This document shows, piece after piece, positions 1-64,000 of a DNA stretch of 64,000 nt. Each line of letters begins with the position of its first letter. Position 1 is the first letter of the stretch. The notes beneath the pieces were generated by a model that saw only the letters and a program-made list of their open reading frames with translations, ran no database searches and was not told the DNA's origin. The stretch comes from Nymphaea colorata (Eukaryota; Streptophyta; Magnoliopsida; Nymphaeales; Nymphaeaceae), in assembly GCF_008831285.2 (NCBI RefSeq), contig NC_045146.1:4157972-4221971 (forward strand), given 5' to 3'. Made by a program: the position numbers and the translations under genes.

Positions 1-179
1 CCCAATTATAAAGTCTTAGCTGCTGAAGTCCTCCCGGCAGCCACCTCACGAGCTCGAGTGATCCCCAAACTGCTGAAATTAATTGTTGTTGTCACCCGCC
101 AAGCCTTCAACTCGCTGGTATGAGGGGAAAGATGCGTCCCTAAGCTGCAATCCAAACCAATAGCCCCCAAAATTGTTAA

Positions 180-700
180 AAAGAATTCAAGAGGAGGGTC
201 TGCGATTAAAATAGGGCCTCTGACAGAGAGGGAGCTGAAGAGAGAATGTAGAGGAAGATGTGAGCACAGAGACATGAGAGTGGGCAGGGAGAAAGAACTG
301 ACAGAGAGGGGAGACAAGCAAAAAGGGGGAGGGGTTTGAGACAGATGGGGAGAGAAAGACAGAGAGGGAAGAGATGGGCAGAGAGAGTAAGAGAGACCGC
401 AGAGAGAGAGATGCAAGTGAGGAGTGCGAGAGAAAGAGGGGAGTTCGACAAAGAAGAATCGGGATTGAGGGAGAGGCGTCAGAAGAGGAAAACAACGAGA
501 GAGGGAGGAGAAGAAAGAAGAGAGGGAAACCGGCGGGCTTACCTAAGCGCCACCACCACCGTCACCCTTCACCTTTGCCGCTACTGCTATCTCTTCCGCC
601 TCCTTTTTTTCTATGCTGTGGTCATAGCAGAGGAAGAGATGAAGAGGGAGACACTAAGGAAAGTGAGGGAGAAGAGCCCTCGCGTCGGGCTCCCACGTGG
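180..700. other. Purine-rich (GA) low-complexity tract
   Basis: The + strand is dominated by GA/GGA words (for example gagagagggagctgaag-type runs) from about 185 to 535, then a CT-rich patch near 545-605. Open frames here have extreme Arg/Glu (or, on the other strand, Ser/Leu/Pro) composition and match no family I recognise. A CCCACGTGGG palindrome followed by GTAAGT at about 691-706 resembles a G-box or a splice donor, so an untranslated first exon of an unseen gene is possible but unsupported. Nothing else is recognisable in 1-1369. Confidence 0.5.
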
Positions 701-1369
701 GTAAGTTGTGGGTCCGGGTCTGGACCCGCTCCAACCCGGCCTGCAATGAAAACGAGCGTTACAAAAATGTGTAACACTCCTTTAAAGTAGAGAATGTCAA
801 ACTGCTTATTTTTGGTAAGTAACATTTTATTTTATATTGTTGACATGTTTTAGAAGGCATTGCTAAAAAAGGAAATAAATTGCATTTTTTAAATGTTATT
901 GTTGTCTTGGAACCTATTGTTGATATGAGATAAATTATAAATATATAATTTTTGTTAAGGTATTATAAATTTTTATTTAGGTATTCTGATTATATTGTGT
1001 ATGTGTGTGTGCGTGTCTATATATAAATGGGTCCTTGGACCATTCACCGTCCCAGAAAAAAAATCTTGGCTCCACCCCTATCTTAGGAAAAGCTCAAAAA
1101 AGAGATGCCAAATCAAGGTGTATATCAATGAATTTACCATCTAATTAATGTTCTTAAGCCTCTCAAGCCCCATTTCATGGCCCTTGCTTATATGGAATTA
1201 TCATCAGCACATTGTATTATCTTGCTGTCATATGTCATAAAGTCTGACATAGCCAATGCAGTGGACAAAGCATGTGGGTATATGCATTTGTCAATGGAAA
1301 AACATTGAGGGATGATCAAACGCGTTTATGGTTTGAGCTTTGTGAAAGGTCCTAATCATACTTTATTTG

Positions 1370-1850
1370 AAGGCTTTTGCATATGCATTGGACATTGAAG
1401 ACCAAAATTTGACAAAAGGCTTTGACACCTTTGTAGGAAATAATATCATACATTGGGCTTCAAAGAAACAGAAAGTTGTAGCTCGGTCCAACATTGAAGT
1501 TGAATATAAGGCTTGAGTCGATGCTATTGTGAGCTATTATGGCTACGAGTACTATTCAAAAAACTTTGTTACTCTCCTACTCAATCACCTATCTATGGTG
1601 TGGTAAGATTTGTGCTCTTTAACAAACCTCAAATCTAGTTTTCCATGCAAGAATAAAACATGTGGAGATAGATTTTCCCTTCATTCGTAATCATGTGAAG
1701 AGAGACAATATCTTCATTGAGTTTATTTGTTCAACTATAAACAACTTGTAAACGAACTTACCGAACTGCTAGCCACACAATAGTTTGAACAATTTAAATC
1801 CAAATTGTGCAACAATCAACATACGCCCAAATTGAGGGGGACTAATAAGA
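1370..1850 (+). mobile_element. Degenerate Ty1/Copia 3' end (RNase H to polypurine tract)
   Basis: Translating all three + frames gives pieces of a Copia RNase H: a GNNIIHWASKKQKVVARS-like block near 1437-1490, a decayed EAEY motif (EVEYKA) just after it, and FHARIKHVEIDFPFIRNH near 1638-1695. These are the usual RNase H / C-terminal landmarks in the right order. Several frameshifts and stops separate them. A ttgaggggga polypurine tract at about 1833-1842 is the expected 3' PPT, followed by ctaataag, a possible decayed LTR start. No open polyprotein, second LTR or target duplication is visible. This is a dead 3' fragment. Confidence 0.65.
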
Positions 1851-4031
1851 ATATATGTTGCATGGATTTGTGATAAGGAGAAGAACCATTAATAAAGGAG
1901 AGGACTAAATCTCTATTTTTCTATTGCTTCTTCTATCATGTATTTGATCATAACCAACTTATATTGTTTTTATATGAGGCCATCATTTGCCTCCTCTTGT
2001 AATACTTTATCCTATGTATTATTGTGTTTTACTACAAACCCAATGCTTTGGAGCTCTTGATGGACAAGATAGTTTGACAAGTTTAGCTGAAGCAACATTT
2101 CATTTTTATCAATTAGGTAACCACATTCTAAATTCATGTAATGATCATACTTTAAAAATCACATTCAAAATTGAGTCATAATTTAAATGTGGTTAAATTA
2201 GGCTCTACTAAGTTGTTGAACTTATGATTTATAGATAAAACCAGATATCCTTGAGTTGTGATGAGTTGTATTTCTTTGGTTGTAAATAGGTCCGCATATT
2301 TTGGCTCATTGTTGATACTTGGATAGAATTCAATCTCACAAATCATCAACACAAGAAATCATATTTTCATTGACATGAAAAAAAAGTGCGAGCGCATCTC
2401 AATAAAACATCAATAAAAGTTCTACTGGCATTACGAATAGAACATCAGTCTAAAAGTTCTACTGGCATTACAAATCGAACATCAGTCCAAAATATGTCAG
2501 TGAAACTATTGCTGATGTGTAATGCAAATGCTAGTGTAAACTAATCTTTATTGATGTCTTTATATTCATTAGTGTGGAGATTTTTTTTACTAACATTCCT
2601 CATATATTACTAATGTTTCCTGAATCGTCAGTGTAAATATTTGTTGACATTTTGACAAACGTAAATGCAAATGTATCTTTGTTAACACACCTTCCCCTCA
2701 CGGTAGTGGAAGAATATTTTTATTTTTGACATTTCAGACATTTCCCGAACATCACGGAAATGCATCCTTACTAACATGCAAAGTTCAAAAATAGAGAAAA
2801 CACACTTTTTTTGGTATTCTCCTCACCGTGTTAATGTCAACTACCTTTTTAGCATTTATTGATTTTTCGCTTTTGCATGAGTGAACAGTACCCAAAAAAC
2901 AATAGAAATAGAATTCAGAGAATTGTATGTTCAACTCCTTTTCAATATTTCCATTTAATTTTTCCTATATTCTGAATTCAAAGATCTGCTCAAGAGAAAA
3001 AGAGAATCGGAGTTGAATGAATGAATGACAATTTCATATTTTCATATATTCGCACACAATTTTATTTGGATACAAATGTACGGGTATGGTAGAAATTTCT
3101 AGATTCAACTTATAAAGAAGCAACACAATCACTTCCAAGATTTTAGTGTTTTTATTGTTGTTGGAGTCTCCGATTTATCTCTTTTGATCCCGAAACCACT
3201 GATTGCTGATTCTACAGTGAGTTGTTAAACTTTTGTCACAAAATATCAAGTGACTTGTGAATTTTTTGTCATCAGAATGAATTCCAGCCGTTTGTTTCCC
3301 TTGCATTTGGCTGACTTTTGAAGTTTCCTTTTCTTGCTGTCATAGGCATCTGCACTGTTACTCTTCAATACGTCAGTGACACTTATTTATCTCCGTGTCA
3401 GTAAAAGGCCCTTTTATTTTCTGAAGCACATTCTTCGATGGTGTTTAATTTTTGAATATAAAAGGAAAAAATCAATCCCATCTCTAAAAATTAATGGCGT
3501 TTGACAAAATTCGAAGGACATAACTGAACTTTATGAAGCCAATAATGACTAACCGAAAGGTTTCATGACCGATTGGAACACAACAAATTGAATGAATAGT
3601 TAGTCAATCAATATAAAAAACATAAACAGTTGAAAATAAATTAAGTAATGTAAAAAAAAAGTAAGACGATACACCTAATACTTCATCTTTTCCTGTTGCA
3701 TTTCACACCATCAGATTGATTTTAACCGGTTTTATGGATATGGCAAGTCGTATCGATCGGTGAGAATTGATACGTCAGACCATAATGAAAACACAATTTC
3801 TCTGTTTATTCTTTTAAACTAATGCCATATCGAAATCTTTCCCCAGAAGATTGGTTTCTAAGATCACTTGCAGACTTAGGTTTTTTACTAGTTACTCCTC
3901 CAAACGACATATCTTTTTTAAAACGAGGTCCTCAGTAAGGGGACATAAAGACTCTTTACCCTCCTCGGATAAACATTTAGAAACTATTTGTTAAGCTTTA
4001 TCGGCTGATATGAGCTGATCATTTGGCTGAT
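1851..4031. other. Gene-free AT-rich stretch with one short direct repeat
   Basis: I see no gene here. At 2417-2490 a block containing agttctactggcattac is present twice about 41 bp apart, followed by words such as gtcagtgaaactattgctgatg that resemble subterminal regions of CACTA elements. No CACTA terminus can be placed. The rest is AT-rich sequence without recognisable coding potential. Confidence 0.4.
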
Positions 4032-4255
4032 TCAGCCTGGGCATTGGGTGGGCTCGGTTAAGGTTAAAATAAAAATTATATATTGTGATATAAAATAATA
4101 TATAAATATATTTAATAGTAATAAAATATCATAAATTATATAAAAATAATATTAAAAAAATCATATCAAACCGAACCAAGTTTAGTGAGTCCACTAAACC
4201 AGCCCGCAAAACCCAAACTCGAATTGGGCCGAATACCAAGTACCTATCCAGCACT
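4032..4255. mobile_element. Small hAT-like non-autonomous element (224 bp)
   Basis: GC-rich ends (TCAGCCTGGGCATTGGG on the left, CCTATCCAGCACT on the right, which is AGTGCTGGATAGG when reversed) enclose an AT-rich core. The flanks are TGGCTGAT (4024-4031) and CGGCTGAT (4256-4263), a 7/8 match consistent with an aged 8-bp hAT target duplication. There is no coding capacity. The ends share the GGGC-rich style of other hAT-like elements in this window. Confidence 0.45.
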
Positions 4256-4330
4256 CGGCTGATGCTGGAGCTTAGCGGGGCTGCAAGTGCACCCACATTT
4301 ATTAATGACAACTCGCTTTGACGATTGAAC

Positions 4331-4361
<31 letters not shown>

Positions 4362-7074
4362 GAATGGACCAAATAAGACATGCATCTGGGGGAAAAGATG
4401 GAGGTTTCCAGTTGATCGGCAGCTGGCTTTTTCATGGAGACAGCTAAGAAATTAGGGCTTGATGCAATCGGTGGGGGGCTTACCTTTTTGGCCACTTGAC
4501 AAAGCATCAATGTCATCTTCCCTCATTTCCATGGCAGAGATGACCAAAAATGCAAAAAAAGGGCTCCGCCAACTGCGCGTTATCTCACCATCACCATCAT
4601 ATGAACTCATATAGTTAAAAAATGGCCTGATCATCATTATTTATAGGTCTGAGATGTGCCACCAACTGCATGGTTTGTGAACTATTCATGGAGCGATGGA
4701 GTCAAAAATTTTCCATAAAAAATTCTAGCTAAGGGGCACTAGTTATAAAATTTTAAATTGTTAAGGAACACCAATGTGTAAATATACATATGAGAAAAAT
4801 TTTCTTAAAAAATGTCAATATAAAATGACAATTTTTTCGTGAGTCCATATAGGCAATTGCTCACACCTACCCCCAACCTCTCTTCATGAATGTAGAGTTG
4901 CCTTTTCAGACCAAGCTTATTTGTTTCATATGAGCTGCAGCTTTTTAGTTCATGTATGATGGTGGGTTGAGAGATAGGGCACACTTTTTACTTCATTGGA
5001 TTACGATTGCATGGACAGAATGTGTTAAAGCATGGAAAAGGGGTGCGATTTGGTTCGGGTCTGTTTGGCAACAACAATAATATGTTACCGTTTCATATAT
5101 CTATCCTAAAATTGAAGCAGATCGTTGAAGCATTTCTTAAAGTCTTATATGATTTTTTTCACAAGGTAGATACGTGAAATAGAAACATATTGTTACTATT
5201 ATCAAACGGCTCTTTGGGTCTTATACTTTATCAATCTAGGACTAGTCGGTTCCGATTTTGATATGAATTATGAAAGTTGCATCCGGCTGCTGCAAGTTTA
5301 ATTAAATATAATAATTTTGGATCTGATTTAGAGTCAGAATCTAGCTCAGCTACAAAAAATATATACCTAATTGACAGGTAATTGTTGATAAGGTCACGTT
5401 TTCTTTACCAACCCAATTAATTGAATTCAGATTGGTAGGTGGTATGATATAGTCCAAATCGCTTTTACTTCTTTCCTTCCTGTTTCTCTTGGCGGCTGGG
5501 CAAAAGCTAAGGAATAAGTGTTTTCCGGATTTCTCCTTTAAATTTATAATGCATGGGAATGCCTTTCTCTTTCGGCATGCCAGAGAAAGTACTGATCTTT
5601 TCCAGTGGTGGAGCCCACATATAAGCTGGTGTGTGTGGGCAGTTGCCCACACCAACTTCTTAATTTTCTTTCATTTTTACATTAACATCTTTTAATATTT
5701 ACTTTGTTATACATGTAAGTGTCCCTTTAAAAATGAAAAAACCTGTGAATTGTCTATCCAAAAACATATTGGAGCTCTTCCACTGATCTTTCCTTTTGAA
5801 GGAGGATCTCTTTCATATGTCCACTGACTAAAGAAAAAAAGTTTTTTCCAAGGAAAATCCCTTTGATCTAGGACCTAGTCCTCTCGTGAAGAAGGACCTC
5901 TGGTAAAGAGTGAAAACGGCAGTTACCACATAATGCTTCTTCTTCAAAACAGTTAATGAAATATAATATAATTTAAAAACCTAATTTAGAAATTACTTTA
6001 TAATTTAATAATAAATTTAACATATTTTTCATAACCGTTGCACCCCTTGAAATGAAGAGGTGCTTTAACCATTGAAATGAAAGGGTGCTTCCCGAGAGTC
6101 TGTCTTGCTTCATTCTCTCACTTTCCATCTATCCTACCTTCACCTCTTTTGTATGCCTTTTAAGAAACGATAAGAAACGAGTTTCATCGGAAAAGTCCCC
6201 ATATTTGTTATTTTTCATATTAATTGAGGTGAGCGAGAGGCTAGTACCACCGTCCGAGTAAAAGCCGAAGCTTCACCCCTTCCCTTATTTCCTCCAAGCT
6301 GGCCCACCCACGGCTGCTTTTCGGTGCATTGGGGAGACGCTTCCATTATTCTTCAAAAGAGAATTAAAAACAAAAAAAAGACTGACTATCTACTAGCCTC
6401 TACCCAATCCATGCACCAACTCTTTGAGAATGTGGTTAGTATATTCTTTACTTAAAGATTTCTTGTAGCTATTAAATTATTATACTTATTCAACTTGAAG
6501 TTATTAAATGTAACCGCCGGCGACTGCAGACAATTGAGCTCTTATTAGACCTGGCAAGGCCACGTTAGAACCATGGTAGAGTCAAGAAACAGCGACTAAA
6601 TCTCGCAAAAGTGTAACAAGGAAGTTAAAATAATGATCAAAAGAGTACATTCCGTGATTGGGTGAAAACCTATCCTAAATTTTCAACTGAAGTACAGAGA
6701 AGGCCATTGCGGATGAGAGAGAGAGAGAGAGAGAGAATATTTCAAATTGAGTTCATTAAAATCATTTTAACTGACCTTTCTTTAAGAGTACCCTTGTATT
6801 TATATATGGATCGCAAGTACTGTTTTGGACATACCAAAAATTGAATCATATTTGGTATTGGAGTTAAATTTAAATGCATTGATATCCTAATTAAGTCTAT
6901 TCATGTGTCCCAACAACATCATGTACAACCATATATCACATAATCCCCTTAGTTATATTTTCCCTTAGGCAAGAGTATGCATTTGTATGGTACGACTCAT
7001 AAACATTTAATTAATTACGAATGGAGAAGCTTTAAACTTTGTCTGGATAAGAGCTCACGGAAGGTGTAGGTCGG
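4256..7074. other. Gene-free stretch with a TA microsatellite
   Basis: A (TA)n tract lies at about 4331-4358. At 5630-5652 a near-palindrome, GTGTGGGCAGTTGCCCACAC, occurs and is shared with 10410-10433; both look like pieces of the same dispersed repeat. A short (GA)n tract sits near 6715-6736. Open frames in this stretch are short and unlike any family I know. Confidence 0.4.
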
Positions 7075-7245
7075 ACTTGTCTTTTATTTCGAACACTTTT
7101 AGGGGCCGTTTGTTTACCCTGGATCAGACTTGTTCTCCTCTCATTCGAACACTTTAGGGGTTGTTTGTTTAATTCAGATCTGTCTTGTTGTTCTCTCATT
7201 CTAACACTTTAAGGGTTGTTTGTCTACCTCTAGTCTTAGATCCGA
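7075..7245. repeat. Diverged tandem repeat, about 55-bp unit, three copies
   Basis: Three successive blocks share the order cttgt..., attcgaacacttt, aggggttgtttgttta. The phrases are cgaacacttttaggggccgt (7089-), cgaacactttaggggttgtt (7145-) and ctaacactttaagggttgtt (7201-). Spacing is about 56 bp. Divergence between copies suggests an old local duplication. Confidence 0.6.
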
Positions 7246-7809
7246 GGTGATTAATTGAGATCACTTATCATGAACAAGATTTAAAATCTGAGGATTTGAG
7301 ATCAAACCCCCTCCCATCCGAGGCTTTGGTCTTACATTGAGGATTTCAAATTGTCCTTTTTTATATGGTAGTGAAATCCAGTATCTGTTTACTAAATAGG
7401 TTCCACATAAGAGAGATTTCAGGTTAACCTCAAACATGAAATTCGAAGGTATCAAACACATCTACAAGACCTAAGGCGCTGTTTGGCAACAGTAACATAA
7501 TATTAGTAACTCATGAACCTACTCCAAAAAATTGGACATATTCATAAAACATTGTTACAAGTGTTCCATGAATTTGCTTTATCTTTGTGTGTGACAAATT
7601 TGTTTCTAACACTATGTTACTATTGGCAAACAACTCCTAAAGAAATTCGATAAGCTCACCTGGGTTTGTTTGATGGCTTGTTGTACTTCAATATTACTTT
7701 TTATAGAAGAAAAACTGTCTAAGCCAAAATACACATAAATAGGGTTTTAAAAGTCTATTTCAAGTCAAAAACTAAACTTATTTTCGTTAAGAGTCGAACT
7801 TGGCGTGTA

Positions 7810-8080
7810 TATTATATATTTTCCATGGTGAGCATCACCAGTAGTTCCTCTTAAGCAGCTCATGCTGTATACCCTTTTGCTCATAATCTCCTAGTCAATG
7901 ATGGACAAACACATAAATACATTAAAATGAGCATACTTCAACACAACTATTAAAGATATAACTAGTTGCTTAAATACCTTAATTAATTAATAGTCAGAAA
8001 TTCATACAAGTGAATTAATACCTCCTTATCATATTATTAAGGCTATATAAGGTTGGATTAAATCAATTATAATTCCAACA
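7810..8080 (-). mobile_element. Possible truncated LTR (minus orientation)
   Basis: Read on the minus strand, a GGGAGAA-containing purine tract (from the ttctcccatt at 8081-8090) is followed directly by TGTTGGAATTATAATTG. This is the usual polypurine tract plus LTR start arrangement of plant LTR elements. The far end of the LTR and a partner LTR were not found, so the boundary at 7810 is a guess. Confidence 0.3.
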
Positions 8081-8497
8081 TTCTCCCATTTGGCCTAACG
8101 ATATGTTAATGCAAATAGTTCTTTGTGTCTTTTTTGCGTTTATACAAGTTGACGCTAATATTAAATATACTCATTCCTTTCGTTTTAAATTAAAAAATGT
8201 TTTTAATACGTATATCAGCTAACTCAAGCTTAACACATCTGAGGGTAAGTAGGGGAGACCCACCATCCAGCAAAGAATCGAAACTCTAACCCACCTCCTT
8301 TCTGCTTTCGAAGCCTCTAAGTACCTCCTTCATTGTGCTTTAACTTGTGCATCGGTGAACCCTCCTTTTACTGTATAAGAGGTTGATGCTCCAGACATTC
8401 AAAATAGAGACCGGCCGCCTAGCAATCCTACCCCAACTATTGCACCACTCATTTGAGAGACAGATTAACACATTTGAGATCAAGCATAATAAGGAGG

Positions 8498-8603
8498 AAG
8501 GAAAATGATTCTCATTATTCGGAAGGCCTTCAATTGTGCATGGAAGAAGGAAGGAAAATGATTCTCATTAGTCAGAAGGCCTTCAATTGTGCATGGATCG
8601 CTA
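8498..8603. repeat. 53-bp tandem duplication
   Basis: Two adjacent 53-bp copies begin with aaggaaaatgattctcatta and end with ttcaattgtgcatgga. They start at 8498 and 8551 and differ at only about two positions, so the duplication is fairly recent. A looser repeat follows at about 8630-8670 and 8720-8785 (cataaattttaggt phrases). Confidence 0.75.
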
Positions 8604-9034
8604 TGCACCTTACTTGAATGACAGTAACTGTTTCCTGTTCATGAAACTAAAATCAAGTCTTTTTATAAAGATCATAAATTTTAGGTTGACGAAAAGTGGT
8701 CAAGTAGCTTTCCCCATGGTATTAACAGTTTCCTCTTCATGAAATTAAAAGCAAGTCATTTTAAAAAATCATAAATTTTAGGTCGACCACAAGTTAGTAG
8801 TTTTATCCACAACTACGGATATTCAAGCTATCCTCCTGAAGTTGAGGCAACTGAACTTTTCTTGGTCAAGGCTTTTAAAATTCCTAATATTTAAGAGGAC
8901 TTTATGTTATACATCTTGAAATTAATGCAACTGTCACAAGTTAATCTAGTGCAACTATAGCACCTTAAAGATTTTAGTCTCCATTGAAAATTGTGAGGGA
9001 TCTTGAGAGACTTAGTCTCTCATAAATAAGGTTG

Positions 9035-9300
9035 TTAAATTGTTATTGTCTTAGTTTCTAGTTTTTTGGGGTTGAGACCAAAACTCATAGGTGGTAGGTT
9101 GGGTTGTTACAATAGTATTAGAGCACAGTTCAACACTCAGACATAAAGTCTCATACGCCTGAACGTGTGGCTTAAGAGTGGTAGATATTAGAGATTGTGA
9201 AAGGACTGCAGAACTTATACGTGGGGTTATTAAGATGGTTAGTTGTTCTAGTTACTAGTTCTTGTTTTTTTGGGCTAAAACCAAAACTGATAGGGGGCGA
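9035..9300 (+). mobile_element. TRIM-like mini LTR retroelement relic
   Basis: A block at 9040-9091 (tagtttctag, then gagaccaaaactcatagg) recurs at 9238-9295 (ttactagttc, then aaaaccaaaactgatagg), as two LTR 3' halves would. The first block ends in gggttgttaca at 9111 and is followed directly by atagtattagagc, a decayed form of the tRNA-iMet primer site TGGTATCAGAGC. The spacing of about 190 bp leaves no room for coding sequence, as in TRIM elements. Full LTR starts were not located. Confidence 0.5.
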
Positions 9301-11300
9301 GTTAGAATCCGTCAAACTAGGGGCCCAAGCTCAAAAGTGGGCCGAGTCGTTAGGGGTTTGCCTATATAAGATGTTTCTTTTTATTTTAAATTTGTAAGAT
9401 ATTTGAAATTTCCATTTAGAAAATTGACAATAATAAAACAAACGCCTAAGTTGTAAATAGTTAACAAAAAGATTAAGGAATAAGATTGGTTTTGAAATAT
9501 GATTACTAAACCAGTGAAAACATTACCCTTTTACCTTTTAGAAAGTAGCATGAAAGACATGTCTAGCTTTATTAATACATTTAGGTACTTTCTTGCATAA
9601 CATTTTTAACACTAATAAAAGAATTAAATCATTATTGTAAATATTGGTATAAAACTTGGTCATTTGGTATAATCAATTTGCGTCAATATCATTACATACA
9701 GTTAAGAATCTAATGAAAACAATTGAACTTACACTTTGCCTTTACTTATAGATATATTTTTGATTTTTTATCATAATAAGTCAAGCTTAAGTTATTTGTA
9801 ACCTAGGTTTAGTGAAGAAAACGATTGCTTTTCATTAATGATGCAAAACAGAATTGTCATCTTAATAAGATAAAAAGGTTAAGCGTTGTTTTTACTATTG
9901 ATGATTCTTGAAGTGTATTTTTTAATGGCTGGTTTTCCTATTTTTTTTAAAAAAAATTTCAAAACATTTGAGAACTCTCCACCAACAATTACATTATTGT
10001 AGAACTTTGTTAAGCTACATGACAACGTCAGCATAAACAAAATAAACTAATTTTAATTTGAACAATGTCACTAATATGGTTTCCTATATACAAAAGAAAG
10101 ACATACAAAAAAAAAAAATGAAAGGATTCTTTAATGCCTAAAGAATTTAAATGACAAAATTACCCTTATGTTTTCTTTTAAAATTGAGTAAAGCAAGCTC
10201 ATGACATTATAGTTATAATGTACCATACTTGAGTTTATGGGTATACGCAGAAAATTTTATGTAGGGCACTGACTCATCTTATTATTACAATTGATTGGGT
10301 GCATGTAAAGCTACATGGTATTAGCATGGGTTTGGTGTGGGCATCCCATATAGGTAGGCCAAAGTCCAACACATGATAAATGAAAATTTTATAAAGGATT
10401 ACAGAGGTTGGGGTGGGCAGTTGCCCACACCAGCCTCATGGTAGTTTTGTTACGGGTATACAATTTTCTGACTAGCACAGTTAGGTTTGTTGCAAGCGCA
10501 AGCCTGATTGTAAATATTAAGGATTGAAAGGAAAGGGTAGGGAAAAGGGTGCCTCGACTCCTCGTGCCAACTGACAATAGAAATCATTTGATCGTGCATA
10601 TATGACTTACTTGTGATGTAGCTTCTAAAACATTTCTCAGGCAATACAATTCAGTTCTGCAGATTAACTAATGTATGAGGTCTTAAAAACTTTAATCTAC
10701 TTGTGGAGATCACCTTTTTTTTTTTTATCCAAAGTGGTTACCAAGTACAAATCAGACATTTGATTCACAAGAATGTGTCTACCAGCTATGCTAAAATAAA
10801 CATTGTTCTAAGAAAGCGCAAAAAAAAATAATGACAGGAAATTAAAGGAAAAGACAAAGAAATTAAGCGAAGAACTCAATAACTTTCCCAAATCTAGATC
10901 TAACCGACTGTTTATAAAATGAATATCTTGTGATCGAATATGAATTGGTTAATTGGTCGTTCTGATGAAGGGTCCGACTTCTATAAGTAATTCTTCAAAA
11001 AATTGTAAATGATAATATATACAACATTAAAGTTGAAAGGAACACAGTAACCACCTAAATCTCAACTGGGCTTTAAACAAAGAGATGAGGGAAAGAGGAG
11101 GGGAAGGTGGCTTAGCCTCTCGCAAACAATTCCTTGTTCCATTATAAAACCTATAAATTAATTTACTTTTCCTTTTCTATACTTGCCATATGTCAGGTTT
11201 TATATTATTTTTGTAAATTGTGGCTTGGTCCGTCTGCCATCTTCCGCGATTGAGTGACAGCTCTTGATTGCCTAGCCTCGAATGTCACAAGAATAAAATA
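9301..11300. other. Gene-free AT-rich stretch upstream of the RLP gene
   Basis: I see no gene, RNA or full transposon. A shared dispersed-repeat phrase (gtgggcagttgcccacacc) lies at 10411-10429. The region immediately upstream of 11300 is AT-rich and probably includes the RLP promoter, but no convincing TATA box could be assigned. Confidence 0.4.
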
Positions 11301-11315
11301 ATTTTCCGAAAACCT

Positions 11316-11434
11316 TCTCTCTCTCTCTCTCTCTCTCTCACAGTACTTCAGCAAGCGGGAGAAGCTTCTCACTCTTCGTCCATCAGAGATTCAGATTGCC
11401 CTACCGGAGAGAGAGACTCTCTCTCTCTCTCTCT
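11316..11434 (+). promoter_or_regulatory. CT-repeat 5' leader of the RLP gene
   Basis: Two pyrimidine (CT)n runs, about 11316-11339 and 11415-11434, precede the RLP start codon by 25-145 bases. CT/GA-rich 5' leaders near transcription starts are common in plants (established knowledge). The first run ends in ctctcacag, which also resembles a 3' splice site, so a 5' UTR intron is possible. The function is inferred only. Confidence 0.4.
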
Positions 11435-11458
11435 CATTCTCTGTCCCCACTCTTTCTC

Positions 11459-12913
11459 ATGAATGCACCCACCAATATACCATCCATGGCGCCGAAAACC
11501 CTCATCTTGGTCTTCTTCCTCCTCACATCCACCGCCACTCCTGCATTTTCAGCTCAACCCAGCAAGGCAAACGTGACAGCACCAGCTGATATCCCTCCCT
11601 TTCCTTCCCCTTCTCCAATTTCTTCTACCCCCATCCACCAAAATCTAGCTACATCGCCATCCTCTCCACCCCAAAATGGTACAAAGCCTGCCTCCCCACC
11701 GTCTTCTCCAACCCCATCTGCTCCAGAAGCATCACCATTGCCACCAGCACCATCCACAAAGGCACCCCCCTCCTCCTCCTCACTAGATCCCAAACAGCTC
11801 GTGGCTCTGCAGTCGCTAGGTTTCCCCGCCAAAGTTGATCCCTGCTCGCCGAATCCGCCGGGAAACGCCACCGTCTGTGACGCCGGAAAGCCATTCAGGC
11901 ACCTGATCTCACTTCAGCTAAGGAACTGCTCTTCCGACATTGCAATGTCACCAACCGCCATGAGAACTCTGGATACACTGCAGTCTCTGGCTTTTCTCGA
12001 CTGCCCAATGGACCCAATCAAGCTCCCCGATGAGCTCATCAATAGCCTCAGATCCTTCTCCTGCATCAAGAGCCTGGGCAAATTGACAGGGGTTTGGCTC
12101 AGCAGGCTGGCCAATCTCACAGACTTGACGGTTGAGGGTGTCAAGATCAACGCTAGCGGGCCGACGATCATACTTAGCGGGATGACCCATCTGAAATCTG
12201 TGAAGATTGCTAGTGCTAACCTCAGCGGCGTTTTGCCAAAGAAATGGCATCCCAACCTCGTGGAGATTGATTTCTCTGATAATGAATTGACTGGCCCTGT
12301 ACCCACGTCCATTACCCAGCTCTCTGACTTGACATTCTTGGACTTGAGCTCAAACAAGCTGACTGGTTCTATCCCTTCTACCATTGGGGACCTTCTCATG
12401 ATCAGAAATATCTCGTTTGCACGGAATTCATTGGATGGCCCGGTGCCTGATTCGTTGGCACAGATCCCTTCTTTGGTTCATCTTGACCTGAGTAGCAACC
12501 AGCTCAATGGGTCTGTCCCTGGGTTCCTGTCTCGGATGAAAGGTCTGAAGTATCTGAACCTTGAGAATAATAATTTTCAGGGTGTCATTCCTTTCAATGC
12601 TTCCTTTATCAACAACTTGGTGGTTTTTAAGGTCGGTGGGAACTCGAACCTTTGTTACAATAGTTCAGTGGTTTCGTCAAAACTTAAGCTGGGGATAGCT
12701 CCCTGCGACAAGAATGGCTTGCCCATCTCGCCTCCGGATTCTTCGTCTTCCCCAGCGCAGGCACCGACCGATGACAGCACATCGGACTCTGACAGTGGTC
12801 AGCATAGTCATCACCACGGACCCAGTACCGTGGTTCTTGTGGTAGCAATTGGGCTTTCATCAATAGTCTTTCTGATCATCTTCTGTATTCTTTTGTCAAA
12901 ATGGTGTTCGTGA
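11459..12913 (+). CDS. Leucine-rich-repeat receptor-like protein (RLP51/RLP55 type)
   Basis: A single-exon protein of 484 aa, a plausible cell-surface LRR protein without a kinase. In order: hydrophobic signal peptide ([20 protein letters not shown], about residues 10-30), a Pro/Ser-rich linker (about 35-105), a cap region starting [15 protein letters not shown] with paired Cys, LRRs from about 160 to 380 (for example [48 protein letters not shown]), a second Cys pair (NLCYNSS...APC), a low-complexity Ser/Asp/His juxtamembrane stretch, one membrane helix (about 457-479) and a tail of only a few residues (KWCS). Arabidopsis RLP51/RLP55 have this layout and about 430 aa; RLP51 is linked to SNC2 immunity (family knowledge). 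I start at 11459 because the upstream in-frame ATG at 11396 would translate a CT microsatellite; 11486 is an alternative start with a cleaner signal peptide. Confidence 0.93.
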
Positions 12914-13328
12914 GAAAATTGTTAAGGTGGGAATAGAAGCAGCCTGTGGAGAATTTGCAGGATTGTGTTGCGGCCCGGGAGTATTTCTGCAAGCATTTGG
13001 GGAGAAGACAATGTACCATTTGAAGCAAAAGGAGACCCCAAAAAGCTGCAATTGTTGATCTGCATTCGTTCTGTGTAATTATCATTTTTTGAAACCACAT
13101 TAAGGATTTCAGGTAGAGCTCGAAAACCTGGTTTTCCTGGCACACTGTATGATTGATTTGTCTATTTTTCTCTTGTAATTCTTGCATTTCATGAGTGTAC
13201 TTGGCGAGGAACTTTGTTGAAAGATGAATGTATGTTACACAGTTTCAGTTCTGATGAGATCCAAGGTCATTATGGGCTCCATGATAGCTATATTTCCGCT
13301 TAGTTTGCATTGAGGTTGATCGAAGGAA

Positions 13329-13417
13329 GAACTGACTTATGCATTCTAACATTCTGGACCTATCTATTTTTTAACTGCATAGATAGATCCAGAATGTTAG
13401 AATGCAAATGTCAGTTC
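13329..13417. ncRNA. miRNA-like hairpin, 39-bp near-perfect stem
   Basis: Positions 13329-13367 and 13379-13417 are reverse complements over 39 bp with three mismatches, separated by an 11-nt loop (13368-13378). The core GCATTCTAACATTCTGGA is perfectly paired. The hairpin lies 416 bp downstream of the RLP stop codon, so it may fall within a long 3' UTR or be a separate transcript. It matches no miRNA I remember. A small foldback element is the alternative explanation. Size and pairing fit a young plant MIRNA precursor, but expression is unknown. Confidence 0.45.
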
Positions 13418-13466
13418 CGCTCAGACGATTTCTCCATTCAAACCCGGACCAAGAAATCCATACATC

Positions 13467-13497
<31 letters not shown>

Positions 13498-13559
13498 ACT
13501 TGCCAAGAATATTCACGGTGCCTATCAAAAGTAAGTGTTCGCTACACACTCCCACACGA

Positions 13560-13599
<40 letters not shown>
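13467..13599. repeat. (TA)n and (GA)n microsatellites
   Basis: A (TA)n run at 13467-13492 and a (GA)n run at about 13564-13599 lie close together. Tyr/Ile and Arg/Glu reading frames over them are artefacts of these repeats. Confidence 0.9.
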
Positions 13600-13600
<1 letters not shown>

Positions 13601-15991
13601 TATTTTAGCAATGAAATTCTAGGTAGAGATATCTTCAATAGTTATGAAAGCAAAAAATGCCCTTGTTCATAATATGTTGATTCCTGGACATGTTTTTCCT
13701 TGTAATTAATTATAAACAGTTCATGATGCTCTGTTCCGTAATATTTTAAATATAACCGTGCTTGATTTTTCTTGTCCAAAGGAACTGGTGGATTAATTGT
13801 TATTCACCGGGTATATTTTGGAAGTACTGTCATCGGAATGGGCAGGCTGACGAGAGTTCAGCTTTCCCCTCAGTTGTTTGTTTGTTGTACGGTACTTTTA
13901 CGCAGCTTCTTTTTTAATTTTAACCGAAAGGCAGGGAGCCTAAGAGCAGGTTTGCTCCGGAAATATATGCTAGCTTTTACTTGTTCATTCCACTGGATTT
14001 GTTCAGTGACGAACAAAAAACTGAAAGCCACTAGATCATGCTTGGTAGGAGAAGTTTCCTGCCTTTGTTGTTCGAATGATTTGGTGTAATCGTTGTAATG
14101 TTAAATGCTATTTCAGTTCTCTCTGTCTCTCTCTCTCTTTCTCTCTCTCTCTATATATATATATGTACACACACACACACTTTCTTATGCAATACGTGTC
14201 ATGCATCTTTTGTTTTCTCCTACCAATTTTAGAGCGGGAAGCTGAACCAGAGCCCAGTCTTTTGTCGGTGTCTTTGCGTGCTTTCTTCTTTTATTATATT
14301 TGCTGTCTTATTTTTAGGAATACTATGTGATTCCTTGTAAGAATGGTTCATGAGTTGGGTATGTTAATATTTTATTCATTAGCGGCTGATTGCACATGGC
14401 GGTGACGTGCGCGGCGGGAGAACCTTCTGGCAATTCTTCTTTTCGTAGCTCTCAGGCAACTGCATCTATGATTTATTTCCTGCAGCGCGGAAATTTTGGA
14501 TATGTCTGTAACTTGTGAGATTTGGAGTGGGTAATTTTGATGTTCGGTTCACCAATGTTTTCTGCTTTGTTTCCATAAAACTTCTTCAGCTTTTATGTTT
14601 TTTTGGTGGTTCATAAAACAACTTACTGTTTCAGTAATCTTAGGCAGTGCTTGCTTATTATCTTACAATGATCATTGCCATGAGAGGAAAAGGACCTGGA
14701 TCAATCTTCTACCTCTGAAGTTCTTACATTTGATAACTTGGCGGTTGGGACCTCCCTAAAATTTGAGCCAAGATTATTGCAGAAACCGAAGGTCAGCCGA
14801 GGTTAAAGATCGCACGCTTTTTCCGACATTGTTGGCCGCTGCTGAGAGTTTTTCTCTTGAATTGTTAAAATCAGTTCGTTTGAATTGAAAGCAGGATTTT
14901 TACATATGCTCCCTCACCATTTGTATTTTCCAAAAGAATAATAAGCATCACTTTAATTGATTTGATACGTGATTCTGTAATCAAGTGCTCCCTTTCTGTA
15001 GACCAGCCAACTGGGGTTGGTAGTCTCATTCTTTATTACCTTCTGCAGATTCGGCATTGTTTGGCCTTTCTATATACTTTTGAGTGCCTTATACAACACC
15101 CTCCATCTTCTGGCTGTTCAAACACTGTACAAACTCATTCTACCATCTAATTGCACCTCCATGGAGTTTATGTGAAAAGGGAAGCTTGACAATGGTTATT
15201 GCTTTGTCAAATCTATGGTTTTCATCAGATTCGGGCTGTTAGATCAACCGGACAGGTTGGTTTCCCCGTTGGTCACAATGCTACGGTTATTGCTCATAAA
15301 CAAGTCACATTCATATAGGCGAACGGCATTACATCAAGCTTGTGCCATCTCCCATCTCCGATTGAAAAGAAAAAATCTTCACTCACCACCTGCGAAACTC
15401 ACAGTCCAATTAAAAGGCAGGTCGTGCTTTTTCCATGCTTTTGACTCCACCGGAGAGAAGAACCTTTATAGTTGCCCTGCTGAACCATGCCCTGTAGGTG
15501 ATAGAATGGCCGAAGCAGGAAAAGTGCATATGGTTGCTCCATGAGAATAACGAACTTTGGGAGACGGTTCTCAGAGTAGCCATCTGAGATCGTGATCATT
15601 GAGAATGTGGCAGTAAATGTCCATGAGGAAATCGAATCCTCTGATATATATAGCAGCAAAATTGAAAGCCATGTGCGATTTTGAGCCACCAACATCCATT
15701 CGACATGAACGTATGAGTGATTTCAGATCGGTCTCACTCTTCTTCTCCACTGGGGTTGCAAACAAGGAATGGACGTGTCGAAGCGAGCATTTTTTGGCAG
15801 TATCAGATTGAAACCTCACTTGATCTACAATGTATCGAGTTGTTCTGGATCTAGCCTTGGTGAATACTGATCAGTGGCACGGATGATGGTGATGTTAATT
15901 GGCAATAGAAAGTGGTGATCAATGGCATGGATGATGACGGCTACAAATGACACCAGTTTTTCTGTTTTTCTCAAATAAACTGAACAAGTTC
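13600..15991. other. Gene-free stretch downstream of the RLP gene
   Basis: I read both strands and recognise no gene. A short CT tract followed by TA and CA runs is present at 14119-14180. Open frames at 15215-15819 on both strands overlap each other, lack family motifs and have no splice logic I could follow. Confidence 0.4.
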
Positions 15992-16069
15992 ATCCATCAG
16001 TACGTGAAGAAGAAACAGTAACATTGTTCCATCCATCAGTACGTGAAGAAGAAACAGTAACACTGTTCC
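15992..16069. repeat. 39-bp tandem duplication
   Basis: The phrase atccatcagtacgtgaagaa starts at 15992 and again at 16031. The two 39-bp copies differ by about one base (acattgttcc against acactgttcc), so the duplication is recent. Confidence 0.8.
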
Positions 16070-19000
16070 ATCAATTCCACTCGCCTTTCTCCGTGTTGAG
16101 ACAATTTGTTAGAAGGGCAAGCACGAAACAACATGCCATGGTGAAAAGGCCAAGACTTGGAGACGGGTATAAAAGGAGAGACTTGGATTAGCTAAGTGTT
16201 AAGAGTTATACCAACGAATGTTCTTGATCCCTCCTGTTGACATTCGTACCTGGATGTTAACTTTCAGAAAGAATTGACCAAGTAATTCATGGTTGCAGCC
16301 GTAGTTCCCTATGCTTTGCATGCACATCTCTCCTAGATTGCATGGAGCACCTCCATTTACGCCAGATTCTTATAGCATGATTATGAGTCAGAACCCCGAG
16401 TTAGCCTAAGAGCTAGCCAGATGAAATGAAATCCTAAAGTTTTCTGCATTATCCTACTTAAGAGTTTGATCACATTCCAAATTGCAATTAATCTGTTCCA
16501 TGAGATGTCACCCTGGTTTGGCATTACGTTTGAACTCTGCTTGTGACTTCGACATGCTTCAGGTTTTTCTTTTTTCCCTCTTTTTATTGGTGAATTTAGG
16601 CAGAAAGTTAACGAATTATGCAAGAGATGGACATTAAGCATGGAATATTTCTGCTAAAAGGTATGTTTGACATCCTTTTTGCTAATTCACTTTAGCTAAT
16701 GATCTTAAGTTGGTTCAAGTGGCCAGATGAATGCAAGGGCTAGATGGGTTTTGTTGTCATCTATTAGGCAAAGAGCGAAGATACAGGCAGCCAAAACTCA
16801 AGAACCTAGTTGGGGAAATGTTGCTATGAACATTGGGGTTTGGGAATATAATCAGGATGTTCACCGTGAGGGGCATAGCATAGCTGGTCGGACTAGTGGG
16901 CCACTAAAAGTCTGGTGAACAGTTCAATTTCTATGGTCCCTACTCATCTGAGCTGCAAAACATGGATAAGTAACAACACTCTAATTGACGATGTCCCACT
17001 GGCCACCTAGGTCCTAAAGCAACCCCAGGTGGGGGAAAAGGGAGGGGCTTCAGCCTCATTGAGATAGCTCAAAACCACCACCCATCCCCCTCCCCCACGG
17101 GCATGAGCCTCGGGAAGTTTTCATTGGATACTCCCATGGGTTCATGAGGTTTGGTGTTCTGTCTTTGTCTCTAAGCACAGTTTCCCCGCTTAGTAATGTA
17201 TGATCATGGTTTCTTATCCCAGGAACAAGCCGATATACTTTTGCACTAGGTAGAAAACTTGCGCAACCAATATTGTTACACGAACAAAGATCAAGTCGCC
17301 AACCGCTTCATTTTTGTAACTTGTCAAGCTACAATAGTATTTATTTGCTTAGCTTTAGTATAATTCTCACATAGCCAAATTCTTACCAAATTATTTTGCT
17401 TATACAAGCAAGTAATGACCTAACCTCAATTTCGTCTGGTAAGGTACGTTTGTGAATTTTTAAGAAGCATCTGGTTGAATAGGAAACCTTCATTGGCTAG
17501 CATTTTTGAAGTATAGAGCCAAGTGTAGCTATTTTCCTTTCTAAGAACAAGAGAACGCGTGCACACACACACAAAAGGGGGAGGGACAGAGAATAACTCA
17601 GGAACAGTTTGAATTTGATCACACGATTTACAACAGCAGCATCAAAACGTAACAACCTATATTTTTTCTGATATGTATTTGATTTACTTTAATGTCAAAA
17701 AGTTTAAGCTATGTAATTAAGTTGACTGGAAAATCTCAGTTTACACATACACACAAACAGGAAAAGTCGATGCTGCCATGTGACGGGTAGTTGTATAATG
17801 CCTAAAATTTAAAAGTTCATAGCTAAAAAGAACATCTTAAACCCTCCCCACACCATAAACTGTAGCCAATACTAAATTAGGTGGTTTTTTTAATACCAAA
17901 TTTTAGATTTTAGTAATCAGGCAACACTGAATTCACACACACACACACATATATATATATATGGTCCTGCCTACCCCAGGAAACATCAAGCCAGGTTTTG
18001 ACGGTCCAAATACAATGCAATTTTTTTTTTTTAAATGGTGGTGGAAGGAGAACTTTGAAAGGACGGAGTCATCATTTTTTTGCCGTAAAAGGAATAAATT
18101 ATAGTATCAAAATTTTATCAAGAGCCAAAATAAAAATTTTCAAATTTTATATTTTATATATATATTAAACTAAAAATTTTTAGATTTATATATAAATCTT
18201 TACAGTTTTTAAAATCTAGAGGGAAGGGAGGCCAAGACCGCACCCCCTTCCCTCTGCCTAAACAAGGGCATTCGTTTTCGTGCTGATAAGCCAAAGCATG
18301 CCCTTCTTGAAAGACAAGGGAGAGAGGCCGTATGTAATGCACTTGGCTGGGGTAAATGTTTAACGTAGCAAACTTGTAGAATATGATAACAATGTACAAT
18401 AAGGACTTGTGGAAATAAATGCAAGCGATACGATTGAATTCAATTATATAGCACCTGTACGTCCATATTAAAAGCTTTAATCATTGGCCATCAATAAGAT
18501 AGTTATCTGAACTGATTATGAGTCGTCGGATGGACTTTATTGGCATTCCTTAAGATGACGTGTAAAATCCTTTTTCTGAGAGGTAAAACAAAATTCGTAC
18601 TTTCATCTTGGAAGAATAAACTTCATATACGACACCTTGAAATTATCAATGAAGTTGACCAGACGGCTCACACAACAATTTGTGCAGTCCTCGTATTTTT
18701 ATCATGTACGTATTTTAAAAATTATTATGTATAAAACGCCAAATTTCTCCCATCATAGATGCCTCGAGCCTCTCACACATTGCATCAAGCTGCATGTGTA
18801 GGACACCATATGGACGGGGAAGTGAATTCCTTCAGTCTGCTGGCCTCCCACACACAGCCCAATTCGATGCATCAGGCTGCGTATTTCTAAGTTTCTTTTT
18901 CCACATCCTTCACATGAAATATTTTTACTTTTTTGTATATCAAATACATGAATGGGATCTTTGTATGACTCATTATAAGCCCAGGCCATAAAGCATAATG

Positions 19001-19589
19001 TTTACGTCAATTGATTTGCGGTTCATACATACTGACCAAAATAATCCTTAAAATCTGAAGGGTCACACACACACACACCCACCCACACACGTTTAAAAAT
19101 TTTGTTATGGTAGACCATATTTGACACCATGTCTAAAAATAGAATAATGATTTTTGGATGAAATATGAATCGTTTGATTTTTCAAGCTCTTTGATCTTCC
19201 TGACATTTTGAAATGATGTCCCTCAAACGCTCCTATTTGTTAAATAATTAGTTTTGTGTAAATCTCTCCTGTTAAATAATTTCGTCCATCAAATAATTTT
19301 ATGGTAGAGAGAACAGGCACCAAAATATTAAATATATAAAATTTTGACATATTGAAAAGTTCGTGCAACAAATGAGAAAAATGAGAGAGAGGGAGAGAGA
19401 GAGAGAGAGAACTTTTACCCACGAATGAAACGACATTTTTTACAATGTGGTTTCGCCTGAACCAACGTACATGTCACTTCCATCATCAGCTGCAGAACAT
19501 GGACACTGTTGCACAACACTATCTTCGTTCTAATGCCAACATCTAAAATACATAGGCCGAGATTTTCTCTACCGTTATGCCACTATAGA
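16070..19589. other. Intergenic stretch between convergent RLP and WDR53 genes
   Basis: No gene recognised. An open + frame at 16727-16918 (63 aa, ending GPLKVW) looks more protein-like than its neighbours but matches no family I know. Simple CA and TA tracts lie at about 17934-17962 and a CA/CCCA tract at 19065-19090; a GA tract is at 19384-19410. WDR53 transcription should terminate in the upper part of this stretch (below 19590), but no poly(A) signal was assigned. Confidence 0.4.
18112..18250. repeat. Dispersed repeat copy A
   Basis: This block shares long phrases with 49895-49995: gccaaaata then aaattttcaaat, tatatatattaaactaaaa, tttagattt, and ccccttccctc. The two copies differ by short indels. 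They are probably fragments of the same transposon terminus; no target duplication was found. Confidence 0.6.
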
Positions 19590-19679
19590 CTATACGACTG
19601 TATAAACCTTCACAGTTTTGGAGGTGTCACATACGATAAGATTTTCCGCGTCGCTTGGAGTTGTGCAAAGCCAATTCAC
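19590..19679 (-). CDS. WDR53 exon 11 (residues 345-373 and stop)
   Basis: [20 protein letters not shown] then KTVKVYTVV and TAG at 19590-19592. This is the conserved C-terminal blade that closes the propeller. Acceptor CTGCAG|GTG. Confidence 0.92.
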   Translation of the reverse strand: MNWLCTTPSDAENLIVCDTSKTVKVYTVV

Positions 19680-22600
19680 CTGCAGCGAGTATAATGCCAA
19701 TAGTTAAGAGTGGTAAGAGAGTCTTGAATTTGATACAAGTCCACCGCAGAGAAGTTGCCGCTTGGACGAATGAAGATCTTTTAAGGTGGTTAATGGGCAC
19801 CGTACTCAGGCTTCACTTGAACACGCATTATTATGAGATGGAGAGAATTTTACGTAGTTTACTGCCAATATTCCAAATATAATCTTTCTATAGACCTGGG
19901 AAAGGCAGTTATGGATCTAATGACATTGTTTCTTGAGGTTCATCTGAAAAAAAAAACTCTTTAAATAATGCAAATCATACCTGAAAAGCTTTCAAATGAA
20001 AAAACATGCCTGAATTGTGTTATTTCTTGCAAAAGCCTAATTTGCAAACAAAACGGGTTTGTCACATGGGGAAGCACAAGATCAGGAAATATGCAGAATG
20101 AAGATGCGATCAGGAAACAGAAATAAAAGAGGAAACAAAAAGGGACGGGAAAAAAAAAAGAACTTCAGTCTCACATACTTTCTTCTGAACGTTAATGCTC
20201 ACACATTTGCATGGCTCGCCTTGATGAGCACCAAAATACCTCCAGTCCCACAGTTTAACCGAAGCATCATTGCCCCCAGAAATTACGAACTTCCCATTCT
20301 CTCCAAACAAAGAGAATGCCCTGTAAAATGAAGGAAAATATAAGCAGAAAATTCAGCTGCATGTGGCACCCAATGGGACAGTCAAATACTCACACACAAG
20401 AAGCAGCAGCAGTATGCCCTCCAAGAGAATGATCAAGTTGCAATCTTTTTAGTTGTACACTGCTTGACGTTTCAGAAGTATCTTGTGATACCTTCTTGTT
20501 GTGTTTCACAAGCATATGCTTCCTTGCTTGAGAGGAATTTCTTCCTTTGATGCCAGAAAGTGCAGATTCTATATTGATCACATCAATAACCCCATCTCCC
20601 CTTGCAGCAGCACATAAGTTTTGTGACATTGCTTCCATATCCTCCTGAGCTACAGATATTGCATGGACAAAAGGAGGATTTATGGACTGGCTTGCACTAT
20701 GGGAAGTGTTAGCGTGGGTTGGGTCATCGTTACCTAAAATTGTAACAACTTGTAAGAACCAAGTAAAGAAAGAAAAATGGACCTATACAACATAGCTTAT
20801 GTAGGTTACAAACAGGAATATGTTAATTGTGATATTCCTATGCAACCTTGCTGGGGAATACCCTGAAGATATTTTCAGAAAAATAATTGAGAAGTAGCTG
20901 ACTAGCTGTACAGCAAGGAAAAACTACACGGCAAAAAACCTATGCAAAAGGAAAAATAAGCAAAACAACAAAAGGAGTAAAACCCATAGACCAAAGGAAC
21001 GGCTTTGCAGAAAAACTCCCCCAAAGGAGGGAAGTTTCCAATCGAAGGAATATACACTAGATATAGGGTCACAATCAAGTATGGAATTGAAGAACCTCCT
21101 GGCAAGGCAGGGAGCACTTATACTTCCAAAATCTTCTTCGCCATGCCATGGAGGACATAATGAGTATGTTGCCAAGTTCAATCCTAGGCACAAAGACACA
21201 TCCAAAAGGTTGAGATTGCCCTGAGGATATTTAAAGAAGAAACGAATGCCTGCCTTAGCTGCAAAGGTGAGCTGCTTGTTAGCAATGGGAAAAGCCACCT
21301 TGTTACATTTACTAATCCTATTCACCTTCAGCAATCGAACACAGGAAACAAGTTCAAAAAGAATTCACAGTGAAGCAAGTTTCTTGTATGAGAGTTCAAC
21401 ATGGTGTCTACTGTTTAGCCTGCCTAATCAGCTGAAAGCTAAAATAAGCAAATTCTGTTCAGCAGTTTCTCTGGTGACACCATTAATATGAGTTCACAAT
21501 TATCAATTTTCTTTTCGTTATATCCAGCTATTTCAGTCAGAACCACAGCAAACCTGCTTAAAGTTAGTTAGGAGTCAAAAGAGCTGATGCAGCATATATT
21601 TAAGATTTGAAAAGTAAAGAGAAAAGATATCTGCCAATACACAAACTTGGTTAAATGTAGCCTTAGTTAAGAGGGACATGGCATTGGCATTTTGAATGAT
21701 AAGATTGGTAATTTGGTACTACATCAAGGTCATCGAACTAGTTCTTGGAATCCTTAAAAAAAAATCACGAGGATTGCAGAAATAGCTGCATGCACCCAAC
21801 TTTAATTGAGACTGCACTTTATACAAATGTTGACTTTTGACTTGCAACATTATCATGGCAAGTGTATATTAAATAGGACAAAATATTCAATTTTACAATA
21901 ATATTCTTTTAAGTAGCTCACATCTGGATACTATTGAGGGGTCACATAGGTGCAGCTGCAAGTGCAGCATTTTTCATGAAAACATGGGCACATATATGAA
22001 GAGAATTAAAAATATACAGAATTAAAAGCCCGTGACTGTCAATGTCTCAATGGAAAAAAAAGAAAAATCTGAATGTTTCCATCACAGCTGCAGGGACTGT
22101 TTTGAGTCCTGTGCAATTTAGCCCCTAAGATTTTCTCCCAAAAGGCTAAGTCTCAAGCATATTCTCATGACTGCTGATAACCCGCAGGGAAAGAAAAACT
22201 CGTTAATCTTTCAGGTCTCTTACCAAAGTCCAACAATGCACCACGCCATTATGGATTCCTTCTGTGATATTTCATTTGTTCGGGCTAACCTTGCTTCTAA
22301 TAGTATTGCAAAACTTACGCAAGTACTATAAAAGTTCCATCTCTGAGGTAAGGCAAATTTTTGGTATTAGTGAGTTAAGAACCAACAGGTATTCCTGTTT
22401 TTCTGCTCCATTCTAGTACTGCAAACCATCCAATACCTACTATGTGTGCTCCTGAATAAATAATTTATCAAAATTCTTATGTTGGCCCATATCATGTGCT
22501 TGAAGCAACCAGTGAGCCTGCGAGTGTAGATATGGGAGCGAATAAATTTCAAACAACTTTGCTGTGGAGACACTACTACATATATGTAACATATATGTGT

Positions 22601-25116
22601 CTGTGTGCATTACTGTAAAAAATAGTCAATACATTGATAAAAATCGTACCACGAAAGCACCATTTAAAAATTGAAGCACTAATCAAACTTCTAGCAATTT
22701 TGGAAAAAAAAAAACAAAATTAAACTTGATCAAAGCTGACCAAATCTAGACTTGGGAAAAAATGGCATGGGATGCATTGACTTCACCTAACACGCCTTTA
22801 ACTGTGTTCTGTGTGTATCCCATGTCCTTGAATGTTGAGATGGGTTCAGCAGCAATTTAGCTACGTCCATGTGATACAATCAATAACTGTCTAGACTAAA
22901 AGTTTCATGCCTGGAATCATTGGAAGGGAAACAAAAACTTGACGCATGTCTGTCAGAAATTTCAGCTGGTACACAAAATGCGATCAAAACTGCGTGGAGA
23001 CAGGATAGTCAACAGATGAGAACCTTGCACCTAAATCCATCCACCATGAAATTAGAAGCTCAGCAGATGATTCATTTCACATTTTGCCACCAATGGTACA
23101 GCTTCCAGTACAAAATAATTAATTATAATATTATATCATTAATATTTGCTATCCATTTGATCCTGTAAGCAATTGTACAGGATCTTGATAGTTTTCATAA
23201 TATACCCCTTGAGGATAATTTTAGTTCCTTAATCTAATGATTAGATAATCAACTGGAGAAGGGCAGTTTTGACAGGATCCACTATGACAGGTAAATCGTT
23301 CTTTGATTGAAGTCTTTCAGGATATGATTTCTTCCTAAAATTTATTTCCACATACTGACATACAATTTTCTAAAGGGAACCTAAGAAACAGCTCAAAACT
23401 TCAGGAAGTAACAAAAAATGTCCATGTCAAATAAACAAACTGTAATAGGATGAGAATTACCAAAATCTATTCTTTTGTAGCATTTCCCTCTTGAAAATTC
23501 CCATATTGCAAGCCTTGCATCTAATCCACCAGTGATGACTGTTGAAGACACCGCCAATATAAACGAATTAAAGATTAGCACAATCAAAGAATGCAATTTA
23601 ATATGACACGAATATAATTTTGTTTGGTGTATAAACAAATATTCTCAGCAGGAATTATACAGCAAGAGCACAAACAGGAAAAGCCTGTCATACAATTGGC
23701 TTGTCAAGAAAATAACATGCAAATCAATGAGGATGCAACTTTATTTTCCATGTACACTGAAAAAAATACTAAAAGAGACTTTACTTATCAGTTCAATTAT
23801 GAATTTATGGCGGATCCAACATTCTAAGCTTGGGAAAAGCGAACCTCACCTTAAAATTTTAGCTACATCACACAACTGAAACAGAAAGTATATTGTGCAT
23901 TTGGAAGAGTAAGGGCTGCCAAATTATAGATTTGGTAGCTAGCACCTCTGGGGCTATGTCACACAGGTGCGGGTGCGATACAGGGATACGGGTGCGGATA
24001 CGGCAAGTATCACAATTTCCGGATACGCGGATACGGCAAATATAATATTCTCAAAAAATTATAAATTAAAAAAAAAACAAACAAAACATTGTTTATCACC
24101 GTGTGACTTAGCTCAAAGCTTATGGTTTAAGGACTCGTTTTTTCCCTAGAAGAAAAATTTGATACAATCTGAACGATTCTCTTTTGTCTCGCCTTAAACC
24201 GATGAACCAACAAAGAAGAGGCTGGACTCGTTTTCTCTTTTGTCTCTTTTGTCTTTGTTTATGTGTTCATTTATTTAGTAGATCTTGTCTCCATGATGAT
24301 TGCGTTAACATCATTCAGAAAAAAAAAAATGTCTTCATACATATATCAAAGTTGTATATTGAGAGGGAGGGAAAGATGGCCAACTTTAGTCCTGTATCGA
24401 AAATATCTAAAACAATAAAATAGGATATAATCTTGCCGCCCGCTTCACGTAACAGAGAACACCTCCCGCTTCGGCAGTGGGACACCTCGACGGGTGAAAG
24501 GGATAAGAGCTCAATCGGTTTTAAAATCGGGTTTTTTGGGTTCGGATCGCGTTTGACCCAAACCCGATCCAAAACGTATCTACACCGTATCCGTGTCCGA
24601 ATTCCCGTATCGGCGTACCGATACGGATACGTGGGCTAAACCCATGTATCCATGTGACTTAGCTCTGGGGAGAAGGTGATAGTGGTCTATGTTACATAGG
24701 TGTCACATTTGCCGCTGCATAACTCCATATCCATTCCACCACATCCCAAGCAGAAATTAAAGAAGAGGACAGATGACCATTAAGTCGGTGTGTCAACGAA
24801 GCATATCCTATTGCCGTAATTTTTCATTGCCAAAAGTTTCAGGCTTTCAGCAATGTGACATGGATAAGGGAGACAACATGATCACTAGTCAACCAGCTTT
24901 ACAGTTAAATATAAGGACTTCTGAGACACAACCTGAACTTCAAAGCAACTTTTCAATGACATAAGGAGTACCTTCCCATGGTCTCCATGGAAGAAATTGA
25001 ACGCTGCTACATATCTAAGAAACCAAATTAAGGTTATAATGGAGATCCTAAATAGAACAAAGAAAACCAACATTATAAAATGTCCATCGTAATCCGTATC
25101 GGACAGGCCAATGATA

Positions 25117-25175
<59 letters not shown>

Positions 25176-28100
25176 GAAACATATCGTAAATTTATTTTTT
25201 TAAAGTTAAAAAATCAAAATAAATAATTGAAAATAGACAAAAATTCAATGCTCCATAAAAAACATGTTACACTTACATATAGTCTTACAGGAATATACAT
25301 TCGCCAATTTAACATAACATAATCATTATGTCATAGGTAATCATATATTAAGAAATAATAGTCATATAGTTACATATTACAAGATGAAAATGTTTAATAC
25401 AAATAACAAATGAAAATAATCAAGTATCATCTATCCATCATTCATCACCTAATTAAAATACCTAACAAATGATTTTCAATCAATTGTTTTCCTCACCCTT
25501 GTGCATCATTTTCATGTGTGATCGTACAGAGATATATATCCACAAAACAATGGAAATCTATGGCAATTCACAGAACAATAGATTAAAAACAATAGAAATC
25601 TATAGTGAGAGATTTTTATACATTTTGTGAAAGAAATCAGAAACCCCTTTTTATTCATCTGCAAATTGATCTCTCACATGCAAATCTTCCTTCAAATTGA
25701 TGTTTTTTCTAATAAATTGATAAGAGATCCACTTTACTCAACTCCTAAGAGTGTTTCGAAATGAGGAGAGGGGGCTTCTTTAAAATACAGTTAAAGAAAG
25801 GGGTCTCGAGTACCCTGTACTGAGGGTGTATTGTATCGATTTTTCCCATAGTTACAATACATCCGCAATGTAAGATATATATGACACTGCAGAAAACATT
25901 TCAATGATAAGACTTTCCATCAGTAAAATGAGTTTCCACGTAACACAATTTGGATTTTCTGCAGGAGCAGCCATATTACATGATTTTTCTAAAACATGCA
26001 GTAATTGGAGGCATAGTTAGAAAAAACATGTTTTTTCTTTAAAACATGTGTTAGAAATACGAAAAATAAGTCAGCCAAAAAAACAACAAAAAAATCCTTT
26101 TATATTTAAAAAAATGCCAAAATGAAAAAACGTAAAAAAAGAGCATCTTTTTCACATTTTCTCACTTTCACATTTTAGGTTTTTTTTCACATTTTTATTG
26201 TTAAACTGCTTGTTTCCATTTTATAATTTTTATTTGTTGCTTATCTACTTATTTTTTGATGTTGTGTTATAGTTCTCATTTATTTTATTTTTTCCTAATT
26301 TTTAAGAAATTTTTAATTCTTTTTTAAAAATATAGTTCTTTCCCCTTTTTTTCGAGGTCGTCATAGTTACCTGAGAGAAACCTTGCCATTTAAAATGTGA
26401 AAACAATATTTGTGACTATGATTGGAGGGCATATTGGCTGGCTATGTTAGGCAACCAAGCTGAACATTCTTGCATTGTCTTCGCAAAAGTTTCTGCATTA
26501 TGCTGTTGTTAATGCAAGACTTGACAATTTTGTGAAAAGAATTCTTGAACTTAAATGTGAGAAGCTGTAAAGATTTATTTTCATTCAGATAAGGATTAAG
26601 CAATGTGAGAAATAGGTTTATGAGGAAAACATCTATATATATGAATGGCTATGTTAGGTAACCAAGCTGAATATTCTCGCGCGATAACATGCACAATATA
26701 TATATCTATATATATGAATGTATGTATATATACGCACCACTTCACAAACTACGGGTGCACAATATACAATACTAACAAGAAAGAAAAAGGATACATTTTC
26801 ATGAGCAGCTCTTAGCGTTCTATAAAGGCAGTTATGACGGACATCAATAACCTGGGAAAAAAATTAAAGCAATTTTTCAGTAATTCAACTAGTAAGATAG
26901 AACAAGAGCTCTGAAAGTTAACAGATTGAGGCCAGAAAGATTAGCCATGCTCTGAAAGAAACTGGAGATGTCCAGAGAAGTTCATACAAGAAGCAAATTA
27001 TCAGCTATGCTTCCAGCAACATTAAACTTTATTTCTGAAAGCATCACACGGAGATATCACACAATATAAATTGAGAAAGCACATTTTTTAAATTAGTATA
27101 TTTTCGATTTACAAAGCACATCCTGGAATTTGTCTCTGCCTTGTCAAATGAAGGATAAGACAAATGGAACAACAACAAACATGATTATTAAGAACCACAA
27201 TGTTTCTTATCCTTTCATTTATCAGGATTCATGTGTTAAGGTGACGACCAAGCTTGGCTTTAGTGGCAGACGTGCCATGTGAACTATACCCAATGTCATG
27301 CTCCATTTTTCAATGAAAGCAATTTCAGTGAAAGCAATTTCAGTGAATTGATGCTTCTGTCCTATTCAAATAGCCCAAATAGATGCCAGCAAATGAGTTT
27401 AAGGTAATGCCACATAGCATAATAATGTTTTCAATATATTATCACATTGATATTTGTATTATAATATGTATAATAATGTATTCATATATAAAAAGTGAAA
27501 GTTCCAGTGCATATTTAGTGTACTTATGTTTCCAGTATACGCATATGCATCTTTTGTGTGTAATATAGTGGAAAATATGATAGAATAAATACACAATACA
27601 GTATAATGTCATTTACTTTACACAGTTGTGAAATATATACACAGGGTTCGGTTCAGGACTGAATCCGTGTGCATTAGGTTCAAACCAAGCAGGTTTAGAC
27701 TAGTGAAGACTGGGTTACAGGGGTCAACTGGGTTCAATAGGCTTAGATTTGGAGGAAAGCTAGAGTATCAGGTTCAGACTAGGTCTAAGGGGCGTATCCT
27801 AGGTCTGGATCAGGTCTTGGTCGAGCCAGGCTGGTATGGTTTTGGGGCCCACTAAATTTGATAAAAACCCTAAGACTTCTGGCAGATTTAGGTTTAGATA
27901 TATCAGGATGGAATTCTGCCCCCATGGAAACTGCACACAGAGTGGCCATTTTTGCCCATAAAAATTTGTCAAATTTTGGGACAACTTAGGCTACCAGATC
28001 AATATGTGAAGCCAATAGCCCTTCAGCTTGAGCCTGATTCAGACTGCATCTGAAAACTCAACCTAGTTTGGTCTAGAAATTAATTTTTCGAAAAGAAAGT

Positions 28101-28885
28101 TCATTAAAGAAAATGAAAAAAATATCTTGACTGAGCATTCAGCCATCAAGGTCATAGTTATGCATGTTAAATGAGAAAAGAAAATTAAGATATTAAGTAT
28201 ACAATAACTTTAGGCAGCCAAGCAACTGAATTCATTAGCATCATTTACGATATCTAGATTTCTAAGGAAATCAACTAAAAATTTCTAAATTATAGCAGAA
28301 AAAGTGTCTTAGGAATACCTTTACATCTCCACTGTCATCAGCAGCAGCAAGGAAAGATGATTTGGGACTGAAAGATATCTATTGAACACAGAGAAAAAGA
28401 AAACAAGGAAAAAGAAAAACAAGTTACAGACAATATGTAGCTTATGATTTATGAAACATCATAAAAAATGCTGATAATAAAAGTTTGTACAACTGAATAA
28501 GTTGACAACATGTAGCTTATGAAACACCACCGGAAGTGCTGAATATAAACGTGTACAACAGAATAATCAGCTAATGAACACAAAATAACCAGTAATCCCT
28601 GGTCAGGGTAGCTTAAAGCAAAATTGAGTAAAGGAGATTAGTCATATCTAATAATGTCTTAATACCGGAAAATAATTAACACAATTTATTAATAAAAAAC
28701 TGAAAAGAATTTACTGTTCTCTATGTTGCATGGACACATATACAGGTGTCGCCGTGTCGGTGTCGGACACTGGTATGGGTGTTGAATACGGCAAACTTCA
28801 AAAAATTAAGCACTTGGACATGACCATATATATATATGTTGAATACAGCAAACTTCAAAAAATTAAACACTTGGACATGACCATG

Positions 28886-28922
<37 letters not shown>

Positions 28923-29682
28923 GAAAATTGAATGGTGATTTTGGCTTTTCAAAATCACCCAGCCATCTAAGTGGGGCCGTCCGATCCAATATGATAGACA
29001 GTTAAGGGAAAAACAAGGAGAAAAAGTGATGAACATTTGCATCATCTAACAAATTGTAGAAAAAAATTCATCTAAAATCTGTTATATAATCAATTATTGT
29101 TTAAACTTTATTAGTCTGTGTTTGTATATATGTTTTATATCAAGGTTAGTTTCACGAATATGAAATGTAGTTAAATAAAATAGTCTTTTTAAAAAGTTAA
29201 AAGGACAGACCCATGTCATCCTTCAAATGCTTTTTCTCTATCTTTTGAAAGAAAAAGAAATCTTCCTTTTGGAAAGGAAAAAGAAAAGGATGATGTCCTT
29301 GTAAGTGGGGGGGGGGGGGGGGGGGGGGAAGACAAAGAGAGAGAGAGAGAGAGAGATGTCAGTCAGAGTCAAAGAGGGAGGTAAGTGAAAAGGAAAAGGA
29401 ATAAAGAGAGGAAGAAAGGAAAGAGAAGGGAAAAAATAAGAGGGAAAAGGGGCAACACGTGTCTACTTTTTGGACACTTCATGTTCAGAAAATGGCATGT
29501 CCCACACGTGTCAAGGCATGTTGGTGTTGGATACGGCCGGATATCGACACTTCATTTTTTTGAATTGTCCATGCAACATAGGTTGTTCTTTATTAAGAAC
29601 CAAAATGGCAATAACAATACAATGAAGAGAAAAAGAAACAATAAAACAGAAAAGCAAAATTACAAAAACCAACTAGCTCCAT

Positions 29683-29761
<79 letters not shown>

Positions 29762-29947
29762 CAATTCAATCTTGTCGGATGCCGGATGTTACTTGTTGGT
29801 AAAAAACAGTCATTACATTGGTATTAGAGATAGTTTATGGTGGGGCAATGGTTTATGCTGGCTTTAGTGACGTTTTGTAGTCCTGCAACAAATTTTCCTT
29901 TCAGCAACAAATTTTTAAATTTTGATCATCCAAGATCCAACAACATG

Positions 29948-30022
<75 letters not shown>

Positions 30023-30283
30023 TATATACATATATATATATATATATATAACTATAAAAGAGTGGGTGAATGGTGACTCTGGCTACCCAAGTTACTCAGC
30101 TCATTCACGAAGGCTGTCCAATCCATCGTGATAGATGGTTGAGAAAAAAACAAGGAGAAAAAGATGTACATCTAATACTAATACACACATTTTTCTCTTT
30201 GTTTTCTGTCCACTATCCATCATGATGAATCAGATAGCTTTCATCAGTGACTTGGGTAACTCTTGATAACCAAGTTCACCATT

Positions 30284-30321
<38 letters not shown>

Positions 30322-33300
30322 GATAAGAACATGAATTTTAATCTCAAACTTGGCACGTTATGCCTATGGACCATTGATTTTTCTAGATATTAAGATTGTC
30401 TAGATACTAAGACACCCATATTTACATTAGACTTACAAGACTGTATGTAAATCATATCTACAAGTCAAAAAAATATAGTGTATAAACACTACAGAGTATA
30501 AACTATAGTGTATAAAACTATATGTAAATCATATAAGTCAAAAAAATATAGTATAGTGTGTAGTGTATAATAATATAATATATAACACTATAACGATTAA
30601 CAGTATAACATTACAGAGTATAAACTATAGTGTATAAACACTATAACACTGTAGTGTATAATAATATAATATATAACACTATAATTTATAACACTATAAC
30701 ACCGTTGTGTATTACATAGTGTATAACTCTATAACACAATAATACTTTAGTATATAACGCTATAACATTATAGCGTACGACGCTATAATGCAATAGTGTA
30801 TGACGATGTTGTATATAACACTGTAGTGTATAACACAATTACACTTTAGTGTATGACACTAAAACACTATAGTGTAAGGTATGGTACTATAACAGTAAAG
30901 TGTATAACAGTATAGTATATAACACTATAACACTGTAGTGTATAACGCTATAGTGTATAACGCTATAGTGTATAACACTATAACACTGTAGTGTATAACG
31001 CTATAGTGTATAATACTATGACACTATAGAGTATAACTCTATAATACTATAGTGTATAAAACTCTAAGACTATAGTGTATAAAACTATTGTCTATAATAT
31101 TATAACATTATAGTGTATTATAGTATAGTGTAAAAGTCCATAAACACTGTAACACTACAGTGTAAAAAAAAATAACCCTATAACGCTATAGTGTATCAAT
31201 TATATTGTATAACACTACAACACTTTAGTGTATAATACTATAGTGTAGAACACCATAACAGTATTGCGTTAAATCACTATAGTGTATAACACTATAACAC
31301 TATAGTGTGTGACACAAAAAAACTGTAAAATATAGTGTATAACACTCTAGTTTATGACAACATAGTATTACACTATAGTGTACGACAATATAACACTATA
31401 ACACCATAGTGTGTACCACAATAACACTATAACACTGTAGTGTATAACAATATAACGCTATAGTGTATCACATTATGGTGTATAACGATTATACACTATA
31501 CTTTACAGTGTTATATTGTTGTACACTACAGAATAATACATTATAGTGTTATGGTGTCATAAACTAGAGTGTTATACACTATACAGTTTTTTTGTGTCAC
31601 ACACTACAATGTTACAACGTTATACACTATAGTTATATAATGCAATAGTGTTATGGTGTTCTACACTATAATATTATACACTAAAGTGTTATAGTGTTAT
31701 ACAATATAATTGATAAACTATAGCGTTATAGTATTATATAATACAACATTATATGGTTATTGTGTTTTACACTATAGTGTTACAGTGTTATGGAGTTTTA
31801 CACTATACTGTAATACACTATAGTGTTATAATGTTATAGACAATAGTTTTATACACTAGTCTTAGAATTTTATACACTATAGTGTTATAGTAGTGTTATA
31901 GAGGTATACTCTATAGCGTTATTGTGTTATAGTGTTATATACACTATAGCATTATACACTACAGTGTTATATACTATACTGTTATACACTTTACTGTTAT
32001 AGTACCATACACTATAGTGTTTTAGTGTATTTAGTGTCATACACTAAAATGTAATTGTGTTATACACTATAGTGTTAAAGTGTTATACAATATAGTGTTA
32101 TATACAACATCGTCATATACTATTGCGTTATAGCGTCGTACACTATAATGTTATAGCATTATATACTAAAGTGTTATTGTGTTATAGAGTTATACACTAT
32201 AGTGTAATACACAACGGTGTTATAGCGTTATACACTAAAGTGTCATAGTGTTATACATATAGTGTTATATATTATATTATTATACACTACAGTGTAATAG
32301 TGTTTATACACTATAGTTTATACTCTGTAGTGTTATACTGTTAATCGTTATAGTATACTAAAAACTGTACGTAAATTATATCTATAAGTCAAAATAATAT
32401 AGCATGAATAAACAAGTAAACTTTACGTATGTGGGCATAGTTGGTACACAGAGAACTACATATACATATATAGAAACATTGAAATCATCCCGCTACATTT
32501 GTGGGTGGATGGTTATTTTTTTTTTATTTGATGTCGCTAAAACCAGTGTTTAAACATGAGCCGAGTCAACTCATTGACTCGGCTCGGCTCACCCCCTTCC
32601 CAGGTAAACCCAATAAGGGGACTTGGTTTAAACAAAAACTCAGTAGGCCTTAGAATCGGTTGATTCGGTCGAGTCAAGGAAGACTTGCCCGAATTCTGTT
32701 GAGTTTTTGTATGCAATGTAATATGGAAAAACTAAAATGTGCAGGGGGTTTTGAGTAATAAAAGCATGTTATAAAAAAGATGAAAACCCAAACCCTCGTT
32801 TGACTTTTCTTCTTCTTGACGGCAAAAGATGAGGGAGAAAGACATTAAACCCTTATCTACTGTCATGAGGGAGAAAGACATTAATCCCTTATCTACTATT
32901 TCCGACCATATTTTCAGTGAGAATGGAGATTCCGACGACTGACCCACGTCAACATAAAAATTGGCTTCTCAAGTATGCTATTCTTGTGTTTTTCGTTTTA
33001 TTTTCCAACCTTATGTTTCCCAATGATTTGGATTGATTAACTTAACCCTTTTAGTTTTCTAGTGACTTCCATTTTTTCCGATGTGTTCTCTCTCACTTTC
33101 CAGTATCTCTCTGTCCTCCCCATTCTTCTCTTCTTCTGTTGGTTCATAATCTTATGGAAGTATTTCCAAACCTGTCATGCTCTCTCTTTGTTTTTCTCTC
33201 TGCTCTCTCTCTTGTAACCTCGCTCTGCTCCTGCCCCTTTCTCTCTATCTCTTTCTCTATCTCTCTTTCCCTCCTTCTTGGCCGCTTGGACTCTATCTTT

Positions 33301-33839
33301 GTTCATAGTTCTCATTCTTTTCAAGTTTCAACTGGATGCATATTTTGTTTCTCTTTTATTTCATCTAATTCTCATCAATTTTTAGTTGAGGCGGTTCTAC
33401 CATCTACCTGCTGTCTATCCATTTTTTAATTTTTATCGTTAGTTTCAACTGAATGCATATTTTGTTTCTATAACTTCATTTGATGTTAATTTGACTTATT
33501 TTTTAATCATATAAGAAAAAATTAAGTCATTTTACAATTTTTTTACATTTAAAAACAAGTTATACATTGTTATTTCTTAAACAAAAAAGTCAACATAACC
33601 TGGTCCGAGTCACCGAATTGACCCACCGAGTCATGAGTCCAGACCAGACAAGTGGAGTCCCTAGTCACTGGGTTTTAAAACCTTAGCTAAAGCCTAAAAC
33701 CCATCGCAAAAAGGGGTATTCCCTTAAGAATCATGGCCATACAACTGACCATCACAAATGCACCTTTTGTGAGGGTTTTTGGCGACATGAAATAAAAAAA
33801 TAACCATCTCGCCATAAAGGTAGCTAGCAAATTTCAATT

Positions 33840-33882
<43 letters not shown>

Positions 33883-36800
33883 ATTGAGAATACGAAAACA
33901 AAAAAAAAGTAAAAACTGCATTTGTTTTTAAATATGGAGAAAAAGAATTTATCATGTTTTGAGACATCACATTTTTTGGAGAAGCCTGCAACATTTCATT
34001 AGATTTCATTAGATTCTTTTACCTGATCTTGCCAATCTTAGTTCAAAACAATAAAAAAAAAGGAAGAGCCCAAAACTATTACCCAATCTTAAAATAAATA
34101 AATTAAAACTTTACCTGAATATTCTGAGCGGAGAGTTCAGAAGATTCTTTCAATTAGAACTTTAGGATTTTTTTCATTTCTAAAAAACTGCTGAGATTTT
34201 TGTGAAAATTTTCTCTAGAAGAACTTTAAGAAAAATAACGGAGAAAAATTGAAACCCTTGCTGTTAAAAGCCCTGATAACAATATTTATGATATATATAT
34301 ATCGAGAGAGAGAAAGAGAGAGTACAGAGCATATCATTTTACAGAAGCAAATGCAATGAAACTGTTACAGGAAAAGAAGACAGAAAAAATCCACTTATGT
34401 TCCATAATGCAGAAAAACTGAAGCCTCACTTTCTAAATATATTTCAAAGGGAAGGAAGAAAGTAAAAAAATATGGCCAATGCCTAACATAGTCAACCATG
34501 CCTATTGACCAGTCTATTATCTGGATCTAGCAATTTTAACGCATCAGGACTAGTTGACAGACTGCCAACTTGGTTGTAGTCCATGAATAAAGCTTTTGAA
34601 TCAAGTTATCAACTTTATCCAAGTAAACAAGGCAACATGGAGTCAAGCCAACTGGTGTACAACATGGGGAGAGAGAGTAGTTCCGCTAATTTTAATAACA
34701 CCTTTAGTGCAAATAGATGGTTACAAATTACAATTGTTAATATGTTATCAGCTTAATAAGTAACCATATTCCACACACCAATTTAGGTGCTTGAAGATAA
34801 ACATGCAGCAGAAAGTTTAAGCTCTAAGGATCATAAAGGGAGAGAAAATTCTAAAGAATATTACAAAAAAACGTGAGGAGATTTAAATGCACAAAATTTA
34901 TTTGATCAACAACAGCAATATGGCAGACTGACTGCCTGGGTGCCTTGACGTTATCAGGTTAGTAAGTAACCATATTCTACACCAATTTAGCTGCTTGAAG
35001 ATCAACATGCAGCAGAAAGTTTAAGCTCTAAGCATCATATGCAAAAAAATGTGAGGAGATTTAAATGCACAAAAGTTATTTTATCAACAACAGCAATATG
35101 GCAGACTAAACAAACCTGATTTATCTCTTCTTTGTTGTAGTTATAGCTTTCCAAAATTTTATCCGAGGATGCCTGGAAAAAAATAAACAGATGAAAACTG
35201 TGTAAACAAAGGACAATTGCACAAATTAGTCATCCCACAAACTGTGAAGGAAGCAACAAACAATAAGCTCATCACAAGTCAAACCAAATAAGGATATAAT
35301 TCATAAATAAGGTCAATAGTTAAATGCTGATCAGTCCATCAGATGGAGGAGTCAAAAATGAACAAACTAGTTTTTGGGCTAAAGTCAGTCTAGACCTAAA
35401 AACCCAATCCCTCAGTTTTAGTGCCACTCTGTAACTTTTTGTTCTTTGCTTCTTCAATCATCTCCTGAAGGAAAAGACAGAAAGACCAAGCCCCCCACAC
35501 TCCCTCATACAATTTGGAGTGTGCAGACCTTTTAGGTGTCTGCAACCAGCAAGTAGTAGCAGTTGTGGCCAGACGCAGGACCAGAAATTATACTTTGTAT
35601 AGGCTGGCATTTGATAGCAAGGAGACAGGTACGGGTACGGGCTGTTTCCAAAATACTTGGGTATCGCGGTACGATTGTGTGTGTGTAACATAAAATAAGA
35701 ATTTAAACAAAGAAAATAACACATTCATGATTCAAAATTTATAGATTCTCAAGAAGAAACTATTGAACAAAATATGAAAATGCAGCTCTGTATGTGTTTC
35801 TTGAGGGGAAATGGTGTAAAGAAAAAATTGAAATCCTAAATTTTGGATAAGAAAGGACTCGGTCAACTTTGACCAAGTCTCATATCCGGTACTCTTTGAC
35901 CAGTACCCAAGAAGTACCCAGGACAGTACTAGTACTAGTACCGGTGTCGTACCCAACCGGTACGGGTGCACTGCCTATAGAGCAGTACCCATGTGACAAA
36001 GGAGCCTGCCTAATGATCCACATGCACATGCACATGCATGCCTGCGCAGTGTGTGTATGTGTGTGTGCACACACAACCCAAAGTTACAATTATGATCGAT
36101 AATATGTCAAAGATGTTGCATTGATATGGAAAAAACAAAAGACACTTGTATTAAAAAACTCGTGATATTTTCAAAACATTGTCGAAAGACTTTTGTTGCG
36201 ATAATATTGATATTTTTTCCTTTTTTATAATAAAGTCCTTTTTTGGTGTATTTTAGTGTATCTTTCCATTATTTTTGTTTATTTTGAATTTTAAAACTAT
36301 TTTAAATCAATGTCAATGTAACAAAATTAGTAAAACACTTTTAATTTCATCTTTTACCTATTTTTATATTTTTTAAATGTTTTGAATTCCCCAAAAAAAT
36401 TGCCAATAAAAACCAGAAAACAATATTTGTCACCAAGACTTATATTTATATAAACAGTTTGCTTTTAGATCCTGTCACTTGGAATACACAATCAATGACA
36501 TACGGGGTCGTTTGGCAAATGAAACACTTTGTGAGTGTTCCATAAATCTGCCTCAAAGATTGGGGTAGATTCATGGACACATAGTTCTAGTGTTCCATAA
36601 ATCTGCCTCAAAGATTGGGGTAGATTCATGGACACATAGTTCTAGTGTTCCATGAATCCACCCCAACTTTTTAGGATAGGTTCATGAAACACTCACAGAG
36701 TGTTCCAACTACCATATAATTTTCCAAGATGTCTAAAATGGATCACCTTTATACTAAAACCTTCCAATTAACACAAAGGCTATCTGCCAGTCCAAAAACA

Positions 36801-38953
36801 CAGGAACCTACATATTTACATATAATTGGGTGGAGTTTTTTAGGGTAACAAAAATTCATAAAAAGGATTTTAGACTTATAAAATTTACTTTGTACATCAA
36901 CAAGTATTAGCATATAAAATTTAAGTTATGCATCAAAGCAAGTTATAGACCAATGGGCTTGGTCATGTAAACTATAATACCACACGAGTGCGGGGCGAGG
37001 GTGCTAGTGTGGATGCTGTTGCAAGTATGGGTCCAGCAACTTTCAAAATAATTTGGGTGCGGGTGCAAGGGGTGGGGGGAGGGAGGGATGTGTGTGTATG
37101 TGTGTGTATATATATATATATATCATATTCTTATTTTTACAATATTTACTTTTTTTAATTTTTAGTCAACCTTTTTATATGAAGAAACTTAGTCCAAAAC
37201 TGCATGAAAAATTGAATAGGGAGTATCCTTTTCTTAAAAATAAGTACCTGCCTTGTCATTTTAGATAAAAAGACAAGGTTCCTTTTTTTTAAAATGCACC
37301 ACATTCTCTCTTTCTTAGTCCTGACGCATCCTGTCCTGTGACAGGTCATTATGGTCTCTTTAAAAAAAGGCACCTCTGCCATCTATTTTTTAAAGGGTGC
37401 ACTATGCAGTACTGTCAGGAATTTAAAAAAAAAAAAACTTGACATGGAGAAAAAGGATACAGAACTAAGAAAGAGCGAGTATGCGTAGAAAAAGGGTCCT
37501 ATGCTGTCAGTGAGTGTGTTAGAAAAAAAAAAAAAAAGAAAGGCAGAAGGGAAGAATAAAAAGATAGGCATGTAAACACACCCACAAAAGGACAGGGTGC
37601 ATTTTGACTACAGCAGACACGTGTCAGAGCCACACTTGCGGCCGCACCTGCATCCACACCACATCGATGCAGGAACAGGGGCCATTTTGCAGCAGCTCTG
37701 TGACTTAGCATGTAAATTGCAAGTGCAGAGTTAGACTTGTTAAATACACTTTTAAAATTCATAAGTTCAAAGTTCAAACTCATAAGGTACATATTTTCAA
37801 ATGACTTTATGTACACTTAAATGGGTTAATAACCTAGTAACTGTATATGACAAGCAAGGGAATTTTTTTTGAGGAGAGGGGGTTTTGGCCACTTTTCTCT
37901 TTTCAAATGATTCTCATGCTTTTTACAATGTTTGTATTTTTCTTTGTTGAAGAGGAACTCTTCAAGGCCCAGGTCACTTAAAGAGCCCACTCTTTGGAAG
38001 CGTGAGACCTGGCCACAAGAGAAAGTTTAGGCTAGATGTTGGGAGGATTCATCTGCCCCAGCATACAGCACACAAGACATGGTTGTGTACGCGGATGTGT
38101 ATCATGGTCACAAATAGTGTTTTCAAGTGAGCAAGCTGTTTTCCTTGTGAAAATAAGGAATTCAAAAAACTAAAATTACATTATAAAAAAAACGATATTA
38201 TGAAATTACAAGTTTTTTACTAATTATTCCTACCAAAAAAAATGATAAAACTCATGATCACAAACTTAGCGCCTGGGTTCTACAGCCAAATTTTTTTGGG
38301 TGTTAAACACAAAATTTGTTTTTCTCAAGAAAATCTTAAGAATTCAAAAAAAAAGAAAAAAGAAAAATGGAGAGTCATACTCATTTTCTTGCAAACATAT
38401 TGATCAAAATCCAAAGGAGATATTAAACTATTAAAAAGAAACACATAAAATTTAAAATATATAAAAGAAAACCTAGACAAGGAAAATGTGATAAAGAATG
38501 ACATTTTGAATTTTGATTTTTTTTTTTCAATATTGCCATTTTCCCCATCTCTCTCTTCTTTCAAATTTCCCTTTTTAAAAATTGGCGACATCTATGATAT
38601 GATACAATTTTATATAGTTGCTAAAATGCTAGAAGGCCAGAAAAGTTTAAGTGCATAATAGAAAATAACTTTATGAAAAATATTAAAATAATTTTGTACA
38701 CTTTTCATTTCACTTCTTTTTGGTGTTTTTCTTGCCATATTTCTTATACATACATATACACACACACACATGTGGGCACACATGCACACACACATACATA
38801 TATATAGAAGTAAGATTCTAAGAAAAATTGTCTGAATAGTCAATAAAAGTAAATTTGCTTTTAGTATTTATTAATCATATGAGTAAGACAATCGTCACAT
38901 CAAATTTAATGAAACTACCTTACAACTTGAAAAGATTTACATACAATACTATT

Positions 38954-39011
<58 letters not shown>

Positions 39012-42000
39012 TCAGCTAGCTACCTTTGAGGCCGAATGGTCTTTTTTTTTTTTAATTTTGTCGCTAAGAACTGTCACAAGAGGTGTGTTCCATCATCAAA
39101 ACCATGGCCAAGATAATCATATCAGTAGGATGATTGTCACATTAAATTTAATAGAACTACCTTCCAACTAGAACACATTAAACAATATTTAGTGAAACAA
39201 GCCAGATAACAAATAAATTATTTACTATATTATGTATATAAACAGTTTGGAGATGGCCAGAGATGACAAGTAATAAATATCAGAAGAAATATTTGGCACC
39301 AAATGAATATAAGATAAATCCATATACAGCTCGTGCTCACATCACGGGTCTGAACCCACTCATGTTTCAGTACCAACAAGTAATCATACTATTTGGTTAC
39401 TGCTTTCAATCTAAACAATAAATATGCCCAGATGATTATATATTGCCACACATCTACTGAAAATCTAAACAATATCTCACACACAAAGTTGTAGACTCTC
39501 CATTTCTTAAGATAAGCCTCATTTCTGTCTTACAAGTACTAGCTCAACACATGCAGATTGTGAAAAGTGACTATAACAGTCACAAAGAATACATACAATA
39601 CCAAAAAGGCACTAAGGCCAAGTGAAGAAGAGTAATACTCATTCAATAAACAATATAAAGGCTGTAAAACACAGCTTCTCCTTTACAAAGACTGTTACAA
39701 GGATATTTATAAGAGAGAATAAGAAGAGATGAGCTAAACTAGCCGTTGGGCTAGTTCCAACAGCTCTTAATAGAGCTGTTGGAACTGCCAACGGCTAGTT
39801 TGGCAGAAATAATAAAAAAATAAAAAAATAAAAAATAAAAAATAAAGAGAAAAGAAAGAAATAAACTAAATCCTAAACTAATTCCTAACTAATCCTAAAC
39901 TAGCTCTTAACTAAGATAATACCTAATTAAGAGATAACAACAATAAGAAATCATATTTCTTAACACCCCCCTTAAACTTACGGTGCTATCACCGAAAGTT
40001 TATCTAAAAGAAAGTTGAATCTGGGAGAACATAGAGGCTTTGTGAAGAAATCAGCCAGCTGGAACTCGGAGGAGACATATGGAAGTTTGATAGTCTTCTT
40101 CAAAAATTCTTCACGAACATAGTGACAGTCCATTTCTATATGCTTTGTTCGTTCATGGAATGTTTGATTCTTGGCAATGTAGATAGAACTCTTGTTGTCG
40201 CAGCATAAATCAGTGGGTTCTTCTATCTTTATTCCCATATCAAGGAGCATTTGGCGAAGCCAGACAATTTCCATAGTTGTAGAAGCCATGGCTCGATATT
40301 CAGCTTCAGTAGAGGATAGTGAGACTTTCTGTTGCTTTTTGCATTTCCATGAGATGAGTGATTCTCCTAGAAAAACACAAAATCCAGTAGTTGAGTGTCT
40401 ATCATTAGGATCTCCTCCCCAATCAGCATCAGTATAAGCAATCAAGTTCAAGGAGGAAGAGGAAGACATAAATACTCCCTTGTTTATTGTTCCCTTAATA
40501 TATCTGATGATACGAAGAACAGCTCCCATATGAACGGTTGATGGAGCATGTTGAAATTGACTCACAGTATGAACTGCATGAGCAATGTCAGGCCGAGTGA
40601 TGCTAAGGTACATCAAGGATCCCACAAGTTGTCGGTAAGGAGTGGGATTGGCAAGTGGAACTCCATCATCAATCTTCATCTTGCTTCCTACTGCTTCAGG
40701 AGTTTCTGTGACCTTATCATCTGTTATGCCTGATTTAGCAATGATCTCTGCAGCAAACTTAGTTTGTGACAAAAAATATCCTCTAGTAGAGTATGCAACC
40801 TCAATACCCAAGAAGTACGTTAGAAAACCTAAATCTTTCATTTCAAAAGTTTCTTGTAGTAATTTCTTACATTCTTTAATACCTTCCTTATCACTACCTG
40901 TAATGATCATATCATCAACATACAGTAGAAGAATTATGATACCTGCAGTAGTATACTTAACAAACAAGGCAGTGTCAGTTAAGCAAGAATGAAACCCATA
41001 ATCAGAAATAACAGAATTAAAACGGTCAAACCAAGCTTTAAGAGCTTGTTTGAGGCCATAAAGAGCCTTCTTAAGTCTAAGAACTTTCCTTTGAGGAACA
41101 GACAACCCTGGTGGTACTTCCATATAAACCTCTTCCATAAGATCCCCATTTAAAAAGGCATTTTTAACATCCATTTGATAGATATTCCAGTTTTTAACAG
41201 ATGCTAAAGCAATAAGGGTCCTAACAGTAGTCATTCTAGCTACAGGGGCAAATGTTTCCTCATAGTCAATACCATATTCTTGAGTGTAACCTTTGGCAAC
41301 AAGCCTTGCTTTATACCTTTCTAGGGATCCATCACTTTTAGTTTTCACCTTGTATACCCACTTGCATCCAATAGTCTTTTTCCTTATAGGTAAATCTTGT
41401 ATTTCCCAAGTTTGGGCTTTTCTCAAGGCATCCAATTCTTCTAACATGGCATTCTTCCACTCAATATATTTGGATGCTTCATTAAAAGTAGAAGGTTCAA
41501 AATGAGAGTGAATGGCATTAATTCTAGCTCTATGAGATGGAGTAAAAGTTTCATAAGACACAAACCTATTGGGTTGTCTTACATTTCTAGTGGATCTCCT
41601 AAGGTTTTCTCCACTTTGAGTTGGTTGGAGATCAATGGTCTCATGATGTTCTTCTTCACCAACTTCTTGTTGCCGGTTTCTTCTATGATAAGTGATTATA
41701 TCCTTGGCCATTCTACTATCATTACCACCAGTGTTGCTATCATCACCATCATGCATTTCATCATCACATTGAGAAAGGAACTTAAATAAAAAGGAATAAT
41801 CATTATTGTGTTGTGACTCCCCACAATTTTTAAAACCACTTTCATCTTCACAAAACCTTACATTCCTTGAGACAATGATCTTGTCTTTAATTGAGTCATA
41901 ACATTTGTAGCCTTTTTGGGTTTCAGAATAACCAATAAAAGCACATTCAATAACTTTTGAACTTAGCTTATCAGCCTTGTCATTAAGAACAAAACATTTG

Positions 42001-45000
42001 CATCCAAAAATACGAAGTCTATTGAAATCGGGTTCATACTTGAATAATTTTTCAAACGGAGTGGTATTATGTAAAACTTTTGAAGGCATTCTGTTTATAA
42101 GATAAACAGAGGCAAGTGCGGTTTCAGCCCAAAAGTTTTTAGGCACATTTTTGGAAATAAGAAGGGTTCTTGTTGTTTCAATTATGTGCCTATGTTTTCT
42201 TTCTGAAAGTCCATTTTGTTGAGGTGTTCTTGGACAAGATTTTTGGTGGACTATCCCATAGTTTTTCAAATATCTTTCGAACTCATTTGAAATGTATTCA
42301 CCTCCGGAATCAGTCCTTAAAATTTTTAATTTAGCATTGAATTGTGTTTGTACTAACATGTGAAAATTTTTGAATATCTCAAAAACTTCGGATTTATGTT
42401 TTAGGAAATATATCCAACAATACCTAGTGAAGTCATCAACAAAGATCACATAATATGATAGCCCTCCTTTTGACATGATAGGAGAGGGTCCCCATACATC
42501 GGAATGAACAAGCTCAAAAGGCAAAGAAGAGAAGAAGTTCCTTTCTCCAAAAGATAAAGATTTCATTTTTCCATGTATACAATCATTACATTTAAAATTT
42601 TCAATACAAATATTCTTGGTAGGGTTCATCATAGACAATTTTCTAACATTTGGATGACCTAATCTTTGGTGCCAAACATTGATGTCCACATTTTCAACAT
42701 AGTGACAAAACTTTTCTTTGGGGATGCATAAATTGTCCATGTAGTAAAGGTCCCCTTTTCTAAAACCTTCCCCAATCAATCTCCCGGTTTGGTGATCCTG
42801 CACCAAACATTTATTTGATGAGAAAACAACATCAAATCCAAGATCTGAGATTTGTGACACAGAAAGTAAGTTAAGATTAAGTTTAGGAACATAACTAACT
42901 TTTGGAACAAAAAATTTTTGTTTTCCAAATTCTTTTTCAAAATTCCCAATCCCTTTAACACTTAAAGAAGTTCCATCGGCGGTAACAACATTTGATTCTT
43001 TTCTTGTTCTTTCAAATTTGGTCAAAGATGATATATTTGGTGTCATATGAAAAGATGCACCAGAATCTAAAAGCCAAGAAAACATACCAGGAGTGTTGGA
43101 GATGGATGCCGTTGTTGCTAGTGCTCCGGAATTTGACTCCTTGATCATGGGTTGAAGGGCTGTCATGATTTGATTCAACGTTGTGGATATAGATGATAGA
43201 TCACATCCTTCATTTGTGACATTTGCGGCCTTTCTTTGATCAAATTGTCTAATGTTGTAATGTCCACCTTGAGGAAATGAAATTCCCCGGTTGTGTTGCC
43301 CTCCTTGTGGATATGAAGTTCCTCCTTTGAGAAAATTTCCTCCAAGATTCCGCGATTGTCCTTCATTGTTGTTCAACTTTGGGCAACTAGGTCTTATGTG
43401 ACCCGGTTCATGACAAAAGTGGCAAATAACTTTATATTCTCCTCTAATTTGATTCTTAAAGTGAGGAGGTCTAAAAGACTTGATGTTGTTTCCAGGTCTA
43501 GAGGCGGCTAAGGCTCTTTCTTCTTCTTGTTTTGAGACAAGAACACTATCTTTATCCATTTCTTTGGATAATTTCATTCTAGTTTCCTCTCCACTTAGCT
43601 TTGTAAGAAGTTCATGAATGAGTGGAGGAGAGGATGAAGAAAGAAGGGCTGACCTTATTTGTTCAAATTCGGGCCGTAGCCCTTGAAGGAATTGAAAAAA
43701 CCGAAATTCATCTATTTCATTTCTTCTAATCTCATGGCATTTGCAGTCCAACCCTAGTTCGGGACTTAGTTGATCTAACTCATTCCATACACTAGAGATT
43801 TCCATGAAAAATTCTCTAACATTTTTCTCTCCTTGCTTGATACTTTGGGCCTTTTGAATCAAAAGATACTTTCGGGCCATATCTTTTTGGGTGAACATTC
43901 CCTTAAGATATTCCCAAACTTCACTAGCCTTTTCATAATACATAAGATTTTGGGCAATTCTAGGTTCAATACTTCCATAAATCCATTCTTTAATCCTAGA
44001 ATTTTTAGCTTCCCAATCGTCTAATTTTTTGTAATATTCATTCATAGCATTTTGTCTTTCCACTCCATCTAGTTGTTTTTCAATCCCATTTTCTATTTTG
44101 GTCAACTTGAGAGTGGGAGGGATAGACGTACCTCTTATGAAGCCCCATAAATATTTTCCTTTGATATGCATTTCCAAACATTTTGCCCATAGTGTATAAT
44201 TGGTTCCGTCAAGCTTGTATGGAGCATAATAGCTTCCTCCTTCAATTGAAACTTTGGAGTCTTCCATGAGAGCAATACTTGAAACAATAATCTCCAAGGA
44301 AGTCAAGAAAAAACTCTTCTAGAAATTTCACCAAACAGTTGGTGAGCAACCGCAGCAAAAAGGCCTTCAAGAAATTATATCCTCCAGCAAAGAATCTCTT
44401 CAATCAAACCAGCAACATAAAATCTCAGCAGCAGCCTTTAACAAGCTTTGAGAATCAGCCCAATGGCTCTGATACCATGTGAAAAGTGACTATAACAGTC
44501 ACAAAGAATACATACAATACCAAAAAGGCACTAAGGCCAAGTGAAGAAGAGTAATACTCATTCAATAAACAATATAAAGGCTGTAAAACACAGCTTCTCC
44601 TTTACAAAGACTGTTACAAGGATATTTATAAGAGAGAATAAGAAGAGATGAGCTAAACTAGCCGTTGGGCTAGTTCCAACAGCTCTTAATAGAGCTGTTG
44701 GAACTGCCAACGGCTAGTTTGGCAGAAATAATAAAAAAATAAAAAAATAAAAAATAAAAAATAAAGAGAAAAGAAAGAAATAAACTAAATCCTAAACTAA
44801 TTCCTAACTAATCCTAAACTAGCTCTTAACTAAGATAATACCTAATTAAGAGATAACAACAATAAGAAATCATATTTCTTAACACAGATTGCTGAAATCA
44901 TAAGGACAGTTTAAACGCTTTAAAGTAAGAAAGAGAGAATATCTCAACAAAATCTCATATACAAAGTTGTATACTTTCTATTCCTTAAGATAAGCCTAAT

Positions 45001-47848
45001 TTCTGTCTGGGAACTACTGGCCCAACACATGCTGGATTGCTGCAATCATAAAGATGGTTTAAAGTGAAAAAACAGAGAAAGTACCATATTTAGATCGAAA
45101 GACTTTATTTCTGATCCAACTGAGGCATATATAGCAAACTCATTATCTGAAAAGGACGAAGCAGAAGCAATCATTCTACTAGCTGATAGTGATCTTCATT
45201 TTCCAAACCATTCACATAAAAGCAAAAAAAACAAGGTAGAACTATCTTCTATTTTGGAACATGTAATGAATTTTTCTACAAAGAATGTTATATGTGCATA
45301 TGGGAGAATTTGCTTGCATATTTTAGTGCATATTCTTGCAGAAACACAATAGAGTAGAACCTGGCAACAAATGTTATACTTCACCTGGTTTAAAGCATAT
45401 AGATGAAACAGGTTGTCCTCCCACATCCAGAGAAATAACAACATCTTTGCAGCGCAAATCAAAATAGCAAATTTGTCCATCCTGTTCTCATGAAAAGACA
45501 TACATTTCACCACTGAAACTATGGTGCATAACTTTTGTAGAATCAATATATGATACAGTTGCACAATCATGAATACAGACACATGATACGAAGCAAAAAC
45601 AGAGGATCGCGTTGTAAGTTGAACACCAAAATCCATGTCCAAGGAATGCAGTAAAGTAATGAAAGCTCACCAACTCATACAGGATGCATTTTAGGCACGA
45701 ATTTTTGTTCAAGCAACAATTTTTATCATGCAGTAGCTTAACTAAGGAATTGACATGTCAAGGAGCACATTTTATCATGTTAAGTTTGCATTTTGTAGGT
45801 CAAATCGTGCCACCTTCAGTTTTAACCAAATACTAATTTCCTCAGTTTCTACAAAACAGACAATGCTTTTCTATAGCATGTGATCACTGAAACTGTGTAT
45901 CTTTATCACGAGAGATGGATTAAGCTCCTAGTTTTCCCCAAAGGTTGCTCATTGGAGTAGCACAACACTAAAACTCACCAGAGGGTGGTCTTCAAGATCC
46001 CCTGAACCATGATTTCCAAAAGTGGAAATGCATTACTTGAGAAGATGGTGTTTGAGGCAATTTTTGTTTCACATACAGGACGGTTTTCTACTTGCCCTTT
46101 TGCTTAAGCAATGGCCTGAGTTTGAATTTGAAGCATATCCTTTTGTTCCAGATAACTTCCTTCAGGTATCAACTAGTGGATGAAGGGCGACACTAGATAA
46201 CCGGCCTTTGCTGCCCAAGAATCAACATGTAAGCTTGACCAGGTGCTTGACTGTATTGGGCATGTTTGCCCCTAGTTAATACGGCTTCCTCTTCTAATTG
46301 TTTTTTCTGCTAACATTAGCCATTTGAGTTTCTTTCTTTTACTATTGATAACCAATTCAAATATGGTGGCATAGCATATGCTATACATTAAAAAACAAGA
46401 AAAAGGAAGTGGGCTTCTATTTTTTATGGCATCAAATAGCCCCAACTTGAATAGGCAAACGACAACCTGCTATAACCAAATCAAGATACTTGAGAATGGC
46501 ACACTCGAAACCTCAATAGTCTTATATCTGAGCTTTGTCTTCCTCATGAATTTACTGTTTCTTCATTTTGTCATTGAAACTCCCAAGTGAAGGCAAGCCT
46601 CCTGATCGATCATTTTGACTAAAGAAATTCTTTTCCTATATCCCAATTCAAAACTAATTGATTCAGTCAAAGAGGCAGTAGAGGTAACAGCCAAGGCAGA
46701 TGAAGGTGAACGAAAAGACATTGTAATCCATTTACTCAACAAAAGCAATTCCTGATGCATTATCGGTAGGTTTGATTCAAAAAGGAATATGAAATTGATT
46801 TACTGAAACAGTTTATCAGAGCAAAAGCACTGGTTTGAGTGTCCCTTGTCACATTCCATTATTCAAACCACAGTCACAGATATTGCCAAGATTTTCAATT
46901 TCTCATGATTTTAGTTCCATAATAAAAAAAAAGGTTTTCTTGGAAAATATTACGAGATTTAACATCAAAAGAATTTCTACGATAACATCATGATATAGTT
47001 GCGAAGAAAAAGGTGTCATTTCTTACAAAAAAAGGCTTCTCTTAAAGCACGAACTTTTTTATTGTTTAGAAGTGGTAAAGCTGTAAAAAAGAGAAACTTT
47101 ACCAGATGAGTGCATGAAAATAACCTTTATGAGCAGGCACTTAACATATTATGTCTTTGCTCGAAGTGTAAGGTTAAACCATAGTAAATCATCGCCCAAA
47201 TGAACCTGTGCTGGATCCAATGGCACCAAACGCCTCTCATTCTCTTGGCATGAAATTCATCTCGTGATACCATACCAAGTTATCATTTTAAGTCATCTAA
47301 TTGCAAGTTTTCGTGTATATGCAGAAACAGTAAAAAAATTCCTAATGTATAGATATCACTAACATTACGAGCACGCTCAGAACTACGAGGATGGAGAAGA
47401 TACCACTGTATTAAATATTGGTTACAATCCAACCCCTTAACCAAAAAATCGATGAGTCTAAGAGGAATAATGTAAATGACGATAACTAACAACAAGGAGA
47501 TCATAGCATTGCAGAAAAATCTCTTAAGTATGCAAATTCTTAATCGGAAAACGGTGAATATAAGACACAGCAAGTAATCTACTACTAAATTCAAGCACAA
47601 GTTTGCAACTGAATCTAACGGAAAGAATGATGATGAAGAACAATTGCTTCGAGTCTTCAACTTCCTATGAGAGATACACATTGCAAAACCCCAATCTGGA
47701 GAGAAGCGAATGGATTCTGGTGGAGTCAGATCAGTTAGGCGGAGGAAGTAACCTCGCCACACGAAGCAACGATTCCCGGCCGGGCGCGGGAAGCGATACA
47801 GCAGAGGACCGTGTCCTTGTGGCCCTTCAACCGCCTCACGTAATTCAT
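19590..47848 (-). CDS. WDR53-like WD40 repeat protein (11 exons, 28 kb)
   Basis: Minus-strand exons: 47753-47848, 45385-45481, 45085-45146, 35116-35172, 28319-28378, 26795-26851, 24972-25014, 23461-23538, 20394-20733, 20179-20320, 19590-19679. They total 1122 bases, 373 aa. All ten junctions are GT-AG and keep frame. The product is a seven-bladed WD40 protein: [14 protein letters not shown] (blade 1), EEINQISFSP...LAAADDSG (blade 3), [13 protein letters not shown] then [14 protein letters not shown] (blade 4), LGGHTAA...[16 protein letters not shown] (blade 6) and KKVNWLCTT at the C-terminal blade. This order and length match animal WDR53 (about 358 aa) and its plant homologue At5g45760. WDxR-type (DWD) motifs at residues 39-42, 126-129 and 321-324 (WDWR) suggest a DDB1-CUL4 ubiquitin ligase receptor role (inference). 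I start at [11 protein letters not shown] (47848) because the upstream in-frame Met at 47959 precedes a Gly/Arg-rich stretch absent from the family. Introns, not exons, make 96% of the gene. Confidence 0.9.
20179..20320 (-). CDS. WDR53 exon 10 (residues 297-344)
   Basis: Blade 6: [20 protein letters not shown] then VKLWDWR, a full WDxR (DWD) motif, then a short linker ending INVQKK. Acceptor TTACAG|GGC; donor AAA|GTATGT chosen over an earlier TGT|GTGAGC because homologues keep a KK before VNWL. The intron before it is only 73 bp. Confidence 0.9.
20394..20733 (-). CDS. WDR53 exon 9 (residues 184-296)
   Basis: The largest exon (340 bases). It holds a Ser/Asn/His-rich loop, then [17 protein letters not shown] and [18 protein letters not shown] (blade 5), a basic/Ser-rich linker, and [10 protein letters not shown] of blade 6. 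Acceptor TTTTAG|GTAAC, donor TGTGT|GTGAGT. Confidence 0.92.
20734..23460 (-). other. WDR53 intron 8 (2.7 kb), no recognised element
   Basis: AT-rich intronic sequence between exons 8 and 9. Open frames at 20902-21491 overlap on both strands and lack family motifs. I recognise no transposon or RNA gene. Confidence 0.6.
23461..23538 (-). CDS. WDR53 exon 8 (residues 158-183)
   Basis: [20 protein letters not shown] continues blade 4, then KRIDF. Acceptor CAACAG|TCA, donor TTTG|GTAATT. Phases on both sides fit exons 7 and 9. Confidence 0.92.
23954..24662. mobile_element. hAT-like non-autonomous element in WDR53 intron 7 (709 bp)
   Basis: An 8-bp direct repeat CTCTGGGG flanks the element exactly (23946-23953 and 24663-24670). 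The ends are short inverted repeats: CTATGTCACACAGG on the left, and CTAAGTCACATGGA when the right end is read in reverse. Both subterminal regions are full of GATACGGGTGCGG / CCGTATCGGC words. There is no transposase. An 8-bp duplication and short TIRs are diagnostic of the hAT superfamily (established knowledge). Confidence 0.8.
24972..25014 (-). CDS. WDR53 exon 7 (residues 144-157)
   Basis: A 43-base exon, [14 protein letters not shown], with one extra base. ICSSV is shared with animal WDR53. Acceptor TTAG|ATA, donor GAAG|GTACTC. Confidence 0.9.
25080..25866. repeat. (TA)n microsatellite inside a GATAC-rich repeat, WDR53 intron 6
   Basis: A (TA) run covers 25119-25172. It is preceded by ccgtatcggacaggccaatg and the block closes near 25850 with ttgtatcgatttttcccata, words typical of the same GATAC-rich element ends seen elsewhere here. 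Exact ends and a target duplication could not be placed, so only the microsatellite is firm. Confidence 0.5.
26640..26760. repeat. Short TA-rich patch next to exon 6
   Basis: Two partial copies of ggctatgttag...accaagctgaa...attctcgc/ttgc words occur at about 26440-26480 and 26646-26685, followed by interrupted TATA runs up to 26735. This is minor intronic repeat sequence. Confidence 0.4.
26795..26851 (-). CDS. WDR53 exon 6 (residues 125-143)
   Basis: [19 protein letters not shown], closing blade 3 with an IDVR motif and starting blade 4. Acceptor CCCAG|GTT, donor AAT|GTATCC. Confidence 0.9.
27640..28080. mobile_element. Possible hAT-like element in WDR53 intron 5
   Basis: A GGTTC/GGTCTA-rich block (ggttcggttcaggactgaa at 27645 onward) is followed by a plain core and a closing gcctgattcagactgcatct...ttggtctag block near 28030-28078. 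The style matches the other hAT-like elements of the window, but I could not place TIRs or a target duplication. Confidence 0.3.
28319..28378 (-). CDS. WDR53 exon 5 (residues 105-124)
   Basis: [20 protein letters not shown], the conserved core of blade 3 (ADDSG is shared with animals). Acceptor CAATAG|ATA, donor AAG|GTATTC. Confidence 0.9.
28721..29581. mobile_element. hAT-like non-autonomous element in WDR53 intron 4 (861 bp)
   Basis: The left end CTATGTTGCATGGACA is exactly repeated in inverted form at the right end (tgtccatgcaacatag). Flanks ACTGTTCT and GTTGTTCT match at 6 of 8 positions, an aged 8-bp duplication. Subterminal words gtgtcggtgtcggacac and ggatacggccggatatc are typical of this group. 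Inside are a local duplication (28790-28885), TA/GA microsatellites, a 22-G run and part of another MITE (28929-29035). Confidence 0.7.
29307..29328 (+). repeat. Run of 22 consecutive G
   Basis: A homopolymer G tract lies directly before a short spacer and (GA)n (29337-29356). It could form a G-quadruplex on the + strand; on the transcribed WDR53 pre-mRNA (minus strand) it would be C-rich. Length may be affected by sequencing error. Confidence 0.8.
29686..29759. repeat. (TA)n microsatellite, about 74 bp
   Basis: Uninterrupted TA dinucleotides in WDR53 intron 4, about 105 bp after the right end of the 861-bp hAT-like element. Confidence 0.95.
29951..30018. repeat. (TA)n microsatellite, about 68 bp
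   Basis: A second long TA run, continued after a short break by another at 30031-30050. These form the left border of the Micron-like element at 30067. Confidence 0.95.
30067..30286. mobile_element. MITE flanked by TA microsatellites (Micron-like)
   Basis: The terminal regions are inverted copies: tgaatggtgactctggctac on the left, and tgaatggtgaacttggttat when the right end is reversed, with further pairing (acccaagtta / ttacccaagt). TA microsatellites lie close on the left (30031-30050) and directly on the right (30287-30316). A second copy of its left half lies at 28929-29035, also just beside a TA/GA microsatellite. MITEs embedded in (TA)n are known as Micron in rice; homology to Micron itself is not claimed. 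Confidence 0.6.
30439..32402. repeat. Giant nested palindrome of ACACTATAGTGT-like units
   Basis: About 1.8 kb in WDR53 intron 4 is made almost wholly of 10-15 bp units such as tatagtgtataacac and tataacactg. Many contain the 12-base perfect palindrome ACACTATAGTGT. From 30587 to about 31480 the units read one way; from about 31486 to 32354 they read as the reverse complement. Landmarks pair in mirrored order: cgattaacagtataaca at 30594 with its complement near 32347, and gtagtgta.aacaatataac at 31437 with its complement ending at 31529. The centre is near 31483. Arms match closely with small indels (net offset about 25 bp). A phrase gtaaat.atat...aagtcaaaa.aatatag occurs in direct orientation at 30439-30480, 30516-30552 and 32360-32402, flanking the palindrome. 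No coding capacity. Confidence 0.85.
32544..33685. mobile_element. Probable hAT-like element in WDR53 intron 4 (1.1 kb)
   Basis: Flanks GCTAAAAC (32536-32543) and GCTAAAGC (33686-33693) match at 7 of 8. The left end CAGTGTTTAAACATGAG and reversed right end TAAGGTTTTAAAACCCAG are related, with subterminal cgagtcaactcattgactcgg and ccgagtcaccgaattgaccc words. An internal CT-rich stretch (33080-33280) is low complexity. No transposase frame. Confidence 0.5.
33841..33880. repeat. (TA)n microsatellite
   Basis: A TA run of about 40 bp in WDR53 intron 4; it produces the Ile/Tyr repeat frames seen here. Confidence 0.95.
34745..35107. repeat. Tandem intronic duplication next to WDR53 exon 4
   Basis: Copy 1 is 34745-34930 and copy 2 is 34951-35107. 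Both begin ttatcag.tta.taagtaacc and end caacagcaatatggcagact, with shared gcagcagaaagtttaagctc in the middle. Copy 2 lacks about 29 bases. Copy 2 stops only 8 bases from the donor of exon 4. Confidence 0.85.
35116..35172 (-). CDS. WDR53 exon 4 (residues 86-104)
   Basis: A 57-base exon, [19 protein letters not shown]. The EEIN tetrapeptide opens blade 3 and is conserved in animal WDR53. Acceptor TTCCAG|GCA, donor CAG|GTTTGT. Confidence 0.88.
35625..35997. mobile_element. Possible GGTACGGGTAC-rich hAT-like element, WDR53 intron 3
   Basis: The left part acaggtacgggtacgggctg and the right part ccggtacgggtgca...gcagtacccatgtgac are subterminal-like and roughly inverted. The flanks GCAAGGAG and CAAAGGAG are only a weak 8-bp match. 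Boundaries are tentative. Confidence 0.35.
36535..36644. repeat. 55-bp tandem duplication within a TIR-like repeat
   Basis: Two identical-looking 55-bp units start with gtgttccataaatctgcctc at 36535 and 36590, and a third partial copy starts at 36645. The surrounding block (36505-36710) has inverted ends: gaaacactttgtgagtgttc on the left and catgaaacactcacagagtg on the right, so it is a MITE-like structure. Confidence 0.75.
36972..37708. mobile_element. hAT-like non-autonomous element in WDR53 intron 3 (737 bp)
   Basis: A perfect 8-bp direct repeat CATGTAAA flanks it (36964-36971 and 37709-37716). Left end CTATAATACCACACGAGTGC; right end, reversed, CTAAGTCACAGAGCTGCTGC. Both resemble the CTAtGTCACA TIR of the 23954 element, so the two belong to one group. 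Subterminal GGTGCGGGTGC words are present; no transposase. Confidence 0.8.
38952..39006. repeat. (TA)n microsatellite
   Basis: A TA run of about 55 bp interrupted once by TG. Flanking phrases (cacat.aaatttaat.gaactacctt.caact) occur at both 38896-38935 and 39138-39172, a small intronic duplication around it. Confidence 0.85.
39559..39965 (-). repeat. Copia 3' LTR
   Basis: 407-bp LTR downstream of the polyprotein in element orientation, adjoining the polypurine tract. It contains a T-rich U3 segment (A-rich on the + strand) and the 66-nt inverted repeat at 39736-39801. Confidence 0.95.
39966..39976 (-). other. Copia polypurine tract
   Basis: Read on the minus strand the sequence is TTTAAGGGGGG immediately before TGTTAAG of the 3' LTR, and it overlaps closely with the polyprotein end. 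It would prime plus-strand DNA synthesis. Confidence 0.85.
39978..44306 (-). CDS. Copia gag-pol polyprotein (1442 aa, intact)
   Basis: One uninterrupted frame. In order, with approximate residues: gag core ([17 protein letters not shown], about 26-42), CCHC zinc knuckle [14 protein letters not shown] (about 294), aspartic protease [12 protein letters not shown] (about 409), GAG-pre-integrase HQRLGHPN (about 542) with its Cys pair, integrase core (HSDVWGPSP near 598; LRTDSGGEY near 662; [12 protein letters not shown] near 695), reverse transcriptase with YVDDMIITG (about 1127), and RNase H ([10 protein letters not shown] near 1292, [11 protein letters not shown] near 1327). Integrase before reverse transcriptase is the Copia order. 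All catalytic motifs I can check are present and no stop or frameshift is seen. The first Met (44306) is used; Met14 is an alternative. Confidence 0.97.
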   Translation of the reverse strand: MTSLEIIVSSIALMEDSKVSIEGGSYYAPYKLDGTNYTLWAKCLEMHIKGKYLWGFIRGTSIPPTLKLTKIENGIEKQLDGVERQNAMNEYYKKLDDWEAKNSRIKEWIYGSIEPRIAQNLMYYEKASEVWEYLKGMFTQKDMARKYLLIQKAQSIKQGEKNVREFFMEISSVWNELDQLSPELGLDCKCHEIRRNEIDEFRFFQFLQGLRPEFEQIRSALLSSSSPPLIHELLTKLSGEETRMKLSKEMDKDSVLVSKQEEERALAASRPGNNIKSFRPPHFKNQIRGEYKVICHFCHEPGHIRPSCPKLNNNEGQSRNLGGNFLKGGTSYPQGGQHNRGISFPQGGHYNIRQFDQRKAANVTNEGCDLSSISTTLNQIMTALQPMIKESNSGALATTASISNTPGMFSWLLDSGASFHMTPNISSLTKFERTRKESNVVTADGTSLSVKGIGNFEKEFGKQKFFVPKVSYVPKLNLNLLSVSQISDLGFDVVFSSNKCLVQDHQTGRLIGEGFRKGDLYYMDNLCIPKEKFCHYVENVDINVWHQRLGHPNVRKLSMMNPTKNICIENFKCNDCIHGKMKSLSFGERNFFSSLPFELVHSDVWGPSPIMSKGGLSYYVIFVDDFTRYCWIYFLKHKSEVFEIFKNFHMLVQTQFNAKLKILRTDSGGEYISNEFERYLKNYGIVHQKSCPRTPQQNGLSERKHRHIIETTRTLLISKNVPKNFWAETALASVYLINRMPSKVLHNTTPFEKLFKYEPDFNRLRIFGCKCFVLNDKADKLSSKVIECAFIGYSETQKGYKCYDSIKDKIIVSRNVRFCEDESGFKNCGESQHNNDYSFLFKFLSQCDDEMHDGDDSNTGGNDSRMAKDIITYHRRNRQQEVGEEEHHETIDLQPTQSGENLRRSTRNVRQPNRFVSYETFTPSHRARINAIHSHFEPSTFNEASKYIEWKNAMLEELDALRKAQTWEIQDLPIRKKTIGCKWVYKVKTKSDGSLERYKARLVAKGYTQEYGIDYEETFAPVARMTTVRTLIALASVKNWNIYQMDVKNAFLNGDLMEEVYMEVPPGLSVPQRKVLRLKKALYGLKQALKAWFDRFNSVISDYGFHSCLTDTALFVKYTTAGIIILLLYVDDMIITGSDKEGIKECKKLLQETFEMKDLGFLTYFLGIEVAYSTRGYFLSQTKFAAEIIAKSGITDDKVTETPEAVGSKMKIDDGVPLANPTPYRQLVGSLMYLSITRPDIAHAVHTVSQFQHAPSTVHMGAVLRIIRYIKGTINKGVFMSSSSSLNLIAYTDADWGGDPNDRHSTTGFCVFLGESLISWKCKKQQKVSLSSTEAEYRAMASTTMEIVWLRQMLLDMGIKIEEPTDLCCDNKSSIYIAKNQTFHERTKHIEMDCHYVREEFLKKTIKLPYVSSEFQLADFFTKPLCSPRFNFLLDKLSVIAP
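44466..44477 (-). other. Copia primer binding site (tRNA-iMet)
   Basis: Minus-strand TGGTATCAGAGC directly abuts the 5' LTR end CACA with no spacer. This is the classic complement of the initiator Met tRNA 3' end used by plant Copia elements. Confidence 0.9.
44478..44884 (-). repeat. Copia 5' LTR with TATA box
   Basis: 407 bp, same sequence as the 3' LTR. On the minus strand a TATAAATAT box lies at 44622-44630. The 66-nt inverted repeat at 44655-44720 sits about 25 bp upstream of it, in U3. Transcription would run with WDR53. Confidence 0.93.
44885..45075. repeat. Tandem intronic duplication split by the Copia element
   Basis: The first copy (39475-39558 continued at 44885-44940) and the second copy (44955-45075) share cacaaagttgta / tacaaagttgta, cttaagataagcct.atttctgtc, cccaacacatg and attgct..aatcataa...gtttaaa. 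The second copy ends just before exon 3. The duplication predates the Copia insertion. Confidence 0.7.
45085..45146 (-). CDS. WDR53 exon 3 (residues 65-85)
   Basis: Supplies the rest of an Asp codon, then [20 protein letters not shown] (blade 2). Acceptor TTTCAG|ATAAT, donor ATG|GTACTT. The 9.9-kb intron that follows contains the Copia element. Confidence 0.88.
45385..45481 (-). CDS. WDR53 exon 2 (residues 33-64)
   Basis: [20 protein letters not shown] completes blade 1 with an FDLR motif. Acceptor GAACAG|GAT, donor CCAG|GTGAAG; ends one base into codon 65. Confidence 0.9.
45482..47752 (-). other. WDR53 intron 1 (2.3 kb), no recognised element
   Basis: AT-rich sequence between exons 1 and 2. 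Open frames at 45488-45712, 46378-46760 and 47283-47734 are not family-like. No transposon ends were found. Confidence 0.6.
47753..47848 (-). CDS. WDR53 exon 1 (residues 1-32)
   Basis: Encodes [20 protein letters not shown] and ends in ...VASCGE, the first half of blade 1. Donor GAG|GTTACT at 47752, phase 0. It lies in the most GC-rich stretch of the gene. Confidence 0.85.
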
Positions 47849-49184
47849 TGGCCCGCCCTCCTCTCGCTTCAAAAACCCGACGCCGGAGAGAGTCCTCACC
47901 ACACCCCTCGCTCCATAGCCCTTCCGTAGCGCCCAATTGATTCCTGGGTCCCGGACCATCGGATCCTGAGATCATGTGACCCCATCTGACCCCATCCAGA
48001 CAGGAGGTTTTGCTTGGTGTTCGTGCCCACCTCCGTTGCATTGTCCCATGTCTATTTTACATGGTTGGCAAATTAGTGACTGGAATTCCGATCAACAGAT
48101 GAAGGGGCCGTTCGGTCGGTGAGTTGACCTGTCGACTCGGTTAGGTATTCACTGCAGTTGAATTGGACGAGTCAAAAGCAAGTTCAGGCCAAGTCTCATG
48201 GCCAAACATTAACTCATGGCTAGATTTGTTGGCGGTCCGAGCTAACTCGAGAGATTTTTGATTCAGCCCAACAAGTTTGCCAACCATGATTTTAGAAATG
48301 ATTTGAAAAATCAATGTAACTGTTTACCGCAGCTGGTTAAAACTTAAAAATTTGTTAAAAAAATTCATAAATCATCACTAAAACAATCATATTAGTGATT
48401 TTTTTAGTAACAAATCTTAAAATTTTAATCGTCTAACAACATCAGGTCCACAACAGCATTGAACTCTCATAATAGAGAACACAAAAAAATGAACTACAAC
48501 CATTCGGCTAGCTTTTTTCTTTTTCCTAAGAATGCCAAATGAATACACATGTCACGGCCATCCAACCGTTTCCAATTCTCCTAATTAAGGGTGGGTGTCG
48601 GGCCAAGTATGTGAAAGTCTGCCGGGTACCTGGTTCGGGCGGGGTTGTGCTTGGCTGCTAAATAAGAGCTCTAGTTGGCTTGAGCCTGACTTCACCTGGG
48701 CCTGGTCCGACTCCAATACATATCTCGAGCCTGACTTTAGCCGTGCCAAGCCCGACTCCTATATATAATTATATATTATAAAATTACATTTAATAGATTT
48801 TTACATTTTTTTATTATAAATACTTTATTTATTTGTTTATTAAAATCGGTTGAACCTTGACGGCTAAGCCAGGCCCAGCCCAGCGCAGCCCAATGCCCAG
48901 CCCTTACCCCATGTCTTGAACAACACCTCTGATTACACTGTTAACCCTTTTACAACACCGTCTCTTTCACCAAGCAATTCAGAATGGATTTAATGAGGAT
49001 AAGTGTTTCTCCAACTGCCTAATCAATGAGCAAGTTACCAACTAAGGGTCCGGCCAAAATTTTGCCCTTCATCTTTTAGCATAAACCAGCAAACATTTGC
49101 TTTAATTCCAATGCCAGACCTCGGAGATGGCTTCCAACTTTAAGGACCCTAAAGTAAATGCCTATTATACCATAGACTGTTATT
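47849..49184. other. WDR53 upstream region with repeat fragments
   Basis: 47849-48060 is the probable 5' leader and promoter; no TATA box was found. 48095-48290 is a gagtc/ggcc-rich block of uncertain origin. 48590-48905 has inverted GC-rich ends (taagggtgggtgtcgggcc; reversed right end taagggctgggcattgggc) around an AT-rich core, like a hAT-type element, but its flanks (CTCCTAAT, CCCCATGT) do not match. Confidence 0.4.
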
Positions 49185-50780
49185 CTAAGTAATTTTTTTT
49201 TTATTTAACTGGTTAGCCCTTTTAGTGTTCTTGATTAGTACCTCACGTACAAGGAATGCTAAGTAAGCAAGATTGACCTCTTCAATCCTTCTAAGACCAA
49301 TTTCACCTTGCATTTTCGGTTTGCAGAGGTGTTCCCAATTGATGAGATGAAGATGTTTGTTCCTTATATGTCTCCCCATAATAATTAATCATAGATTTTC
49401 ACCATTTGCCATATAGTTTTGGTCTGGATTTTAAACCATGCAGCAATATAGTGGCATGGTAATTAGAACATGTTTAATTAGATGCACCTTACCAGCTTAG
49501 GAAAATGTTCCAGATTTCCATCCTACCTAAATTTTCTCTATTTTTTGGAGTGGAAGACAATATTTCACCACGGTATTCTTGGCATGAAGAGGCAAGCCTA
49601 TTTCTCATTTGACAATCTTCCCATGCACTCACCATATGGAGTAACAAGGTCGTGCATGGATGTTTCATCAATTTGAAATCCAATGGTGGTGCTCTTATGT
49701 GCATTGACTAGCAACCCACCTTCTCTTTTCATTTCATCCAGGACCTGCGAATCTGGTCAAGGCTCCTACCATCTTGCTTTGCAAACAAAAGAATGTTGCT
49801 AGCATATAGAATTGATCTAGCATTACCCCATTCCAGGAGCGGAGCCTAGATTCTTTTTTCGCATGGGCCAAACTATAGTTTCAGAATTTTAACATGGGCC
49901 AAAATAGAAATTTTCAAATCTTTTATATATATTAAACTAAAATCTTTTAGATTTGCATATAAATTTTTTAACCCCTTCCCTCCGCCCCTATACCCTTCAA
50001 CACCAGTTATAGGGACCTTAAACCTGATGGGTATTGACCCTCACCTGCAAGCTTCTCAAGAATATCTCCATAATCATCAAAAAACGGTACGGTGATAGTG
50101 TGTCACCCTACCTGAGGTTCATTGAGGAGCAAACTATTCTCATTCTTTTCCACTAAACAGACAAGCCAATTCCATAGAAGAGATGCAAGTCATCACTCTA
50201 TTTACCTATTAGTCATGAAACCCTAGACAAAGAAGTGCATTCTATGGAAATGCCCATCTAACTCTCTCATAGGACATATTGACGTCTATTTTATAACAAA
50301 TTGTCTGGACTCTCTCTGCTTCTATGTTGTGCATCATTTTTTGACATATGAAGTAACTTTTTTTAATATTACTGCTGCCTAAGAGAATGGCATGTTAACT
50401 ATTTGAAATGACTCTAGAGAGAATGTTCTTCATTTTGTAGCACCAGGTTATACTAATAAATTTGAAGACAAAATTACATAGTGAGATAGGACTAAAGTGT
50501 AGGATATGTCTTTGCCCTTGATATTTGGGAATCAAAACTATGTGAGTTGTGTTAACTTTGTGAACCAGTCTACATGTGGAAAAGAAATCTCTAGTCGCTT
50601 TGCTAAGGTCCTTCCAGACCACATCCTTGAACACTGGAAAAAGGAGTTAGGGAATGTCTCTGCTCTTGAGGCTGAGTGCTTGTCCGCTTTCAACATATCA
50701 TCCATCAAAAATCTTCATTTGTGATTGGGCTAAGAAGGAAACTATTGTCCTCTTCATTGACCTTGAGCTTGTCCACCATG
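49185..50780 (-). mobile_element. Degenerate L1-type LINE fragment (reverse transcriptase to C-terminus)
   Basis: On the minus strand, fragments run in L1 ORF2 order. Near 50520-50600 there is VNTTHIVLIPKYQG, then SPISLCNFVFKFI near 50480 (the RT lead-in IPK...RPISLCN). Near 49700 there is GLLVNAHKST (LINE GL.VN..KS block). Near 49250-49340 come WEHLCKPKMQGEIGLRRIEE and VNLAYLAFLV (C-terminal CKPK..GGLG.R block). Stops and frameshifts are frequent, and the dispersed repeat at 49895-49995 interrupts it. Confidence 0.75.
49895..49995. repeat. Dispersed repeat copy B
   Basis: Shares gccaaaata, aaattttcaaat, tatatatattaaactaaaa and ccccttccctc with 18112-18250. It lies inside the minus-strand L1 relic, so it probably inserted after the L1. 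Confidence 0.6.
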
Positions 50781-50921
50781 TAAAAAGGAGCTGCCTAGAG
50801 CATTGCATTCTGCCAACAAATTCAAATAGCTAGTGCAAGAATACAAAATCAATGCAAGGTCTTCTCCTTTGCTAATATCTGAAATTTGATTTTTTCTCCT
50901 TTGGCCTTGCACATGGCCAAA

Positions 50922-51857
50922 TAGGGCCGGGCCGGGCCGATAAAAATGTCAGAATGGAAGCCCGAAATCTGTATCGGGCCGGGCCGGGCCCATGTAATAT
51001 CGGGCCTCGGGCTTTGGTTTATGCCCGAGACCTGGCCAGGCCCAATTGTTAACGGGCCAAGCTTTTTAGGTCGGGCTATTTTCCTTCTGAAGATGGGTTC
51101 AACAGACGTTCAGGCCACAAGGACGGAAAAGTTGCAGGGTGGAACAGGGGAGGGTTGCATCTAGGAAAAAAAGGAGCAATGATAAATGAAGATAATGACG
51201 AGCGAAGGATATAGTGGATGGTTGCATCTAAAGAAAAATGAGCAGTGGTGATTGAATATAACAATGAGTAAGGATGATGCCGGGTGGATGTGCCTAAGCC
51301 TGGGCTGCTATTTTCCTTCAAAAGAAGAAAGGGAAGAAAAAAAAGACGGGGAGAAGGGGGGAAATGAACAGCAACTGTATGACGCCTGCAAGAAGGACAA
51401 ACGGCGGGACGGGGAGAAGAATCCTATGATGGGTAGAACAACAACAGAGGAAAGTCCGTTCTACATGCTGAGGAAGAATGCTATTCTGGTGCACCCACGA
51501 ATCACGGCCATTGCTGCTGAATCTGTCTCAGTCAACTACTATAGCTTTGCAACCTCGTTTGTGAGTTCTCTCTGTGCTTTCTCTAGGCTCACAGTCACAA
51601 CATCGAACAGTAGAAGAACAATAGAATGAAGAATACTAAAGAGCGAAAACCTAACCTAAGTCCCTAACATAAGTTTATTTTTGAAAAAAAAAAATATTTT
51701 CGAGCTTCCTGGTCCCCCAACGATCACAGTCGTGGGCCCGAGCCCGACCCGTTAGTTATCAGGCCGGGCCAGGCCTGATAAAGTGAGCCCGATAATAAGA
51801 TTTTCAGGGCCCGGGTACCTAGTACCCGGCAGCGGCCCAGCCTGGTGCCCAGGCTTA
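50922..51857. mobile_element. hAT-like non-autonomous element (936 bp)
   Basis: Flanks TGGCCAAA (50914-50921) and TGCCCAAA (51858-51865) match at 7 of 8. Left end TAGGGCCGGGCCGGGCC; right end reversed TAAGCCTGGGCACCAGG. Subterminal blocks on both sides are dense in GGGCC. The 125-aa open frame inside (51252-51629) is composition noise and has no transposase motif. Confidence 0.6.
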
Positions 51858-52329
51858 TGCCCAAAGAAAGCTTAGAATTGGAGTCTCCAAGTTGGGTTCA
51901 TTTCATCTAGATTTCTATTTCCAAGTTGTCTTATGATGGTTGTTGCAAACTGAAAATGTCTTTCCCTAGTTGTATTGTTGTAGCAAATCTGGATGCAATG
52001 CATGACTGGAAGAAAGTATTAGTATTTTGAAATTTGCATATTGTTGAAATGTTGCACTATTGGTTCAATGCTACAGTATTGATTCAATGTTGCATAGACT
52101 TTTTGCAAGTTTAAAGCGATAGATACAAGAATTGTATTTGGTTCTATTGGGCTATAATTTGACACTGATTTCGGGAATCGTAAATGGCAACCAATAGCCT
52201 ATAGGGCATCATTGCATGATGGGAGGATCTTGTTTTTTGCGCAAGCAATTTTAATAATGTCAACAACAAGGCTAAAAATCAGAGGCTGTGTGTTTAGGCT
52301 TCTCCAGCTTCATGAATAGGAGCAATCTA
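51858..52329. other. Short gene-free stretch between the hAT-like element and the + L1 relic
   Basis: Contains small direct repeats (ttgaaatgttgc, ttggttcaatg, ttgattcaatgttgc at 52042-52100). It may include a decayed 5' part of the L1 that follows, but no motif is recognisable. Confidence 0.4.
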
Positions 52330-55300
52330 TTTGAAATCACAAGAAACATTGTCATGTTTACTTGGAGTATTAACAAATTAGGAGATGCAAATGTAATAAG
52401 CAGATTGATCACTGTTTTATTTCAGATGCTTGGGTCAAAGATATATATTTCAATCATAATAAGCTGATGATCCTTCGAGGTTTTGCATAAACCAGAACCC
52501 TATTATTATGTCAGCCAAAAAGGGCTAGAGATGAATGCACAACAGAGCTTGCTTCCAATTTTATAACTATTGACTGGTAGGGAAAGAGTGCATAGACATT
52601 ATTGAGACATGCTGGAAAGAGGATGTAATAGGTTGCCCATTGTTGCCCGTTATCGAAAACTTGATAGTGTTCGGGCTAATGTAAATGCTTGGACAAAAAA
52701 TCTGTCTAGAGGATTTGGACAGTTAGATTGAAGTATATAAAAACCACATCTTACACTGCCAACAAGAGGTTGAATGTGGGAATCCAGAAGCCATGGTGTG
52801 AATGAGAAGAATAGAAAGATTGTTTGGATAAGCTTTTAAAGATGGAAGAATTGTTTTGGCTTCAGAAGTTATGTATAAAATGACTGAAAGAGGGAGATAC
52901 AAACACCAAATTTCATAAATTTGTTAAAAGCATAAAAAGAATGAGTAGAATTTCTACCATTTCATTTAATAGGAAAAAATGAGACTGAGAGAGAAATCAT
53001 GTAGGTTTTTACTAAATGTCTTTGTGGAAGGGGAATGAAAGAGGGGGTGCTAACCTTGATATGATGAAGTGTTCCATAGTATTAACTGAGGAAAATGTGA
53101 ACTTGATTGTCCCTATCTCTAAGGAGGAGACTAAGTGGGCTGTCATGGAAGTAGACAAGGATTCAGCTCTGAAGCCGACTGGATTCCAAAACAAATTTTA
53201 CCAAGATAATTGGACATTAGTAAAGGAGAATATCTGTTTATTCATATGGGATTTTTTTTACCAAGGGTAAGCTAGTCAACAAGGCAAATAGAATTTATTT
53301 AAAATTGGTGCCAAAAATCCAAGGTCACACCAATTTGTAGAATTAATGGTCCATTTGTCACTGTGACAACACCACCAGTCCTCTTCTTGCTCTTCTTATG
53401 TCCAGGAATTCCTGCTTCCATGAAGTTCATTCGTACTGGACCGTGTAGAATGAATTGGGTCACATAATGGTCAAAAGAATGTGTCTCATTCTTTGTCACA
53501 TTATTTCTAGTAATCATTGTGCTTTTCTTCTAGGATGGTGCATTTAGGATTGCATTCACATAGGACAAGAGGTCATCCACTTTATGCCATTCGAAAAAAG
53601 TAAATCTCTATCTCAAGCTGGAAATGAGAAAAAACTTATGATAGAGTTTTGTAGAAGTTTCTGGAAAATGCCCTTAAACAATTGGGTTTTGAGGAAACAT
53701 GGACCCAAAAAGTCATGACTCTTGAAAATTGCCTCTATGGATATCATTCTCAATGGAAAAGAAGGTGACAAGTTCTTTTTAGAAAGGTGGTTAAGACAAG
53801 GTAATCCACTCTCACCTTTATCTTTCCATCCACTCTCACCTTTATCTTTTCTTAATTGTTGCTAAAATGTTTCGTGGGAAGTTTAAGATATGCCATACAC
53901 ATCAAATATTAAAATACCTCAACTGCTTGTGCATGTAGGAGGCATTGACTCCATTTTGTATGTTGATAACCTAATGTTGTTTATAACATTCAATAATAGA
54001 ACGATGGCCAACACCAAGGGGTTAATTGAGGCTTGTGAAAATGACTCAGGCCTATCGGTCAACAAGGACAAGAGTGTGATTGTGAGATTTAATAACAATG
54101 AGAGAGAACCTAATGAAGTTGGAACAACTTTTGGATGGAAATTTGGTCAACTCTCCCTAAAGTATCTTGGGATGCCTCTTCAAAACAACCGTCTAATAGA
54201 CAACCAATGCAATGTTTTACTTATCAAAACAGAACAAAAACTCAGTTCATATTAGCAGAGACTACTCTCTTTTGTTGGTAGGTTGTGCCTGATCAAGTAT
54301 GTATTAACTTATATCCCTCAATATTAGGGTATGGTTTGTTGCTTGTTGCCCAAGTTCATTAAGAGAGTGGAGAGCCTTTACACTTCTAAAGGATTGAGAG
54401 TGCTAGTGTAAGAAGACCGACCTTGTCAAATGGGACAAAATTTGTTTATCCTAAAGGGATGGTGGTGTTGATATTAGGAAGATCAAAGAAGTAAACCAAG
54501 CTGGTCTTGCCTATCCAGCATGCAGAGCTCTCAACTCCAATAACATTTGGTCCAACTATGTCAAGGATAAATACCTCAACAAGCACAACATGTGGAGCAC
54601 CAGCCCTCAATGTAGCTGCTCATATGCTTGAAAATCCATCATCTAGCTTGGAAGCACATTAGTAGTATGGTATCTTGAAAATTCTTCTGTGGTAAAGATG
54701 CTAAGGTCTGGTTTGGCAGATGATTGAGGAGACCCATACTGGAAGACATGGAAGCTGCTCACGTACTTTATGGGTAGTGGGTAAAACAACAACGGTCAGA
54801 TAGGTCTTACAGGATGATGACATCTAAATGATGCATCTATTGATCAGTCTTCATCCAGATGTGATCAACATGCAATTGGAGGAGGAGCATCCATATAAGC
54901 TTCTTCAGACCAGTCAACATAGTACAATTATCAATAAAAAGCTGATATGTGAAAACACTAGAAACAAAATGCCGGTAATGGAGGGAAAATTGATGGACAA
55001 AACATAGCTTCCCTAGAGCACTACGAATTGTGTACATAATGTGTGAGGGCAGAATCATGTCAGATGTTAGGCTTCAGAGGGTTGGGATTCAACTAGTGTC
55101 TTGTGGCGTTCTTTGTCACTGGCGATAGAAGATGAAGTGCATCTATTTTTCAATTGCAAATTTCAAGGGAATGTTGAAGCTTTGTGGCGAAAAAATTCCA
55201 GCAAGCTCCACCTAGAGTAATGAATGTCAAATATGGGCTGAAATGGTGGTACAATCATAAAGTTAAAAAGGTGACCATGGTCTGCCCTATGGAAACTAAC

Positions 55301-55720
55301 CTATCACTTAGTGATCAGGTACCTTTGGCAGCTCAAAAATCAAATGAAGCATGGTGAGGGTAGAATGGCTCAAAACAACATTAATGGTGTCTAGCAAGTC
55401 TGCAAAGATCAACATTAGAAACTTAACCTGAATTGGATGGACAAGAAGAACATTGAAGTTTGTCTACTACTTGACATCACTCCAGATGATTGGAAGTTCA
55501 GTGACGATATTTGGTAAAATATTCATATTGCCTCATGGTCGGATGGGCATCTTAGGCTTTTTTTGGATTAGTTCGCAGGAAAATGGGTAAATTTCTGTAT
55601 GGTGTGTGTTGTTGGGCAATCCTATTTTCAGAAAAATTAGGTTCTTAACAGGTGTTTGAGTAAAATTCCATTGCATCAAACTCAAATCTCAATTCAGGTG
55701 AATAATTGAAGATGAAAAAA
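52330..55720 (+). mobile_element. Degenerate L1-type LINE (endonuclease end to zinc-knuckle)
   Basis: L1 ORF2 landmarks appear in order in shifting + frames: FTWSINK and SRLI (endonuclease end, about 52355-52410), LFWLQKLCIK then KEGDTNTKFHK (about 52850-52920), LTEENVNLIVPISKEE (about 53085-53130), PTGFQNKFYQDNW (about 53178), QEVIHFM (about 53563), LNGKEGDKFFLERWLRQGNP (about 53750-53810), YVDNLMLF where the RT active site YxDD should be (about 53960), GLSVNKDKSVI (about 54050), KYLGMPLQNNRL (about 54160) and a CCHC-like EDEVHLFFNC (about 55130). The second catalytic Asp is lost and stops are many. It is a dead copy about 3.4 kb long. Confidence 0.85.
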
Positions 55721-57989
55721 CTGGACTAGTAGGGTGATTCAATGGATAGTCTCTTCTGTTGATAGGTTTGTACATTTGCAACAATAATATGAAAGTTTAG
55801 TGTTGTCCACCACACAACCTGCAATAGAAGTTTGCTACATAAACTTGCTTATTTCGATAACTCTGGTTCTAAAGAGGGAGGGATGGGCGATGACGACTGG
55901 AACCCAAGTCATCTTATGTTCTAGAAGTGATCATCTTAATGTGGGTTTAAAAATGTCTGTTGTAAATATATATTTTTTTTGGCAACAAAGGTTTGAAGCC
56001 TTCCCCTCTAAAAGTTTTCACCAAAAGGTAACATATATGCACACACATACACACACATAGATATATATAACTTGAAAGTTTGCAAGGTTTTCAATATGAT
56101 CTTTGAAAGAAGGCCCTAATATTTAAAAACTAAAAGTTTCACGAATACTCTATTTTCCCAACCTTAGGATAAAATCTACAGCCCCCCCTCCCTTTCTGCT
56201 TCCATCTCTCTTTCAATCATCAAAACTAAGATCCTCAGTATGTTCTTTTTCTATTTTTCATAGTGTCCATCCTGGAAGTTTTATTTTCAAAACCCCCCAT
56301 AGAGTTAAATATCAAGAATTATGCTCCTGACCTAATGTCAGATAGCTTTCCTTGATAGACTCACATCCTCCTAATTTTTTTTCTCTTCTTGAACAACAAC
56401 TTAGATGTATGTTATAGTAGAAATGCCACTAGATGAATGTCATGGTAGGAATGTTATGGTATGTTTACTCTTAATAAATGGTTTGAACATATAGATGCAT
56501 AAAACATGCATGCACACAAGATCACTTCACAAAACATGAAGGAAATGATGGATATCTATTGACTTCTAAGAAAGATAAAATTAAACCCCATCTAGATTAG
56601 AGTAGAAATAGGGTCGAATCTTAATCCTTCATTAAGATTCAATGTTAACACTTCCCCAATCAATACTATTTTCAAGATATCCTCCCATTTTTCATGCGAA
56701 CTCTTTGCTTCTTTTCCCTGTTAAAATATTGCAAATATTTGCAATATTTTTAAGTGTCTCCCCCTTCTGTCCTATGACGAGTAAGGTTATGGCTATAGTC
56801 CTCTAATTCAAAACTTATTTCTCAAAACAAACATTGAAATCTTGCTTTTATGAAGCATGACAAAATAAAGCTATGTTTTGCAAAATGAGCAGTTAGCAAA
56901 TATGCTTCGAATTACATTTTTTTCCAAAACAAAATAAGATGAAAACCATGCTACTCAAAATCATCATTGAAACATGAATTTTCCTTTACATTTGAGGTTT
57001 AATGAAAATATTATAAGAACTCGAATCATTTTAAAACATCTCTTTGAACCTCACCTTTTTCAAAATGATCTAAAATTTCTCCATTTTAAATCCTTCTCCC
57101 TATGGTTATTATCATTTTTGGTTCAATGAAATACCCATAAAAGCAAACATCCTTTCCAATCTTTTAAGCTAAATTTAAGCATACATGCATATATCTTGGA
57201 TAAAGATGGTGGGAATAGCCAGACCTCGCAGCTATGGTTGGTCCCTTTCTCTTGTTTTCAAAAATAAAACCCACTTTCCAAATACACTCCAAAATCTGAA
57301 ATTGATTTTAGGATGTGAACATATTCTAATTAAGGCACTTCCATAAACATCTTTTGTCAAAGCTTGGTCCAAACTCAATGCTTACCTAGGCTCTTGAGTT
57401 TGAGTTTTTTTTTTTTTTTTTTTTTTTTTTGTGGTGTGGGTTGGGCGGGGGGGGGGTGGGTGGAGATGTTGGGGGGTGAGGGGAGAAAAATGTTAGCAAG
57501 AGTAGCTTAGCAGGTCTCATGAGCTAAGTGTTCTTATGATCTTTTAAGATATAGAAAATCTATAGCTATTTGTAGAAATAGGCAATTACCTAATTATAAA
57601 GATAGAACAGTGAATCTCAGCATAGCTGTAATTGTATCGAATCCTAGAAAAAGAAGTGTGCTGCCTTCCTTATCCATGTAACTGCACAATGACATTATTG
57701 GGTGGAACCTTCCATTGATTACACTACTGAATTCAACTATGTCTATGGGTGAAGCAGTCCTGAAAGCATGCAGAATCTCTAGTCCAGAGTAGTGGTACTA
57801 GGTTGGAGTTGGTGCACTAATTGAATACACTCTGCTCTTCAATGGCGTCCCTAGTGCCACTCTTGCTTATCTTCTACGCAAGTTTTATATTCTATATGTG
57901 TTGGTGTATGTGGTCTTAATGTTACTCACTAGACATAGTGAAATGGTGACTATGCATTTGCAGCTTTTGGAAAATCATAGGGCAGTGAT
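55721..57989. other. Gene-free stretch with poly(T) and G-rich runs
   Basis: A run of 26 T lies at 57405-57430, followed by a G-rich patch (57431-57485). A poly(T) facing a decayed sequence could be the inverted tail of a retroposed copy, but no body was recognised. CA/TA words occur at 56038-56070. No gene found. Confidence 0.45.
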
Positions 57990-58870
57990 AGAGTTTCACT
58001 CCTAAAGAAAAAAATATGTTGAAGAAGGTGTTAATGACATTGATTTTGATTGTCGGCAGCTCAGCTCATCAGATGAGTCTTTTGCTCTAGGGGTATGTGT
58101 TACGCAGGCGTAATATGTTATGCAAATGAGTATGCGATATTGAAATCCAATAGATTCGTTTGACATGAAACGCCATGTTTTTTAGTTATCCAAGGTTATT
58201 ATAGCATGCAAGATTGTGAAATTGAAGATAATAACTACACGCTTCTCAAATGTCTTGTTCTTTTTGAAGATTTTGCGTTTCTGCCTTCTGGAATTTGGTG
58301 CATAATTTTAAATCTCTCCATAACTTTTTGTTTGTTATGCTCTAGGAATAAGGATATTCATTACAATGTTGAGGTAAAAAATAAAGTCCATGGAAATATT
58401 ATTGTTTTAGCCAGAGTTTATCACTCTCAAGACTCCTCCAAATACAATTCGCCTGAGTTGTCTTTGAATGATAATGAAAATTATATACTTTCAGCCTTTT
58501 TTTTATGTTCATTAATTAGTGTATTTCATGTTCTAGCAGCGAACTAAATGGAAGGAGGATGCAACTGCAAGTAGGTCCTCTATGTCATACTTTGGAGATG
58601 ACAGTTTTGCCGTATGCCATTGGGAAAGCAAAGCAGTATTTAGTCGGGATGCACACATGAAGCTGAGCACGTAAGGATTGTGTGCTTCCATCGATCATCG
58701 GAGTGAACGAGCTGCTGCTGAAAGTGCATATATTGCCCTTGTTACTGTAATTGCTGATTGGTTGTAGTGCAATAGATATATTATGCCAAACAAGTCACAG
58801 TTTGATAGCCTGATTAGAGAGGGTTCACTTGAATGGAGGAATTTGTGTGACAACAAGGCCAACACGAAAC
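57990..58870 (+). pseudogene. Fragment of an EEIG1/EHBP1 N-terminal (C2-NT) domain gene
   Basis: Two exon-like blocks keep the recognisable conserved part of this plant family (At5g04860/At2g25460 type, from memory). Block 1, 58021-58092: EEGVNDIDFDCRQLSSSDES then FALG, ending at a GTATGT donor. Block 2, about 58546-58870: RTKWKED, SYFGDDSFAVCHWESKAVFS, RDAHMKLST, then a stop, then ASIDHRSERAAAESA, LVTVIADWL, a second stop, KSQFDSLIREGSLEWRNLC. The intron between them is kept, so the copy is genomic and not retroposed. Two in-frame stops and loss of both ends make it a pseudogene. Confidence 0.6.
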
Positions 58871-58974
58871 ACTTCATTTTCTTAATGTTCTTTAAGGATA
58901 TTGGTTGATTTTCAGTTTTATCATTTTTAAATTTTGGATTTGTAGATTGAGGTGGGTACATAGAAATGTTGGAT

Positions 58975-59459
58975 TTCAGTTATTTTTGTATTATATTTTT
59001 ACATTTGGGTGTACCAAAATCGTATTTATGGCATTTAAAAATCGCCATAAAATGTTCACAAATGATGTTTTATAAATGCCAATGAATGAGCTTCAATAGC
59101 ACAAGAACAAAGTCATAAACCACATTTTTCAGTGCCATTAGAAAAGTTTTTAGTGGGGTTTCTTGTGTGCCATAGTAACCTAATACCAGCACTGTGAGGA
59201 CGCCACTGAAAACTCCTTGAATCACTTCTTCCATCTTATAAAAAGCATTTTATGGCACAATTGTAGTGTCACTGAAAACCTTTCAGTGGCACATGCAAAA
59301 CGCAACAGAAGGAAACCATTTAAGGCGTTTCAGAACTACACCATAGAAGTTATCACTATCGCGACATACATTGGCGTTTCTGGTGGCACTCTATATGACC
59401 CACAAAGGACATTCAATGGCGCAATCTAAACACGACTAAAAACTGTCCATCTTGTAGTG
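58975..59459 (+). mobile_element. CACTA (En/Spm-like) element 3' terminus
   Basis: The block ends ctgtccatcttgtagtg at 59459, which reads CACTACAAGATGGACAG in reverse, a standard CACTA terminus. Upstream are repeated subterminal motifs in both orientations: gtggcac / gtgccat and cactgaaaa near 59130-59390. The matching 5' terminus was not found in the window, so this is an end fragment or one end of a larger element. Confidence 0.55.
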
Positions 59460-59922
59460 CTAGCACAATGGAGAGACGACTATCATGGATGTAAGGGTTC
59501 AATCTGAACCACATTAAGTCGTTGTCCATTCTCTCTTTTCTTCGTGTTACTTTCTCTCTCCCTCTCTCTCTCTTTCTCTCCCTCTCTCTCTCTCTCTCCA
59601 TAACAAAGGGAAGGCGGCTTTCTTTAGTTATGTTGAAGAGAATTTTCTTAAGCTAGTAAGGTGAAATGCTAAAAGAGAGCTAGAATCGGAAGGAGGCTTG
59701 GATCTTGGTATCACACAATAACCATTCTAAGCCCACACATTCAAATCACAGGCCATGCTCCAATGGAAAGAATAATAGTTTGTGCGCACAGAATTCTGAC
59801 GGAGAGCTTTCAAGACTGATCAAAATGCCTTCCAACATTAGACTGATGCACCATGAAAGGAGGAGGATAAACAAAGTAACATGGGCCGGGGTAAGAAACG
59901 TTGGTGGGGCGGGGAGCGCGGC

Positions 59923-59990
<68 letters not shown>

Positions 59991-60599
59991 CTTTTGATAG
60001 TTGAATTTTTTGACAGAAAAAGTTACCTTTTAGTACCATACAAAAGTTTCTCCACCATCTTTTGATGCCATGAGAGAAGGGACAATGACTAGAAAAACAA
60101 ACTTCATTGTCATGGTGCTTTGGTACCCTTATTGAACTATGCACAACAATGGAGAGAGAAAGCATCAAACAAGCATAAGAAAATGTATAATACGGTTCGA
60201 CCTTTGATAGGTCCACATCCAAGGGAGGAATCACTTGGACCAATATTGCATTCATATGAAGGAAAAGATCTGCAAGGAGCAATAATAGAGATACTTAGAA
60301 ATCTCATTAGAGACCACAGGGAAGTGAGATGATAATAGGATGACAATTAATTGGCAACAGTTGCTATAATTACCAAAATCCTCAAAAAATGGCAACTATA
60401 TCCAATAACCATATAATATCTATCAATGAAAGCTATAGTTTTTAAAAAATGAAAGGCACATTCGAATGGAATGCACACAAGGTTCTTCTTAACAGAAAAA
60501 GGGTGCAAGAAGATCTACTGATGTGAAACATTTGAAGATGCATGAGAGAGAGAGAGAGAGAGAGAGCCGATAAAATGGAAATATATAGCAAAATTTGAG
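59460..60599. other. Gene-free stretch with CT and GA microsatellites
   Basis: CT-rich run at about 59529-59598; (GA)n of 60 bp at 59926-59985; (GA)n at 60542-60566. An open + frame at 60120-60332 has no family match. Nothing else recognised. Confidence 0.45.
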
Positions 60600-61350
60600 G
60601 ACAAGAAGTCCCCTAAGTACATAAGCAAACCGCATAAACGAAATATAAGAAGAGAATATACAAGTTAGTATCACAATAAAATGTAATAAGAGAGGTGGAG
60701 AAAGAGTGGACAGACGGAACAGCAGAGTCACCCAACAGACGAAAGACGACGCCGTAGCCGAATAGCAAAATGAACATCTCCCTGCATAAGGCGTGCCACA
60801 GACTCCGACGATGAGAAGGTGCTCCTAAATACCCTGTTGTTGCACTCTTCCCAAATGCGTCACCACGAAGAAATGAGCCACAACCTCCAAACACGACCCC
60901 AGGTAAAAGACAGGTGGGAAGAAGGACAAAAGAGGAAAAAAAGGCGAATGGATGGTGGGTTTGGGAGGTTGTTAACGAAGGAAGACCATGCAGAGGTAAG
61001 GAAACTATAGAAGAAAGGACAAGAGGTAAACAGGTGAACCCGATACTCAGCCGCGGCGAGACAGAGGGGACATTGGTTAGCTAAACTAATTCCAAGACGC
61101 TGTAGGTGGTCAAAAGTATTGATGTGACCAGCAAAGAGAAGCCAAACAAAAGCAACGGCACGAAGAAAGGGACCAGGGGACCAAAGAGACCGGGGTGGAA
61201 GCGACGCAATAGAATAACCAAAGAAGGCCAAGTAACAAGAAGAAAAAGTGAATTCACGAGAAGACGAAAGAGGCCAGGAAGGGGGGCGAGCGGTGGGAGG
61301 TCTGCAAGGCGGAGGAAAAGAGGAAGGGCAGAAAGCAGACCGCTCCAAAA
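60600..61350 (-). mobile_element. L1-type LINE C-terminal fragment (zf-RVT)
   Basis: On the minus strand, AFVWLLFAGHINTFDHLQRL then CPLCLAAAEYRVHLFTSC (about 61150-61020) is the zf-RVT zinc-binding domain of plant LINE ORF2. WGRVWRLWLISSW follows near 60900 and, after a frameshift, IWEECNNRVFR (about 60850), the usual C-terminal WxIWxERNxRIF block. The reverse transcriptase itself is missing, so the copy is truncated and dead. Confidence 0.75.
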
Positions 61351-62298
61351 GTGTGAAGGAGAGAGAGAGAGAGAGAGAGAGAGGTATGATCTATGTGCAA
61401 CTTACACTACATCCTCAATGTCCTTACACTGATCATTGGTGCTTTTCTTTCATGTACAAAATTTAAGTGGACGCAATTGTGTAGGTTATGCGGAGATGAG
61501 TTGTGTGCACAGGGGTGTGCATGAACAAGTATACACCAACAGGAAAAAAGAAGGGGAGTTAGAAATGAACCAAGAATCTCGCAATTTAACGCGCAAAGCT
61601 GCCAAGGGCTTTTCCACTGTTGATCATACAAATGTGATAAGCAGCGTCCACACTGGACTAACGGAGGAAGCTAGATATATGTTGAGGCCCCAAATAACCA
61701 GAACACCCCTTTGTTTTAAAAGGAGACTCCCCTTGAGAGGAAAAATGAAGAGGGGAAAAAATTTTCATTTGGTTAAATGACCTAAATACCCTTTACTTTT
61801 TTTAAAACGATCATAAGAATCCCCCAAAAGGCCATGTTAGAGGACAAATATGTCATGTATTTATCGGGGTCCAAACAAGCAATATGAGCAGCAACCATTT
61901 CATTGGACATGCACTTTTTTTTTTTGTCGTTCTAAGAAGCAATTAATTTAAAAAAAAAGAAAAAAGAAAAATAGAGTTTCACACCTTGGACGTTGCCAAG
62001 GGGGCAGGGGCCATGGCCCCGAGTTTTTGAAAAATCAAAATTTTACTACCAAAATTTTTAAAAGTTCCAATTTGGCTCAAGTAAGGATTTTGACAATTTT
62101 ATAGAGCTCCCCATTTGGGATAATCTTGGCTCCACCACTGTTTCACACAATCATATAAATCTTGGATCCCATGTCAATATCAAAATCGATCAAGTGAAGA
62201 AAAAATTACGGAAAACCTCACAGCACAGTTTTTGAAGGTCATCAGAAAGATGTAGGTGTCGAGGGGGAAAAAGAGAGGGCAATTTGGGTGCTACAGAT
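61351..62298. other. Gene-free stretch with GA microsatellite and dispersed repeat end
   Basis: (GA)n at about 61358-61383. A phrase aatcttggctccaccactg at 62123-62141 resembles aatcttggctccaccccta at 1062-1080, a shared transposon-end fragment. No coding sequence recognised. Confidence 0.45.
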
Positions 62299-62436
62299 AT
62301 ACTAATCTGGATAGTATCAATGTCACGTTAATGTCTACAATTTCATACTAATCTAGATAGTATCAATGTCACGTTAATGTCTACAATTTCATACTAATCT
62401 AGATAGTATCAATGTCACGTTAATGTCTACAATTTC
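62299..62436. repeat. 46-bp tandem repeat, three copies
   Basis: Units start at 62299, 62345 and 62391 with atactaatct and contain tagtatcaatgtcacgttaa. Copies 2 and 3 look identical; copy 1 differs at one base (ctgg against ctag). Confidence 0.9.
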
Positions 62437-62811
62437 TTCTTAATTCTATTATATGAAATTCAATGACGAGATGAAGAAGAGAAAGATGGAGTAATAAGTG
62501 TGGTGTCCCATGTCAATTAATCATACACACTAAACAATGAAAGAAGTGAGCTTCATAATTATATCAAAGATCTTCCCTCATGGCCAGGTAGGGAGAACTT
62601 TGTTTAATGGTTTCTCCCACTTAAAAGGGAGCAAATAGAGGAAATGCAACAGTATAAACTCTTTTATATATAAAGAAAATCTACGAAATTTTACATTGCA
62701 AACAAGTACAGATTCTCTCACAGACACCTTTATACAACTCTTGAACCATCTCTCCGCCTAAAAAGCTGAAAGGGTAGAAACTTATAAAGAAGGCAGAGAA
62801 AAGTTAAGAAA

Positions 62812-63396
62812 TTAACAACGAACTATCTCGTTGGCCTTGAGGATCAACGCCTTCGTCAGGGTCTCTCTCATCACCTCCCCATCAACCACGCCACTGCTTC
62901 TGTCTCTCTCCCGATCCAGCACCTTTCCGTATGCTTCCATGCAGAAGGAGTCTTTGCAGAAAACTCTGGCGTACACCACCTCCACTCCCAGCGCTTCCAA
63001 CCCTTCGAGAACGCAGAGCAGCAGCCCTTTCACCTTCTCGCAGCACATCACCCTCACTGCACACATCCCCCTCTCATATTTCTCCACTTTCACTACCTGA
63101 TCACCATTAACACCCAGTAAACAAACACAATCATCACCATGATCACTATCTCAGACCATGAGAAAACAGAAGGAAAGAGAGAAAAAAACTAAGAAGGAAC
63201 AGACAATAGGTGCTTGCTGAGCCGCCTCAGTATTGTGAAGAGAGTCGGTCTGAAGAGCTTCAATTTTGGACTTCAACTCCTGAATGTATTTGACGGCATC
63301 GGAGAAGATCGACGGCAGATCAACCTTAAAATCAATAATCAGACTTCAGGCTACGGATTATCATCATGAATTTCCAGTGAAAATAAGACTCTATAC

Positions 63397-63436
<40 letters not shown>

Positions 63437-63523
63437 TTTTACCGACTTAGAATGAGTGAGGGATCGAAGGATTCTAAGATTTCTTTGTAAAACGAGTTTC
63501 CGACTTCTTCTCGATTTAACCAT
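62812..63523 (-). CDS. Non-basic HLH protein with ACT-like C-terminal domain
   Basis: Minus-strand exons 63443-63523, 63205-63324 and 62812-63096 encode 161 aa. All introns are GT-AG in phase 0: TCG|GTAAAA, TTTAAG|GTT, ATT|GTCTGT, ATCAG|GTA. Residues 1-53 form a helix-loop-helix: RRSRKLVLQRNLRILRSLTH, SKS loop, then PSIFSDAVKYIQELKSKIEA. The His-Glu-Arg of DNA-binding bHLH proteins is absent, so it probably dimerises without binding DNA (inference). Residues 68-150, VVKVEKYERGMCAVRVMC to ALGVEVVYARVFCKDSF, look like an ACT-type dimerisation domain. Length and layout match the small Arabidopsis family At2g40435/At3g56220 (about 157 aa, from memory). The 5' leader has a (GA)n-rich intron 1. Confidence 0.85.
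63402..63434. repeat. (GA)n microsatellite in HLH/ACT intron 1
   Basis: A 33-bp GA run 9 bases from the exon 1 donor. On the transcribed strand it is (CT)n. Confidence 0.9.
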
Positions 63524-63575
63524 CTCTTCCTAGCTCTCTCTCTTTGTTGCTTCGAAGATTCGAACTCGTGTTGGG

Positions 63576-63583
63576 TTTTTATA
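63576..63583 (-). promoter_or_regulatory. Probable TATA box of the HLH/ACT gene
   Basis: Minus-strand TATAAAAA lies 53 bp upstream of the start codon, leaving a 5' leader of roughly 25 bases if transcription starts about 28-30 bp downstream. The leader is short but possible. Confidence 0.5.
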
Positions 63584-64000
63584 CAGTAAGAGAAACTAAC
63601 CACCCCTGATCTTCTGGGGAATTACAGGAGTGCAACTACATTTTAATTTGGCGAAATAGCCCTTCTTGAACCATCGATTAGTTTCATCAGATTCCAGTCT
63701 GTTCAGAATAAATTCTTTTCATAATTGGTAAAGGACATTATTTCTGTTTCAATGAGAAGGAAAATCAGTTTTGGCTTCATTTGCTTCATAAGGTGGGAAA
63801 GGGACGAATCCAACAGTCGGTTCAGGTCTTAGAAAACACTTTTACGCGAGAAATGAAGATTGTGTATATAGTTTAGAAATGGTCACGGGCGATCACAGCA
63901 TAACATCTATGATTGTTAGAAGCGTTCTGGAATTAATTTGCATTAAACTTTGGAAGACAATGTTCTATTAATGCACTTCATTAATTGGGATCAATATTTT
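63584..64000. other. Upstream flank of the HLH/ACT gene
   Basis: AT-rich sequence with no recognised gene or element; part of it is probably promoter. Confidence 0.4.

What the first reader, a model, noticed from the sequence alone, without database searches (positions are those of the whole stretch)
30439..32402. Giant nested palindrome built from ACACTATAGTGT units in a transcribed intron
Self-complementarity exists at two scales: each short unit is palindromic, and the whole array reverses direction at about 31483 to form two arms of about 0.88 kb. In the WDR53 pre-mRNA this could fold into a very long double-stranded RNA, a possible DCL substrate and source of siRNA; in DNA it could extrude a cruciform and be fragile. 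I know of no named element with this structure. The units contain CACTA..TAGTG by chance or by origin from CACTA-type ends.
Basis: seen in the sequence. Interest (0 to 1): 0.78.

Follow-up and report, generated by a model that had tools for sequence, protein, structure and literature searches.

The report
Intronic palindrome of inverted satellite array
Inside an intron of a plant gene, a block of short AT-rich repeats has been copied back-to-back in reverse, giving a long DNA palindrome that could fold into a long RNA hairpin; it is real and unusual, but it looks like an accident of repetitive DNA with no shown function.

Summary
Window 30587-32354 is a 1.77-kb palindrome; its arms (899 and 866 bp) meet at a 3-nt loop (31486-31488) and are collinear and 94% identical (736/785). 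They consist of a degenerate 15/23-bp AT-rich repeat whose unit is itself nearly palindromic. It lies in a 6.7-kb intron (28379-35115) of a WDR53-like minus-strand gene; one exon query found a single genomic place.

Related arrays match on 12 of contigs C1-C13. The other arrays of the same type that I read run essentially one way. The window's arms match each other (score 985) at least twice as well as they match those arrays (at most 471). Direction-switching arrays elsewhere (L018, L022, L024) stay within array-against-array controls. No credible transposon ends were found.

Best reading: a satellite-type array suffered one inverted duplication, probably by foldback priming, and has since drifted about 7%. 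Its minus-strand RNA is predicted to fold into a very long hairpin (-1091 against -496 kcal/mol shuffled), but mismatches show no selection for pairing (p=0.30). siRNA production and fragility are plausible and untested.

The parts
30587..31485 (+). Left arm of the palindrome (899 bp), one-way array of 15/23-bp units (TAACAC orientation); probably the original arm (inference)
31486..31488 (.). Apex loop (3 nt) between an 8-bp perfect inverted repeat 31478-31485 / 31489-31496
   Evidence: global alignment and hairpin list; 12 distinct places in the array have such small hairpins, so the apex hairpin alone is not special
31489..32354 (-). Right arm (866 bp), inverted copy of the left arm, 94% identical over ungapped columns
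   Evidence: 736 of 785; K2P 0.067 (34 transitions, 16 transversions of 780)
30440..30478 (+). Flanking direct repeat 1 (39 bp)
   Evidence: 35 of 39 identical to 32364-32402
30517..30551 (+). Second left copy of the direct repeat, with a 4-bp gap
32364..32402 (+). Flanking direct repeat 3 (39 bp), same orientation as the left copies
30479..30586 (+). Array-like units outside the left arm, including direct repeat 2; no such extension outside the right arm
   Evidence: Read from the sequence; TRF rows at 30469-30526 and 30566-30717
28379..35115 (-). Host intron (6737 bp) of the WDR53-like gene, GT..AG

Best explanation
An AT-rich, near-palindromic tandem array, related to arrays spread over the genome, sits in a WDR53-like intron and suffered one inverted duplication there. 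SHOWN: collinear inverted arms at 94% identity; the array was already degenerate before it was copied (two halves of one arm are 82% alike where they align, the arms 94%); 7 of 17 gaps between the arms have unit-like sizes (7, 8, 8, 23, 23, 23, 47); the other arrays of this type that I read are essentially one-way; no credible transposon ends were found. INFERRED: foldback priming made the copy. A broken or stalled end inside the array annealed to itself through one of its many short inverted repeats, synthesis copied the array back, and the end was rejoined to the right flank. The left arm is probably the original, since only it continues outward as array. INFERRED CONSEQUENCE: the minus-strand pre-mRNA can fold into a hairpin with about 0.75 kb of pairs, probably removed with the intron; part of it may be diced. 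Most likely it has no selected function.
For: Arm-arm score 985 against 99 for the arm with its own reverse complement and at most 471 for either arm with other family-A arrays; random unrelated 870-bp family-A pairs have median 300 and 95% point 408, n=108. One-way relatives: TAACAC/GTGTTA words 4/90 (L009), 1/55 (L010), 9/0 (L011), 38/0 (L012), 0/9 (L026). Divergence is transition-rich (34 to 16) and gaps are partly unit-sized. Apex loop of 3 nt and 12 distinct small hairpins in the array. Inverted duplication by foldback annealing of short inverted repeats near breaks is described in PMC10622511 (passages).
Against: Only one such collinear palindrome was demonstrated, so the mechanism is inferred from one event. 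One pair among the 108 control pairs scores 873, and copies of C3 arrays reach 1023 at 0.91 (L009b with L010bc): whole array blocks are also copied in direct orientation here, by duplication or otherwise, so foldback is not the only copying process. The flanking direct repeats are not predicted by the simplest foldback model. Many small hairpins exist in the array, so the apex hairpin is not specific evidence.
Confidence: 0.6

Rival explanations
1. The block was inserted here as a unit, palindromic already or not (for example from another array or circular satellite DNA), and the direct repeats of 39 bp or more are a duplication of the target made at insertion.
For: Direct repeats 30440-30478 and 32364-32402, 35 of 39 identical, weaker similarity over about 67 bp; their divergence (4 of 39) is compatible with that of the arms (50 of 780). 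Direct repeats also flank the array in L020 (103 bp, 89%) and, less closely, L024 (138 bp, 84%), that is 3 of 17 arrays tested including this one.
Against: 14 of 17 arrays have no such flanking direct repeats by that test (one, L021, has inverted ones). Left-hand units and a second left copy (30517-30551) suggest stepwise local growth. A donor block as similar as the arms are to each other was not found (best 471 at 0.81), but one search scored only the best candidates.
Confidence: 0.15
2. It is a foldback-type (Mutator-like) or CACTA-type transposon whose long inverted repeats are made of tandem units.
For: The form resembles foldback elements such as Tm1 (PMC3169594, passages); another foldback sequence lies next to it between TA microsatellites, 30050-30286.
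Against: No target duplication at the arm ends and no CACTA terminus. The scan lists 185 candidate TIR-plus-duplication pairs; the best (8-bp ACTATAGT at 30632/32309) lie inside the array and are the array's own palindromic word; the only CACTA-starting pair (30677/32204) is also internal (no shuffled control run). The outer flanks could not be searched genome-wide.
Confidence: 0.1
3. The hairpin is functional: the intron is a source of siRNAs (endogenous inverted-repeat type) or regulates splicing or expression of the WDR53-like gene. This concerns function and can hold with any origin.
For: Predicted fold -1091 against -496 kcal/mol (sd 4, 12 shuffles), 747 arm-arm pairs. Long plant inverted-repeat transcripts such as IR71 are diced by DCL2, DCL3 and DCL4 (PMC4687873, passages).
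Against: Mismatches show no bias towards G-U (19 against 15, p=0.30). No Rfam match in 28000-36000 at gathering thresholds. No expression or small-RNA data were available.
Confidence: 0.12
4. Assembly or sequencing artefact (a read folded back on itself).
For: Such artefacts make inverted copies; no reads could be examined.
Against: The arms differ at 50 of 780 sites, 34 of them transitions, and by many gaps; an artefact would leave nearly identical arms.
Confidence: 0.03

Closest known systems
Human palindromic AT-rich repeats (PATRRs), including an NF1 intronic one (PMC4940405, passages)
   Same: Long AT-rich palindrome without a real spacer, one example in an intron; predicted to extrude or form hairpins
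   Different: PATRRs are described as over 90% AT and several hundred bp; this is 73-74% AT, 1.77 kb, and built from a tandem repeat that has relatives elsewhere in the genome
Foldback / Mutator-like elements with tandem units in the inverted repeats (Tm1, PMC3169594, passages; MuTAnT, PMC4486113, first of four parts)
   Same: Inverted repeats of unequal length made of about 14-bp tandem units; TA-microsatellite surroundings
   Different: No terminal motif or 9-bp target duplication found here; related arrays elsewhere are one-way
Endogenous inverted-repeat siRNA loci such as IR71 (PMC4687873, passages)
   Same: A single transcript would give a very long, nearly perfect duplex
   Different: Here no small RNAs or precursor are shown, and the repeat is inside an intron of a coding gene
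Foldback inverted duplications after double-strand breaks (PMC10622511, passages)
   Same: Collinear inverted copy with a very short central loop, in sequence rich in short inverted repeats
   Different: Those are chromosome-scale events in yeast; this one is under 1 kb per arm and interstitial

Membership tests
Palindromic AT-rich repeat (PATRR) | Near-perfect palindrome without spacer | tested here: met
   94% identity, 3-nt loop (gaps between arms of up to 47 bp)
Palindromic AT-rich repeat (PATRR) | AT content above 90% (PMC4940405) | tested here: not met
   GC 0.27 and 0.26, so 73-74% AT
Palindromic AT-rich repeat (PATRR) | Breakage or translocation at the centre | not testable with these tools
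   No read or population data
Foldback / Mutator-like transposon | Long inverted repeats containing short tandem units | tested here: met
Foldback / Mutator-like transposon | Target duplication of about 9 bp at the ends of the inverted repeats | tested here: not met
   none at 30587/32354; candidate pairs are internal array words
Foldback / Mutator-like transposon | Further copies with the same ends | tested here: inconclusive
   30420-30486 found only here, but that search did not report the third copy at 32364-32402 either, so short diverged copies would be missed; flank searches unanswered
CACTA transposon | CACTA...TAGTG termini with 3-bp target duplication | tested here: not met
   one weak internal pair only; the canonical-like motif appears only at 56265
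Endogenous inverted-repeat siRNA locus | Very long stem-loop precursor | tested here: met
   prediction only
Endogenous inverted-repeat siRNA locus | 21-24-nt siRNAs dependent on DCL2, DCL3 or DCL4 | not testable with these tools
   No small-RNA data
Dispersed satellite / minisatellite family | Same degenerate unit in tandem at several loci | tested here: met
   15/23-bp arrays on C3, C9 and C12; 8/10/18-bp relatives on more contigs

The most novel reading that the evidence does not exclude
The palindrome acts in trans: it is an inverted, possibly transcribed member of an otherwise one-way satellite type, makes long hairpin RNA of that type, and so feeds siRNA-directed methylation to the related arrays: a natural hairpin transgene against a satellite.
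Probability: 0.05. Interest if true: 0.75.

Novelty: new variant of a known kind. Interest (0 to 1): 0.33.

Why it matters
It is a natural case in which the step from a one-way tandem array to a long palindrome can be read, with one-way relatives in the same genome as controls. It would also let one test whether a satellite type with one inverted, intronic member is treated differently by RNA silencing. As it stands it is most likely a neutral product of repeat instability in a long intron.

Tried and rejected
CACTA, Mutator/foldback and MITE ends: scanned for TIR plus target duplication and for CACTA termini; 185 chance-like pairs, none credible (no shuffled control). Helitron and LTR membership of the palindrome were considered but not scanned for.

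'The palindrome recurs in the genome': L018, L022 and L024 first looked like further palindromes (identity 0.84, 0.80, 0.83). A control with unrelated one-way arrays of the same type removed this. Arm-arm scores are 469 (L018) and 252 (L022) and 176 (L024). Controls (median / 95% / maximum): 400 / 486 / 497 of 134 pairs at 760 bp, 236 / 301 / 323 of 137 at 420 bp, 130 / 169 / 188 of 138 at 230 bp. L024 thus lies above the 95% point and below the maximum. L021 scores 140, under the 340-bp median of 194. The alignments of L029 and L033 found no usable pivot. L019, L027, L028, L029, L033 and L035 also show inverted self-similarity and were given no such control, so 'only palindrome' is claimed only against the arrays tested. 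The best inverted stretch of L028, and the outer parts of that of L027, are by eye not this array.

Selection for RNA pairing: negative (the 19 and 15 were counted by me from the mismatch table). Rfam: nothing at gathering thresholds in 28000-36000. Viral contigs: no exact match to a 22-base array word.

Papers: the 12-mer is in five papers (listing only: four on trypanosome variant surface glycoproteins, one on zebrafish), none on such an array by title; eleven array words and one flank word of 18-20 bases are in none. 'No print record' means these three searches of an open-access library only. One search (term 'sirtron' among five) found nothing.

Full report
THE OBJECT. Window 30587-32354 is a true palindrome. 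Aligning the left half to the reverse complement of the right half gives 730 identical of 780 ungapped columns from 30587/32354 inward. Forcing the alignment to the apex gives 736 of 785, with arms of 899 and 866 bp and a three-base loop at 31486-31488. The left arm against its own reverse complement scores 99, the arms against each other 985. TAACAC is found only left of the turn and its reverse complement only right of it.

THE UNIT. The exact 12-mer occurs nine times in the element and nowhere else in the window. The repeat is degenerate, with autocorrelation peaks at 8, 15, 23 and 38, so the array mixes 8- and 7-base modules. Twelve distinct places in the element form a perfect stem of 8 bp or more with a loop of 3-6.

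HISTORY READ FROM DIVERGENCE. The two halves of the left arm align at 0.82, the two arms collinearly at 0.94, so the array had already degenerated when it was copied. Since then the arms gained 34 transitions and 16 transversions over 780 sites (K2P 0.067) and 17 gaps, 7 of them of unit-like size. With recalled plant rates of about 1.5 to 7 x 10^-9 per site per year that is very roughly 5-22 million years; gene conversion between the arms would make it look younger.

SETTING. tblastn of a recalled WDR53 sequence places exons on the minus strand at 47836-47753, 45484-45383, about 45150-45085, 35187-35116, 28378-28316, 26854-26792, 25014-24973, 23539-23459, 20698-20393, 20319-20176 and 19682-19596. 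Of four exon pieces given to Pfam, one matches WD40 below its curated cut-off (E 6e-5). The palindrome lies in the intron 28379-35115 with GT..AG ends. A 102-aa exon query finds one place in the genome. Whether the gene is expressed was not tested.

FLANKS. Outside the arms lie direct repeats of 39 bp at 30440-30478 and 32364-32402 (35 of 39 identical), with another left copy at 30517-30551. A search with 30420-30486 finds only that place in the 408-Mb assembly; it did not report the copy at 32364-32402, so it would miss short diverged copies elsewhere. Of 17 arrays tested for repeats between their flanks, three have direct ones (this one, L020, L024) and one inverted ones (L021). No credible inverted termini with target duplication and no CACTA ends were found. 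Genome searches with the outer flanks did not complete.

RELATIVES. The element gives 208 matches in the genome, part of them listed; a second query from a related array gives 75. Together they fall on C1-C4 and C6-C13; those on C7 are short (under 90 bp). I fetched 27 regions chosen, not every listed place. Two main types appear: a 15/23-bp type like the window's (C9 here, C3 13.41-13.62 Mb, C12 4.21-4.22 Mb) and an 8/10/18-bp type, of which C11 505-531 kb holds about 18 kb in pieces. Other arrays of the window's type are one-way or nearly so: TAACAC/GTGTTA words 4/90 (L009), 1/55 (L010), 9/0 (L011), 38/0 (L012), 0/9 (L026).

THE CONTROL THAT MATTERS. Two arrays of one type align at about 0.80 anyway, so inverted similarity alone does not show an inverted copy. 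Window arms with each other: 985 at 0.94. Window arms with the five family-A arrays of 850 bp or more: 341-471 at 0.78-0.81; with the short L011 and L026: 158-233 at 0.78-0.85. Random family-A pairs of 870 bp: median 300, 95% 408, maximum 873 of 108. Values that high occur because some C3 arrays are direct copies of each other (L009b with L010bc 1023 at 0.91). The direction-switching arrays score 469 (L018), 252 (L022) and 176 (L024), against control maxima of 497, 323 and 188; L024 is above its 95% point of 169. So, among arrays given this control, only the window's is a clear collinear inverted copy; six others with inverted self-similarity were not given it.

RNA. The minus strand of 30439-32402 folds to -1091 kcal/mol against -496 (sd 4) for 12 dinucleotide shuffles. 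747 of 829 pairs join the arms; 16 uninterrupted stems of at least 21 bp contain 550 bp. Each arm alone is less extreme: -274 against -234 (sd 7.5) and -246 against -199 (sd 7.2). Of 34 transition differences, 19 would give G-U and 15 A-C in the minus-strand RNA, p 0.30: no sign of selection for pairing. C-to-T differences are 8 of 44 at CG, 4 of 47 at CHG and 22 of 330 at CHH, compatible with methylation of any repeat.

MECHANISM. Inverting half an array would not leave collinear arms, so the event was an inverted duplication. Foldback annealing between short inverted repeats near a break is a described route (PMC10622511, passages) and this array offers many such repeats. That step is inferred. 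The flanking direct repeats could be older local duplications between which the array grew, or a target duplication from insertion as a block; the data do not decide.

KNOWN KINDS. PATRRs (PMC4940405, passages) are nearest in form, but the over-90%-AT criterion is not met (73-74% AT). Foldback elements with tandem-unit inverted repeats (PMC3169594, passages) and TA-targeting MuTAnT elements (PMC4486113, first of four parts) are near in form; their target duplications are missing here. IR71-type loci (PMC4687873, passages) show what such a transcript could do, and hairpin transgenes become methylated in their inverted repeat (PMC9263138, passages).

VERDICT. Interest is moderate to low unless small-RNA data show otherwise.

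Noticed in passing
window 39559-44884, minus strand: Copia-type retrotransposon in another WDR53-like intron: the two aligned LTRs (408 columns) are identical, flanked by CAGAT on both sides, with an open frame of 1446 codons; apparently a very recent insertion.
   Followed up: partly
window 30050-30286: Older foldback sequence (94 columns, K2P 0.28) lying exactly between two TA microsatellites (29951-30050, 30286-30317), with a relative at 28929-29036 beside another TA run; resembles TA-targeting MuTAnT-like elements.
   Followed up: partly
window 32457-32542, 33777-33859, 38984-39067: Three similar stretches (77%), two of them directly beside TA microsatellites; possibly another TA-targeting repeat.
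   Followed up: no
L011 4590-7625 and L012 1515-4334 (C12 4.21-4.22 Mb): Two 2.8-3.0-kb copies, 93% identical, TGTCACACCCC..TTACA, with array on both outer sides: looks like the LTRs of a Gypsy-type element (by eye) inserted into an array of the window's type. Similar sequence flanks arrays in L009, L010, L018 and L026, so this element family may prefer such arrays.
   Followed up: partly
L019, L027, L028: The same AACACTATA-like core occurs in other contexts: about 115-bp tandem repeats (L019, with similar sequence in L028) and inside a foldback sequence (L027). Why one short core recurs in several repeat types is unexplained.
   Followed up: no
L021 3763-3875 and 5490-5603: Inverted repeats of about 114 bp (91%) flank this array, unlike the other 16 arrays tested.
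   Followed up: no
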